The notes beneath the pieces were generated by a model. That model did not search any database and was not told where the DNA came from. It saw only the letters and a program-made list of their open reading frames with translations. A DNA stretch of 64,000 nt from Laccaria trichodermophora (Eukaryota > Basidiomycota > Agaricomycetes > Agaricales > Hydnangiaceae). Below, piece after piece: positions 1 through 64,000 of the stretch. The stretch's first letter is position 1; every line of letters starts with the position of its first letter. The DNA lies in the NCBI GenBank assembly GCA_018417955.1, contig JACTVC010000008.1, positions 620,001-684,000 of the forward strand. Reading direction: 5' to 3'. A program made the translations under genes and the position numbers.

Positions 1-1114
1 AGACCTCTGATAAAGCTGAGATGGCAGACTTCATTGATGTCCTGCTCAGGGCTTCTTCTGGGAGGACTTGTCTTCCTTTCCGAATTCTCCTCACAAGCAG
101 GGTAGAGGAACATATTCGAAAAAAGTTTGATAATTCTCACTCTTGGTTTTTGCACTGTCTGGAGCTAGAGAATTTTGATGCTCGTCGGGACATTGAAATA
201 CATTTTCGGAGTGCATTTGATTGCATCTATAATGAAAATTGGCAAATCATGCAGAGGATCCCAAAGCCCTGGCCATCAGCTCAAGATCTCATTACACTTC
301 TTGACAAGGCTGGCAGTTCATTTGCATTTGCTACTACATTGATCCAATGTGTTGGTGGAGATCTCATACCACACAGGGCCTTGCAAAAACTTCTGGCATC
401 AGGAGCTAATGGTCTGGATTTACTCTATGAACAAGTCCTCTCTTCTGTTTCTTGGACAGAAGACTTCTGTCAGATTCTCAGAACAATCATGGTTCTAAAG
501 GATAACAAATCCATTTCCTTTCTCAGCTCTCTCCTCTCTCTTCAGCATGAGGAGGTCATTTGTGGGCTATTGCAAGTACAGTCCATTATTAGATTCCTGG
601 AGATGATGATACACCAATTGTGCTCTATCACACATCTCTCCAGGATTTCTTGGCCATCCAATCACGATCAAAGCAATATTTTATCAATCCTCCTCTGCAA
701 CACCTTCATCTAGCCATGCTGTCTTTGCAGCATCTGGTAAAACATCCTTCAAAAGACTTTTTTGAGGGTCATGTGGTCAAGTATGCTTTCTTTAATTGGC
801 CACACCATATTCTGTTGGGATTCCAGGAGCAAGGATCAAATGTGGATGAAACAATTACAACCTCTTTGGTAACCCTCATTACAAACTTACTGATTTTTCA
901 GAGTAAAACATGGTACAACACTATGCTGAATATGAGTTCTGGTAAAAGGGAAGGGATGTTAAGCTATGTGAAGGATGGAAAGATTTTGTTTCAGGTCAGT
1001 TATTGCAATTCTCTCAGATGGTTATCATTTCTTGACAGGTATAAGACATTGCAAGGGTCGATTATTACAAAGAATTTAATCAAGATATTTCAACAAGTCA
1101 TTGATTTCTATGAA
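1..1114 (+). CDS. NLR-like (NACHT) gene, C-terminal part of the coding region, 5' end outside window
   Basis: Fungal NLRs are STAND NTPases used in non-self recognition and incompatibility. The visible protein starts in the post-Walker B region (Leu-Leu-Thr-Ser-Arg sensor-like motif near 90) and runs through the helical region typical of basidiomycete NACHT proteins (an LYEQVL-type block near 425; an LYHTSLQDFL-type block near 623-652). No Walker A lies in the window. The frame changes once near 595-600: frame 3 up to about 595, then frame 2 to 1114. One missing base in the run ttcctgg explains it, so this is a frameshifted allele or a sequence error. The last long exon ends with codon GAA (1112-1114) followed by donor GTAAGA, in phase 0. 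No ankyrin, WD40, TPR or LRR repeats follow; single-codon exons do. NACHT assignment is fairly sure; the sensed ligand is unknown. Confidence 0.75.
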
Positions 1115-2905
1115 GTAAGAGTTTATAACGGAGATGTCTCCAGTTATTTATTGAGATCTTCCAACAGACAGTAAGTAACAGGAGTGTAATTCTGCTCACA
1201 AGTTAATCTGTAAGGTTAATAGGAGGTATGTGGTTCTATACAGTGATTAAGATGTATCAAAATAGCATATTGATTTTTTTACAGAATGTAAGCCAAGTTA
1301 TAACAAAATTTTATTGCTATTGATAAAGCACAGGAAGTGAGAACAAAACAATCATCAAGAGAAGAATAGAATTATTCTGATTGCTGTTTTTTCTTGCAGA
1401 ATGTATGTCTACAAATTGTTCAAGTTTTTATCTATTCTCATGGTTGTCATTAGTTTGTGGGCCAATATTTTGCATAACATGTCGCATCTTATCAGCAGCT
1501 GTCTGTTTCTTTCAGAAAGTAAGTGTTAACTGTTGACCTTGCTACTTGTACAGCTAATGTTCTTGTTTATGAATTTAGAAGGTGATATATGGTCTATTTA
1601 CATTGTCTCTGTATGAATATAAGGGATTTCTTTAGTGGGTAGGTTATTATTAAGTTTCTGAAATAACTATGTTCTGACTCAATTCTCTTCTACACCTACC
1701 ATTTGCTAGCTTGTGAGTTGTTCCTCTATTAACTATTAACTCATATGGTGACTCATTCTCCAGCCTTTCCATTTCTTGTGCACTGTTCTGGTGATTATGA
1801 TGTGCTGTTCCCTATTTCAGAAAGTATGCTTTCCTGCATTTGATTTTGCACACTTCTAAAACACATGCCCTGGCCATTCTTTTATAGAAAGTGAGTTGGT
1901 CTTGTTGTTGATATGCACTCTTCTGGTGAGATTGACTGTGGCCTGTCTTGTTTCAGAATGTGAGTTGGCCTGGTTTTTAATGTGCACTCTTCTGGTGAGA
2001 CTGACTGTGGCCTGTCTTGTTTCAGTGGGTGAGTTGGCCTGGTTTTTAATGTGCACTCTTCTGGTGAGACTGACTGTGGCCTGTCTTGTTTCAGAGGGTG
2101 AGTTGGCCTGGTTTTTAATGTGCACTCTTCTGGTGATACTGACTGTGGCCTGTCTTGTTTCAGGGGGTGAGTTGGCCTGGTTTTTAATGTGCACTCTTCT
2201 GGTGACACTGACTGTGGCCTGTCTTGTTTCAGTTTGTGAGTTGGCCTGGTTTTTAATGCACACCCTTCTGGTAACACATATTTTGGTGCTTCTTTTTAGC
2301 CAGTGAGTTTCTTTGCTTTTGGCCATGAATTACTCTTATCACACTATCTCTTCTTACTTTCCTTAAGAAAGTATGTGGTTTCTCCTGCATATCTTGTAAG
2401 TTTTATTTTGTACATTTTGTTTTTCAATCTGTAGCTATTCAGTCATTATTCTTTATCAGGTAATCAATCTTCAATAAATATCTTTTAAGGAGGTTAGTCA
2501 AGTTTAAGCATTCCATAGACCAACTTTATAACATCTCTTCACTTCATTTTTTTAGACTGTAGGTTGTCCATTCACTCTCTTTTCCATCACTCTGATATAT
2601 GGTTATTCTAAATCAGATTGTATGTTTTTATTTCTCATTATAGAAGAATGCTCATGTTTTGTAGCTTGTATGTCTTTGATCCATTTCCAATTCCAGCTCC
2701 TCTTTCAACCATTCTTTTTGTCAGAAAGTATGTACTTCTTCACATTATTTAACCAGGTCACTTATTTCCAATATATAGTGGGCAAGTCAACTCCATTTTC
2801 TACCATATTAGAATCTTTGGTGTCATACAACTCTCCCATTTTTAGAGGGTATGCTTTTTTTCTATCTGTTACCACTTACTCAATATTCATGTTCAAAATA
2901 TATAG
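1115..2905 (+). other. Array of about 26 single-codon (3-nt) exons separated by short introns
   Basis: After the NLR exon the sequence repeats AG|NNN|GT. Codon and first base: ACA 1168, GAG 1223, AAT 1285, GAA 1334, AAT 1400, TTT 1454, AAA 1516, AAG 1579, TGG 1636, CTT 1710, AAA 1821, AAA 1888, AAT 1957, TGG 2026, AGG 2095, GGG 2164, TTT 2233, CCA 2300, AAA 2368, GAG 2490, ACT 2556, ATT 2617, CTT 2665, AAA 2725, TGG 2779, AGG 2846. Donors are mostly GTAAGT, GTGAGT or GTATGT; one is GCAAGT (2782). Acceptors usually follow a T-rich stretch. Introns are 45-71 nt except 1713-1820 (108 nt) and 2371-2489 (119 nt), which look like fusions of two after loss of a codon's splice sites. All codons lie in phase 0 with the upstream exon and none is a stop. 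The tail would be rich in Lys (6), Trp, Asn and Glu (3 each). Splicing is inferred, not observed. Confidence 0.72.
1891..2302 (+). repeat. Tandem repeat of 69-bp intron-plus-codon units
   Basis: Six consecutive units begin with GTGAGT and end with TTTCAG or TTTTTAG plus three bases. Five have a 66-nt intron (1891, 1960, 2029, 2098, 2167); the last (2236-2299) has 64 nt and a diverged 3' half. Introns at 1960 and 2029 are identical; those at 2098 and 2167 each differ from their neighbour by one base. Each carries a CTGAC branch-site-like motif about 20 nt before the AG. The three bases after each AG are all different (AAT, TGG, AGG, GGG, TTT, CCA). Open frames on both strands here are by-products of the 69-bp period, a multiple of three. 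Confidence 0.9.
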
Positions 2906-3196
2906 AGAGACATAGCTATTCAGATTACAATGAGCCTATTTCTTTGCAAGCTGTCAAGTTTTGTATGTGTATTTATCTGTTTTATTTCTTCTTGTTCACC
3001 ATCTCTATTCCTCTTAGTGGTTGCTACATCTCCTATACCAATGGTTTCTTTGACATGTCTATCATTGAGTTATGTAGATACTAAGGAGAAGCAAAAATTC
3101 TATGTACTCAGTTTCAGTTTCAGTTTCAGTCTCTTGTGGTGTTTGTATATGACATATTCATTGCTGAGACTACCACCCTACAGCATTGTGGCCTGA
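2906..3196 (+). CDS. Predicted terminal exon of the NLR gene (97 codons incl. stop), hydrophobic
   Basis: The intron starting at GTATGC 2849 can end at TATATAG 2904-2905 (57 nt, with a CTTAC branch-like motif). From 2906 the frame is open to TGA 3194-3196, in phase 0 like the single-codon exons. The TAG at 2903-2905 closes the same frame just upstream, so the open stretch begins exactly at the acceptor. The product has two hydrophobic segments (about residues 9-40 and 70-88) around a polar DTKEKQK-like patch, so it could be membrane-associated. Caution: the DNA is T-rich and T-rich codons give hydrophobic residues by default. No family is recognised. Confidence 0.5.
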   Translation, partial: RDIAIQITMSLFLCKLSSFVCVFICFISSCSPSLFLLVVATSPIPMVSLTCLSLSYVDTKEKQKFYVLSFSFSFSLLWCLYMTYSLLRLPPYSIVA

Positions 3197-3201
3197 TCAT
3201 T

Positions 3202-3405
3202 ACTTACTGTCTGTTGGAAGATCTTGAAAAATTAGTAAAGATATACCAATTATAAACTCTTACTTCACAGAAGTCAATAACTTGTTCAAATGGCTTTATG
3301 AAAACTTTTGTAACAATTCACCTTTGTGATATCTTATACATGTTAAGATTGTGATGACTATCTGAAAATTTCAGTAACTAACTGAAAACAAAGCCTTTCC
3401 AGAGG
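3202..3405 (-). pseudogene. Inverted degenerate copy of the last large NLR exon and its first intron
   Basis: Read on the minus strand, this matches 975-1176 at roughly 70 percent by eye. It keeps the exon end (GAA 3266-3264), donor GTAAGA (3263-3258), a 53-nt intron exactly like the plus copy, acceptor CAACAG, the same single codon ACA (3210-3208) and the following GTAAGT (3207-3202). Homology stops there. In the copied reading frame there are stops (for example TGA where the plus copy has TCG), so it is not translatable as such. It places the whole codon array between inverted repeats. Confidence 0.85.
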
Positions 3406-4874
3406 TCTTTATTGTCCCCCACAGATTCCTGAGAATTCCTGCACAGTCCCAGGACTGAGTATTGGCTGATGTACCACCCAATTTTTTCAGTCCTGTGGGG
3501 GTCCATTGGGATTTTCAGACAGGACTAGTCTGAGGCTTGATGTATGTGATGAGTCACATGACCCATGGACATGTGCTTGGATGCATCATGTGCATATGTT
3601 TGTTGATCATGGTTTTCATATGTGACATGTCACATCACCTTTCTCTCTCAACAATCACCACACGAGAAACATTGCTCAATATTACCAGTTAGAATATATC
3701 CTGAGAAAGTGTGACACTTTTTCTTTTCAGGAACATTCTGATTATATTTATTGAGTTTAAACAATGTTTACTCAAGTCCAATAGAGCTGGCCAAAGCTTG
3801 AGTTACATGCGCATACTGATTTCCCATGTCTGCTGACACTTGACTCAGAGCTGCAGCTCACTTGCCTGCAGGCATTTATTCCAGTATCCACGCTTGGATC
3901 CACGCTTCACGATCCATGCTCAGATCTTAGCTTAATTTAGATTTGCGCTACCAGCTGAGGAGTGAGATGAAACCCCCCTTTCTACAGGGCTCTCGTTTCA
4001 ACACCTCACTCCCTCAGCTAGGTACGAATCTATTTTTCTTTCTTAGGGCTATCGTTACAAGAGCTCACTTCCCTTGATAGTTGAGCTACTCTCCTCATTT
4101 TTCGTCACCCGCCCTCCCACTTCCTTTTTAGAATCCCTCTCTCTCTTGCGTAACTACAAGGTATTTAGCTTGTAACGTAGCCATACCTCAAGTGGAAACA
4201 TGTTGGAATTAGGTGCCCATGGCACCCAATTTCTGATTTTCAGCTATATATTGTCCCATCTCACCTCTGCAACACCACCAAGCTTAAGCATTATTGGAAG
4301 TATTTCATGTTGGGAAAGGCATGGGATTTTTAAAAATCCAGGCCAAGAACTTTGCTTTGCCCTTACCACACCTGTAAAGGGTGAACAAAAGCTGAAATAT
4401 TCAAAGCATTTTCATGTTAGTGAAATTGTAGTAAAGGTTAGACTGATGGGTAAGATTAAGAGGAAAGCTAAAGCAAATGGATCCTTTGTTTTCAGATGTG
4501 ATGCAAAATTGATACATGCTGATAAAAGGGGTGGGAAAGGATGAAATTTCTGAGAAAGAGAGGCACAAGGAAGGGGGAGGCATGGGGAAAGGGGAGAGAA
4601 AAGGAGGAGGGATGCACAAGGAAGGGGGAGAGAAAAGGGAGGGGAGATGGACAAAGAAAAAGGAAGGGGAGGGAAAAGAAAGTGGGAGGGAAAAGGAAGG
4701 GAGGGAAAAGGCAGGAGGTGTTAATGTTTGGAAGTCTGGTCTCATGACTGGAAAAAAACTGTAACCAGACTGGACCTGTGGTTTGGTCTTTTTATTTTTG
4801 AGATGTAAAGACTGCAAAAAAACCTGTGAATGTGAACCAGTCTTGACTGGTTTGGACTGGTCTTTTGTAGCCCC
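3406..4874. other. Intergenic, no gene recognised; purine-rich tract
   Basis: No coding exon is recognised here. 3960-4020 contains a short imperfect inverted repeat around cagctgaggagtgag. 4540-4735 is almost pure purine on the plus strand (GGGAAGG-type runs); the open frames over it on both strands are low-complexity. 4800-4865 has short repeats of a gactggt motif. Confidence 0.6.
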
Positions 4875-6331
4875 TTACACTAACTCACAATAAAGAATGT
4901 CACATGATTTTTCTTACAAAGTTGTCACTATCACACAAGAACCAAACATTTTGAGACTTAGGCTCTGGTGTATGAAACATAGCCAAAGAGGTGTAGATTG
5001 TATATACCAAGTTTAGGGGATGAATAATTGAAAACTCAGGATAAGGCAGGGAATTGACTGTGACAAGTGCCAAAAATGGGATGTAACAAAGTGGGAAATT
5101 CTAAATGACTGCAACCTACAGAAAGCAATTCACAACTTGAGGAGGGGTATTTTTTCACACTGGATCTCCCTGCTATTGGTATGAGCTGCATAAAGTCTCT
5201 GGGCTAGAAAACTTAATATCCTCCTCTAAAAGGTAAATTTGAACTTGTTCACCATTCTATGTATTTTTCACTCCATATATTTGTTGGATTGAGGTAAAAT
5301 AACTCCCCATCAATGTTTGTAGTATGTATAATACAAAAGATAGGTAGAAATGTTAAAATGAACATTGCATGATGTTTGTAGAAGAAGATTCTGAGAGTTT
5401 TTCTGGAAGTAAACAAGTATCTACAATATTGGTCCTTCTTTTCTGCAAGACAAAAAAATGCTACCATCCTTTTGAATAGTTCCATGGAGACTCAAGATGT
5501 CCTTTTAACAATGCCTGAAGTATAGCATGATAAAAAATTAATTTGCACTGGGTACAGCTTGGACCTCAATTCACCAAGAAAAATGTCAAGGATTGGTCCA
5601 GGATAATTGCTATATGTAAAATGTACTTTTATTGTGGACTTTCCAAGCTGTACCCAGTGCAAATTAATTTTTTATCATGCTATACTTCAGGCATTGTTAA
5701 AAGGACATCTTGAGTCTCCATGGAACTATTCAAAAGGATGGTAGCATTTTTTTTGTCTTGCAGAAAAGAAGGACCAATATTGTAGATACTTGTTTACTTC
5801 CAGAAAAACTCTCAGAATCTTCTTCTACAAACATCATGCAATGTTCATTTTAACATTTCTACCTATCTTTTGTATTATACATACTACAAACATTGATGGG
5901 GAGTTATTTTACCTCAATCCAACAAATATATGGAGTGAAAAATACATAGAATGGTGAACAAGTTCAAATTTACCTTTTAGAGGAGGATATTAAGTTTTCT
6001 AGCCCAGAGACTTTATGCAGCTCATACCAATAGCAGGGAGATCCAGTGTGAAAAAATACCCCTCCTCAAGTTGTGAATTGTTTTCTGTAGGTTGCAGTCA
6101 TTTAGAATTTCCCACTTTGTTACATCCCATTTTTGGCACTTGTCACAGTCAATTCCCTGCCTTATCCTGAGTTTTCAATTATTCATCCCCTAGACTTGGT
6201 ATATACAATCTACACCTCTTTGGCTATGTTTCATACACCAGAGCCTAAGTCTCAAAATGTTTGGTTCTTGTGTGATAGTGACAACTTTGTAAGAAAAATC
6301 ATGTGACATTCTTTATTGTGAGTTAGTGTAA
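4875..6331. repeat. Foldback: near-perfect inverted repeat, arms about 690 bp, 78-bp loop
   Basis: 4875-5563 is the reverse complement of 5642-6331 with only a few mismatches (for example an A7/T8 run difference near 5452/5749). The loop is 5564-5641. The outer ends are ttacactaactc and its complement; sequence beyond them differs. No clear target duplication was found at the ends. Transcription across it would give a long hairpin RNA. Small ORFs inside (for example 5249-5485) resemble no family I know. It shares no obvious sequence with the foldbacks at 30 and 54 kb. Confidence 0.9.
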
Positions 6332-6549
6332 ATACCCTTTAAAATGCACCCAAGAATGTACAATTTGGTCAAAAGAGGAGAGAGATATGAATTAAAATGT
6401 AAATTACTTTTGGGAATAATAGATGTACCAGACTTATTTTATAGAAGCACCAATTCCTAACAGAATTTAACATTCTTGGGCTTGTTTTGAAGCTAATAAA
6501 GATGTTAATAAATTTAATGATTCATAATTTTCAATTTTAAAATATTGGC

Positions 6550-8443
6550 CTAAAGACTGGTCATAAACCAGTTAAAACTGATGCAGATGGGAAATGGTCT
6601 ATAGATAGCAAAAACAGCAGCATAAATGATGCTCAAACTATAGACAGCAAAAACAGTGGCATGAATGATGCTCAAACCTATCCTTTGATGCATCACTTCA
6701 GGTATACCCTGGAGGATCATGTTTACATTGCTGTGAACTTCATCCACCATTGGCCATGCATGGGAGGGGACAATTGGGGGAACAGTTGACCAAGTTCTAA
6801 GGTATGAGACACTTTGTGCCCCATTAGCTTGATGGTTGATTTCAGCCACACAATTTCCAGCAAGTTTCCAGAGGAGGAGTGCCTTCATGTCATCTTCCTC
6901 TGTAAAGCTTTTCAGCTTGTACACTCCATCTGCAACTGCCAGGCATGAAGCCAGAAGTTCATGAGTGCCCTTTTTTTGGTGAAGACCAAGACTTATGACA
7001 TGATCAACATGATTGACACTCCCACTTCCTATGGCCATCAGCAACCTCTTCTGGTCCAATAACACCATAGTTGATTCTTCTTTTGAAGGAGGTTCCTGAA
7101 GTCCACTGAAACTGTAATATGCAAATGGTGAGTTTTTATGAAGACCCTCATCCATCTGCCTGATAATTCCCTCAAGTGTTCCATTTCTTATCAACTGTTG
7201 ACATGGACAACAAAGCTGATGGTCGTCTTCAGAAAACCCAGTACAACTTCAAGCAGACAGCATCATTACACTGTTTCTGACAGTGTAGTCCCATGGGAGT
7301 ACATACTTGGTGTGAAGGGCAAATGTATATGCAGTATGTAGAGATACTCCAGGTGGGAAGTCAAGTTTAAACTCCTTACAGATTGTTGTTAATTGTTGGT
7401 TGCACAGTTGGTCAGGAAATTTTTCCTCTTCAAAGGAATCAATGTCAATGATGGTGCACTGTGCATTTTTGGTGCTAGCTGCAGCTGATCCTTGACAGAG
7501 CAATGTCGATATGTCCATTCTGTCAGATTGGGTGATATCAATAGATGAAGGTTTGGAAGATATCATAGGCACTGTGGTGGTATTGGTATGAGTCAATGGC
7601 CTACCACCACAGATAGAGATGAGTACCAAACCCCAAAAAAAAGTCGAAGCATATCACACTCACAGTTTCTCAAGTTCTCCTAACAGGTGCAACAGCTTTC
7701 CCTCAAATAAAACTTCACTCACCCTGTGCTTCATGATAAAGTATTCCACAAATTTTGCAAGGCCATCTACACCCTTCTGACCTTGCTGTATCATCCCATC
7801 CATGCTCTGATCCACTCCCCAATCCAACACTGCCTTCAGCAGCCCATTCAACTTCACCTCCCAGAGTTCCTCAACATCCAGGCTCAGGTCATCAAAACTC
7901 TTGGGGTCTTCTTCAAAAATTGCAAGAGGATCATCAGCCAACACTTCAGGAACACTCTCTGGTAGGTTATTGATCAGAGACTGGAGTTTTGCAATGAGTT
8001 TGCTGACTGGCTGTCCAGAGAGCAGCATTTTATGAATGTTGAGGGGGGGGGGAAGAGGTTAAACTTGCCCCACTTGTCAGTTGACAGTTACTGATTATGG
8101 TTGTAGGCATGGCTTTTGAAGGCACAGGGGCCACTTTTGGTCATTTGAAAAAGGTGAGTATGGAAGAATTCTTCTTCTTCTTGTCCTTATCATGTTTTGC
8201 TTTTGTTTCACAGCAGATTTTCAAACCCATATGATGTATTGTGAGGTTCAAGATCCCAACACTGCTGCAGTGGATGCATACTTTGCACTCTGGACATATG
8301 GTGCATCCATTGGTGTCAAAAACCAACTCTGATGTTGGCACCATATTACTTCCCTGTCAAGATGACCAGTAAGTAACCTGATTGACAGATGCTTGACTAC
8401 TTACCTGAGATTGCATTGCAGGTTCTACTGGTTCCATTTTCAT
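6550..8443 (-). pseudogene. Mobile-element-associated gene with N-terminal Cys/His cluster, decayed and 3'-truncated
   Basis: The start is ATG 8443-8441: a 13-codon first exon, intron 8404-8354 (GTAAGT...ACAG), then a protein with a Cys-rich cluster (CPECKVCIHC) followed by a His/Cys and Lys-rich stretch ending in SILTFF. It matches a high-copy Agaricomycete family of unknown function that I know from repeat-rich genomes. After an intron starting GTGAGT near 7664 the family continues with a CPCQQL-type Cys block and a YYSFSGL-type block. Two in-frame TGA codons interrupt it (8143-8141 and 7251-7249); at the first the family normally has Arg. Homology fades at about 6680 in a short internal duplication, so roughly the N-terminal half is present. 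Not functional as it stands. Confidence 0.6.
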
Positions 8444-9066
8444 GTCGAAAATCTGAAAAAGATTTTTGTGATTTGTGATAAGATAATTATAGCATAAGCA
8501 CAATTATGTACAACAGAAACCACTATTATTTGGATACAACACTAGTTAGCATAGGTGGGAGTCTGGCTGGGTCACAGCAAACTGATATGACATTCTACAA
8601 TGATTTGGGAACTAAGTTGTTGAAGATTCTTTTTTTTTTTTTTGGACTAGACCTTGGACTAACTAACTGGGTACTGGTCCAGCATTCTATTGCTGGTGCC
8701 CCCTTGTTTTGTTCTACTCATTGTAAAAGTCAACTTTTGTATACTAACTTTGGGGTGTTTTTTTTTTTTGAAATTGAAGGCTTATTTGTTGAAGTGACCC
8801 CCTCTGGTTTGGTGGGGAAATTGACTCTCTGCCAAAAGGGCAACAAGAGTTTCCAGTCTGCTTGCAAGCTCACCCTTCTCTTATCATGTGCCTCATAACA
8901 TCCTGTGACTGCTGTGACATAGAGCTTGTGAGCGTGACTGGCTTGCAAGTCTAATTGACCCAGAACTAGCCAATACCTGTGCAAATGCACAGGTCCTTTC
9001 TTGATAATAGTCATGATTGGTTAATTTGAAAAATCAGTGTATAATGTAATTATTTATATATGGTAG
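8444..9066. other. Intergenic spacer between two minus-strand genes
   Basis: This holds the 5' flank of the gene at 6550-8443 and the 3' flank of the one at 9067-9920. T runs occur near 8629-8641 and 8758-8770. The ORFs over it lack recognisable domains. No promoter motif can be claimed. Confidence 0.5.
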
Positions 9067-9920
9067 TTAAGATTGAGGTAAAGGAGACGGCGACGACGGG
9101 GTGTCTGTGATTCTTGCCTTCTTGAATGGGCTAGGAGTTGCCTGACTGAAATCAAACTTAAGCCCTTTGCGCTTCATGGGAGTCGACATAGCTTCAGATG
9201 AGATTAAAATTAGTTGGAAAGTAGTCAAAGAAAGAATAAAATAGACTTACCGGTATCAGCAAATTGAGGATCAACGGGCACAGCTGTCTTTCCCAAGATA
9301 TTGACCTGCTCAACTTCAACCTCGAAAAATTGTACCTTGCCATTGTCTTTCTGGAGAACACATGAGAGAAATCCAGCCACAGCCACAATATGTCCAGCTT
9401 GTCAGTTTGGACCATGGTAAGGTAACCACATGCATGGATGACAAAAGGGTTGCAAGCATGTTCTATCTGTGCGGGAATGAGCTGTAAGATGGAATGAGTC
9501 ATGTATCCCATAGAAAAGAAAACCTTACTCACAGAAACAATGTCCCTGACCAAAGAGTAATCTTCATTACTCAACTCTGGTGATGCAATATTCAGGAGGT
9601 CTTTGGCAGCAGAGTCAAGAACCTTGACAACCTATTATGCAGGTGAACATACATTTTAGGGAATGAGGAAAGGTAAGACTCACATTTGCAGTTATAAAGA
9701 AAGCATCAACATTGTTGAAGATGAGGTCCTGGCCGTTGAAGTAGCACAGCGAGGCCAATATACCCTTTTTAAACTTTCCAAGGCCATTGACAGGGCAGAA
9801 AAGGTGGGCATCGAAGAATAATGTTTTGGGGCTGTTCTCCTGCTGGTGAGGATTCTCTAGAACAGCAATCCCTGAAATTGAACTGGATCCAGATGGTGGG
9901 GTGAGTTGAGATGGTGGCAT
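9067..9920 (-). pseudogene. Uncharacterised 4-exon mobile-element-associated protein, one frameshift
   Basis: The start is ATG 9920-9918 (MPPSQL...). Exon 1 ends at donor GTGAGT near 9682; the second exon follows acceptor AATAG near 9632; a third follows an intron of about 62 nt; the last exon (about 9067-9194) encodes a short basic Ser/Pro-rich tail (KRKGLKFDF, PFKKARI) like a nuclear localisation signal, ending in TAA 9069-9067. The family has an HQQENSPKTLFF-type start, a PVNGLGKFKKG block and a VQFFEVEVEQVNILGK block. The last block is in a different frame from the exon's beginning, so a small indel lies near 9395-9410. The pattern suggests a beta-rich, possibly OB-like fold, but this is a guess. 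It lies directly downstream of the Helitron helicase on the same strand and may travel with it. Confidence 0.55.
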
Positions 9921-10141
9921 GGTGCTTTGGTGAAAAGTCTTGGAAGGAAAAATGAGACGGCATCGGAGGGTGAATGTCGTCTCTATATATGTGAGGAGGT
10001 GAGGGTATGTTTCCCATTGTGGCCAGGTGCTGAAAGTTTGAGAAAAATGTAGACGAATGGAGAAGGAGCACAACGAATCGCAAACCCATGTGATCGTCAA
10101 GCTTGAGTCTTTGAGCTCGGAATAGCAATTGAATTTAGTAT

Positions 10142-12530
10142 CTAATCCATGAGAACCTCATCATATACAATGTTTGTGGTAATGCAATCTGTAGTGTCAT
10201 CCAGAAGAAGAATTTTAATGTTATGGGGAGACGTTGCATGTGAAAGAGCCACATATAATTGTCCATGAGAAAAAACTGGAGAGCGCAGATAAAGCCCAAC
10301 ATGTCAGACAGATTGGCCTTGAGATTTATTGATGGATAGTGCAAATGCCAAACGAACAGGGAATTGGTGCCACTTGAATTGGAAAGAGACTTCTGTTGTG
10401 CTTGTGGGGATCAATGAAATTTGAGGAATAAGTGCTAACTGCCCATCTCTTTCACCACCAAGTAAACAAACCTCGAGAACCCGATCACCCATTTGTGTAA
10501 TCACCATGTGAGTTCCATTGCATAATCCCTGAGCTGGTGAAAGGTTGTGAAGTAATATAACAGGGCATCCAACTTTCAGATTCAATTTGCCAGGAGGAAG
10601 ACTGGAAGAGTTGACAGAGTGAAGATATTCAATCGGAATTGGTTCATTGTCCTGTGAATCTGCACCTGGTTCGCGTGTAATTTCATCTGCACTGATGTAC
10701 TGTCAACTCAGCCCCTGCATGCAATCCAAAATCTCCTGGTTGATTTCAGCAACATCAATGTTTCGAGGTGCAAGAATCATGCGGTTGAGGAAGTATTCAG
10801 GAGGAAGTGTAGGGGTGGAATCAATGGCAGGATAAATTGAGTCAATTAACGAATTAGCAGATTCCACTTGCATGTGGTCCGGAAAGCAAACTTTGTTCTC
10901 GTTGATGAGATTCCGACCATGCCCCACATCCAGTAACCATTGTGCAAATTTCTGAGTTTCTTGATCACCTTGCTCGAGCCTCATGTTTTGGGGCAAAGAG
11001 AGAACCTCAACATGTTCCCAGAGATGTGAGTGCTGGATGGTGGCATCAACAATATCAACTCTTGATCCCCAGGGGACTACAGGAAGAGTCCGGAGAAAAT
11101 CACCACCTAAAATGGTGGTAATTCCCCCAAACAGCCGGCTGTCATTGCAAATATCTTGCAGAGTACGATCCAGTGCCTCCACCACATATTTATGCTGTGC
11201 CCCAATTTCATCCCAGATAATTACCTTTGTTGCCCAAAATAAATCTGCACATTGGCTGTTCTTTGGAATGCTGCATAATGATTCTTCATGGAGGTTTACC
11301 ACTGGAATTTTGAACATGGAGTGGGCTGTTTGTCCACCTTGCAGGAGGAGGGCAGAAATTCCAGATGACAATACACAAAGAACAATAATGCCATCAGAGC
11401 GCAGTTTCGCACAGACAGTATTGTAGAGAAATGTCTTTCTGGTACCCCCTGGGCCACTCAGAAAAAAGAGCTTGCCCAGGTTATTTGTGACTGAATCGAT
11501 GATGCGACTAAAGGCATTACGTTGATCCTCATTTAAGCGAGGAAGTCTTGAATCAAGGTCGACACGTAGCCTGTTTCTGTCGTAATTAAGCTGTTCAGCA
11601 ATCAGCAGATTGATAACTAATTCATTCCAGTCATTCTGAGGCTCCGGCATTGAGGGCCAATTATCGAGTGTATGTCCTGACTCTCAGAGAATTTTGTCAA
11701 GCAAAAACAATCCAAAGTCATAGATGTCGTCTTCTGGCAGATTGGTTATTCCCATCGCAACTAAATCTCGTTCCAGATCATCGCAAATGTGAAGATGAAA
11801 GTCGCACCAGAGAAGCTCAGGCTGCAAAATGTTGGAAAAAAGGAGGAGGGTGGCAAAGAGATGTCGGAGCTGAGTTCCTGTTTTGATTTGGGCGGCCTCT
11901 TCAAGGCATAGCCTCCACTCGCCATCATCTGCCAGAAGCCCTCATATGACACATGCTGCATGATATGTTGGTAATGGCTCTTGCTGTCCAGGAACACAAC
12001 AGAGGTCTTTGAAAGACTTGGCTCCTTTGACAACAGTGAGAAGTGTACAGAGGTAAAATTGTTCACCAGCTGTCGGCTTGATGAAGTACATCCTGCCAAG
12101 GGAGAACCCCTTTCGCTTGTGTAGCTTCCACTGCTTAAATTCCTGATAGGTGTGTTTGCGTGCTTCAATTCCCAGTTGTCCTGGATCTGAATTTGCTTCA
12201 AAGTAGGCAGTGAGAGTGGTTTGCTGACATGCTCCTCTTTTGATGACATTTTCAATAGTGTCCAGGGGATTGAAAGTTACCATATGGTGGCCTTTGAGAT
12301 GAACTTGAAGGCGTACAACTGACAGGATCTGGTCATGCATTTTGAATTGAAGGATACGCCAGGCAGCCTCTGGTGGAGATATGTACTGCCCATCAATCCA
12401 TTGTCTAATCTCATCACGTTGGTATTCCAGGAGTGCACGATCAGGGCCTTTATGAACATATTTGAAGGGATACTTGATGCTGCCAATGGAGGTGGCGCAT
12501 TCAGCATTGATGTGGCAGAGCCCCCTGACC
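10142..12530 (-). pseudogene. Helitron helicase (PIF1-like), C-terminal half, inactivated
   Basis: One frame runs from about 12,510 to TAG 10144-10142. It has the Helitron block before the helicase (IKYPFKYVHKG, AAWRILQF, VHLKGHHMVTF), then the helicase: Walker A region GPGGTRKTFLYN near 11,430 (the family has GTGKT), DEIGAQ Walker B, PQNMRL, AEINQEIL, and the final SINKSQGQSV and [10 protein letters not shown] motifs. Four in-frame TGA codons interrupt it: 11944-11942, 11686-11684, 10703-10701 and 10306-10304. Each lies where relatives have Arg or a similar residue. The HUH Rep domain is absent; homology begins abruptly at a HINAEC-type motif next to a repeat. The N-terminal part of such a protein is at 37,146-38,880 on the same strand. 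Confidence 0.88.
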
Positions 12531-13190
12531 ATACAAACAGGCCATGGTTGATGGTGCCTGCTGATGAGCCGATGTATATGTTGACCCCATCAAAGCTGGC
12601 TCGGCCACCCATATTTTCTTGATGAGTGGTTCTGTGTGCCGGCCGACCAGCCTAAGGATGAATTGACCCTGCTGAAATTGCCTTGGATTGTGGGTCAGCT
12701 GAACAGCTTTTGATTCCTCACAATATGGATCAGCCCACTTGCTGCACCCTGGCTCGGCAAAGTCAGTTTACATACCCGAGGTCATGAATGTCATTGTCAG
12801 CCCCGAGCAGAGATGAGGCCGGCCCCCATCTGTTGCCATCTCCAGCCCGGATATGGCCAGGCCCAGTTGGCACCACACTCCCTACCATTCTTTGGCTTGT
12901 CTCCAATTAAACAATTTATGTTGCCATCTGTCCCGTGATGATAGCCAGCCCGGCTAACACATGGCCTAGCTAAGTTTACTTGTTCATATGTTGTACCAAC
13001 CCCCTAATGTTCTTTTCCATGTCCTGCATTCAAAATCACCCTCTGGTTTTATGTTTGCATCAGGCCATTGAGTACATTAGCTGGTCCTGTATTCTGGTGC
13101 AAAGTTACTGAGCAGACAAGGTCATTGAATCTGTACAAATGCATGGAAACAGCGAATCAAACATGTTCAGATGCAAAATAATCCAGCCGA
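12510..13190 (+). repeat. Dispersed repeat R, copy 1
   Basis: GC-richer sequence matching 18,218-18,680 in the same orientation at about 75 percent, with shared blocks such as acaaacaggccat, ggtgcctgctgatgag and aaattgccttggattgtggg. Its outer end also matches, in the opposite orientation, the two tandem copies at 36,840-37,140. It abuts the truncated Helitron exactly where homology to the helicase starts. Confidence 0.75.
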
Positions 13191-13194
13191 CAAG

Positions 13195-15280
13195 TGGGAA
13201 ATAGTACAAATACCCGGGTTTCACCTTGAGTGATTGAATCGATTCCATATTAAATCATCGTGTCTGAGCCAGTGCATTTTTCAGGGAAAAGATGTGTGAG
13301 CTGGCACCATGTCCGGGTGAAATTACACCAAGCAGACATGAATTACATCAGTAAAGGTGCACATCGGGTGATGCAGGCATTTGAATTCTAAACTGTTGAA
13401 GTACCTTGGCTGGTGCCATGTCCAGATGCAAAATAATCAAGCAGACAAGTGAATGAAATGGGTAAAAATGCCTGGGCTGCACATCGGGTGATATTAAATT
13501 GTTGAAGTACTTTGGATGGGTGAAAAACGACTGAGCAGACAAGTGAATTAAATCATCAAAAGTGCCCGGGCCATGTCTCAGATAATAGAGCCGATTTTAT
13601 ATTAAATTGGTGAAGTACTTTGGCTGGTGCCAAGGTCAAGTGGAAAATAACCGAGCAGACAAGTGAGTTAAATCAGCAAAAGTGCTTGGGCTGCGTCTCG
13701 GATAATAGAGCCGATTTACTATTAAATTGTTGTACTTTGGCTGGTGCCAAGGCCAGGTGAAAAATGACCGAGCAGACAAGTGAATTAAATCGGTAAAAGT
13801 GCCCAGGCTACATCTCGGGTAATAGAGCCGATTTAATGGTAAATTGGTGAACTACTTTAACTGGTGCCGAGGCTGAGTGGAAAATAACCAAGCAGACAAG
13901 TGAATCAAATCGGTAAAAGTGCCCAGGCTATGTCTCAGGTAATGGAGCCAATTTAATATTAAATTGGTGAAGTACTTTGGCTGGTGCCGAGGCTGGGTGG
14001 AAAATAACCGATCAGACAAGTGAATTAAATCGGTAAAAGTGCCCAGGTTACGTCTCGGGTAATAGAGCCAATTTAATATTAAATTGGTGAAGTACTCTAA
14101 GTGGTGCCGAGGCCGAGTGGAAAATAACCGAGCAGACAAGTGAATCAAATCGGTAAAAGTGCCTGGGCTGCATCTTGGATAATAGAGCTAATTTAATATT
14201 AGATTGGTGAAGTACGTTGGCTGGTGCCGAGGCCGGGTGGAAAATAACCGAGCAGACAAGTGAATTAAATCGGCAAAAGTGCCCAGGCTATGTCTCGGGT
14301 AATAGAGCCGATTTAATATTAAATTGGTGACGTACTTTGGCTGGTGCCGAGGCTGGGTGAAAAATGACCGAGCAGACAAGTGAATTAAATCGGTAAAAGT
14401 GCCCAGGCTACGTCTCGGGTAATAGAGCTGATTTAATATTAAATTGGTGACGTACTTTGGCTGGTGCCGAGGCTGGGTGGAAAATAACCGAGCAGACAAG
14501 TGAATTAAATCGGTAAAAGTGCCCAGGCTACGTCTCGGGTAATAGAGCTGATTTAATATTAAATTGGTGACGTACTTTGGCTGGTGCCGAGGCTGGGTGA
14601 AAAATGACCGAGCAGACAAGTGAATTAAATCGGTAAAAGTGCCCAGGCTATGTCTCGGGTAATAGAGCCGATTTAATATTAAATTGGTGAAGTACTTTAA
14701 GTGGTGCCGAGGCCGAGTGGAAAATAACCGAGCAGACAAGTGAATCAAATCGGTAAAAGTGCCTGGGCTGCATCTTGGATAATAGAGCCAATTTAATATT
14801 AGATTGGTGAAGTACTTTGGCTGATGCCGAGGCCGGGTGGAAAATAACTGAGCAGACAAGTGAATTAAATTGGTAACAATGCCTGCGCTGTGTCACGGGT
14901 AATAGAGCCGATTTAATATTAAATTGGTGAAGTACTTTAACTGGTGCTGAGGCCGAGTGGAAAATAACCGAGCAGACAAGTGAATTAAATCGGTAAAAGT
15001 GACCAGCCTGCATCCCGGATAATAGAGCTGATTTACTATGAAATCATTGAAGTACTTTGGCTGGTGCCGAGGCCAGGTCGAATATAACCAAGCAGACAAG
15101 TGAATTAAATTGGTAAAAACACCTGGGCTGCTGCTGATGATTAAATATGAAATTGTTATGCTGTCTACGGATGGTTGAAGTGGACCACTACTGAGCCTAC
15201 AAGTGAAGTATATCACTGAACATGCCTGGGTTGCATCTGTATCATTTCAGTCTGGGTGTAATATTACTGAGCAGACAAGA
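13195..15280 (+). repeat. 120-bp satellite array, left orientation
   Basis: The anchor gcagacaagtga recurs at exactly 120-bp spacing from about 13,771 to 15,091 (12 units), with more diverged units on both sides. Each unit contains a GCCGATTTAATATTAAATTGG-like AT-rich core and a gcccaggct motif. Reading frames through it are open on the minus strand because 120 is a multiple of three; they are not genes. Confidence 0.92.
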
Positions 15281-16430
15281 TAACACAACTGATGAGGGTT
15301 GTTCCCCGAGCTCAGAGCCATTCATACACCAATGCCGAATAGACAAGTTAGTTATAACTTTCACACCATCCGCCTGATGCTCCCTCTCAATGCCATCATT
15401 GTTGACCGACAATTACTAAATCAGGCACTAGTTTCTCCAATAGGTGTAATCCCGCCCGCATTCCGCCCACCAGTCATGAGTATAGTATTTCCACTGTTAC
15501 TGGACTATTTCTCTCCAAAAAAGTTCCTAATCATATTTTGGTCATGTTTATTATATATGGTGTGAGGTTCACTTAAGGCTGGGGTAGCTAGTAGGTTGTT
15601 CGAAGAGTATTGATCAGGTAAGGAAGGCAGGATGTTTTAAATATCTGTTTTGGTAGATACAGAGATATGGCTGGAATGTTAGTGACTATCCATGTACCAT
15701 TGTCCTGCTCCATATATAATCTTCTGAAATCATTATCTTGTCTTGTCAATCTCTGTAATTCCTTTAAAACTTCTTTCTAGCTATCCCATCCCTACCTCCA
15801 ACCCACTTTTGACTCTCATTGGTGAAACGGTGGTGATGAAACTAATGGATACAATGTATTCCTCCCTCCTCTCCATGCACCATTTACCAGGTAAGTTGCT
15901 CCAATTAGAACCTTATATCTTCATGTCGTGCAAATAATAATTGAACATATTCCTCTGGAACTCCCATGGGATTTATATGTCTTCTGGGCATGTTGTGCAA
16001 TACAGATACTCAGAACCCCAAATGGCTATTCTGAGCTACCACAAATTAAGCATATATAATAGACACTGTATTCTTTCTGCTTTGGGGAGGCTACAGTAAA
16101 GGTATACATACCATGGGGAACATTGAGGGAGATGCATGTCAACTACACTACTATAGGTTCTTGTTTTGAGTATGACATAGACTACATCAAGATATAATTA
16201 GCAGGGTTTTTGGAGAGAAGTGGCCAGTAATGGTTGAGATATAATGCTGATGACAGGAGGGCAGGATGGCAGGATGGCAGGATGGAAAGATGGAAGGATG
16301 GGAGGATGATGGGATGGTGGGATGGCGGGATGGCGGGATGGCGGGATGGCGGGATGGCGGGATGGCAGGAGAATCCACTCACTTGCCACTTTGCAGCCGG
16401 ACATGGCATTAGCTGAAGGACTTTGCCAAT
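15281..16430. other. Spacer between opposed satellite arrays, with a GATGGCGG-type microsatellite
   Basis: No gene is recognised. 16,258-16,372 is a decayed 9-10-bp repeat (gatggcggga and variants). The rest is AT-rich with no similarity to neighbouring repeats that I can see. Confidence 0.6.
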
Positions 16431-17860
16431 TGAATATCAAATCGGTTCTATTATCTGATGTGCAACCTGGGCATTTCTACCATGTTATTTTTTACCCGGC
16501 CTCGGACCAGCCAAAGTATGACAATTTAATATCCGTCACCCAATGTGCAGTCCAGGCACTTTTACCAATTTAATTCACCTGTCTGCTCGATTATTTTCTA
16601 CCTGCCCTTGGCACCAGCCAAGGTACCTCAACAATTCAATATTAAATTGGCTCTATTATCCGATGTGCAGCCCAGGCACTTTTATCAATTTAATTCAGTT
16701 GTCTGCTCAGTTGTTTTCCATCCAGCCAAAGCACTTCAACAATTTAATACTAAACAGGTTCTGTTATCTGAGATGCAGCCCGGCATTGTTACTGATTTAA
16801 TTCACTTGTCTGCTTGGTTATTTTTCACCCAGCCTCGGCACCAGCCAAAGTACTTCACCAATTTAATATTAAATTGGCTCTATTATCGGAGACGCAGCCC
16901 AGGCACTTTTACTGATTTAATTCACTTGTCTGCTCGGTTATTTTCCACTTGGCCTCGGCACCAGTTAAAGTATTTCACCAATTGAATATTAAATCGGCTC
17001 TATTACCCGAGACGCAGCCCAGGCATTGTTACCAATTTAATTCACTTGTCTGCTCGGTCATCTTTCACCCGGCCTCGGCACCAGCCAAAGTACTTCACCA
17101 ATTTAATATTAAATTGGCTCTATTATCCAAGATGCAGCCCGGGCACTTTTACTGATTTAATTCACTTGTCTGCTCGGTTATTTTCCACCTGGCCTCGGCA
17201 CCAGTTAAAGTACTTCATCAATTTAATATTAAATCGGCTCTATTACCCAAGACATAGCCTGGGCACTTTTACCGATCTGCTCGGTCATTTTTCACCCGGC
17301 CTCGGCACCAGACAAAGTACGTCACCAATTTAATATTAAATAATCTCTATTATTCAAGATGCAGCCCGGCCACTCTTACTGATTTAATTCACTTGTCTGC
17401 TCAGTTATTTTCCACTCGGCCTTGGCACCACTTAAAGTACCTCACCAATATATTATTAAATCGGCCCTATTACCTGAGACACAGCCTGGGCACTTTTGCC
17501 AATTTAATTCACTTGTCTGCTCAGTTATTTTCCCGGCCTCGGCACCAGCCAAAGTACTTCACCAATTTAATATTGAATCAGCTCTATTACCTGAGACGCA
17601 GCCCGAGCACTTTTGCCAATTTAATTCACTTGTCTGCTCGGTTGTTTTCCACCCAGCCAAAATACTTCAACAATTTAATATTCAACAGGTTCTATTATGC
17701 GAGACGCAGCCCGGGCATTGTTACCAATTTAATTCACTTGTCTGCTCCATTATTTTTCACCCAGCCTTGGCACTAGCTAAAGTACTTCAACAATTTAAAA
17801 TTAAATCGGTTTCATTATCTGAGATGCAGCCCAGGCACTTTTACCGATTTGAAGCCAAGC
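16431..17860 (-). repeat. 120-bp satellite array, inverted relative to 13.2-15.3 kb
   Basis: These are the same 120-bp units as the left array but reverse-complemented (anchor cttgtctgctc at about 16,577, 16,697, 16,806, 16,926, 17,046, 17,166, 17,393, 17,513, 17,631 and 17,742). Some units have lost 10-20 bp. With the left array it forms a foldback of about 4.7 kb with a roughly 1.1-kb loop. Confidence 0.9.
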
Positions 17861-17879
17861 AGAAAACATATACTAGTCC

Positions 17880-18680
17880 ATATTGAAAAGGCCAGGCTGG
17901 CTCAAAGATCAGCTGATCCCATGTTTAGAAATTGTCAGTTTTCATGGCCGACCCAGTAGCAGTATCCATTTGCTGGACTGATCAGCCAAGCCATGACTAC
18001 AATAATGTGGGTCCCACCAGCTGACTCTGCTAATCAAAATTCAAGACCCTCGGCTGATCACCAACCCAGGAACATTCAAATCTGTCAACTGATCCTGCAT
18101 AGCTATCTTCCATCAGCCGATATACAAATAGTTGTCCTTCGCTCTCCAGGTGTAATTCCTGCTGATCCAGCTGTGCCACAAGTATTAGTGACCTTACCCC
18201 AACAACACTGAGACCCCTGACTATACAAACAGGCCATAGTTGATGGTGCCTGCTGATGAGCCGATACATATGTTGACCCCATCAAACCTGGCCCGGCCAC
18301 CTATATATTCTTAAGGAGTGGTTCTATGTGCCGGCCGAGGAGCCTAATGATGAGTTGACCCCACTGAAATTGCCTTGGATTGTGGGTCAGCCGCTCTGTT
18401 CCAACATGGATTATGAGTCAGCTGACCAGCCAAAACTTGGCCCGGTCCAATCAGTTGACATACCGAGGTCATGAATCTCATTGTCAGCCCGAGGCCGGCC
18501 CAAAACCATTTTCCTCGTTTTATCCCAACTCCCCTTTGCCATTATTTCCCATCTGTGGTTGTAACCTTCTTTCGGCTGGATAATGTCCCAGGTCAGATGT
18601 GTCATTCCCTTGCCATAATGACTTGGCTTAGTGGTCAATGCTACAATAATGATTGTCTTCTAACATCACCTTGAGTGGTT
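17880..18680 (+). repeat. Dispersed repeat R, copy 2, with upstream block shared with 36.5 kb
   Basis: 17,880-18,200 matches 36,530-36,840 directly (blocks around ctgatcagccaagcc and catcagccgatata). 18,218-18,680 matches 12,530-12,990. The junction of the two blocks near 18,205 (aacactgag) is inverted relative to the order at 36.8-36.95 kb, so the repeats are mosaics. Confidence 0.75.
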
Positions 18681-18689
18681 ACAAAAAAA

Positions 18690-21110
18690 AAAGAGTTTAC
18701 TCCGTCGGTACTCAAGTGACTTCTGGGATTCGAACCCAGGGTATACATACATACACTATGTACACCTCCCAGCTCAACCACTAAGCCAAGTCAGCGCTGC
18801 AAGAGGAAGTTGGGGAGTATCTTTTAGCTGACGACCATGTCACTCTAATATAGTTAGTAGTAAGTAAAAGACTGTTCAGGATAGCCAACATGACTTGTTA
18901 GGGATTTGAACCCAGGGCATACATAGATACAATGCGTACACCTCCCATCTTAACCACTGAGCCAAGCCAATTGGTCAGGATCTCAAGTCAATGTCGGCCT
19001 GCAAGCTCGGCACTTTGTAACTTGGTTCTCGGCCTAAGATAACTATCAAAAAAATTACCCGTTCTCGGCCTAAGCTGACTGACTCGGCTCTGCAATAAGG
19101 GAGCATTGATTAGTAAAATTTAAAATTGTCAGTATCTGAAGTCAATGTTCGACCCTGCCTGAAAGCTCGGTACTTTGTAACTTGATACTGAGAAGTTACA
19201 TGGATTCGGTCACTTACCTGGCCTAAAGCAACTTCCTGTTCTCGGTCTAAGACACCTAATCCGGGTCTGCAAGCTCGGTAAGAATTGATTAGTAAATTCT
19301 AGCCAGTGTTACAAAAATGAACAAGTTGCAACCATGTTTTGAACGTTGCTGGGTTGGTGATCGGCTGAGGGCCTTCACTTCTGATTAGCAGCTAGGCTAT
19401 GCAAGGTCGGCGGACATTTTGAATTTGCCTGGGTTGGCGGTCGGCCGAGAGCCCTGAACTCTGGTTACCAGGGTCAGCTGGTGAGACCTATTGTAGTTAT
19501 GGTTAATTTTCAACATGATCCACAAGATATCGGTCAAACTAGCATTGATTAGTAAATTTTAACAAAAGAGTTTTGATAGGTGTAACTGACTTCTGGGATT
19601 CGAACCCAGGGCATTCAGACACTCTGTACACCTCCCAGCTTAATCACTAAGCTAAGCCAACGTTGGAAGACGACGTCGGTCAGTATCTTTTGGCTGCCGA
19701 CCATAATAGCAGTAAGTAAAAAATTTGTTCGGGATTCGAACCCAGGGCATACATACATATACTACACACACCTCCCAGCTTAATCAATAAGCCAAGCCAA
19801 AGGGGAAGAGGATGTCGGTCTGTATCTTTTACCTGCCGACCATGTGACTCTAATAGCAATAAGTTTTTGAAGATGTCCAAGCAATGACCTGTTTGGGATT
19901 TGAACCTGGGCATACTACATACACCTGCCACCTTAACCACTAAGCCAAGCCAATGTTGCGAAATGTTGGTCAGTATCTCCAGTCAATTCGGAAGACGATG
20001 AATTGAACCTGGGCCTGCAAGCTCGGCACTTGGTAACTTTACATGTTCTTGGCCTAAGATGACTACCAAGACAATCTGCTCGGTACTTTGTATACTACCC
20101 CTCTCGGCACAAGACAACAACCCCTTCTAGGGACCAGATGATGATTTGAACCACTCTGCTCTTTGTAACTTACCCGTTCTCGGCCAAAGACAACTAGTTC
20201 TCGGCCTAAGAAGACAACTACCCGTTCTAGAAATGTTGGTCACTCTCCAGTCAATTCAGCGGACGATGAATTGAACCTGGGCCTGCAAGCTCGGCACTTA
20301 GTAACTTTACGCATTCTCGGCCGAAGATGACTACCAAGACAATCTGCTTGGTACTTTGTAACTTACCCGCTCTTGGCAAAAGACAACAACCCCTTCTAGG
20401 GACCAGATCTTGGAAGACGATGATTTAAACCGCTCGGCACTTTGTAACTTACCCGTTCTCGGCCTAAGACAACAGGTTCTCGGCCTAAGACAACTACCCG
20501 TTCTCGGCCTAACTCTGCAAGCTCGGTAGTTTGTAAGAGGGAATGGATGCCAACCATGTCACTTCTAATAATAGCAGTAAGTAAAAAATAGTGGAGAAGA
20601 ATGAACGACTTTTTCGGGATTTGAACCCAGGGCATACAGAGATACACTAAGTACACCTGCCATCTTAACCAATAAGCCAAGTCAATGTCGCAACAAACTC
20701 TTGGTCAGTATCTCTTAGCTGGCGACCGTATAGCAATGTATGTAAAAAATATTCGAAGATGTACAAGCACTGACTTGTTTGGGATTTGAACCCGAGCAGA
20801 TGCACTACGTACACATGCCACCTTAACCACTAAGCCAAGTCAATCTTACAACAAAATGCTGGTCAACAATCATTCTAATAGAAGTAAACGTGTTCGGCAT
20901 TTGAAGCTGGGGCATACTGAATCAGGGCCTGCAAGGTCGGCACTGACTTACTTGTTCGGGGGGTGAACCCGGGCCATAAGACAACCGGTGCAAAAATCAA
21001 GTATTAAATGTCATGAGAATGACTTGTGTGGGATTTGAACCCAGGGCATATACACATAGATCATGAAGCACCTTCCACCATGACAACTAGGCCAAGTCAG
21101 TGTTGCAAGA
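18690..21110 (-). repeat. Cluster of at least eight tRNA-derived (SINE-like) repeats
   Basis: On the minus strand each copy has a B box like GGGTTCGAATCCC and an A box like TGGCTTAGTGG. Copies lie near 18,716-18,796, 18,895-18,975, 19,588-19,662, 19,732-19,802, 19,892-19,955, 20,613-20,685, 20,779-20,845 and 21,028-21,102. In the first, a T arm (CTGGG/CCCAG) and an acceptor-like pairing TGACTT/AAGTCA can be drawn, but the anticodon arm is not convincing. Between copies are repeats of a ctcggcctaagacaac motif (20,040-20,520). I read these as tRNA-derived retroelement or tandem-duplicated tRNA relics, not working tRNA genes. Confidence 0.65.
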
Positions 21111-21262
21111 TAATTTTGGTCAGGAGATTTTAGTGAGCCTTAACTGGATACTTCCAGCCCAGGACACAATTAGAAAGTAGGCCCGAGCATGGGGCTTCAA
21201 CTTGTGCCCGGGCAGGTGCCCATCAATGTCCTTTCAAATTTGCCCAAAATCTTTGGAATCTG

Positions 21263-21310
21263 GCATGGTCTAATGGTAGTTGCCTTCCGGGTTCAATCCC
21301 CGGCCATGCT
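21263..21310 (+). pseudogene. tRNA-Gly-like sequence lacking the anticodon arm
   Basis: It starts GCATGGTCTAATGGTAG, as in fungal tRNA-Gly, and ends with a T arm (CCGGGTTCAATCCCCGG) and CATGC that pairs with the 5' end. Only 48 nt separate the ends; about 24 nt including the anticodon stem-loop are missing. It may be a relic or a SINE head. Confidence 0.5.
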
Positions 21311-21489
21311 TATCCTGATGACATTTTCAACTTTTTGTGGGGAGTCCTCGAGGCATCTGCCAGATATTCTTATGCTTCTGATATAGGGTTGGATCGAGGG
21401 TTGTAATTTAACCTGAGACATGTGTGTTTCCTCGTTTAAAAACTCTCACATTTCAAGGACCCATCTTCCCCCACACCCCTCACTGCGAC

Positions 21490-21867
21490 ATGAATCACTT
21501 CACCCCCATGACGATCTGGACTCTATTGGGCATCCCTCCACCCAACCCCTTCCCCGTAAGTTCTGTATTTCTCCATTGATTGGTCTAACCAGCTGATGAT
21601 CCATCAGAAAGGAACCCGTGTATGGTTCAATCTGTGCAGCGGCGGTCTCATGTTTGCGACGGTGGACTCCACGGGCCGGTTGCCTGACGTGAGCAATCCC
21701 CTCGGTTCTTCATTTTGTCCACTAACATGGTGATCAGGGGACCATGCTCTTAACTATCATTGACGATGATGGGGAGAAGGTCACCCTTCCGTACGTCCTG
21801 TTTTTTTCTATCCAAACACCATTTCACCTATTATGAAAGAGCATGCGGCGTAACATGGGTCTCTTAA
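21490..21867 (+). CDS. Tiny 4-exon gene of unknown function (about 80 aa)
   Basis: ATG 21490; exon 1 21490-21555; intron 21556-21592 (GTAAGT...CCAG); exon 2 21593-21688; intron 21689-21737 (GTGAGC...TCAG); exon 3 21738-21790; intron 21791-21839 (GTACGT...AAAG); exon 4 21840-21867 ending TAA. The frame stays open through all four exons and each intron is 37-49 nt, which is unlikely by chance. The protein has a Pro-rich start, a GTRVWFNLCSGG-type centre and an acidic IIDDDGEK stretch. I do not recognise it. It lies about 260 bp upstream of the TET/JBP gene in the same orientation. Confidence 0.5.
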
Positions 21868-22123
21868 TAGATATCATTCCATACCTGTAACGTTGAATTT
21901 GTCCAAAAAAAAATTATCTGCGCTTTTGATGGGCCGCCTGAATCGGCCGGCCATAAGCATCAGGCTGCACCAACGCCAAGATGGAGCCGAGTACAAGGCC
22001 ATCAATACCCTCTCACCCTAAATTCAACGTAATTAATATATTTCGACGTAATGAACGACAATGCCCTGGCCTCATGTTTTGGGAGATAAAAAGTCAATGG
22101 GATTTTTATTTTTATTTTTAACC

Positions 22124-23321
22124 ATGACTCCCTCTCAATGTTCACAAGATTTAGCTCACTACATTAAAGGCCGGCTTCTAAGTTCCAGAATGCCATTGAT
22201 TCATCCTCAGCCTGCTAGACCAACATGGCTTCTTCCATCCGGACCTCAAGTTCAAGTTGAAAAAGTCATTAGGATGCTCGAAGAAGCCTGGAATCAATCA
22301 TGTAAGTCCGATGTTCAACTGGCTGTATCAGACAGGCTAATAAAGCCTCTCCAGATCAAACTGACTGGGATGTCCGAGATTACGTGGCCGAGTTATCACC
22401 GAGGCAGAGTGGAAGCAATGAGGATTTAGAAAAGAGACTCTTAACAAGATTCCCACCGATCTACCAGTCAACATCGATGGTCGACATCCCTTACCTTGAT
22501 AAACCTTGCCACATAACCGACAAGGCCGGCCATATTCTTCTGTGGTACTTCCCAAAGTTATTCTCAGAAGACCTTCAGGTAATTATTTCCCCCAATAACT
22601 GAGACGTTTTTAACTCAGACCTGTCCAGGAACTGATTTGGACCCAGACGGAGAATCTTAAACCCAAAAGGAAAAATAATGGTAGTTGGCGGGATCAAATC
22701 CACCCCGACCACGGTAGCAAAACGACCGGCATAGTAAATTTATCACCCAGCTGGTTCTCCCAAGGACATGAAGGTCCTGCCGATCCACTTCATCCTTCCT
22801 CCGATATCCAACAGGCCAGTAACCTAATCTATCTTAAATCACTCTCCTTCATCAATGCCATTATCTCTGCCATATACTCCATCATTCAACCCGACCTATG
22901 TGAGTCAGGATTTGCGGTCTTTGACAAGCTTGCCGAGGACGGCCTGCAAGATCAAGCTACCAGATCGGCTCTGGGAGTGTGGGGTACACCTTTCACCGGC
23001 CTTTCAGTCATCATAAACAGAGAGACAATTACCCACCGAGATGTAAAGGGCTATAGGGAGTCTTTCGACATGTTGTTGACGATCGGCCAGTACGACCGAG
23101 GTCGGTTTTACATGCCCGGGCTCGGATTCAGCCTCCTTTATGACCCAGGAACTCTTGTGGGCCTGGCTGGCAATGTGTTGCCACATGGCGTTTGTCCCAT
23201 TGTCGGTGACCGGGCCTGTTTGGCTCACTTCTGGCATAAAAAGGTTGGGGAGAGGCTTGACGTCAAACCACCTCAATGGCAAACAATAGAAGAGCTGACT
23301 CGTACAATACTGGCTATTTAA
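22124..23321 (+). CDS. TET/JBP-like 2-oxoglutarate/Fe(II) dioxygenase of a KDZ-linked element, intact
   Basis: Such enzymes oxidise 5-methylcytosine or thymine in DNA; fungal copies are often carried by KDZ transposons. Exons: 22124-22301, 22355-22578 and 22629-23321 (introns of 53 and 50 nt, GTAAGT...CCAG and GTAATT...CCAG), 364 codons with no stop or frameshift. The C-terminal third has the catalytic set in order: HRD (His270, Asp272), then LPHGV (His320) and GDRACLAHF with Arg329 as the likely 2-oxoglutarate ligand, separated by the LLTIGQYDRGRFYMPGLG and LYDPGTLVGLAG strands of this family. The N-terminal 250 residues match nothing I can name. It converges with the minus-strand gene at 23,333, only 11 bp away. 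Family assignment is good; substrate is inferred from the family. Confidence 0.78.
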
Positions 23322-23332
23322 TGTATGTGGAA

Positions 23333-24163
23333 TCACTCCAGCCGCTGGCATACCCTGAGCTTCTCAGCATCAAGTTTGGAAGACAAATATACAAGATCTT
23401 CCCACTCCCTAATCTGCCGCGTCATGAGATCGACCTCGGCCTCGGCATGTTCAATCTTCTCCACGATGAGTTCCCGCGCTTGCTCCAATTGTGCTTTAAG
23501 CCGGCTGACGTCCTCGGGTGATAGGGTTGATGTTTGAAGGTTTGTTCGTACAAGTGGCAAAGCGCCATCGGCAGCCCACTTATGCCACTTGGCTGACTGG
23601 CTAAGCATATAGTAGATTCCCTCCTTCGGATAACTTTTAGGAGTCGTCCACCATGGAAACTGATATGAAGGCCGAACAGCATCTCTTCGAATTGCGATGT
23701 CGGGGTGAAGAGGGTCACGTTGAATACAGCTTCTAAGGAACGCGGGGACCTCAAACTGGGGCCGACGTCAGCAAGTAAAAAAGCGTTCAGGATGGCTTAC
23801 CTCATGCCCATGAACGAAGGCCATTCCAATACTATCAATCATGAAGCCCTTTCCAAAGCAACAAGGTTAGTCGCGGCCAGATCCAGAAAAATCCAGGTGG
23901 CTCACCACTTCGGCCGCATAATACTCATTCCATGAGATTTGGAACTTGGGCTCGATAGGCTTTGCAAGCTTAGCCGCGTGAATGGCCCTAAATCGAGATG
24001 ACCAGTAGTCGAGCACTTCCTGGAACTCCTGCTGGTTCTCCCACAGTAGATGTTTACCAAAATGTGCTTCAAACTTTTTTCCTTCAATCATATCCTTCAT
24101 CCAGTCAATTTCAACCTGCAGCACAGGGGGTACTGGTGTTGAGAGTACTGGTGTAGAAGACAT
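23333..24163 (-). CDS. Coiled-coil protein of the same element, 3 exons, intact
   Basis: ATG 24163 (MSSTPVLSTPVPP). Exon 1 ends before GTGAGC; intron about 57 nt to GGAAAG; a short exon (GFMIDSIGMAFVHGHE); intron of about 51 nt (GTAAGC...TTTGAG); then the last exon to TGA 23335-23333. The whole frame is open. The last exon has an FPWWTTPKSYPKEGIYYMLSQS block and ends in a predicted coiled coil (LKAQLEQARELIVEKIEHAEAE region). I know the FPWW...YYxLSQS pattern from uncharacterised high-copy Agaricomycete proteins. It sits between the KDZ transposase (same strand, 35 bp upstream) and the convergent dioxygenase, so it is probably an accessory gene of the element. Confidence 0.65.
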
Positions 24164-24197
24164 GGTGGTGATGGATAAAGATGGATGATAATCTAAT

Positions 24198-26115
24198 TCA
24201 ACCAAGATTAGGTAATGCAATGGACTGGCACATGACACCGGCATTTATAAATTCTTTCGTGGCCTGGAAGGCAAGCTGTTTCCACATACTGATTTGTCCC
24301 TCCGCAAAGGAAACATGTCCCGGCTTGTCTGGCACCAAGTCCCTCAGCCCGGTCCACTCCTTGGCTTTGTTGATGAAAAAGAGCCAGGTCCAGTTCATTT
24401 CGTTTGGGATCAAGGTATGCTCTTCCAACCAACGGTCATACCGAGCTTTTGCTCTAAGCCAATTCACCCGATATACTATTGGGTTGCTTTGGTTTCAATT
24501 CTTCTAGAGGGTATGAAAGTGGTTGGATCTGACCTTGTTCCATGTAAGTTGAACCCAACGAATCATCCGCCACGGCCATATTCCAGAACCATGGCAAAGC
24601 AATATTTCTTTGACCCTGGGCGTTGCCATCGTATACCGTAGTTAGTGCCCTTGTATCTTTTTTCCCTATCGGCTTGTATCGGTCACGAGTGCCCCTAGGA
24701 GCATTGAGCTGATTGAGAGCCCATCGAGCTTGGTTGTATGCCCGGAGAGCACTTTTCATATCGCGATCCGATCCTTGTACAGCATCGTAAGCCCGAGTTA
24801 CACGTTTTTTCGATTTCTCGGCTCGAATTCTCTTGCGATAAAGGAATGACTTGTAACCGATGGCTTCACGTAAACGTCTCAGAGCGTTATTTGCCTGGGC
24901 CACTCTCAATTCTATCTCTATGCACCTGGCTTCTCCCAGTGATGTAGGCAGAAGGGCCGATTGGAATGAGGATGGTAAGAGAATTTGTTGATGTTCGGCC
25001 GATCCATACCCCCGATCAGGCATACTGGGTACAGGAATCTCCTCTCCATCGCAATCGCTCCAGTCATCGTCATCCACGATCTCCTCCGAGAGCGGTGGAT
25101 CATGAATAGTTGCTTCATTGATATCCAAGCTGGGAAAATGGCCTTGACCGGCCTCGGAAAACTCTTCAAGGTGCTTCGACAGCTTCTCTCGACGTTTCAT
25201 GATCTCCAGCTTCTGATCGGCACTTGGACGACTGCCTTGAGCCTTCACAAAGGCGGCCAATTCGGCTCTGGATTGTTCAATGTTTGAATCTAGCAATATC
25301 TGACTTCACTCACTGGGCTTCCTGAATTTTGATACCGCTGTTTACCCATCCAGTTAACCCCGGCTTGGCCTTGCCTTCCTGTTCTTTAGTCATAAGTTTT
25401 AGCCGAATGCCCTTTTCGGTCTCGGCTGATTCAAGGATTTTACAGCTGGCATTTGTGATGGAAAACGGTCCTTACCTTCCTTGACCTTGACGTAATAGAT
25501 GTCCATGGCGGAAAGGTCCTTTGCCCAGTTCAAATTTGCTGTTTTGATCTGTTGCTCCCATTCTTGAATCTGTTCCTTACTTGCCGAGGCACTTAATTCT
25601 TCAAGGGCCTGGAAGCTCTCAGAGAGCCCGAGTTTTGCTTGTTTCCACTTCTTGCAAAGGCTACTCACTTGACTCTTATTAGCTTAACAGCAATGTAAAA
25701 GCAGTTGAACATAGATACCCATATTGATCATTTTTTTCCAGTTGTTATCTAGCATGTGAGCGTCCAATACCTCGGATCTATGGGCCAAAGTCATGGTCCG
25801 GGTGGTGCGACCGACCTCGTTGAGAACAGCCCACAATGTCTCCAAGATCTCTCCATCTGTTTGACCGGCCCCGGGGATGAATGTTGGGGCAAATCTTGGA
25901 AAGCATATTTCTTGATGGCCATGGACATGGAATAAGCCGATCCCGAATACCAATAACAAGTCCGGTCTGATCCAGAGGTGTTTGGCACCACGTTTTATCC
26001 AAGCCATCAAATTCACCATATACTGGCAGTTGATGTCATAGACAAAAATAACCCTGGTTCCAGTGTCATGCAAGACGTTTCCATCGACAAACCATCTACT
26101 GAGGTCGGTCCACAT
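24198..26115 (-). pseudogene. KDZ-superfamily transposase, 5'-truncated
   Basis: KDZ (Kyakuja-Dileera-Zisupton) transposases have an RNase H-type core. Visible in order: a VYDINCQYMVNL block with the second catalytic Asp (about 26,040), GLFHVHGHQEICFPRF, IPGAGQTDGEILETLW with the catalytic Glu (about 25,850), then HRSEVLDAHMLDNNWKKM, a helical region, and the C-terminal WLRAKARYDRWLEEHTLIPNEMNWTWLFF block. Introns of about 36, 50, 44 and 58 nt join the exons in frame (for example GTAAGG...ATCAG near 25,482-25,433). The part with the first catalytic Asp and the N-terminal Cys cluster is missing; homology stops near 26,120, where the end of a plus-strand gene fragment lies. As seen it cannot be an active transposase. 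Confidence 0.8.
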
Positions 26116-26295
26116 GCCAGTCGCGGCCCATCAATGAACGTTAATGTAATCAAGTCGGCCATCCCTTTCAAGGCAAAACCTAAACCTCAGCCCATCAAAG
26201 GCAAGGTGTCCACCGAGCTTGGCATTGTGACCCGAGATCGGTCAAAGAGAATTGCTGAAGAGAGTGTACGAACCACCCGATCCATGAAACGGTAG
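26116..26295 (+). pseudogene. 3' end fragment of a plus-strand gene (Lys/Arg-rich tail)
   Basis: The frame ending at TAG 26293-26295 encodes a basic, Pro-rich tail with a DRSKRIAEESVRTTRSMKR end. It resembles the C-terminus of the gene at 28,306-36,054 (SAEESVQATS and a TRRSPRL end), so it is probably the tail of a second copy joined to the broken KDZ gene. Confidence 0.35.
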
Positions 26296-26390
26296 TTTAG
26301 ATCTTTTTGCCTCCAATTAGAACAATGTCAATTCATTTCGTGTTGGGGTTTAAGACCGAGTTCATAATTGCAAAATGTACATAATTGTAC

Positions 26391-27876
26391 TTATTCACCC
26401 CGGTCCCGCGCCTTCCCCTTGTTCGTTACAAAAGGTTTTAGTGAAAGTAACGTTGCATCCAATGCGGCTAAAATATCACGATCGGTTTCAATCTGTTCAA
26501 GCAACCTTTCTTTATCCCTCCTCATTCGAGTTAGAATATACCTATAATGGCTGGTCGTCGTGATGTTTTCAGGCAGAGATCTGACCGCCTCCTGGTGAAT
26601 ACGGCCAGAAAGAGAATACATAACATCGTCGTGGTCATCATCGTGGGTGAGTTCTTGAGAGTCTTGCTCATCCAGTTTGGCCTGCATGTCTCGGAGTATG
26701 GGATCGGGTGAAGGATCTGGGTCAGTGACCCTTTCCCAGACTTTGGTGAATCCCTCTATCATGTCGCCAAAGGTCTTGTCGATAGAGGAATTTTCCCACC
26801 AGGCACGGAGATCGAAGTTTCGATACAACCCCCTCGCACGTCGGGAATTGGAATCTAACTGTACCAATTTGGTTGAACGTGGTGGGCGGGGTCCTAACCG
26901 ACGATGTGTGTGGATGAAGATCGGGTATGGAACATATGCCATGGCCTGACCAAAGGCAGTTGGTACGATGGCCCTCGTGCTTTCAATCGGACCCAGGTTT
27001 TCCTTGGGCTCGTTTGGGGGCCATGAACCTGGGTTGGCAAGATGGCGATTGTGCTTTGTACGTGACCCAGGGTTTCCTCTGGCTGGCTTCTGGCTGCTTG
27101 AGGCGGCAGAAGATGGTTGAAATGAGAAGACCGACTTGTCCACATCTGTGACGTTGGGTAAGCTAAATGCTTTTTTTGAATGTGAAGACGAGATGTACAA
27201 ACCCGAGATCACGTCAGGCTTTTGGGATTCAAAGGAAAAGTGAGAGCCCGAGGCCGAGGGCATTCCAGGCTTCTGAAAATCAAAGATCGACTGCGTGGCC
27301 TTAAAATCAAACATCGCCCAGTCCAAACCGACATCTTTAGCCGGGGAAGACCCTTTGGGTTCGTCAAAATTGAATATGGCCCGATCGAAGGGTTCGTGAC
27401 CAGTGGGCATTATGCCCGAGCTCGGGGGGGAAGGGGAGGGCTTTGTAAAATCAAATAGGGAACGATCGAAAGCAAGGTCTTTGGCCTCGGGAGTGATGAT
27501 GGGTTTCTGAAAGTTGAAGATGGACGGGGGGGAGGAAGACACCGTGGGCGTTGTAAAATCGAATATGGACCGATCGAAATTAATGTCTCTGGCCTTTGTA
27601 GAAATGGAAGACTTGGCAGGCGGTTGAAAATTGAACATAGATTTGTCGAATGTCGGGGCCGGGTGAGACGCAGTCACATCAATGGACATCGATTGACTGT
27701 CTTGACGGTCTAATGAAGGCCACATTAATATCAATCTCTAAAGCTCGGCCTATCGACTTACGTTGGGTAAGGCTATGAACATCGACATCCATTGCTTGTT
27801 CGGTGGGCTGCATTCCGTCGTCGTTCAGTAGGTCTGTTCGACCAATAATGATTGAAGGCTGGTCAGTCTGGGCCAT
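26391..27876 (-). CDS. Protein with repeated FDF/FNFQKP motifs, unknown function
   Basis: ATG 27876 (MAQTDQPSIIIG). A short first exon ends before GTAAGT (about 27,760); after a 52-nt intron (acceptor ATTAG) the frame is open for about 440 codons to the TAA/TGA at 26,391. The N-terminal half contains at least eight degenerate units of the type D-R-S-I-F-D-F or F-N-F-Q-K-P separated by Ser/Pro linkers, which looks disordered. The C-terminal half has an IHTHRRLGPRPPRS basic stretch, an acidic HDDDHDDV run and a helical end. It is divergent to the Cys-cluster gene at 28,306 with about 430 bp between starts. It may be an accessory gene of a mobile element; I do not recognise a family. Confidence 0.55.
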
Positions 27877-28305
27877 TTCTAAGAAGGCAGGGTTGTAACG
27901 GTGTCGGTAAGTAAAAGCCCAAACTATATACCTTCCTGCACCTCCCTAAGCTCCAAGTCTTTCATTACAATTTCTGCTCCAAAAGAATTAGTGACAATAG
28001 TTGCCTGGAAGATTAGACATTCTCCTACCCGGGTTTGTCAAAGACATATCAGCCATGGAGTAGATGGCTTTTCCAGGGATTGCAGTTGCTAGTGAACGTT
28101 GTTCGAGAGAAAGACCCATTGTTTTGTTCGGCCTTGCGATGGCCCTTGAAAATTCAACCGTGGGAAGGAAAGCCACCGATGATCGGCCTTGGAACATTCT
28201 GTGGATCTCAACTGGTCTGATGCGACCACGTGACTCCGTTTACAACTTTTTGACTTCAACTTTCATCGTTGTCCCGTTCTAATCCTTCGTCCCATTCCAA
28301 CTCAA
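27877..28305. promoter_or_regulatory. Bidirectional intergenic promoter region
   Basis: This is the only sequence between the divergent starts at 27,876 (-) and 28,306 (+), so both promoters should lie here. No TATA box or other element can be assigned with confidence. Confidence 0.3.
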
Positions 28306-31300
28306 ATGTCCTCCACCCTCACCATACAAGCTAAAGCTCACAATCTCGACCCCGGGTTTTTGGATGATGTTAGGTTCCAAACAGAATCGCTCCTGAGATT
28401 CTTCAATCGACATCAAGCAGCTCTTATGAATTCCAATGACACCAACCAACCGACATTAGAAGCATGTGCCTTGGACAAAGCTGTAAGTAACTACCTTATA
28501 TTTTGTTGAATGACACTTAGTTTCACCAAGGTAACATTGGTAAAGACTTTGTCAGGCAAGCAGCTGTGGTGTGAGGAATCCCAGTGGCTCCATCCCGCCA
28601 GGATCTGGGTATACACCGACATGTTGCGAGTCATGGGCGGGCCCTCGGTCGATTGGAACAGACTTTATGCAGTCCCACAGACCACCACCCCTACATTCTT
28701 CATGGAAGGTTACGAGGGCCCCTCTCCCCCCATTCCTCCCATTACGTCAACCATTCCGACATCGGCAAATACGTCGCTCCCAGCCCAATCTTCGCTATCG
28801 GCAGACACACAACCGTCATCTGTCCCTATGCCAAATTTGTCACTCCCAGCCCAATCTTCGTTGCCCCCAATATCGGCAGACATATCTGTCCCTATACCAA
28901 ACGCTCCCCAACGCCCATCAACTCCAAAAGCCGGCCCAGCACCAGAAAAGAAGCCAGCCGAGCCCAAACCTCAACAAAGTCGAGCAAAACCCTCGGCCAA
29001 CACGAGCAGTGGGAGAAAGAGGAGAGGGGACTCCCTCGACGCCCGGCCGAGGAAGATGCGCATTGTCAGCGCAAAACTTGTTGATGAAAGCAGCGCTGAG
29101 GAGACGCCAACGCCCAAACCCAATTCACGAAACTCGGGCAACACTGCCAAGCCGAGGTCGAAACAACAGCCCGTCGTCGAGATAACTGTAAAGCCCAAAT
29201 CCAAAGCGGCACCTCGGGCTAGCCCAGAGACAGCAAAGTTGGCACTGAAGGCCCAGGCATCGGCAGAGAAGCTTGAAAAGCAGAACGCGGCCATTCAATT
29301 GGGAGAATACAAGATTGCCGTCAAGCCCTGTGTAGCCTGCAGTAGACGAAAGGACAGAGAGGTCGTCCCATGCGCAGAGAGCGCCAGAGATGGGCTCGCC
29401 GCCTGTTTCACTTGCAACACGGGCAAGACGAGATGCAGCAAGGCAGGGGGGAATTCGAAGAAGACTGAGGGTGAGGAGGAAGAGGAAGTGAAGATCGTGG
29501 TCAAGAAAACGAAGCGCAAGGCAAAGGATGAAGAAGCCGAGGACGGGGGAGAGATGGGAGAGAAGGGAAAGAAGAAAACCAAGAAATCGAAGGCTAAGAA
29601 GTCGGAGGATATCAAAATGGCAGAGGGAGCCGAGGACGGGGGAGAGGAGGAAGCTGTGGTCGTTCGAAAACCCAAGAAGGCAAAGAAGGACGTAGAAATG
29701 GCTGAGGTTTCTGAGGGAGAGAGCTTCGATTTCGGGTCTATAAAGGAGGAGGATTCAGAGATGGTGGACATGACCTCGGGCAGGGATGCCGAGGTCGGTA
29801 CTTCTTCGCGACCTGACAAAGGCAAGGCGCGGGCAACTCCAGCCATTGTCATTGAACGACCAACACCAACACCCCCAGTCCAACCCAAGTTGAGTCTGGC
29901 CATGGATGAAATGCCCACCATGCCCGACGTTGGGCAATTATCAGGTAAGAGTTTATCAAATCAGTTTTTCCTTACTAACCAGCCTAGCTTCCCTCATACC
30001 CAACATGGGGGAATCATCAGGCATCGTGGCCGACCTCGTGCAAACATCAGCAGCAGAAGACCTCGGGCAATCATCAGGCATCGTGGCCGACCTCGGGCAA
30101 ATATCAACAGGAGGAGGGGACCTCGGGCAATCATTAGGTAAGATTCAATCAAATCAATTTTACCTTGCTGACCAGACTAGATTTTGCTCCAACGCCCATC
30201 ACGACCGACCTCGGGCAATCAGCAAGTGCTGCAATGTCCAACGTGCCCGACCTCGGGCCATCGTCAGGTAAGACTCCATTAACTTTGTTTTTCCCACAAG
30301 TGGCTACCACTTTTATCATATAACTAAGGCACTTGCCATAAGAGCTCTGTGTATAAGTCCACGCTCTTTATGAGATATCGCTCTGGATATTTCATTGAGT
30401 GTCTTGGTGGCTTTCATTAACTATTTCATTCCTGTTTCAGTGTGGTTTCAATAGATATTTCATTAGTATTTCAGGCTATTTCATTGCGCTTTTCATAACT
30501 AATGCTCTGATCTTTCAATAGATATTTCATTAAGAATGTTAGGCCCTCTCATTGTGATTTTCATTAATTACTCTGTGCGCTTTCAATGGATTTTTCATTA
30601 ACATTTCATGATATTTCATTGCGCTTTTCATAACTGATGCTCTGTGTTTTCAATAGATATTTCATTAAGAATGTTAGGCCCTCTCATTGAGATTTTCATT
30701 AATATTTCAGGATATTTCATTGCACTTTTCATAACTAATGCTCTGATCTTTCAATAGATATTTCATTAGGAATGTTAGGCTCTCTCATTGAGATTTTCAT
30801 TAATTACTCAGTGCGCTTTCAATGGATTTTTCATTAATATTTCAGGCTATTTCATTGCGCTTTTCATAACTAATGCTTTGTGTTTTCAATAGGTATTTCA
30901 TTAAGAATGTTAGGCCCTCTCATTTAGATTTTCATTAATATTTCAGGATATTTCATTGCACTTTTCATAACTAATGCTCTGTGCTTTCAATAGATATTTC
31001 ATTAGGAATGTTAGGCTCTCTCATTGAGATTTTCATTAATTACTCAGTGCGCTTTCAATGGATTTTTCATTAATATTTCAGGATATTTCATTACACTTTT
31101 CATAACTAATGCTCTGTGCTTTCAATAGATATTTCATTAGGAATGTTAGGCTCTCTCATTGAGATTTTCATTAATTATTCAGTGCGCTTTCAATGGATTT
31201 TTCATTAATATTTCAGGATATTTCATTGCGCTTTTCATAACTAATGCTCTGCACTTTCAATGGATATTTCATTGGGAATGTTAGGCTCTCTCATTGAGAT

Positions 31301-34300
31301 TTTCATTAATTACTCAGTGCGCTTTCAATGGATATTTCATTAATATTTCAGGCTATTTCATTGTGCTTTTCATAATTAATGCTCAGAATGATTTCACCTA
31401 TCAGGGTCCATGTAATGGGATGTTGGGATGATGGTCACATGACCAATTACCAAAAATGGTCAAAAAACGAAAGTTGTAGCCCTACACTGTAGCTTCTGAA
31501 ATCTGTTTGAATTATGTTCTGAAGTGCTCCCATTGTGGAGATATGAGGTAAAGGGATTTCAAAAGTGTCATGTTTTTTTTTGTATTTTGCGATTTTCTCC
31601 ATGAAAACAAAACCAAATAACATGATTTCAGTACATTTAGAAAGCTAAAAGAAAGGGCTACAATTATTGTATCGTGGGAAAATTGACCAAAAAAGGAAGG
31701 TGCATGCCAATGAGATATAGACTACTGAGTTTACTGATAGACTACAAAAAAGTTGGACTTAGACTACACAGTTTACTGATACATTATAAAGACTACAAAA
31801 GTCAAACTTAGACTACAAAGCTTGCTGATAGACTACAAAAAAGTCAGACTTAAACTACAAAAGCTAGGGTTAGGATATCTTGACTACAAAGTTTGTAGTG
31901 TCCGCTTTTTGTCATTACAAAAGATTATAGTGTGTGCTTTTATATTAGAAAAGTTTGTAGTGTATGCTTCTTGAGACTACAAAATGTTGTAGTGTGTGCT
32001 TTTTTAAAAAGTTTGTAGTGTCCACTTTTTGAGGCTACAAAAAGTTGTAGTGTGCACTTTTTCATTAGAAAAGTTTGTAGCGTATGGTTTTTGAGACTAC
32101 AAAAGTTTGTAGTGTGTGCTTTTTTATTAGAAAAGTTTGTAGCGTATGGTTTTTGAGACTACAAAAGGTTGTAGTGTGCGCTTTTTTATCAGAAAAGTTT
32201 GTAGTGTATGGTTTTTGAGACTACAAAAGGTTGTAGTGTGCGCTTTTTTATCAGAAAAGTTTGTAGTGTCTGCTTTTTGAGACTACAAAAGTTTGTAGTC
32301 AAGTCCTTGGTGCTATCTATGTTATAGGGATGAGGTTGAAGAATTGCCATCATATTGCCAGTGCTGCAACATTAGTTTTGCCATCATACACAAGTTGTCT
32401 TTCACATTAGGAAAGGTCATTCTAAGCCTTTCATATCAGTCTCTCACATCATGCCCAAGTTGTCTGTCAAGCTAGGGATGATAATCATGTTGATATCTAC
32501 TGAATACATGGTCAACACACAACATGATCTGACTTAAAGACACCTCCAAGGATGAATCAGCCCATCATTGAAAGCTAACTTAGTCATGATGTCAAAAACT
32601 GGTGATGTTATGTCAATCTTTCAGTGATATCCCCACATGAATTTATCAAAGTTGACTATATTTCAGACAGGCAAGTAGCTATCAATTTGAAAGATGACAG
32701 GATGAAAGCTAACTTGGTCATGATGTCAAAAACTGGTGATGTCAAGTCAATCCTTCAGCGAAATCCCCACATGAACTGATAATTGAGGATAAAATTGTGT
32801 ATGATGGAAAAACTAATGTGGCAGCACTGGCAATATGATGGCATACCAAACTTTTGTAGTCTCAAAAAGCGGACACTACAAACTTTTCTAATGAAAAAGC
32901 GCACACTACAACATTTTGTAGTCTCAAAAAGCGGACACTACAAACTTTTCTGATAAAAAAGCGCACACTACAACCTTTTGTAGTCTCAAAAACCATACAC
33001 TACAAACTTTTCTAATGAAAAAGTGCACACTACAACTTTTTGTAGTCTCAAAAAGTGGACACTACAAACTTTTTAAAAAAGCACACACTACAAACTTTTC
33101 TAATATAAAAGCACACACTACAATCTTTTGTAATGACAAAAAGCGGACACTACAAACTTTGTAGTCAAGATATCCTAACCCTAGCTTTTGTAGTTTAAGT
33201 CTGACTTTTTTGTAGTCTATCAGCAAGCTTTGTAGTCTAAGTTTGACTTTTGTAGTCTTTATAATGTATCAGTAAACTGTGTAGTCTAAGTCCAACTTTT
33301 TTGTAGTCTATCAGTAAACTCAGTAGTCTATATCTCATTGGCATGCACCTTCCTTTTTTGGTCAATTTTCCCACGATACAATAATTGTAGCCCTTTCTTT
33401 TAGCTTTCTAAATGTACTGAAATCATGTTATTTGGTTTTGTTTTCATGGAGAAAATCGCAAAATACAAAAAAAAACATGACACTTTTGAAATCCCTTTAC
33501 CTCATATCTCCACAATGGGAGCACTTCAGAACATAATTCAAACAGATTTCAGAAGCTACAGTGTAGGGCTACAACTTTCGTTTTTTGACCATTTTTGGTA
33601 ATTGGTCATGTGACCATCATCCCAACATCCCATTACATGGACCCTGATAGGTGAAATCATTCTGAGCATTAATTATGAAAAGCACAATGAAATAGCCTGA
33701 AATATTAATGAAATATCCATTGAAAGCGCACTGAGTAATTAATGAAAATCTCAATGAGAGAGCCTAACATTCCCAATGAAATATCCATTGAAAGTGCAGA
33801 GCATTAGTTATGAAAAGCGCAATGAAATATCCTGAAATATTAATGAAAAATCCATTGAAAGCGCACTGAATAATTAATGAAAATCTCAATGAGAGAGCCT
33901 AACATTCCTAATGAAATATCTATTGAAAGCACAGAGCATTAGTTATGAAAAGTGTAATGAAATATCCTGAAATATTAATGAAAAATCCATTGAAAGCGCA
34001 CTGAGTAATTAATGAAAATCTCAATGAGAGAGCCTAACATTCCTAATGAAATATCTATTGAAAGCACAGAGCATTAGTTATGAAAAGTGCAATGAAATAT
34101 CCTGAAATATTAATGAAAATCTAAATGAGAGGGCCTAACATTCTTAATGAAATACCTATTGAAAACACAAAGCATTAGTTATGAAAAGCGCAATGAAATA
34201 GCCTGAAATATTAATGAAAAATCCATTGAAAGCGCACTGAGTAATTAATGAAAATCTCAATGAGAGAGCCTAACATTCCTAATGAAATATCTATTGAAAG

Positions 34301-36054
34301 ATCAGAGCATTAGTTATGAAAAGTGCAATGAAATATCCTGAAATATTAATGAAAATCTCAATGAGAGGGCCTAACATTCTTAATGAAATATCTATTGAAA
34401 ACACAGAGCATCAGTTATGAAAAGCGCAATGAAATATCATGAAATGTTAATGAAAAATCCATTGAAAGCGCACAGAGTAATTAATGAAAATCACAATGAG
34501 AGGGCCTAACATTCTTAATGAAATATCTATTGAAAGATCAGAGCATTAGTTATGAAAAGCGCAATGAAATAGCCTGAAATACTAATGAAATATCTATTGA
34601 AACCACACTGAAACAGGAATGAAATAGTTAATGAAAGCCACCAAGACACTCAATGAAATATCCAGAGCGATATCTCATAAAGAGCGTGGACTTATACACA
34701 GAGCTCTTATGGCAAGTGCCTTAGTTATATGATAAAAGTGGTAGCCACCAGTCGTTTTTCCTTACTATCCAACCTAGATGTTACTGCCCTGTTGCCTGAC
34801 CCGATCCCAGTTCCCACCAATGACATGGGGATCGTAGGCAATAGCGGTCCAACCTCGGTCGAGCCCAAGCAGTCGGTTTCGAACTCACGCCGCGTCAATC
34901 CGCCTCATGCTGAAGAACTTCATCGTAAGTTCTTCTATGTTCTTATCGAACATCCTTTGCTTAAAAACTTAGTTGATACAGCACTTCATATCAAGGTGGA
35001 TTTAAGGTCCCTCAGTCCGCCACCGGCATTCGACATGCATGCAATCCAGCACGAGATCAGGAGACTCGGTCAAGACCAGACCGACATTCAAAACACTCTC
35101 CGCGAACAACAGGCTCAGGTGACCATCGTGTCAGAGCATACTGGCATCGACCCCAGCGCTCTTCTCCCCCCATTCGTGAACTCCACTTCACTCAGTGAAC
35201 GTCTGGCCTCCCTGGAGGAAATGACCCGAAGACTTCAAGACGTTGAATCTGCTGGCGATTGTCTGGCTGAACAAGTCAAAACTTTGGAAACGTTGTCGTG
35301 GTTTGAAGAGGAAAGAAGAATGAATGCACACAACGCGAGGATCGACCGATTTGAAGAGCTTCACCAAGCACGGTGGAAGGATGCCGAAGCCAGGCTCGAA
35401 CAACACGAGATGGACTTGTGCACGATAAGGGTTCAGCATGAAGCTTTTGAGGGGGAGGTGAGGAATTTGATCAAGGTGACGCCGGCTGCATTGCAAGAAC
35501 AGGTCGAGAAGTCTATGGCCGAACTTACGAACCGAGTCCACCAGGCCAAGCAAGCACAGGATACTCTGACGACATCATATAGGGCACTGACCGAGGGTCA
35601 GATAAAACTTGGTAACTGACAAACGATTGTGGAGCAAATTGTCCTCAATCATTTCGGACGCAAAGTCATGACCGATGCCCAGATCGATGCGACCAAGAGG
35701 ACGGCCGATATCGGCATCAACACGCTGAAGGGTACTATGGATATTGGCGTCAACACCGATCGATCAGCAGAGGAATCGGTCCAAGCAACGAGCCCGGCCC
35801 CAATCCAATCAGCAGCTCTGACGCCAGCGCAAGCTTTGAGCCTGGCTCCAGTTCAATCGGCAGCTGTACAAGCGTCGAGCCCACCTCCAATTTCCACAGC
35901 TCCGAATCTGGTTCAAGCTGAGAGCCCGGCCCCAATCTATTTGGCTCCCAAGCCAGTTCGTGCAACACGCCGCGGCCGATCACCCTCTCCCTTCACAGTT
36001 GGCACCAGGAGGTCTCCTCGGCTGATACCTTCATCTGGTATGTTCCCTACTTGA
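28306..36054 (+). pseudogene. Cys-cluster (zinc-binding) protein gene, split by a foldback element in intron, one nonsense codon
   Basis: ATG 28306. Exon 1 to 28482; the next exon follows an intron of 38 or 63 nt. The long exon encodes Pro/Ser-rich sequence, basic stretches and a Cys cluster near 29,327-29,450 (PCVACSRRKD...PC...CFTCNTGKTRC) that looks zinc-binding, then acidic/Lys runs. Two 43-nt introns (29,945-29,987; 30,138-30,180) and a third, also 43 nt once the inserted element is removed (30,268-30,294 plus 34,762-34,777), separate short exons with SSGIVADLGQ repeats. The last exon (from 34,778) has a long coiled coil (RLASLEEMTRRLQDVESAG region). An in-frame TGA at 35,617-35,619 is followed by 144 more codons in the same frame ending with a TRRSPRL motif. 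Function unknown; similar genes accompany mobile elements. Confidence 0.6.
30295..34753. mobile_element. Foldback element E1 (4459 bp), non-autonomous, hAT-like target duplication
   Basis: Flanked by the 8-bp direct repeat GTTTTTCC (30,287-30,294 and 34,754-34,761). Inserted in the third 43-nt intron of the host gene; two sister introns show the uninterrupted site. Ends are CACAAGTGGCTACCAC and, inverted, GACTGGTGGCTACCAC. Each arm is about 2 kb and nearly identical to the other: outer part with repeats of a tttcattaatatttcagg type, a 300-bp core (31,400-31,710 and 33,340-33,650), and an inner part with repeats of a gtttgtagtgtgcgctttt type. The arms meet at about 32,295 and 32,845; the loop region holds smaller inverted and direct repeats. 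No transposase gene inside. Confidence 0.92.
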
Positions 36055-36529
36055 TAGTAATGATTCAACATCTAAATGCCAGTTAGATGATCACCCTATA
36101 ACTCCCACTAATGAAGATCCACAATAATCAAATACTCCATATTTTGTAACGCCCTCTCTTGTAACTTCTTGTGAATATATAGGTTTTTTGTGTCATGTTC
36201 TTTGTAAAAGAGAAAAAGTACTGCAATCTTGAAGGAATACAACTAATCTGAGGGGTAAGCATTAGGTTCAGGGAACTCTGCCCAAGTGCTTTAGTACTTT
36301 CGAAAGGCCGGATTGTGTTCAATTTAGAAACGATGTCACCTTTGGAATGAACCCCGGTCCTGACCATCGGCTGCTGTAAAATATCTAGGCAGCCGAGCAC
36401 GGTTGCTTGAACCAGACCCGGTCGTTCCTGCTTGGTCTATAGGCCCATTCACTTGTCCAAGTCAACATCGGACAAAATAAAAGCAAAGGGGAAAAGAGAT
36501 ACCGATCCATCTAGAAAAGGGGTAAAAAG
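36055..36529. other. Intergenic, no gene recognised
   Basis: This is 3' flanking sequence of the preceding gene. A TTTTGT-rich stretch near 36,180-36,220 could be part of a 3' UTR. Nothing else can be supported. Confidence 0.4.
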
Positions 36530-37140
36530 CTGGCTGATCCAGAGCTTATGAATTGTCCACTTTCATCGGCCGACTGGGTAGCTGTATCCATTCGCTTGAC
36601 TAATCAGCCAAACCGTAACTACAATAATATGAATCCCACCAGCTGACCCATCACATCAGAATTTAAGGCTCTCGGCCGATCATGAACCCAGGAACATTCA
36701 AAACTGTCAGCCGACCTTGCATAGCTATCCTCCATCAGCCGATATACCACCTACCTCTCTGGGTTTACTTCCTGCTGATCCGGCTGTGCTAAAATTTACG
36801 TCGCTGGCCGACCCTTCACTACCTCAACAGTGGGGATGACATCGGCCAATTCATCAATACTAGGTTATTGTCTTATATCGGCCCATCAGCAGGCACCATT
36901 AACTATGGCCTGTTTGTATGTTCAGGGCTCTCAGTGTTGGTGGGTGATTCCTACTAACTGCCCTGGCTGTGCTAAATCTACATCACCGGCCAACCCTTCA
37001 TTACCTTATTCATGGGACTGCATCGGCCAATTCATCAACACCAGGTTATTGTCTCTTATCAGCCCATCAGCAGGCACCATCAACTATGGCCTGTTTGTAT
37101 GTTCGGGGCTCTCAGTGTTGGTGGGTGATTCCTACTAACT
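36530..37140 (-). repeat. Dispersed repeat R, block shared with 17.9 kb plus two tandem ~180-bp copies
   Basis: 36,530-36,840 matches 17,880-18,200. 36,838-36,965 and 37,018-37,140 are tandem copies (period about 180 bp; shared aactatggcctgtttgtatg and gctctcagtgttggtggg). Their outward reading matches the outer end at 12,510 in inverted orientation, so the 12.5- and 37.1-kb ends form a terminal-inverted-repeat-like pair, each abutting a Helitron fragment. Confidence 0.7.
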
Positions 37141-37145
37141 GCCCT

Positions 37146-38881
37146 GCAGGCGGAGCTTCCAGTGCTGGTAAATGAACCTGACCCTCATAGCAGCATGTTC
37201 CAAATGTGGGATTATGTTGGGTGCTGGACGCATATTTCTCTGCAAGCCAGTGTAGTGCCCCACAGTCTGGACATGGTACATCCATACGCCCAAGAGAATG
37301 GCATTCAATTGGATCCTGGTAAGGTTTCCTGGCCATGCAGAAGAGATTCACATGACAACGACGGCTGTGACGATTTGGAGGTGCTTGTGGAGCTGCTCAA
37401 AAGAGTTTAGAGATGACAAAAAAGGGAGAGATTTACGAATACCTGGCAATTGAACCACCCTTTCTCTTAGATTGGTCGCCTGTTCCTCCTGTCCCTCATC
37501 ACCATCTTCCTGTTCTTCTTGGTCTTCTTCATTGTCAGAGTCTTCATCCTCAATAAGGGCAGGTGGTTCTGTTGGAGAATAAGACTCAGAGTTGCAATAG
37601 GGGGGCTGAAGGTATGCACGGTTTTCATTGTAATCATCCCCTTGTACGAAATCTCAGATGTTAATTTCCTCTAAGAATATCATTTAGGGGAGCTATGGGA
37701 AACCAAATTTACTTAAAAGACTAACCATTAGCCTGTGATGCATGTCTGTGAGGACTATCATTCCGTCCAATCGCCTGAGTTGAAGGGGGGGTTGGCAACA
37801 TGCCCAAGCTGGATGGATTTCTAAACAACGAAACAACGATAGGATTGGCATGCAGTGCTTGGGCTGAATGTTGTTGAACTGGTCCTAGGAGTGATTGATT
37901 GCAATGAGCAACGTCATTAAATACACAAAAGAAATACTTACTTGCAGCTGGGGCTGGGGCATCTTGAGGTGTAGGAGTCTCAGGCCCTGGAGAAGGAGTT
38001 CGAGAGTGGTGAGGGCTTGCATATGCATTTTGCTGCTGCCTTGTCTGTTCAGCATGCGCATCGAGAACTCTTGCATTGAGCTTAAGGTGGTAGGCGAGTC
38101 AAAATTGTTATCACAAAAAGCAATGTTTGTAAAGTACTTACTGCCCACCTGGCATTGGGTATTGGAGCTGAAGGTGTAACTGGACGGGGTGTACAAACCA
38201 TAAACCCTGATGCATGGTCCGGATGGTCTGTTCCCTGTGTTAGCACATAAAGGAATGGACTCAAAAACATTTTGTATGCTTACTCTGATTATTTTCACCT
38301 CTGCCAACACTTTGTTGCTGTCATTCTCGCCTTTCACGTTTGCGCAGTTGTTGCTGACCCAAACAGCAGGCATTGGGAGTAGCTATACAACCAAAGAGGA
38401 CAGTTGCAGTGAGTGCTTGAGCAGTTAAAGGACGGCATGACAATTACCTTGGTTCGCCGGCAAGGCTTGATAGTGTTGAAGATGGGCCTGTTGGTGACAA
38501 CGTTGCTGACCCAAAGATCTCTTGCTTTGAGGCAGTTGCACCTGTTTCCATGGGGAGATAATCTGATGATTGGCTCCAACGGCAATTTGAGTAGAAGGAG
38601 GACTTGGTAATGGTATGTGATTCAGAAGAGGAGCAAGAGGGGTCTAAGAAGGTAGGATGACGCTTCTGTCACACAAAGTGAGTTGATAATATGCACCCCA
38701 TTCCCTATACCAACCCTTCTTGCTGATGTTTTGCATTCAGGTGGACTCAGAGCGTGGTTCTCATCCTCTGTGTTGCAGGGATGTTGCCTCCTTGGACTGT
38801 CTTGGAGGTTGTTCCAAGTCTCGCGCCTCCACTGGCAGGAATTCATCCTTGCCCTCTCTACAGCTCCAGGTAGGGGTGTAG
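37146..38881 (-). pseudogene. Helitron helicase, N-terminal part
   Basis: Minus-strand reading gives Gln-rich and Pro-rich N-terminal sequence, an acidic stretch (EDEDSDNEEDQEEQEDGDE near 37,540), an intron, then the conserved Helitron N-terminal block: LGRMDVPCPDCGALHW, a PTFGTCCYEG Cys motif and VHLPALEAPP, ending at about 37,146 where repeat R begins. Frames upstream of 37,700 are broken or multi-exonic and I could not build a full model. Orientation matches the C-terminal half at 10,142-12,530; about 700 residues including the Rep domain are missing between the two parts. Element A (38,890) is inserted at its upstream end, and similar sequence seems to resume at 45,459. Confidence 0.65.
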
Positions 38882-40586
38882 GTGTTTCAGAGGTCTTATC
38901 AGTGCCCCCCTAATTCCTGCAGGATTCCGGTCATTCCTGCGGATTCCGGTGGATTCCGGAGGAGTGAAATTTAGCAGAGAGGCCTGCTATTTTCTCCATT
39001 CCGGTGCTTTACCATTCCGGCGGAATTTTGGCATTCCGGAATTGTGACCGGAATGGTCCCTGGATTGGCAAAAACGGAATGCAACCGGAATCCGGTTTGT
39101 TTGGCAACGGCTTTCACGCTCATCCAAACACAACCCTCTCTCCTCCCACCACCACTGTCGTCGCTCCACGTAACTGCCCCCCTCACGTTGTGAGTGCCTG
39201 CCATGGGCTAAGCGACGTGAGGGGGCTCACATCGACCACCACGCCGCTCACCCGACATCCAACAATGTTGGCAACACCACAACGCTGTGCCACGTCACCA
39301 CGGCACACGAACCAGGTAAGCCCACAACCCCCTCTCCTCCCTCGTCTCTCAACACGAAAACCAGGTGCCACGTCGCTGACTGCGATGTGACACCCAAACG
39401 ACGGCAACAGGTCTCGAGGCCCCCACGGATACGATTTCTACACAACGGCCAACCCAAGACAATAAGAACACCCCACGACGGCACCACCCCACCCTCAAAC
39501 CACCCCAGCACTCCCAAAACAACATCCACAGCACCACCTCGCCCACGAAAACACCTCACCCAGTGCCCACGATGGCCGCCCAGCACCCACGACTGCACAA
39601 CGGCACACCCCATCCATGAAAACTCCCCACCGCCCACGAAATCACCCCAGCGTATACGAAAACAACACGCTGCCCACGAAACGAAGCCCAGCGCCCACCA
39701 ACGGACGCGAAACAACACCCCGCGGACACGAAACAGTGCCCAGCGCCCAGGTACACCGCCAGCGCCCACGAAACGACGCCCAGCGCCCATGACAACAGGA
39801 CGACGACCCTCCCCCTTGCTCCCTTCCCCCTTCCTCTACCATCCCATCCCTGTCCCTCCCCATTTCCATCTACCCCCATCCCCCACATCCATGACCTCCG
39901 TGAGCGCGCCCACGTCAACCAAACACCCACAACTCCTGTGATCGCCAACATCCCTCCCCCCTTCGCTTTTTTACACCACAACTGGACCAAACGACAACGC
40001 CGATGCATGCCCACATCAACTGACCACCTACAACAACCCCGTGAGCACCAACATCCCTTTCCCCTTCGCTTTTTTACACCACAACTGGACGAAACAACAA
40101 CGCCCACACGCGCCCACATCTGTGACCCCCCATGAGTGCCAACATCCCTCCCCCCTTCGCTTTTTTACACCACAACTAGACTAAACGACAACGCCCATGC
40201 GTGCCCACATCCACGAACCCTGTGAGCGTGCGCCGTGAGCGCGAATGTCCCTCCCCTCTTCGCTTTTTTACACAACTGGACCAAACGACGATGCCCCCCC
40301 TTTTCTTTTTAACATTACAACTAGCTGCCTTGAGTATAGTATGTAATGTAGAGTTTCGTAGCACTTGGTGTAGAGTTTCATAGCACTTGGTGTAGATTTT
40401 TCGTAGCATTCTAAATTTAGTTCAAATTTCCCAAAATGGAAGTTTCAAACCCTGAACCCTAAAGGTCTGGTGGCCATTCTTTCCTCTCACATCTTTCTTT
40501 CTTTCCCCCCACATCTTTCTTCCCCTCATCCTTTGTTCTTGCTGTCCCACTTCACTTTTTACCTTCTAACCTTGCTCTCTTCCATC

Positions 40587-42710
40587 ATGAGTGCAAGAGA
40601 GCTTCGTTCCTTACAAGCTGGGGTGAATTCTCCTCCCAAGCGAGGCCGGAAACATGGCCAGTCTAACACTGAGGCAAAAAAATCCAAGCGCGCCAAGGCC
40701 AACACCAAGAGTGATGGTGAGGAGAGTAATGAGGGAGAACCAGAGGTTGGGAAGGGCAAGGGAAAGACTGGTGGCAAGAAGGGGAAAAAAGCAAGGTGTG
40801 TAGCCTTTCTGATACCAGTACTTGCATATTAATCATTCTATTCAGGATGACAGGTGCGCAGCGGGCAGCCAGGGACAAGGTTGAGGATGATAAGGGTGTC
40901 CCAGCCAGTCTGACACCGTGAGCTTCTTTCTTTTATTTTTATGTGATTAATATTTATTATATTATATTGATAGTGTTGAACGAGCTCTTGAAGCTTCTGG
41001 CACATCTGTTGCACCTCCAAAGCGTACTGGTCACTCATCTGCTTCTTCTTTCCTCCCCCCTGCCCCCACTGTTTCCAGTAGTCGTTCTCGTATCAATTGT
41101 GAGCCTGTGGTTACTGCTGCACATGAAGAAACAAGTGATGAGAAGAGTGATGAGGAAGATGGTGATGAGGGCAGTGATGGTGATGAAAGAGGTGAGGAGC
41201 AGGAGGTCATCCGATTTGGCCCACCAAGAGGCCGTCGTCAGGCCAAGTCTGGTTCCAACCACCATGAGCCCTTGGCTGAAGGTAATATAATATATTATTG
41301 TTGTTGTTTCATTCATTTAATATCCTTTATAGACATTGTTAAAGCTCCTAGCAATGATCGCTTGGTTAAAGGTTTCATTTTGATTAATTTTGTTCATTTC
41401 ATCTATTTATTATACTTTCTAGATATTGATATTTCTAATCTTGCACCTCCTGAGAAGGAAGTGCCTGCCAATGGGTCCTCACGTTCTACAGGAGGCATTT
41501 TGCGTGGGCGTGCCCTTGGGAATTCTTTCAACATAGGTGACCCTGTTGGTGATGTGCCTCAAGATGTAGCCCCCCTTTCCCATGGTCGCATTAATGTCAC
41601 AATTGTGCAACAACCTCCTTCAGATATCATCATTCAGAATCCTACCTCAGTTCTAAACGTCAAGTCCCCCTGTTACGAAACATTGGGCCCACTCCTGAAA
41701 AAGGTTGCCAAGTCCTACTCTCCTGTTCGCAGTAAGTATTCAATTATTTATAAATCTACAAAGCTTAATAAACTTTTGTCTCAGATCAGAATTATCGTGT
41801 TTACGTTTTGGATCAGAAGCAGTGGTCCATCATGGGGCGTTATAACGTTGTAGTTGAGGATGATGAGGATGTTGTTTGGGAGGAAGATGAGATGGGTAAG
41901 GTGACTCATATTCTCTTGGTAGGTTTTATTGGTTGTGCTCTCTTTGAGTTTGGTTTCAATTATGTCTAGGAAAACGATCATGACCCAATGGTTGCCTCAG
42001 CAATTCCTCCATCATTCCATCAGCATTCTGTTTCTTTGGGTTCTCGTTCAGGATCTGTCCCTCGTTCTTTGTCAGTTCCTTCTGAGTCTCGTGGACAGTC
42101 TCTTGCTTCGTCTGTTAGTACATCTGAGGTGACAGGTCCTTCAAGGCTTTCAAAAGAAAGCAAAGCTCTTCTCTTAGACTATCTTGGGATTGACACAGAA
42201 CTTCCCTCTCTGGAACCATCTGGGTTACGCTCTGCTTACCAGAAGTTCAAGGCCATCACAAATGCTACCCCTAAGGTGATGGCCTTGGGCAAGGATGCTG
42301 AGTGGAAGGCATAGTTTAATGATGCAGCTATCTGGGTTCCCAGCATCATCACCTTCATTGATATTTTCATCGCCAAGTCACAGTTCTACCAAACTTGGAA
42401 GCCATTGTTTTTACAAGCACAGGAGTATCCAGATATGCGAGATTGGCTTGATGACTTGGAAGATTGCCTCTGTACTGAGGATTTGTGGGGGATTAAGACC
42501 AGTCGATCTCTGTCCTTTCCTGACTTGAAGAAGTGGCTTGAGGATAAAGATCGGGAGGGAGAGCTGAAGAGATGTGATCCCAAGGGGAAGAGAAAAGCCT
42601 CAGACAGTCCAAAGAAGAAGAATCGTGAGAAAGATCAACCACGGGTGCAGAGAAAGCACAAGAAGTTGAAAGAGGCAAGGGGTTCAGATGAGGAAGAAGC
42701 TTCTGAGTAA
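40587..42710 (+). CDS. Transposon A gene 1: charged protein of unknown function, one in-frame TAG
   Basis: ATG 40587 opens a short exon with basic patches (KRGRK, KKSKRAK) and Lys/Gly-rich sequence, likely nuclear. Several introns of 50-80 nt follow (donor GTGTGT near 40,796; others near 40,918, 41,281, 41,362, 41,731). The last large exon (from about 41,980) contains Ser-rich sequence, a LLLDYLGIDTELPSLEP block, then WVPSIITFIDIFIAKSQFYQTW and DMRDWLDDLEDCL, ending in Lys/Glu-rich sequence at TAA 42,708-42,710. TAG at 42,312-42,314 interrupts the frame in the middle of a conserved-looking stretch. I know this WVPSI...FxxIFIAKSQFYQTW type from mobile-element genes of Agaricomycetes, function unknown. 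It lies directly upstream of the transposase, same strand. Confidence 0.6.
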
Positions 42711-42779
42711 GTAGTGTTATGATTTTCTTTCTTTTCTTTTTGATGTGTTTGGAGTGTAAATGAAAGAAGAAATACTGAT

Positions 42780-45123
42780 TTGTACAATAGTTCTAGTTTC
42801 CTTTTCAGATTTACTTTTCTGCTCTTGTCATCAGCTATATCACTTGTATCCCAGCACTGGATTTTAGTCTGGCTCTTGATCTGGTCAAATCTAGTTTCAT
42901 TGGCATCTGCTACCTCTTCAGGGCAACGTCCTTTTCCAAATATTCCATTCAGCATATTTAGTGATGCAATCCAGACAATTTTTGGCTCTAATATTTCTTT
43001 GGCAACTGTTCTCACAATCTCATTCACACTATTTGAGAATCCCGATTTATTAAATCTTCATTTTCGTCAACAACAACGGATTTGTGGTGATGAAAACAAA
43101 GTGCAGATTTCAGGATGGATAATTGCATTGAGCAATGCACTGGTAAACAAACTTGGAAAGAAGAGGGTTGAAACTTTATTCTCTGAAAATGAACTTGCAC
43201 GAGAGCCAGATGAAAAGGCAAAAGTTGATCTTCTTGCTGGAAAGCTTGACAAGCTGGCTGGCTGCTTGAAACTATCAACATTTGATGAGAAGGGGGGTTA
43301 TAAAGGAAAATTACTCCCTCTATCACACAGCAAGATAGAACCAGCTTATGTCATTTGCCCCCCTTCATTTGCATGTGAAACTCAGAGTTGTAGTCCAAGA
43401 TCATTGCGTCAATCTACCAAAAGTAGTGACATACCATTGGTTACCTTGATCAAAGAGCAGAGAGTATACCAAGATGTCCCTGTGCTTACAGGAAAGTGTC
43501 CAAACTGTAAAACATTATACACAGCCGATCATGAAAGATTTGAAGATACATCAACTATTCAAAATACTTTGAAACGAGTCTATCTTAACTCAGCCAAATA
43601 TTTAAAAATTGGCCAATCAATCTGGACTGATCGTGGATTTGCAATGGCAGCTATAAATGCTATGTATAACTTTCATGCTTCAGCATCTGCTTTCTCAGAG
43701 TACTGGAATAATACATATGGAACAAAAGAAATTTCAATTTCACGAGCTCATGTCTGGCAAGCATTTGTTCAACAATCTGTTCGCACAATTGCTGAAGAAT
43801 CTGGAATTGATGCTGAATTTGATGATGGATTGAATATCAAAGAAGTTACTACTCAGGCATTTTCACTCTTGGGGGAAGATGGAGTCATCAGAGCTTCAGA
43901 AGGACATGCATGTGATGAATGTACTCAAAAACGCAGAGATACAAGTGATGTGGTTTTCAATAATCCAGCAGCAGTTGTTGGTGTTGATGCCACAGATGAT
44001 GATATTCCTGCTTTGGCAGCAGCTCCTGAAGAAATGGAAGTTGATGCACCTCAGGTCACTTCAGATAATGAGATGGATACTGATGATATCCCAAACATAA
44101 AAATGGTTGTTCTTGATGGTATAGTTATGGGTCCTCAGGTAAATGACTTTTACATTTTGTTCATGGAGTTTGTTTGTTCACAATGATTTTTTCTAGCACT
44201 GTGCATATGAGAATTGCACTAATGACCTCTCTAACTCTCGTGGTGGATCTCTATGTGATATACATCACATAATGCTTGCTACTCAATGCTTGGTCTGTGA
44301 CTGTAATAACCGAAGAGTAGAAAGAACACTTGCATGTGAACAGCACCAACCACAGTGGCATAAACATACAAAGAACAGCAAACGCCACAACCAGGCTGGA
44401 GTTCGCCGGATGTTACAACGCCCTGGGGAGAATAATCCTTGGGAGCCCCGTCGCAGAGGACCAAATCCCCAACAACATGATGAACCAAATGAAGAACCAC
44501 AGCCACCTCCCAATTACTTTTGTGCTGCTAGATTCTACTGTGTTGAAACTATTTGTGCACCTTGTGGTGTTGTTATTGCATGGGCCAAGTTTCCAAAATC
44601 AGAATCACCAACCAATATTTTGAACTTTCTAGCAAAGGTTTATCCAACAGAAGAATCAAGGCCTGATTATATCTGTATTGATAAAGGTTGTCAAGTGCTT
44701 GCAACAGCAGTAGCAAATGGAAGTTGGGAGATTTGGAAAAAGACTACTAGATTTATTGTGGATGCCTATCACTATATCAATCATCGAGTGGCAGACTTCC
44801 TATGTCGGAAATACTGTAATCCTTCACCTGGAGATGGATCTGCTCCAAATCTTGTAGTTATGGCCTATGATAAGAATGGACGACCATATTTGAAGCGAGC
44901 TTTCAATACACAGGTAATCAATGACTTATTTTCATTAAATATCAGCTCAATACTATAAATCTTTTAGGTTTGCGAACAACTCAATGCATGGCTTGGTGGT
45001 TATCAATCAATTCTCAAATGTATGACACCAGGAAATTTTAACTGGTTTTTACACACCATGTTATTCTATCACACAAAGTATGTCATCCACAAACAGGAGA
45101 TGAAGAGGAAAACTTGGGTTTAG
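42780..45123 (+). CDS. Transposon A gene 2: KDZ-type transposase with CxC cysteine clusters
   Basis: The frame is open from before 42,780; no ATG fits well and the true start may lie in an unseen upstream exon. Introns 44,139-44,196 and 44,914-44,967 (GTAAAT...CTAG and GTAATC...TTAG) are in frame. Cys clusters: CPNCKTLY (about 43,498), CDECTQ (about 43,912), and HCAYENC...CDIHH...CLVCDC...CEQH (44,197-44,345), matching the CxC5/CxC6-type clusters of KDZ-linked proteins. The core has ICIDKGCQ (Asp 44,680-44,682), VDAYHY (Asp 44,761-44,763) and CEQLNAWLGG (Glu 44,974-44,976), a plausible DDE set. TAG 45,121-45,123 ends the frame; an acidic EEENLGLDEDVQDDEDN tail follows in another frame to TAA near 45,154, so a frameshift near 45,085 is possible. 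Confidence 0.7.
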
Positions 45124-45458
45124 ATGAAGATGTTCAAGATGATGAGGATAACTAATAACAGTGAAGAGAAATGTGCAATCTTAGTGTGTGCAGAAATGTA
45201 TATTAGTGTACTACAGTAAAGAGAAGTGTGCAGAAGTGTATACTAGTGTAAATGTATGTAGAAAAGAGAAAAATTGTATCTGTTGTATCTATTTATGGTG
45301 GATTGTGATCTTAATCCTGCGGATTCCGGTGGATTCCACTGGATTCCGGTCCCATTCCTGTGGATTCCGCCAGAGTCCGGTCCCATTCCACCGGAATCCA
45401 CAGGAATGACCGGAGTCCGACAGGAATAGGTAGGGCACAATAAAGTACTGGTGTTTCA

Positions 45459-48400
45459 GGTCTTGGGGCAGGAGTTCGACAGCGGCAAGGGCTTTCATCC
45501 ACGTTGACATTGAGTTGACGAACAGCTGCATGGGTCTGACTTTGATGTTCCTGAGGAGTGCTGAGGTTTTCGTCAGGCCTAGTAGTCAGTCAAATATGAG
45601 TTTCTGCAAGTGGATTGGAGGGAAAATTGCTCACATTGTCAGTTGGTAGGCTTGATCACTGCACAGTACTGGATATGAGTTTGCAAGGACACACAACACG
45701 CCACCCTCGTGGTCATGAAGTCCGCTGTTGCAAGGGTCTGAACATTCCAGAAAGGTGTGAATTGGACTAACAGAACCCAACACAGGGTGTGTCTTGAGTC
45801 TCAAGCTTGAGATGATGAAAAGATATCATGTAGGAAAGAACCTTTTCAAATCAATGGGACATCACACAGAAAAGAAGATGAGATCCAATTCAATCAACAG
45901 TACATACATTTCTTCCACTATCATGATATGCGTTCTAAGGGCAGAATGTGTTACAAAGGAGGGGGGGAAGAGTGCTAGGAAAGAAAGGTGCAGAGCAGAA
46001 AGACAGCTGAGCACTGTTTCCCACCTGTCAACAGTGTCAAGCCCCAGCAGCTAATCAGATTCTTCCTTTGAGGACCCTGTTTATCCCGTGGGAAATGCCA
46101 AAACACCAATTGCAATTGTAATAGTAGAGATTTTTTAGGCTGGGGAGTGTAAGCTACTTACACCAGATGATACAAATAAAATACAAGTACAAGATGATAA
46201 TAAATATAGTTCATGTAAGAGAAAAAAGAGGGAGGGCCAAAGAAATCTGGAGGGATTCTGCAAGAGGCATGGTAAGTGAGTATTGAGTTGGAGGGAATCT
46301 TTACAATGCTTCTTACAATCTGGCTGACGAAGTCTGAGCCAGAGGGGATGTAAGAGTATGAACAGTGCTCAATAGAATAGATGCCTCACCAAATGAAAAG
46401 TGATTGGCATGTGTTTATAATAAACGAGAGGCAAAGCCTTTTGGTAGAGATCACTGTTCATTTGGGTGAGTATGCAGCGCATAAGATGGAGAGTGCAGAG
46501 TGCTTACCTGTGCTGGGTAGACATGGTCTGAGAGAAAGAGCCAGCACAGGAGATGAAAATGACACCAATGACTTCTCCTAACCCAGCATCTGCCAAACTT
46601 TGGCACTGAGTCAGGGATCGGTGTCAAAGCCATGATTGGTGAGTGGAGCTCAAGGGGGGAGCAGTGCTATGGTTGGTGAGTGAAGCTCGAGGGGAAAAGA
46701 CTCAGCGGCGCTGAGCCTTTTCCTAGCGGAGTTTTGAGTTGGCGCAGAGGCCTATGAAATGCCTCGCCATTATGACCTTGAGGGTGTTGTAGTCATGTGA
46801 TCATAACATAACAAAATATTCTTGCAAGTACTTAGTATGTACCAAGAGTGCAACAGGATTATGGGTCTAGCTAGGTTCCCTTCCTACGGTTTCTTAACCA
46901 CTCCTACTATCGAAGGCCAGTTTCTCTCCCAAAGCACGGATCTGTACAGTGTAACCCCCCGGCTGACGCAACCCAAATGCGACCACAGAATTGCTGCTTG
47001 AACTAACACTCCCTTTTTGTTGTACCATTGTCCCCACCCACAGGAACTCGAGACTACCAAGCTTGGTAGCTGACCACAGCCTTCCACAGCAGTAGACGTA
47101 TGGCCTATGGTGAAGCCAAACCACGCTGCAGCACATTGTTACTGAGAAGCCACAGCGGTCCACAATGCAGACGAAACCCAGTTGTGCTGGCCTAGCAATC
47201 CCTGCCCCATGACAACGTCCGACACCCACCGAAAGTTGGCCTCCTTGATGGTATGTCACCCGTACGATCGTCCTCCATCCCCTCTCTCGGATGCCAAGTG
47301 CCTGACAGTTCACCATTCCACCACCAACCCAAGCATCGTCAATCTGAGGCTTTACTCATCACCTCACAGGCTGTCTGTTTATAAGAAGTGCACTGTAGCT
47401 CTAGATTGAATTAGTGAGAGAAAAGGAGCGAAACAGATGAAATCTCAGTTACCAAATCAAATCGATTGGCCTACCACAGCCGGGCCCCATATACATGGCA
47501 TGCTAACGAGCAGAATGGAAGAGATGCCAAGTCTTCGAACAACCCACAGTAGTCGAGATCATAGCCCCGCCGAACGGTACTATCGAGCCAACTTGACTTC
47601 TGCTGACCTGAGGGCACGTCAGCGACAGCTGAAACTTAAACATTGAACAAACCTACATCCTCCTTGTATCCGATGATCACTCCTTGTCCATGGTCATCTG
47701 CCACACTAGTGCACAAGGTTGTGAGGCTTTCCGGGTGATGATCCCTAAATGGTGACTCCTTTTCTTAATCGCGCTACCCGAAAAGCTTTAACTGTAAGGA
47801 GGGTTAGATGAAAGCAACGAAAAGCAGAGAGGATCCTTACCTGCGTTTGAGTTACGGTAAATAACCATTGAGGAGAAATGGATGCCTGCGAGCGAATTGC
47901 GATATGCACAGCCCTTGGTACTAGATAATGTGTGTATGAGTGGAAAATGGATCTGAAATAGAGAATATTCCTCACTGTTGTTCATTGGTCCATCAAGATC
48001 ATCCACACATCTGAAATATGTGCACTCAATGACATCCTGTAGGTTGCGCCTGGAAATCATGGCCATTGCCTTCATTGAACAACGATGAGGATGTGGCAAT
48101 GGGGAGGAAGAGTGTTGGGAGGGGTGTGGCAGATGACCGACATCAGAAACCCCAGGATCGCAGCGTGTTAGAGGCAGTCGAAAGTCTACGCAAAGATATT
48201 GTCTGGAAAAAGATGGGGATGTTGAAATAGTCATGTCAGGTCAACTGTGTGAACTGACGAAATTACGATGAGAATGATAGCAAATGAGAAATGAATAATG
48301 AGTAATGAATACATACCCATGTCATCAAGGTGACTTGACAACGCCTTATCCTCCCAGAAACGGCGCAGAGGGCCAGACAATGGGCGCTCATGCGCACATA

Positions 48401-49268
48401 GAGCAGATGAGCATCCTGGCTAGGAGAGTGATGGTTGTGATGAACCAAGTCGTGATTGATCTTATCACAAGTTCGTCGTCCATGCACTTTCCCAACCCGC
48501 AAGCTTGCACTTTCTCGCCAGCACGCCTCAAATACTTAGTCTTAGAAATCCACCTCTCCGCTGGGGCGTGCTAGCGTTCTGGGGCTAAATCCAACATTAG
48601 CAGGGCCTTGACGATTGAAGCATGGGTTCACAATTTCAGGGAACGACCAGTTCGCCTGGACAAAGCCACAATTCCTGTGTAAGACTTTCTATTTCGTCAC
48701 CACTATGACTGCATTTAACAGTTTGAATAGTGGTATATTTCTCTGACGGATAACAATAACTGTACCTCGATGGCGAGCCTTCAAGCTTCAAGCTTCAGCA
48801 ACCAAAGGCATAATATGAAATGAATGGAAACGATGGGCAAGAAGCCTGATCAATATCTGTCTCCTTCAACCGACATCCGTCCCTCATCCCATTAGCAGCC
48901 GTCCAGCTCCATCCATCTCACAACCGCCTCCTCCATTCCCTCAATTTACCTATCTTTCTTCTGCGAAACGTACTAGCAAAAGGCTTAGCACTGTTCAAGC
49001 TTTCCTCCATCCCCTCATCCCCTCATCAATGTTCAACCTCGCTCTTCCTCCATCACCATCCCCCCAACGATGGCTCAAAAACTCCCCCTTCCCTGACCCA
49101 ACCTCGGTCCTATATATCTCGCCTGTCGCCCACCCTGGAATCCTCAGGCAGGCGCCCACTGCGCTCTGGCATTTCCGCGGTTTGCGTTTCTCAGATAGAC
49201 GGCCATTTCCCTTTGTTACCCGTCTTTTCACAGGATTGGAACGTCAACGAGCCTCAGACTCGTTGGTT
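45459..49268. other. Mostly unassigned region between transposons A and B
   Basis: 45,459-45,760 resembles the Helitron N-terminal region at 37.9-38.1 kb (caggagttcgac and agggctt blocks), so it may continue that pseudogene. 46,380-48,570 has only short ORFs on both strands and no recognisable domain. 48,870-49,268 has an ORF-like Pro/Ser-rich stretch interrupted by element B; I cannot name it. Confidence 0.4.
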
Positions 49269-49276
49269 GGAAATCA

Positions 49277-50894
49277 CAGTACTTTACAGTGCCCCACCTA
49301 TTCCTGCAGGAATCCTGCAGGAATGGGGTCATTCCAGTGGAATTCCAGGGGAATCCTGCAGGAATAGAGTCATTCCAGTGGAATTCCTGAGGAATTCCTG
49401 AGGAATCCTGAGGAATCCAGAGGAATCCAGAGGAATTCCAGTGGAATAGGACTGGAATCAAGCAGAGTAAATTTTTTTCAACTCCAACCTTATCCTGATG
49501 ACTTGGCACTCATATTTCTTTATAAAATTCACATGTAAAGTCATAGATTGAGTTGTCATGTATTTGAAATGTACTAATACACACACTATACAGTTTATCT
49601 TAAAGGGAGGGGGTAGGGGAGGGACAAGGTGGGGGTGTATTTATATTTTTGAGAGGGACAAGGAAGGGGAAAGAACAAGGGAGGGGAGGGAGGAAGGGGG
49701 AAGGACAAGAAGGAGGGAAGGAAGGAAGGGGGAGGGACAAGGAAGGGGGAGGGAGGAAAGGGGGGAGAGAGGAAAGGGGGGAGAGAGGAAAGGGGGGAGA
49801 GAGGAAAGGGGGGAGGGAGGAAAGGGGGGAGGGAATGGTGGAGCAAGGGGGAAGGGAATGGTGGAGCAAGGGGGAAGGGAGCAAGGGGGAGGGACAAGGA
49901 AAGGGGGAAGGGAATGGTGGAGGGGAGAGGGAGTGTGGCTGGGACCTCGGCCATCGTCGTCCCACGTTGGCGTCCCATCGTTGTGTCGCATTTCGTTGTC
50001 GTCTCCTCGTTGCGTGTTCGCATTTTCGTCGTGTGTCCGCGTTTTCGCGTTATTCGTGGGCGTTGTCGTTACCGTCGTCGTGGGCGCTGGTTGCCGTTGA
50101 GGGCGTCGTCGTGGGTGGCGTTGGTGTGGACATGGTGGTTTTGGTAGGCGGCGTGGTGCTGTCGTGTGTCGTGTGGGCTGTGCGTGGTTTTCGGTGGGCG
50201 GCGCGTGGTTTTCGATGGGCGGCGCGTGTTTTTCGGTGGGCGCTCGTGTTTTTCGGTGGGTGGTGGGATGTTTTCGTGGGCGGGGTATGGTTTTCGTGGG
50301 CGCTGGCGGTGTACGTGGGTGGTGGGCGTCGTTTTGTGCCCGTCGGGTGTCGTTTTGTGTCCGGGGGTGTTGTTTTCATGGGCGTTGGGTGTTTTCGTGG
50401 GTTACGGCGCTCGTTTCGTGACGTGGCGTCGCCGCGTTGTTGTTGAAGGGTGTCGTGGTCGATGTTGGTGGTCGTGGTGGCCATGGGTGATCGAGGAGCG
50501 ACGTTGGCGGTGGTGGCTATGGGTGACGGTGATGGCGTGGCGTTGGCGGCGGCGACGAGCATGGTGGTGGTGGTGGAAGAAGAGAGTGGCCATGTTTGGT
50601 GAGCATGTTCACCAAACAAACATTGTTTGTGATCCATTGAAAATAAATAAACTATAATACAGTAACAAATAAATAAAATAAACAGATTGGACTGGAATCC
50701 CATTCCTGCTCATTCCGGGGAACACCATTCCTGCCCATTCCGGGGAACATTCCGGTGTGCATTCCGGAATCCACCGGAATTCCACCGGAATGGAAAACAC
50801 TGGAATAAACAATTTAGCAGGGCCTTCTGCTAAATTCCATTCCACCGGAATGACCGGATTCCTGCAGGAATAGGGGGGGCACTGCTAAGACCTC
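49277..50894 (-). mobile_element. Non-autonomous derivative B of transposon A (1618 bp)
   Basis: Flanked by GGAAATCA (49,269-49,276 and 50,895-50,902). Left end CAGTACTTTACAGTGCCCC matches the inverted right end of A; right end, inverted, GAGGTCTTAGCAGTGCCCC matches the left end of A. The inside has ATTCC-type repeats at both ends, a G/A-rich tract (49,600-49,925) and a region rich in gtttttcgtgggcg, the complement of the repeats at 39.5-39.8 kb in A. No transposase gene. The many open frames over the purine tract are low-complexity. Confidence 0.88.
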
Positions 50895-50902
50895 GGAAAT
50901 CA

Positions 50903-52379
50903 TGTGGATGGGATGGAGAGTCACCGCTGTGTAGCGGATACTACTGCGCAGATGTCTTCGAGCTGGAGTGAATTTGCGGTGCGAACGGACTGGAGAAGCT
51001 CCCTCGATGTTGAAATTGAATTGGCGCTCCTCAACTATCACCACAATTCGTGGGGAACGTGAACGAATGCGGCGTTGGCGAGCGGATTGAGTTTGTTAGT
51101 GGCACAGGAGATGCAAGAAGACGATCTCGACGGTCCCGTGGACATCTATGTCCCCACTGATGGATGTCGACCCTCATAACTCAGCAGATCTTACCTGTCA
51201 AGTCTCTCTTGAGCATCACAATCCACGCCAATCCATCTGTCCTTCTCCCACTCAGCTGTCTCATCCACAATGCCCTATCAGTGCAATTTGACCGCATTTA
51301 TTGAATCTTGATCACCGTATCGTCGACTTGTTTCCATCGTCCCCAGGTACCTCTGCCCTGGTAATACCCACATCCTGTCAGCTGTTTTTCTTAAAGACGC
51401 TGGGAGGCACGCTCACAAGAACTTTGACTCTCTCTACATACCCTGTGATCCAGGAATTGATGTCCCTATGCCCCAAGTATGCCCTTTCAAAACCCAAGGA
51501 AGTGTATTCCACCTGCAGCCATGGCTGTGGAAAGGTGTGCATACTCCGCCTCTGAACTGTCTTTCACGCCGCAATCTGTTGTGTAGCAGCTCAGCCCGTT
51601 TACAGTCGTCATTGAAGGTTCCAGTTGGGCTCAGACCTTACCAGTGAACTGTGCTGGGAGGTTGAGTTTTGTCGAGGCCTTCGATGCTCATAAGTGACAA
51701 CGATGCTCAAAAGAGTGCTCACAGGCAAAGGGAGGGTTGTGGTCTTCAAATCTTATCAATGTGAGGTCAGATGGCTTTTGATTCATCGGTTGACATCTTA
51801 TTGTGGACACTTCCCAAGTATGGCTCTGCTTGTTCCCATCATGGTGGTAGCTAACGAATCTATAGACCTGGTTGTCACTATGCACCTTTGACGGATTTCT
51901 GCACGGCTTATGTGCCATTCACAATGCATATTGGAGGCTCGTCATCGTTGTGAAATGAGCTGAGAGGCTAATATCGGAGTTGATGGTGCCAAACTTGCCG
52001 AACTGGTGAGCCCATCGTTGTCGTTGTCGTTCACGGCCCAACTCTCCTTCTTTGACAGGCACGAGTTGACTTCTGTATCGGCTTTGTTTGTGGGGCTCCA
52101 TGGGAGAGGATTCGACCACCGCTGAGCGCGTCTCCTGATCCATACTCCTTCAAAACACCTCCTACCATGGAAGGTATGTCTTGGGGAAAAAATATCTGTT
52201 CAAAGCACTCATTAAATCTCCACAGACGTAATCAAACACCTATTCTCGAATTATTCATTCCACAAGTCCCCTCAAACTAGTCTAAACTCTGCGATGTTTG
52301 CTATTCATTTCTCATGACCCTCATGAGCTAGCATACATCGCAGCTGTGCCATGGCCCGGATTCATTGAACCCATATTGG
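50903..52379. other. No gene recognised
   Basis: Only short ORFs on both strands, without known motifs. This is the sequence between element B and the left end of the inverted duplication. Confidence 0.45.
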
Positions 52380-52755
52380 ATGGGGACCCATTGGTGGCGG
52401 GAGGACGATACGTAGGAACGTGTGTGCAAAAGTAGTGGATGGGTCACGTTCCGAAGAATTGAAAGAGTTGCTACATAAGCGGAAAAAAGTTTTTTTCACC
52501 GCCTGGCATTATGATTCGCCATGAATCCTGCCCTCTACCTTGGTTGGAATCCAGATGAGCTGGCCCGCTCTGTGCACAAGAACTCAGCTTTTTCAGTGGT
52601 TCAACCATGTATCTATTTTTTGTGTAAACTAAAAGGACAACAGTTTTCGTCTGCAAAAACTTGGAGCATAAGTTTGACAATGTGACGTCCATGTGCAATT
52701 GTGAAATCTCGCTAAAAACCCTTGGAATTGACACAAGCATGTCTTGCACATAATG

Positions 52756-55700
52756 TCACACATGCCCCTGTATCCTAATCTCAAGCAGACGAAAAGGAAG
52801 GTATAGTACTGAACCGACCCCAAACACAACCTCAAAGCCAATATCCCCTGTCGTTTTGGCGATTGGACCCGTGAACCACACCTGGCTCATACAAGGGATA
52901 ACAAGTCCGAATGAAGCTATCCCAGCAGCAAGAGCAGCGATGCCTGAAGGCAACCTTCTTGGTGCGTCCCAGTCATCAAGGTCATACTCCGCAGGGTTGT
53001 GTCGGATCACAAGATGTTCCAGAATGACAATAGCGATGAAAGCACTGGCCCAGTATCTGATCAGTCCAAGGAAGTTGGTGATCGTGTCATAGAACCTGTG
53101 TGTGCCTACAATCGATATTGGTATCACTCTGAGAAGAGAATGTAAGTTTCTGTGAAGAAGGCAATTGGGAGCACTTACATCGCCATAGCAACTAGCGAGA
53201 ATACATATTGTGGAACTACAACTGGGGGAGGAATAAAGATCTGGATGTTCAGTGATATCGAGTAAAATGTTCCTGCAATGTTGCCTGCCACTGAAAGACT
53301 CAGTAGCACTGCGAGGAACTTTCTGAGTCCTCCGGTAGGGCAGACCATGGCCTCCAAGAGGCCGCTCTTTCCACCTGCATATCCTTGTTCCCAAGCGGGT
53401 ATGGAAGGAGCTGCAATAACTACTGCTGCACCAAAGCACTGGAGAGTAACCTGCAAGGGAAGGGTTGAACGTGAGGAGGCGAAGACGCACGATGGTAATG
53501 CACAATGGGTAATAGGAGCCCCGCAAAAGAGTAGCCAAATTTCCTCCACCTAACGATATGTCAGCGTAGCTTGCGAGCACGGCAATAGCTTACCCAGAGA
53601 CATCTGGCCGATAGTAAGTCGTAAAATCGGAGCTTAGGCTCGAGAATGTGATGGCAAAGCCAGCAAGGGTGCCTGCGAAACCAAGGACACCAGCTGCCGT
53701 TGCAGGTTCCGCAAGCGGAGGATTGGACAAATGTTTTCCTCCCACTCCAAGGGCAATAATGAATGTGATCAGGACTGGGACCCATGACACTTTCTTGTAC
53801 CTAATTGACATTAGAATTTGTAGGTAAAGAATGAGCTTGGGCTTACCAGTTCAAGACTTCGTATCCACAGAACGACACCAACAGTGAGATGATAGCAATG
53901 ACAACGATGCCTACTCTGAATTTGATAGAGCATCAGATGCTGTGACTTCTGATCTGACGAGGGAGACAAAGGTGCTCACGTCCAGCTGAGGTTCCTGTTC
54001 CCTGCACTTGTGAGAGTGGTCCCTACCACTTTTATCATAAAACACTGGCAACTGCCAGCACAATGATTTGTTAATTGCCTAGGTTTTTTATGAAATGAGA
54101 TAACATGGCAAAGCTTATGAAATGTATCTCATTTCTTTCAAGGTATTGTTTCATTTCTATTTCATTCCTGTTTCATATCTATTTCATTTCTGTTTCATTC
54201 CTGCTTAGCACTATTTTTCATTCCTGCCTGGGCTATTTTTCATTTCATTTCTGTTTCATATCCATTTCATTTCTGTTTCATATCTATTTCATTCCTGCCT
54301 AGCACTATTTTTCATTCTGCCTGGGGTGTTTTTCATTGCTTTCCCAGGGTGATATTTTTGGTATTTCATTCCTGCCTGGGCTATTTTTCATTGCTTTCCC
54401 AGGGTGATATTTTTGGTATTTCATTGCTGCCTAGGGCTATTTTTTTTCTTTGCCTAGGGTAATAACAGGGTAGGAATTGTCAGGGTCTTTTGCGTTGTTG
54501 GAGGGTGGTCACATGACCAATTACCAAAAATGGTCAAAAACGAAATTTGTAGTCCTACACTGTAGCTTCCTGAATCTGTTTGAATTAGATTCTGAAGTGC
54601 TCCCATTGTGGAGATATGAGGTAAAGGAATTTCAGAAGTGTCACATTTCTATTTTATTTTATTGTGTTTTTTCCATGAAAACAAAACCAAACAGCATGAT
54701 TTCAGTTTATTTAGAAAGCTCAAAGAAAGGGCTACAATTATTGTATCGTGGGAAAAATGACCAAAAAAAGAAGGTGCATGCCCTAGAAAAGGAATTAGAC
54801 TATAAGAGTTAGATATAGACTATCAAGTTTACTGATAGACTACAAAAAGTCAGACTTAGACGACACAGTTTACTGATACACTATAAAAGACTACAAAAGT
54901 CAGACTTACACTACAAAGTTTGCTGATAAATTACAAAAGACTACAAAAGTCAAACCCAGACTACAAAGTTTACTAATACACTACAAAAGTCTACAAAAGT
55001 CTATAGACTGCCAAGTTTACTGATGTATAGACTACAAAAATGTCTACAAAGTTTACTAAGACACTACAAAAGACTATATATACAAAAGTCAGACTTAGAC
55101 TACACACTTTACTGATACACTACAAAAGACTCCAAAAGCTTGGACTTAAACTACAAAGTTAGGGTTAGGGTCAAAATTGATACTAGAAAAGTTTGTAGTG
55201 TGCGCTTTTTCATTAGAAAATTTTGTAGTGTCTGCTTTTCAAGACTACAAGTTGCCATGTAGTTTGTGGTGTCCTTGATCCTGTCTAAATTATGGGGATG
55301 AGGTTGAAGGATTAACATTCATTTAAAAAGTTTGTAGTTGACATGTAGTTTGTGGTGTCCTTGACATTATGGATTGACCTATTGCCATTGCTGCAGCATT
55401 GGTTTTTTACATTATGCACAAGTTGTCTTTTACATTAGGATCAAAGAGCTGTATCAAAGTTGACCATGTTTGGGACAGGCCAGTAACTATCAATGTGAAA
55501 GCAGTCAGTGTGAAAGCCAACTTGGTCATGATGTCAAGAACTGGTGATGTCATGTCAATCTTTCAGCCATATCCCCACATCAACTTATAATTATGTTTTT
55601 AGATAGGACAGTAGGTATCAAGGCTTAGAATGGACTTTCCTAATGTGAAAGACAACTTGTGCATGATAATGCTGCACCACTGGCAATATGATGGCAATCC

Positions 55701-58488
55701 TTCAACCTCATCCCCATAACCTACATAGGGCCAAGGACACCATAAACTACATGTCAACCACAAACATTTTCAAATGAAAATGCAGACCCTGCAAACTCTT
55801 CTAATATTCTTTAGTGGTCAAAAAAAGTGGACACTACAAACTTTTTTCTAATGAAAAAGCAGATGCTACAAACTTTTCTAGTCTGAAAAAGTGGACAGGA
55901 CAAACTCTTCTAATGGCTCTCATACTCTCTTTTGCACAGAATTCCTCAAACTAAATGGAATACATAGGGTCCCTGCAGTGGATCTGTATATTCCCTAGCC
56001 ATTTTCCCATCAAATATGTGCCATGTATGGAATGGATGGCCATAGGGCTAGGTTGACTTTGGATAACCTTTTGGTCCTAACCCTAATTATGTAGTCTAAG
56101 TGCAAGGTGTTGACTTTTGTAGTCTTTTGTATTATCTCAGTAAACTTTGTAGTATAAGTCTGACATTTTTGTAGTCTATCATCAGTAAACTTGGTAGTCT
56201 ATAGACTTTTGTAGTCTTTTGTAGTGTATTCGTAAACTTTGTAGTCTAAGTTTGACTTTTGTAGTCTTTTATAGTGTATCAGTAAACTGTGTAGTCTAAG
56301 TCTGACTTTTTGTAGTCTATGCCTGACTCTGGAACAGAGGAGGGTTTTGTCAGAATGATAAAACATGTTCCCTGCCAACTGTCCTGTGATGGAACTCCCA
56401 CAAATTTTGGGTATGTTCCATTGGTCATTCCTGAGTGTTCCTGTTTTCACTGATGACTCACCATAATGCTCTTTCCTTCGAGCACTTGTTTGTATTCTCT
56501 TTTGCTGGTGAATGTTTGAACTACCATACATACCAAGTTCTCATGGCCTACAACATTAAATTCCTGATTCTGGAACAGAGAGAGAATGCTTGACTGTGAT
56601 GGCTTACCATGAATTTCAGCTTGTTCTGTTTTTTGTAACTTGTTGCAACCTTTTGGTAAGGGTCCCTAAAGCCTCAGCTGGCCTGTGAGGAGCGAACCAT
56701 GTTAGTGGTTCAGTGATGAGCAGGCCACTAATAGTATAAAACATTATTCAGGTAAGATGTATCAATTACATTATTTCAAATGGAGTCAGGGACTGGTGCT
56801 TTTGCCACTAAACAATATCTAACTCTTATAGTCTAATTCCTTTTCTAGGGCATGCACCTTCTTTTTTTGGTCATTTTTCCCACGATACAATAATTGTAGC
56901 CCTTTCTTTGAGCTTTCTAAATAAACTGAAATCATGCTGTTTGGTTTTGTTTTCATGGAAAAAACACAATAAAATAAAATAGAAATGTGACACTTCTGAA
57001 ATTCCTTTACCTCATATCTCCACAATGGGAGCACTTCAGAATCTAATTCAAACAGATTCAGGAAGCTACAGTGTAGGACTACAAATTTCGTTTTTGACCA
57101 TTTTTGGTAATTGGTCATGTGACCACCCTCCAACAACGCAAAAGACCCTGACAATTCCTACCCTGTTATTACCCTAGGCAAAGAAAAAAAATAGCCCTAG
57201 GCAGCAATGAAATACCAAAAATATCACCCTGGGAAAGCAATGAAAAATAGCCCAGGCAGGAATGAAATACCAAAAATATCACCCTGGGAAAGCAATGAAA
57301 AACACCCCAGGCAGAATGAAAAATAGTGCTAGGCAGGAATGAAATAGATATGAAACAGAAATGAAATGGATATGAAACAGAAATGAAATGAAAAATAGCC
57401 CAGGCAGGAATGAAAAATAGTGCTAAGCAGGAATGAAATAGATATGAAACAGAAATGAAATGGATATGAAACAGAAATGAAATGAAAAATAGACCAGGTA
57501 GGAATGAAAAATAGTGCTAGGCAGAAATGAAGTAGATATGAAACAGAAATGACATGGATATGAAACAGAAATGAAATGAAAAATAACCCAGGCAGGAATG
57601 AAAAATAGTGCTAAGCAGGAATGAAATAGATATGAAACAGAAATGAAATAGAAATGAAATAATACCTTGAAAGAAATGAGATACATTTCATAAGCTTTGC
57701 CATGTTATCTCATTTCATAAAAAACCTAGGCAATTAACAAATCGTTGTGCTGGCAGTTGCCAGTGTTTTATGATAAGAAGTGGTAGGGACTAGTGCTTGT
57801 GAGAGCCTGCCCACCAAGAATGCAGTTGAGGATAGAGAACCCAAACATGTTGACAAGATTGAGGATACAGGGTATGATGATTCCGTAGTATCTGTCATTG
57901 ATGGTCAGGAAATGGTGAATCAATGATGCAGCCCAAGCCCACATACCCAAACGAATATCGCGATATGACCATCTGCCGCATGCCAAGTTTAGGACCCCAT
58001 GTCGCTCTTATTTGTCGCGTGAACCTTCAAATGCCAGGAGTAGGCGGGCGGCGCGCAACATATGATGTTGAAAAACAGGATGGTTAGACACGAGTTGCAT
58101 AGTCCAAGCCCAAAGATGGCAGGGCCCAGCATTCCAACGGAGAACCTGGCCATCAAACCATCAAAGTTCCATTATTGTAGGCAATTAGAGTCAATGACTC
58201 ACGTAAGGATATTGACGTTCCACAAAAACCAGAGGAAAAAGATTTTGCTGAACTGGGTATCAGTACGTTCCTCAACCGGCACTGGTTGAATCCCTACCAA
58301 AGTTCGTATCCCAAAGGAAGAACATGTAAGAAAGACGTACCCCGCGATTCCACCCCATATGATAAGAGTTTTCTAGTCCAGCAGTCCATGTACAGAGGGG
58401 AAGTATTGCTTGGCAACGACGCTACCGCCGTCACAGGCTGCCATGTACCGCCTTCTTTTTCTACATCTTCCTTGTCGTCGAGGGACAT
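52756..58488 (-). pseudogene. NCS1 (Fcy2-like) purine/cytosine permease, copy 1, disrupted by foldback E2
   Basis: Fcy2-type permeases are plasma-membrane proton symporters for cytosine and purines with 12 membrane segments. ATG 58488 (MSLDDKED). Recognisable blocks: SAGTLGP-like (here VGMLGPAIFGLGL), GIIIPCILNLVNMFGFSILNCILGGQAL, WVPVLITFIIALGVGGKHL, GFAGTLAGFAITFSSLSSDFT, VAGNIAGTFYSISLNIQIFIPP and the end DDWDAPRRLPSG...RIQGHV at 52,756. E2 splits the exon after GGQAL. In addition, the acceptor of the second intron is lost (ttgatg where copy 2 has ttgacag) and about 18 nt including the third intron's donor are deleted. At the position where copy 2 has a stop this copy keeps Gln. Not functional. 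Confidence 0.88.
54015..57795. mobile_element. Foldback element E2 (3781 bp), same family as E1, with 8-bp target duplication
   Basis: CTTGTGAG occurs at 54,007-54,014 and 57,796-57,803, and once only (as CTTGCGAG on that strand) at the empty site in copy 2 near 61,445. Ends resemble AGTGGTCCCTACCAC and, inverted, CACTAGTCCCTACCAC, sharing CTACCACTTTTATCAT with E1. Arms are nearly identical: outer repeats of a tttcatttctgtttcata type, the same 300-bp core as E1 (54,497-54,785 and 56,845-57,140), inner repeats of gactacaaagtttactgata type. A mutually inverted 111-codon ORF lies over the core in both arms but is not open in E1, so it is probably not a gene. Short TTAGGGTTAGGG-like stretches occur near 55,160 and 56,085. 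Confidence 0.92.
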
Positions 58489-58595
58489 TATGGTGGGGGA
58501 TGGTGAGAATGGAGGAGGAGCAGAGCATCCGACACAGTAAAGACAGCATCAGAAAGAGAAAATAGATTTTTTCACTCTTTATTTAGATTTTCATG

Positions 58596-60584
58596 TCAGT
58601 GATGCCGCTGGACAAAGATCTTGTGACAGTGCTTCAGCTTCGAGCACTGCGATAATAGCTCTACTCACTTCTGCTGCACACGATGCTGGACCAAAGTACT
58701 CTCTTTCGGAGATACACCATCTTATATCCAAGTCAGGATGCTCAAATCTTCTCGTATGTTGTCTGATCTAACACGGTTCATTGAATGTTCAAATAGAATC
58801 ACAGGATCCACTGAATTCGATTCCACTGCTTCTATCGTGCAATGACCCAGCTGCGGGGGACTTGTTATCTCTGATCAGAGAATGCTGCTCCGCGAAAGAG
58901 GTTGTCATCGCCGTTCAGGAAGCAGTTGAGAGGCTGGAGGCATTATTCAACTCTGAGGATGATGGATCTGAAGAAGTAGAGCAAGAATCACCTCAACAGG
59001 CGGCGTCCTCGCCTGTAGTTTGCCTATCTATTCTCACTGGGTTATACGCTGCTTGTGAGATCTTTCCCCTTTTGATTCATAGGAAAGCAACTGATGACAT
59101 ACAGCGATCCCAAGGCTGAAGTTGCGAAAGAAAACAGCCCCGGACACTCTTCGACCTTTACTTACTGAGCTAGAAACCGTGAATGTTATGGCCGGTCCCA
59201 CCGCATCCACTGAAGATGGCTGAGCACTTATTTCTGCGACGGCGTCATTTGTGAAAAGGGCTGCTCAGTGGGTCAAGGGCATCCCGGACGCCAAAGAGGA
59301 TGACGTTTTAGGATGCACTGTACATATCATCGAAATGGACTTCCTCTTCAAAGATCTCACTTACATCTTCTAGAAACTCATGAAAACCCTCTTAGACCAA
59401 ACTTTGACTGCTTATGCTCACAGTATCCACTCATCCGTGGCACAGAGAACATTTGAGCAATGTTTCCCTCGACTAACAGTCAAAACTTCTGATGGTGTGG
59501 GGTGGGAAGATGGAGAGAAAGTTGTTTTAGAAGCTCTCGTATGAATTATGTCCATTATCTCGGCTTCATTCAAGTAATCAAATGAACAGGACATGTACAC
59601 CTTTCTTGGGTGCACATTCAAAGAACTCACATCAGCACCGACAACGGCCACCCTGGTAGTCTTAGCATATCATCAAACAGGTTTTCCAGACTCAAATAAA
59701 GATCTTGTGCTCGTCTTCCCCATCCTAATCTCCTCTATTCAAACCAACTCCGCCCTCGACGAATGCTTATCGATTCTCCTCAAGTTCCTTCACCGCATAC
59801 GAGCGTCATCCGTATCTCCACCACCCACACTCTCTCCAGAAATTGTAACGCCTCTATGTACTATCTTACCTACGATCGCCAGTGCCCACCCTGACTCGTC
59901 AGACATCAAGCCTTCTGAATCATTTCTTCCCTCCTCACACTCACCCAACCCGATTTGAGGATTCAGCTCCTCGCAGACCTTACTGGGGATTCGCAGCTCC
60001 CGCAGATGCATGTTGTGGCTGTGGGTCTAGTAAAAGAAGCAATCATAGAGTTGCTCTCCTCCACGAAACCAAATCTATTCGCATCCCCGCTCTTCCTGTG
60101 TGTCTTTGGCCCGATATTGTTTAGGCCTGATCCTCCAGGTTTGTTCAGTGGGAGCAAGGAACCTTCACTGGGTAGCTTCCAAGAATCAAGCGAACCTCAG
60201 TGGTTGGTAGAATGCTTAGCACTCTATTACGTCCTTCTCCAGCATGATCACCAGAATCTGGTTCGTTGTCTCTGCTTCCTCTCTCGATGCGTGCTGAAAG
60301 TATGATTCTTGTTCAGACGGGCATACGTGATGCAGATGTCTTATCAAGTGTAGAGAGCAGTCTTTTAGAACCATTGCGTTCGATCTTGGCAAAGTGGATG
60401 AACCATCTGTCTGTTTCTGGAAGTAAGTCAACTGGAACAGATTCTTGAGCCTGTCTGAATGCTGATTTCAGGTCATATGCATGCTATAATGCCCGTCGTG
60501 GCTCTTCAGATGGGTCTTGAGAGGGTAGACGCTGCCATAGCCCAACTCCGATTTCCCAGAACTTGGAGCATGCAAAAATACTAA
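58596..60584 (+). pseudogene. DUF1760-like (Ybp2/glomulin-type) gene, 5'-truncated and decayed
   Basis: Proteins of this type are helical-repeat proteins (Ybp2/glomulin-like); the exact role in basidiomycetes is not known to me. Exons in order: a block with LLTSAAHDAG and LSEIHHLI (58,650-58,740), an acidic helical block (58,800-59,040), FVKRAAQWVKGIP (59,240), FEQCFPRL...GWEDGEKVVLEAL (59,452-59,540), DMYTFLGCTFKELTS after an intron, LLADLTGDSQLPQMHVVAVGLVKEA (59,960-60,040), SPLFLCVFGPILFRPDPP, LVECLALYYVLL (60,207-60,240) and TGIRD...LEPLRSILAKW, ending TAA 60,582-60,584. An in-frame TGA (59,219-59,221) and missing 5' sequence at the duplication boundary indicate a pseudogene. Confidence 0.6.
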
Positions 60585-60631
60585 CGAGGAATGGTGGAAC
60601 TCCATATGTATCGTATCTAATCTGTTGACAT

Positions 60632-63165
60632 GAAAATCTAAATAAAGAGTGAAAAAATCTATTTTCTCTTTCTGATGCTGTCTTTACCATGTCGGATGCT
60701 CCGCTCCTCCTCCATTCTCACCATCCCCCACCATAATGTCCCTCGACGACAAGGAAGACATAGAAAAAGAAGGCGGTACATGGCAGCCTGTGACGGTGGT
60801 AGCGTCGTTGCCGAGCAATACTTCCCCTCTGTACACGGACTGCTGGACTAGAAAACTCTTATCATATGGGATTGAATCGCAGGGTACGTCTTTCTTACAC
60901 CTCTTTCCTTTGGGATATGAAGTTTGGTTTTAGGGATTCAGCCAGTGCCGGTGGAGGAACGTACAGATGCCCAGTACAACAAAATCTTTTTTCTCTGGTT
61001 TTCGTGGAACGTCAATATCCTTACGTGAGTCATTCGTTGCGTATTGCGTATGATAATGGAGTTTTGACAGAGTGATGGCAAGGTTCTCCGCTGGAACGTT
61101 GGGCCCTGCTATCTTTGGGCTTGGACTACGCGACTTGTGTCTGACCATCCTGTTTTTCAATATCATATGTTGCGCGCCGCCCGCCTACTTGTACATCATC
61201 CGTCTACTCCTGGCATTTGAAGGTTCACGCGGTAGTTAAGAGCGACATGGGGTCCTAAACTTGGGATGCGGCAGATGGTCATATCGCGATATTCGTTTGG
61301 GTATGTGGGCTTGGGCTGCAGCATTGATTCACCATTTCCTGACCATCAATGACAGATACTACGGAATCATCATACCCTGCATTCTCAATCTTGTGAACAT
61401 GTGTGGGTTCTCTATCCTCAACTGCATTCTTGGTGGGCAGGCTCTCGCAAGTGCAGGGAACGGGAACCTCAGCTGGACGTGAGCACCTTTATCTTCCCCG
61501 TCAGGTCAGAAGTGATGCTTTATCAAATCTAGAGTGAGCATCGTCGTCATTGCTATCATCTCACTGTTGGTGTCGTTCTGCAGATACGAAGTTTTGAACT
61601 GGTAAGCCCAAGCTCATTCTTTACCTATGAATTCTGATGTCAATCAGGTATGAGAAAGTATCATGGGTCCCAGTCCTGATCACATTCATTATTGCCCTTG
61701 GAGTGGGAGGCAAACATCTGGCTAATCCTCCACTTGCGGAACCTGCAATGGCAGCTGGTGTCCTTGGTTTCGCAGGCACCCTTGCTGGCTTTGCCATCAC
61801 ATTTTCGAGTCTAAGCTCCGATTTTACGACTTACTATCAGCTGGATGTCTCTGGGTAAGCTATTGCCGTGCTTGCATGTTATTTGAGCTACACTGACATA
61901 TCGTCAGGTGGAGGATATTTGGCTACTCTTTTGCAGGGCTCTTATTACCTATTGTGTGTTACCATCGTGCGTCTTCGTTCTCTTACGCTCAATCATCCCC
62001 CGCAGGTCACTCTCCAGTGCCTTGGTGCTGCAGTAGTTATTGCAGCTCCTTCTATCCCAGCCTGGGAACAAGGATACGCAGGTGGAAACATTGGCAGCCT
62101 CTTGGAGGCCATGGTCCACCCCACTGGAGGATTCGGAAAGTTCCTTGCAGTGCTACTGAGTCTTTCAGTGGCAGGCAACATTGCAGGAACATTTTACTCG
62201 ATCTCCCTGAACATCCAGATCTTTATTCCTCCCCTAGTTGTAGTTCCCTGATATGTATTCTCGGTAGTTGCTACGGTGGTGTAAGTGCTCCCAATTGCCT
62301 TCTTCACACAAACTTACATTCTCTTCTCAGAGTGATACCAATATCGATTGTAGGCACACACAGGTTCTATGACACGATCACCAACTTCCTTGGGCTGATC
62401 GGGTACTGGGCCAGCGCCTTCATCGCTATTGTCATTCTGGAACATCTTGTGATCCGACACAACAACCCTGCGGAGTATGACCTCGATGACTGGGACGCAC
62501 CAAGAAGGTTGCCTTCAGGCATCGCTGCTCTTGCTGCTGGCATAGCCTCGTTCACACTTGTTATCCCTTGTATGAGCCAGGTATGGTTCACGGGTCCAAT
62601 CGCCAAAACGACAGGGGATATTGGCTTTGAGGTTGCGTTTGGGGTCAGTGCAGTACTATACCTTCCTTTTCGTCTGCTTGAGATTAGGATACAGGGGCAT
62701 GTGTGATATTATGAGCAAGATATGCTTGCATCAATTCCAAGGGTTTTTAGCAAGATTTCACAATTGCACATGGACGTCACATTGTCAAAGTGCTCCAAGT
62801 TGTCGCAGACGAAAACATTTATCCTTTTAGTTTTACATGCTACAGTGCAACATCACCCAAAAAGGTCTCCACTGGGCCTAACGTCGAATGTGGTGTTAGC
62901 TTCATTCCATCTCATATACAAAAGATAGATACACAGTTGAACCACTGAAAGAGCTGAGTTCTTGTGCACTGGCAGCGCAGGTCAGCTCATCTGGATTCCA
63001 AACAAGGTAAAGGGCAGGATTCACGGTGAATCATAGTGCCAGGGTGAAAAAAACTGTTTTGTGCTTGGCAACTCTTTCAATTCTTCGGAATGTGACCCCT
63101 GTACTGGTCATCCACACACGCTCCTACGTATTGTCCTCCCGACACCAATGGGTTCCCAGCCTAAT
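60632..63165 (+). repeat. Right arm of the inverted duplication (carries NCS1 copy 2)
   Basis: This matches 52,380-58,595 in inverted orientation. It lacks E2 and so provides the empty site. It begins 47 bp after the stop of the DUF1760-like gene, which suggests that this side is the original arrangement and the left arm the duplicate. Confidence 0.85.
60736..62706 (+). pseudogene. NCS1 (Fcy2-like) purine/cytosine permease, copy 2, one nonsense codon
   Basis: ATG 60736. Exons join in frame through about eight introns of 42-60 nt (for example GTACGT 60,884 to TTTTAG 60,933; GTACAT...TTAAG ending near 61,241; GTGTGT...CGCAG ending near 62,005). The order of blocks is complete: EERTDAQYNKIFFLWFSWNVNIL, FSAGTLGPAIFGLGLRDLCLTILFF, LGMRQMVISRYSFG, GIIIPCILNLVN, LGGQALASAGNGNLSWT, WVPVLITF, the FAGTLAG helix, VAGNIAGTFYSISLN and NFLGLIGYWASAF, ending RIQGHV TGA 62,704-62,706. 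The only lesion seen is TGA at 62,249-62,251 in a VVVPxYVFS motif, where copy 1 has CAA. A sequence error there would make it intact. Confidence 0.85.
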
Positions 63166-64000
63166 GGAGTGTTTGAGTTGCCGTCCGAACACTGTTTGTT
63201 CCTCATCAAAAAGTTGTCCTAGTAGTAATCAGGCCCTGTCATATGTTGACGATTACGGTGCAGGGCGGGTGGGCCATGGCTCCTACGGGGCTGGGGTCAG
63301 AGACGGGGGATCGACTTGAATGGGGAGGGGACACTCATGTCGTTTGCACTGGCGGATTTGGCTCCTTTCAGATTCAAGTGGTCTTGCACACAACCATGCA
63401 AGTCGATTGGGTCGAAGATTTGATGGACTCTACTGCGGATGGTAGTAAGGAAGAATGCTATGATCGTTTCTTGTCGGAGGGTACTGTGTTTTTGTAGTGG
63501 TTGGTGGGTTGTCGAGGAGGTTTGGTGATGATTCGTTGGCTTTTGCCCAGTTTGTGGTGTTTTAGAGGTAGGGGTAGAGAGTGGCGAGGACGAGAGGGAG
63601 GGAGAGGTTGAATACATGGCTGAGGCGCATGCAGGTTTCTTTTGGTGGGTGTTCTTTCAGAGTCAGAGGTCTGTCACGTTTATTGGCAGCCTAATGGCAT
63701 GTTTGAGTTGCTGTCCGAACACCGTTTGTTCCTCGTCAAAAGGTTGTCCTAGTAGTAATCGGGCCCTGTCATATTTTGATGATTATGGTGCAGGGCAGGT
63801 GGGCCATGGCTCATAGGGGGCTGGGGTCAGAGACAGGGGATTGACTTGAATGGGGAGGGGACGTTCATGTCGTTTGTAATGGCAAAATTGGCTCCTTTCA
63901 GCTTCAAGTGGTTTTGCACACGACCATGCAAGTCGATTGGGTCGAAGATTTGATGGACTGTGCTGTGGATGCTAGTAACGAAGGACGCTATGATTGTTTG
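63166..64000 (-). repeat. Direct duplication (period about 525 bp) with a short minus-strand ORF in each unit
   Basis: 63,155-63,470 recurs at about 63,680-64,000 at roughly 85-90 percent (cctaatgg, gtccgaacac and gcagggc blocks). On the minus strand each unit encodes a similar peptide (ETIIAFFLTTI, VHQIFDPIDLHGCVQ, NDMSVPSPFKSIP); in unit 1 it runs from 63,617 to a stop at 63,297, in unit 2 it enters from beyond the window. The conserved frame hints at a small gene or exon, family unknown. Confidence 0.5.

What the first reader, a model, noticed from the sequence alone, without database searches (positions are those of the whole stretch)
1115..2905. Run of about 26 exons of exactly one codon in an NLR gene
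Seen: the motif AG-NNN-GT recurs 26 times on one strand with intervals of 45-71 nt (two of 108 and 119), always three bases between acceptor and donor, in phase 0 with the preceding NLR exon, without a stop codon. Known: microexons of 3 nt exist but I know of no run of this length, and none at the C-terminus of a fungal NLR. Inference: the receptor tail is assembled one residue per exon; skipping any exon keeps the frame, so alternative splicing could give a very large set of tails from one gene.
Basis: partly seen in the sequence, partly recalled or inferred. Interest (0 to 1): 0.95.

Follow-up and report, generated by a model that had tools for sequence, protein, structure and literature searches.

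The report
Fungal immune-receptor tails, one codon per exon
In a mushroom-type fungus a family of immune-receptor genes ends in dozens of exons of exactly one codon each, with near-identical introns but highly variable codons; a similar arrangement has been reported from a truffle, so this looks like a second, distant case of a rare way to make receptor tails variable.

Summary
Window 1115-2905 holds 26 single-codon exons (25 GT donors, one GC), phase 0, no stop, introns 45-71 nt plus 108 and 119. It is not chance: 22 YAGNNNGTRNG sites against 0.35 expected. At least 18 NACHT (NLR) genes of this genome carry such arrays; 10 others examined do not. In 15 arrays 525 codons include 0 stops, about 33 expected. 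In two young arrays the codon columns are saturated with differences while introns stay about 95% identical. One array has mutually unrelated introns and still exact 3-nt exons, so this is no tandem-repeat artefact. Array genes form one clade. Best reading: a hypervariable C-terminal receptor tail encoded one residue per exon. Splicing and translation are inferred; no transcript could be examined. The window's own copy looks like a pseudogene. What looks new is a basidiomycete case without a Pfam ankyrin match, and evidence that the codons are diversified.

The parts
9..1114 (+). 3' part of an NLR (NACHT-type) coding region, ending ...DFYE before the donor at 1115; the frame changes near 593 and the N-terminal half lies about 1.5 kb upstream of the window, behind an insertion
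   Evidence: tblastn with the L044 NLR exon: residues 171-365 at window 9-593, 366-539 at 593-1114, residues 12-173 at C76:618002-618487; Pfam NACHT and NPHP3_N in L044
1115..1823 (+). 5' conserved block: eleven single-codon exons (1168, 1223, 1285, 1334, 1400, 1454, 1516, 1579, 1636, 1710, 1821) and their introns
   Evidence: AG and GT kept in 11 of 11 aligned arrays for nine of the ten exons 1168-1710 and in 10 of 11 for the one at 1400; 1821 read, its counterpart present in the four paralogs listed
1824..2302 (+). variable core: seven single-codon exons (1888, 1957, 2026, 2095, 2164, 2233, 2300) between repeated introns; 69-nt tandem unit
   Evidence: tandem unit 1891-2272, 5.5 copies, 93% matches; codons differ unit by unit
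2303..2905 (+). 3' conserved block: eight single-codon exons (2368, 2490, 2556, 2617, 2665, 2725, 2779 with GC donor, 2846)
   Evidence: flanks kept in 11 of 11 aligned arrays for seven of the eight, 10 of 11 for 2368
2906..2950 (+). last exon; in eight paralogs a short peptide such as RDTEL or RETQLSRLQ and a stop, here out of that frame
   Evidence: the end coordinate is nominal, since no stop was found in the stretch translated for this copy

Best explanation
These genes encode NACHT-type NLR receptors whose C-terminal tail is built one residue per exon. A conserved opening (T-E-N-E-N-F-K-K-W-L-K in the window) and closing (K-E-T-I-L-K-W-R, then e.g. R-D-T-E-L and a stop) frame a core of about 7 to about 80 single-codon exons that varies in length and sequence between genes. 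Shown: the architecture, its restriction among the genes tested to one NLR clade, the absence of stops, the hypervariable codons, splice and branch-like signals. Inferred: the introns are removed one after another by ordinary spliceosomal splicing, the codons are joined and translated, and the tail is the variable recognition surface. The near-identical introns would serve as recombination substrate, so that units are duplicated, lost and shuffled as single residues while selection keeps the residues diverse. Skipping any exon keeps the frame, so alternative inclusion, as cited for Tuber, may add further tails; I put that part at about 45%.
For: Exon length 3 stands out: 447 splice pairs over 11 arrays against at most 28 at any other length 0-30; in the non-tandem 5' block 78 against at most 10, in the 3' block 44 against at most 7. 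0 stops in 525 codons of 15 arrays, 33.5 expected from base composition. In L045 67 unit pairs are identical in the other 66 nt, 52 of them differ in the codon, 36 at two or three positions; in L044 45, 41, 35. Four close paralogs: 5'-block codons differ at 23 of 180 sites compared, other intron sites at 99 of 2602. Array L059: introns as unlike as shuffled ones, 0.50 against 0.47, yet exons of 3 nt. Ten array genes form one group with 100/100 support, nine tested non-array genes lie outside. YTRAY branch-like motif in 203 of 266 core introns against 75 of 266 in one shuffle. Common phase-0 end with a stop in eight of 11 arrays by script. P0050 of Laccaria amethystina ends ...DFCE-TVSNRRTMLLKS, as if the first single-codon exon were included and the next intron read through.
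Against: No transcript or peptide evidence. No database protein holds the spliced tail (4 candidates shared words, none E <= 10); gene finders would be expected to miss it. In wider groups the excess of codon change in the 5' block is small: five paralogs 0.120 against 0.080, all eleven 0.248 against 0.203. In L039 and L042 some intron columns are as variable as one of the codon columns, and in L041, L043, L047 and L048 the codons vary only 2.8-4.0 times as much as the flanks. The window's own gene is broken, and L046, L048 and L040 show frame changes or a stop in the NLR exon. TAG may be partly avoided because it adds an acceptor; that does not explain the lack of TAA and TGA.
Confidence: 0.82

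Rival explanations
1. A tandem repeat that happens to contain splice-like motifs: the region is an untranslated or intronic satellite and the 3-nt 'exons' never enter mRNA.
For: Core units are tandem repeats of 63-70 nt; no transcript was seen.
Against: 0 stops in 525 codons; codon columns saturated while the rest is conserved; 3-nt exons in arrays whose introns are unrelated (L059) and in the non-tandem blocks; a shared stop after the last exon in eight arrays.
Confidence: 0.08
2. The repeat is translated straight through as a 23-residue repeat protein (69 = 3 x 23); an open frame of 608 codons exists in L045.
For: Open frames of 608 codons in L045, 444 in L044, 367 in L042; 288 of 420 spacings under 80 nt are multiples of three.
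Against: 132 of 420 spacings are not multiples of three; translation out of the NLR exon meets a stop after 5-24 codons in 11 of 11 arrays; in that frame NNN could not form a stop, so the lack of TAA, TAG and TGA would be unexplained (reading of the frame).
Confidence: 0.03
3. Single-codon exons are real, but all are included constitutively; the diversity is only in the germ line, made by unequal exchange between units, and skipping plays no role.
For: Tails already differ greatly between genes; within-gene intron identity is clearly above the pooled between-gene mean of 0.836 in 7 of 11 genes, and 169 of 266 core introns have their best match in the same gene; L039 shows a duplicated run of several units.
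Against: Near-identical donors and acceptors along the core give no obvious barrier to skipping (inference); alternative splicing is cited for the Tuber genes.
Confidence: 0.45
4. An intron-spreading element (introner) inserted copies of one intron between every codon of an older uninterrupted tail, which would explain identical introns around different codons.
For: Identical 66-nt introns around different codons; intron identity hardly falls with distance along the array in most genes.
Against: All 144 listed hits of the intron signature (of 205) lie in 15 NLR arrays; insertion exactly every third base dozens of times is hard to explain; array genes with different introns (L059, L060) have the same exon length.
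Confidence: 0.08

Closest known systems
NACHT-ANK (nank) genes of the truffle Tuber melanosporum with 3-bp mini-exons (Iotti et al. 2012, seen only as cited in PMC4986451, PMC3689799, PMC9815663 and PMC10197012)
   Same: Fungal NACHT NLR family, dozens of codon-sized exons that concern the C-terminal recognition part, proposed role in diversification (passages)
   Different: Ascomycete with ankyrin repeats and reported alternative splicing; here a basidiomycete, no ankyrin match, splicing not observed. Whether the truffle introns are tandem repeats or its codons hypervariable could not be checked
Fungal NLRs with highly conserved WD, ANK or TPR repeats (HET-D/E/R, HNWD of Podospora)
   Same: Repeats under concerted evolution with hypervariable positions under diversifying selection, at the C-terminus of an NLR (passages of PMC4986451)
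   Different: There the repeat is coding protein; here the repeat is nearly all intron and the variable position is one codon-sized exon
Microexons of other organisms, e.g. neuronal microexons and schistosome micro-exon genes (recalled, except search listings)
   Same: Very short exons that keep the frame
   Different: I recall no run of dozens of exons of exactly 3 nt there
TAL effector repeats (recalled)
   Same: Near-identical tandem units with hypervariable residues
   Different: Protein repeats in bacteria, no introns

Membership tests
Fungal NLR (STAND) receptors | NACHT or NB-ARC nucleotide-binding domain | tested here: met
   NACHT 36.9 bits (cut-off 26.7) and NPHP3_N in the L044 NLR exon; 79 NACHT matches in the genome
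Fungal NLR (STAND) receptors | C-terminal superstructure-forming repeats (WD, ANK, TPR) | tested here: not met
   No such Pfam match in the L044 NLR exon, P0001 or P0050; the single-codon tail itself was not scanned. NLRs lacking annotated repeats exist, so this does not exclude membership (recalled)
Tuber melanosporum nank mini-exon genes | dozens of 3-bp exons in the C-terminal part of a NACHT gene | tested here: met
Tuber melanosporum nank mini-exon genes | ankyrin repeats | tested here: not met
Tuber melanosporum nank mini-exon genes | alternative splicing of the mini-exons in transcripts | not testable with these tools
   no transcripts of this genome at hand
Tuber melanosporum nank mini-exon genes | common descent of the genes or of the exon arrays | not tested
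   no Tuber sequence was available in the collections used; the paper is not held
Introner elements | copies of the intron in many unrelated genes | tested here: not met
   144 of 205 hits of the intron signature were listed and all lie in 15 NLR arrays; 61 hits were not listed

The most novel reading that the evidence does not exclude
Stochastic or regulated skipping of single-codon exons turns each gene into a generator of very many receptor tails within one mycelium, an adaptive-like repertoire in a basidiomycete that arose independently of the truffle case.
Probability: 0.3. Interest if true: 0.95.

Novelty: new variant of a known kind. Interest (0 to 1): 0.76.

Why it matters
It shows one-codon-per-exon receptors in a second fungal phylum, with at least 18 genes whose germ-line record can be read: single residues are duplicated and diversified while the introns stay nearly identical. 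It makes questions testable: how a spliceosome handles more than 90 consecutive 3-nt exons (96 strict sites in L043), whether tails differ between transcripts of one gene, and what they recognise. It also suggests that automatic annotation misses the variable part of these receptors: no database protein with the spliced tail was found, and the annotated protein P0050 appears to stop after the first such exon.

Tried and rejected
Rejected: chance; tandem-repeat artefact; unspliced 23-residue repeat; a general habit of this genome's introns (TTTYAGNNNGTAAGT 55 against 35 in the reversed control, with the surplus in the NLR arrays; TTTYAGNNNGTATGT 27 against 33). Led nowhere: viral contigs (7 stretches with one pattern match each, read as chance; no relative by protein). 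A dynamic-programming chain of exons missed many conserved-block exons, probably because its matrix was dominated by core repeats, and was replaced by the paralog table. A first tblastn run used a wrong flag and returned nothing, repeated. My notebook lists one exon at 1829; the sequence puts it at 1821. A protein search with the spliced tail found nothing. Papers: seven searches listed no report of such exons in Laccaria or another basidiomycete; I saw only listings and, for four papers, passages; most subscription journals are not held.

Full report
What is there. The window is C76:620001-684000 of a 59-Mb genome in 77 contigs. The best named relatives of its NLR family are Laccaria amethystina proteins (up to 77% identity), so the host is probably a Laccaria-like agaric; the species is not given. 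From 1115 to 2905 the plus strand carries 26 exons of one codon between a large NLR exon ending ...DFYE and a short last exon.

Not chance, and not only in this gene. Dinucleotide shuffles give 0.35 sites where 22 are seen. The core motif TTTCAGNNNGTGAGTTGGCC occurs 205 times in the genome and never in the reversed control. Of these, 144 distinct places were listed (100, 78, 34 in both) and fall into 15 clusters; 61 places were not listed. Each cluster's nearest listed hit lies 1.6-3.5 kb downstream of a NACHT match on the same strand (one search lists 79 NACHT matches). A conserved 3' signature with the GC donor is found at 15 places, 0 in the control: 14 of the 15 clusters plus C34:1144723. 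DNA behind 14 NACHT genes showed 19-21 strict sites in L059, L060, L061 and L062 and 0-1 in the ten others. L062 is one of the 15 clusters, so at least 18 genes have arrays (15 plus L059, L060, L061) and 10 do not; 28 of 79 NACHT places were looked at. Three of the 18 (C76 near 320, 403 and 713 kb) rest on pattern hits alone.

Anatomy. Alignment of 11 arrays shows a conserved 5' block of single codons (T E N E N F K K W L K in the window), a variable core, and a conserved 3' block (K E T I L K W R). A short last exon follows that ends RDTEL*, RETQLSRLQ*, KDTELSKF* or the like in 8 of 11 by script; in L042 the script picked a wrong acceptor and the alignment shows KDTTEL* by eye; L043 is not held that far; the window copy runs on. 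The core ranges from 7 codons in the window to nearly 80 in L043.

Why the codons look translated. Splice-pair counts peak at exon length 3 over lengths 0-30, also outside the repeats. In 15 arrays 525 codons contain no stop where 33.5 would be expected from base composition. A single TAA among 447 was a shifted match inside TTTCAG|GCA|GTAAGT, and one search dropped sites within 12 nt of another. The three codon columns are the three most variable of the unit in L045, L044 and L040; in L039 and L042 some intron columns equal or exceed one of them. Of unit pairs identical in all other positions, 52 of 67 in L045, 41 of 45 in L044, 6 of 9 in L039 and 3 of 5 in L040 carry different codons; L042 has no such pair. 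In four close paralogs the 5'-block codons differ 3.4 times as often per site as the rest of the introns; with five paralogs 1.5 times, with all eleven 1.2 times, since several block codons are conserved. Of 270 differing codon pairs in the 5' block 255 change the amino acid; pairs are not independent. Branch-like motifs occur in 203 of 266 core introns, 75 after one shuffle. Cysteine is absent (0 of 525). Few NNC, NGT and GTA codons suggest further constraints, from CpG loss (window CpG o/e 0.52) and cryptic donors (inference).

Why it is not a repeat artefact. In L059, behind the NACHT gene that branches deepest among the array genes (NACHT locus L017), introns are about as unlike one another as shuffled ones (0.50 against 0.47), yet exons are 3 nt. 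L060 has its own unit of about 66 nt, 62-74% identical to the 69-nt consensus. Read-through is excluded by 132 of 420 spacings that are not multiples of three and by stops 5-24 codons after the NLR exon in 11 of 11 arrays.

Evolution. Ten array genes among 30 NACHT stretches form one group with 100/100 support and nine tested non-array genes lie outside; eleven were untested, and one of these, the decayed L032, falls inside. Within-gene intron identity is clearly above the pooled between-gene mean (0.836) in 7 of 11 genes, equal in L046 and at or below it in L041, L043 and L047; 169 of 266 core introns have their best match in the same gene. This suggests concerted evolution in the younger arrays. 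P0050 of L. amethystina ends ...DFCE-TVSNRRTMLLKS, which fits inclusion of the first exon (ACA) and read-through of the next intron as its sequence stands in the paralogs here; if so the structure is older than the species. The L. amethystina DNA itself was not seen.

State of the window's copy. tblastn with L044 places its N-terminal half 1.5 kb upstream, before an insertion that ends at about window 9, with a frame change near 593. It is probably a pseudogene. In seven of the 11 arrays the NLR stretch compared is one open frame (L039, L041, L042, L043, L044, L045, L047); L040 has a stop near its start, L046 and L048 show frame changes. Function should be studied in the open paralogs.

Precedent. 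Passages in PMC4986451, PMC3689799, PMC9815663 and PMC10197012 cite Iotti et al. 2012 for a Tuber melanosporum NACHT-ANK family with dozens of 3-bp mini-exons that are alternatively spliced. The original is not held. This makes the present case a new variant of a known kind, in another phylum and without an ankyrin match. Seven paper searches listed no basidiomycete report.

What remains open. That the exons are spliced in and translated is inferred from sequence evolution. Whether skipping makes many tails is unknown; I give it about 45% as a real contribution and 30% as a repertoire generator. After the recount of this report one number was lowered (seven, not eight, open NLR stretches; seven, not eight, genes with clearly higher within-gene identity); the odds did not need to change.

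Noticed in passing
window 4875-6331: Two nested perfect inverted repeats (arms of 584 and 112 nt, 100% complementary): a fold-back element or an assembly artefact.
   Followed up: partly
window 13518-15118 and 16547-17850: A 120-nt satellite in two blocks whose consensus units look like reverse complements of each other.
   Followed up: no
window 30437-31384 and 33664-34624: Two blocks of 135-nt and longer tandem repeats that look like inverted copies of one another.
   Followed up: no
L039 (C76:581501-588500), core: The codon run AGG ATA GAG GAT occurs three times, each with a 70-nt step after ATA, as after a recent duplication of several units at once.
   Followed up: partly
L059 (C1:1628501-1632600): TGG followed by a GC donor (GCAAG) occurs three times in this array, as if the closing block had been copied.
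   Followed up: no
15 arrays: Cysteine codons are absent and NGT, GTA and NNC codons rare among 525 single-codon exons; splice and CpG constraints may explain the latter, hardly all of the former.
   Followed up: partly
C76:618487 to about window 9: A ~1.5-kb insertion splits the NACHT exon of the window's NLR copy; its nature was not examined.
   Followed up: no
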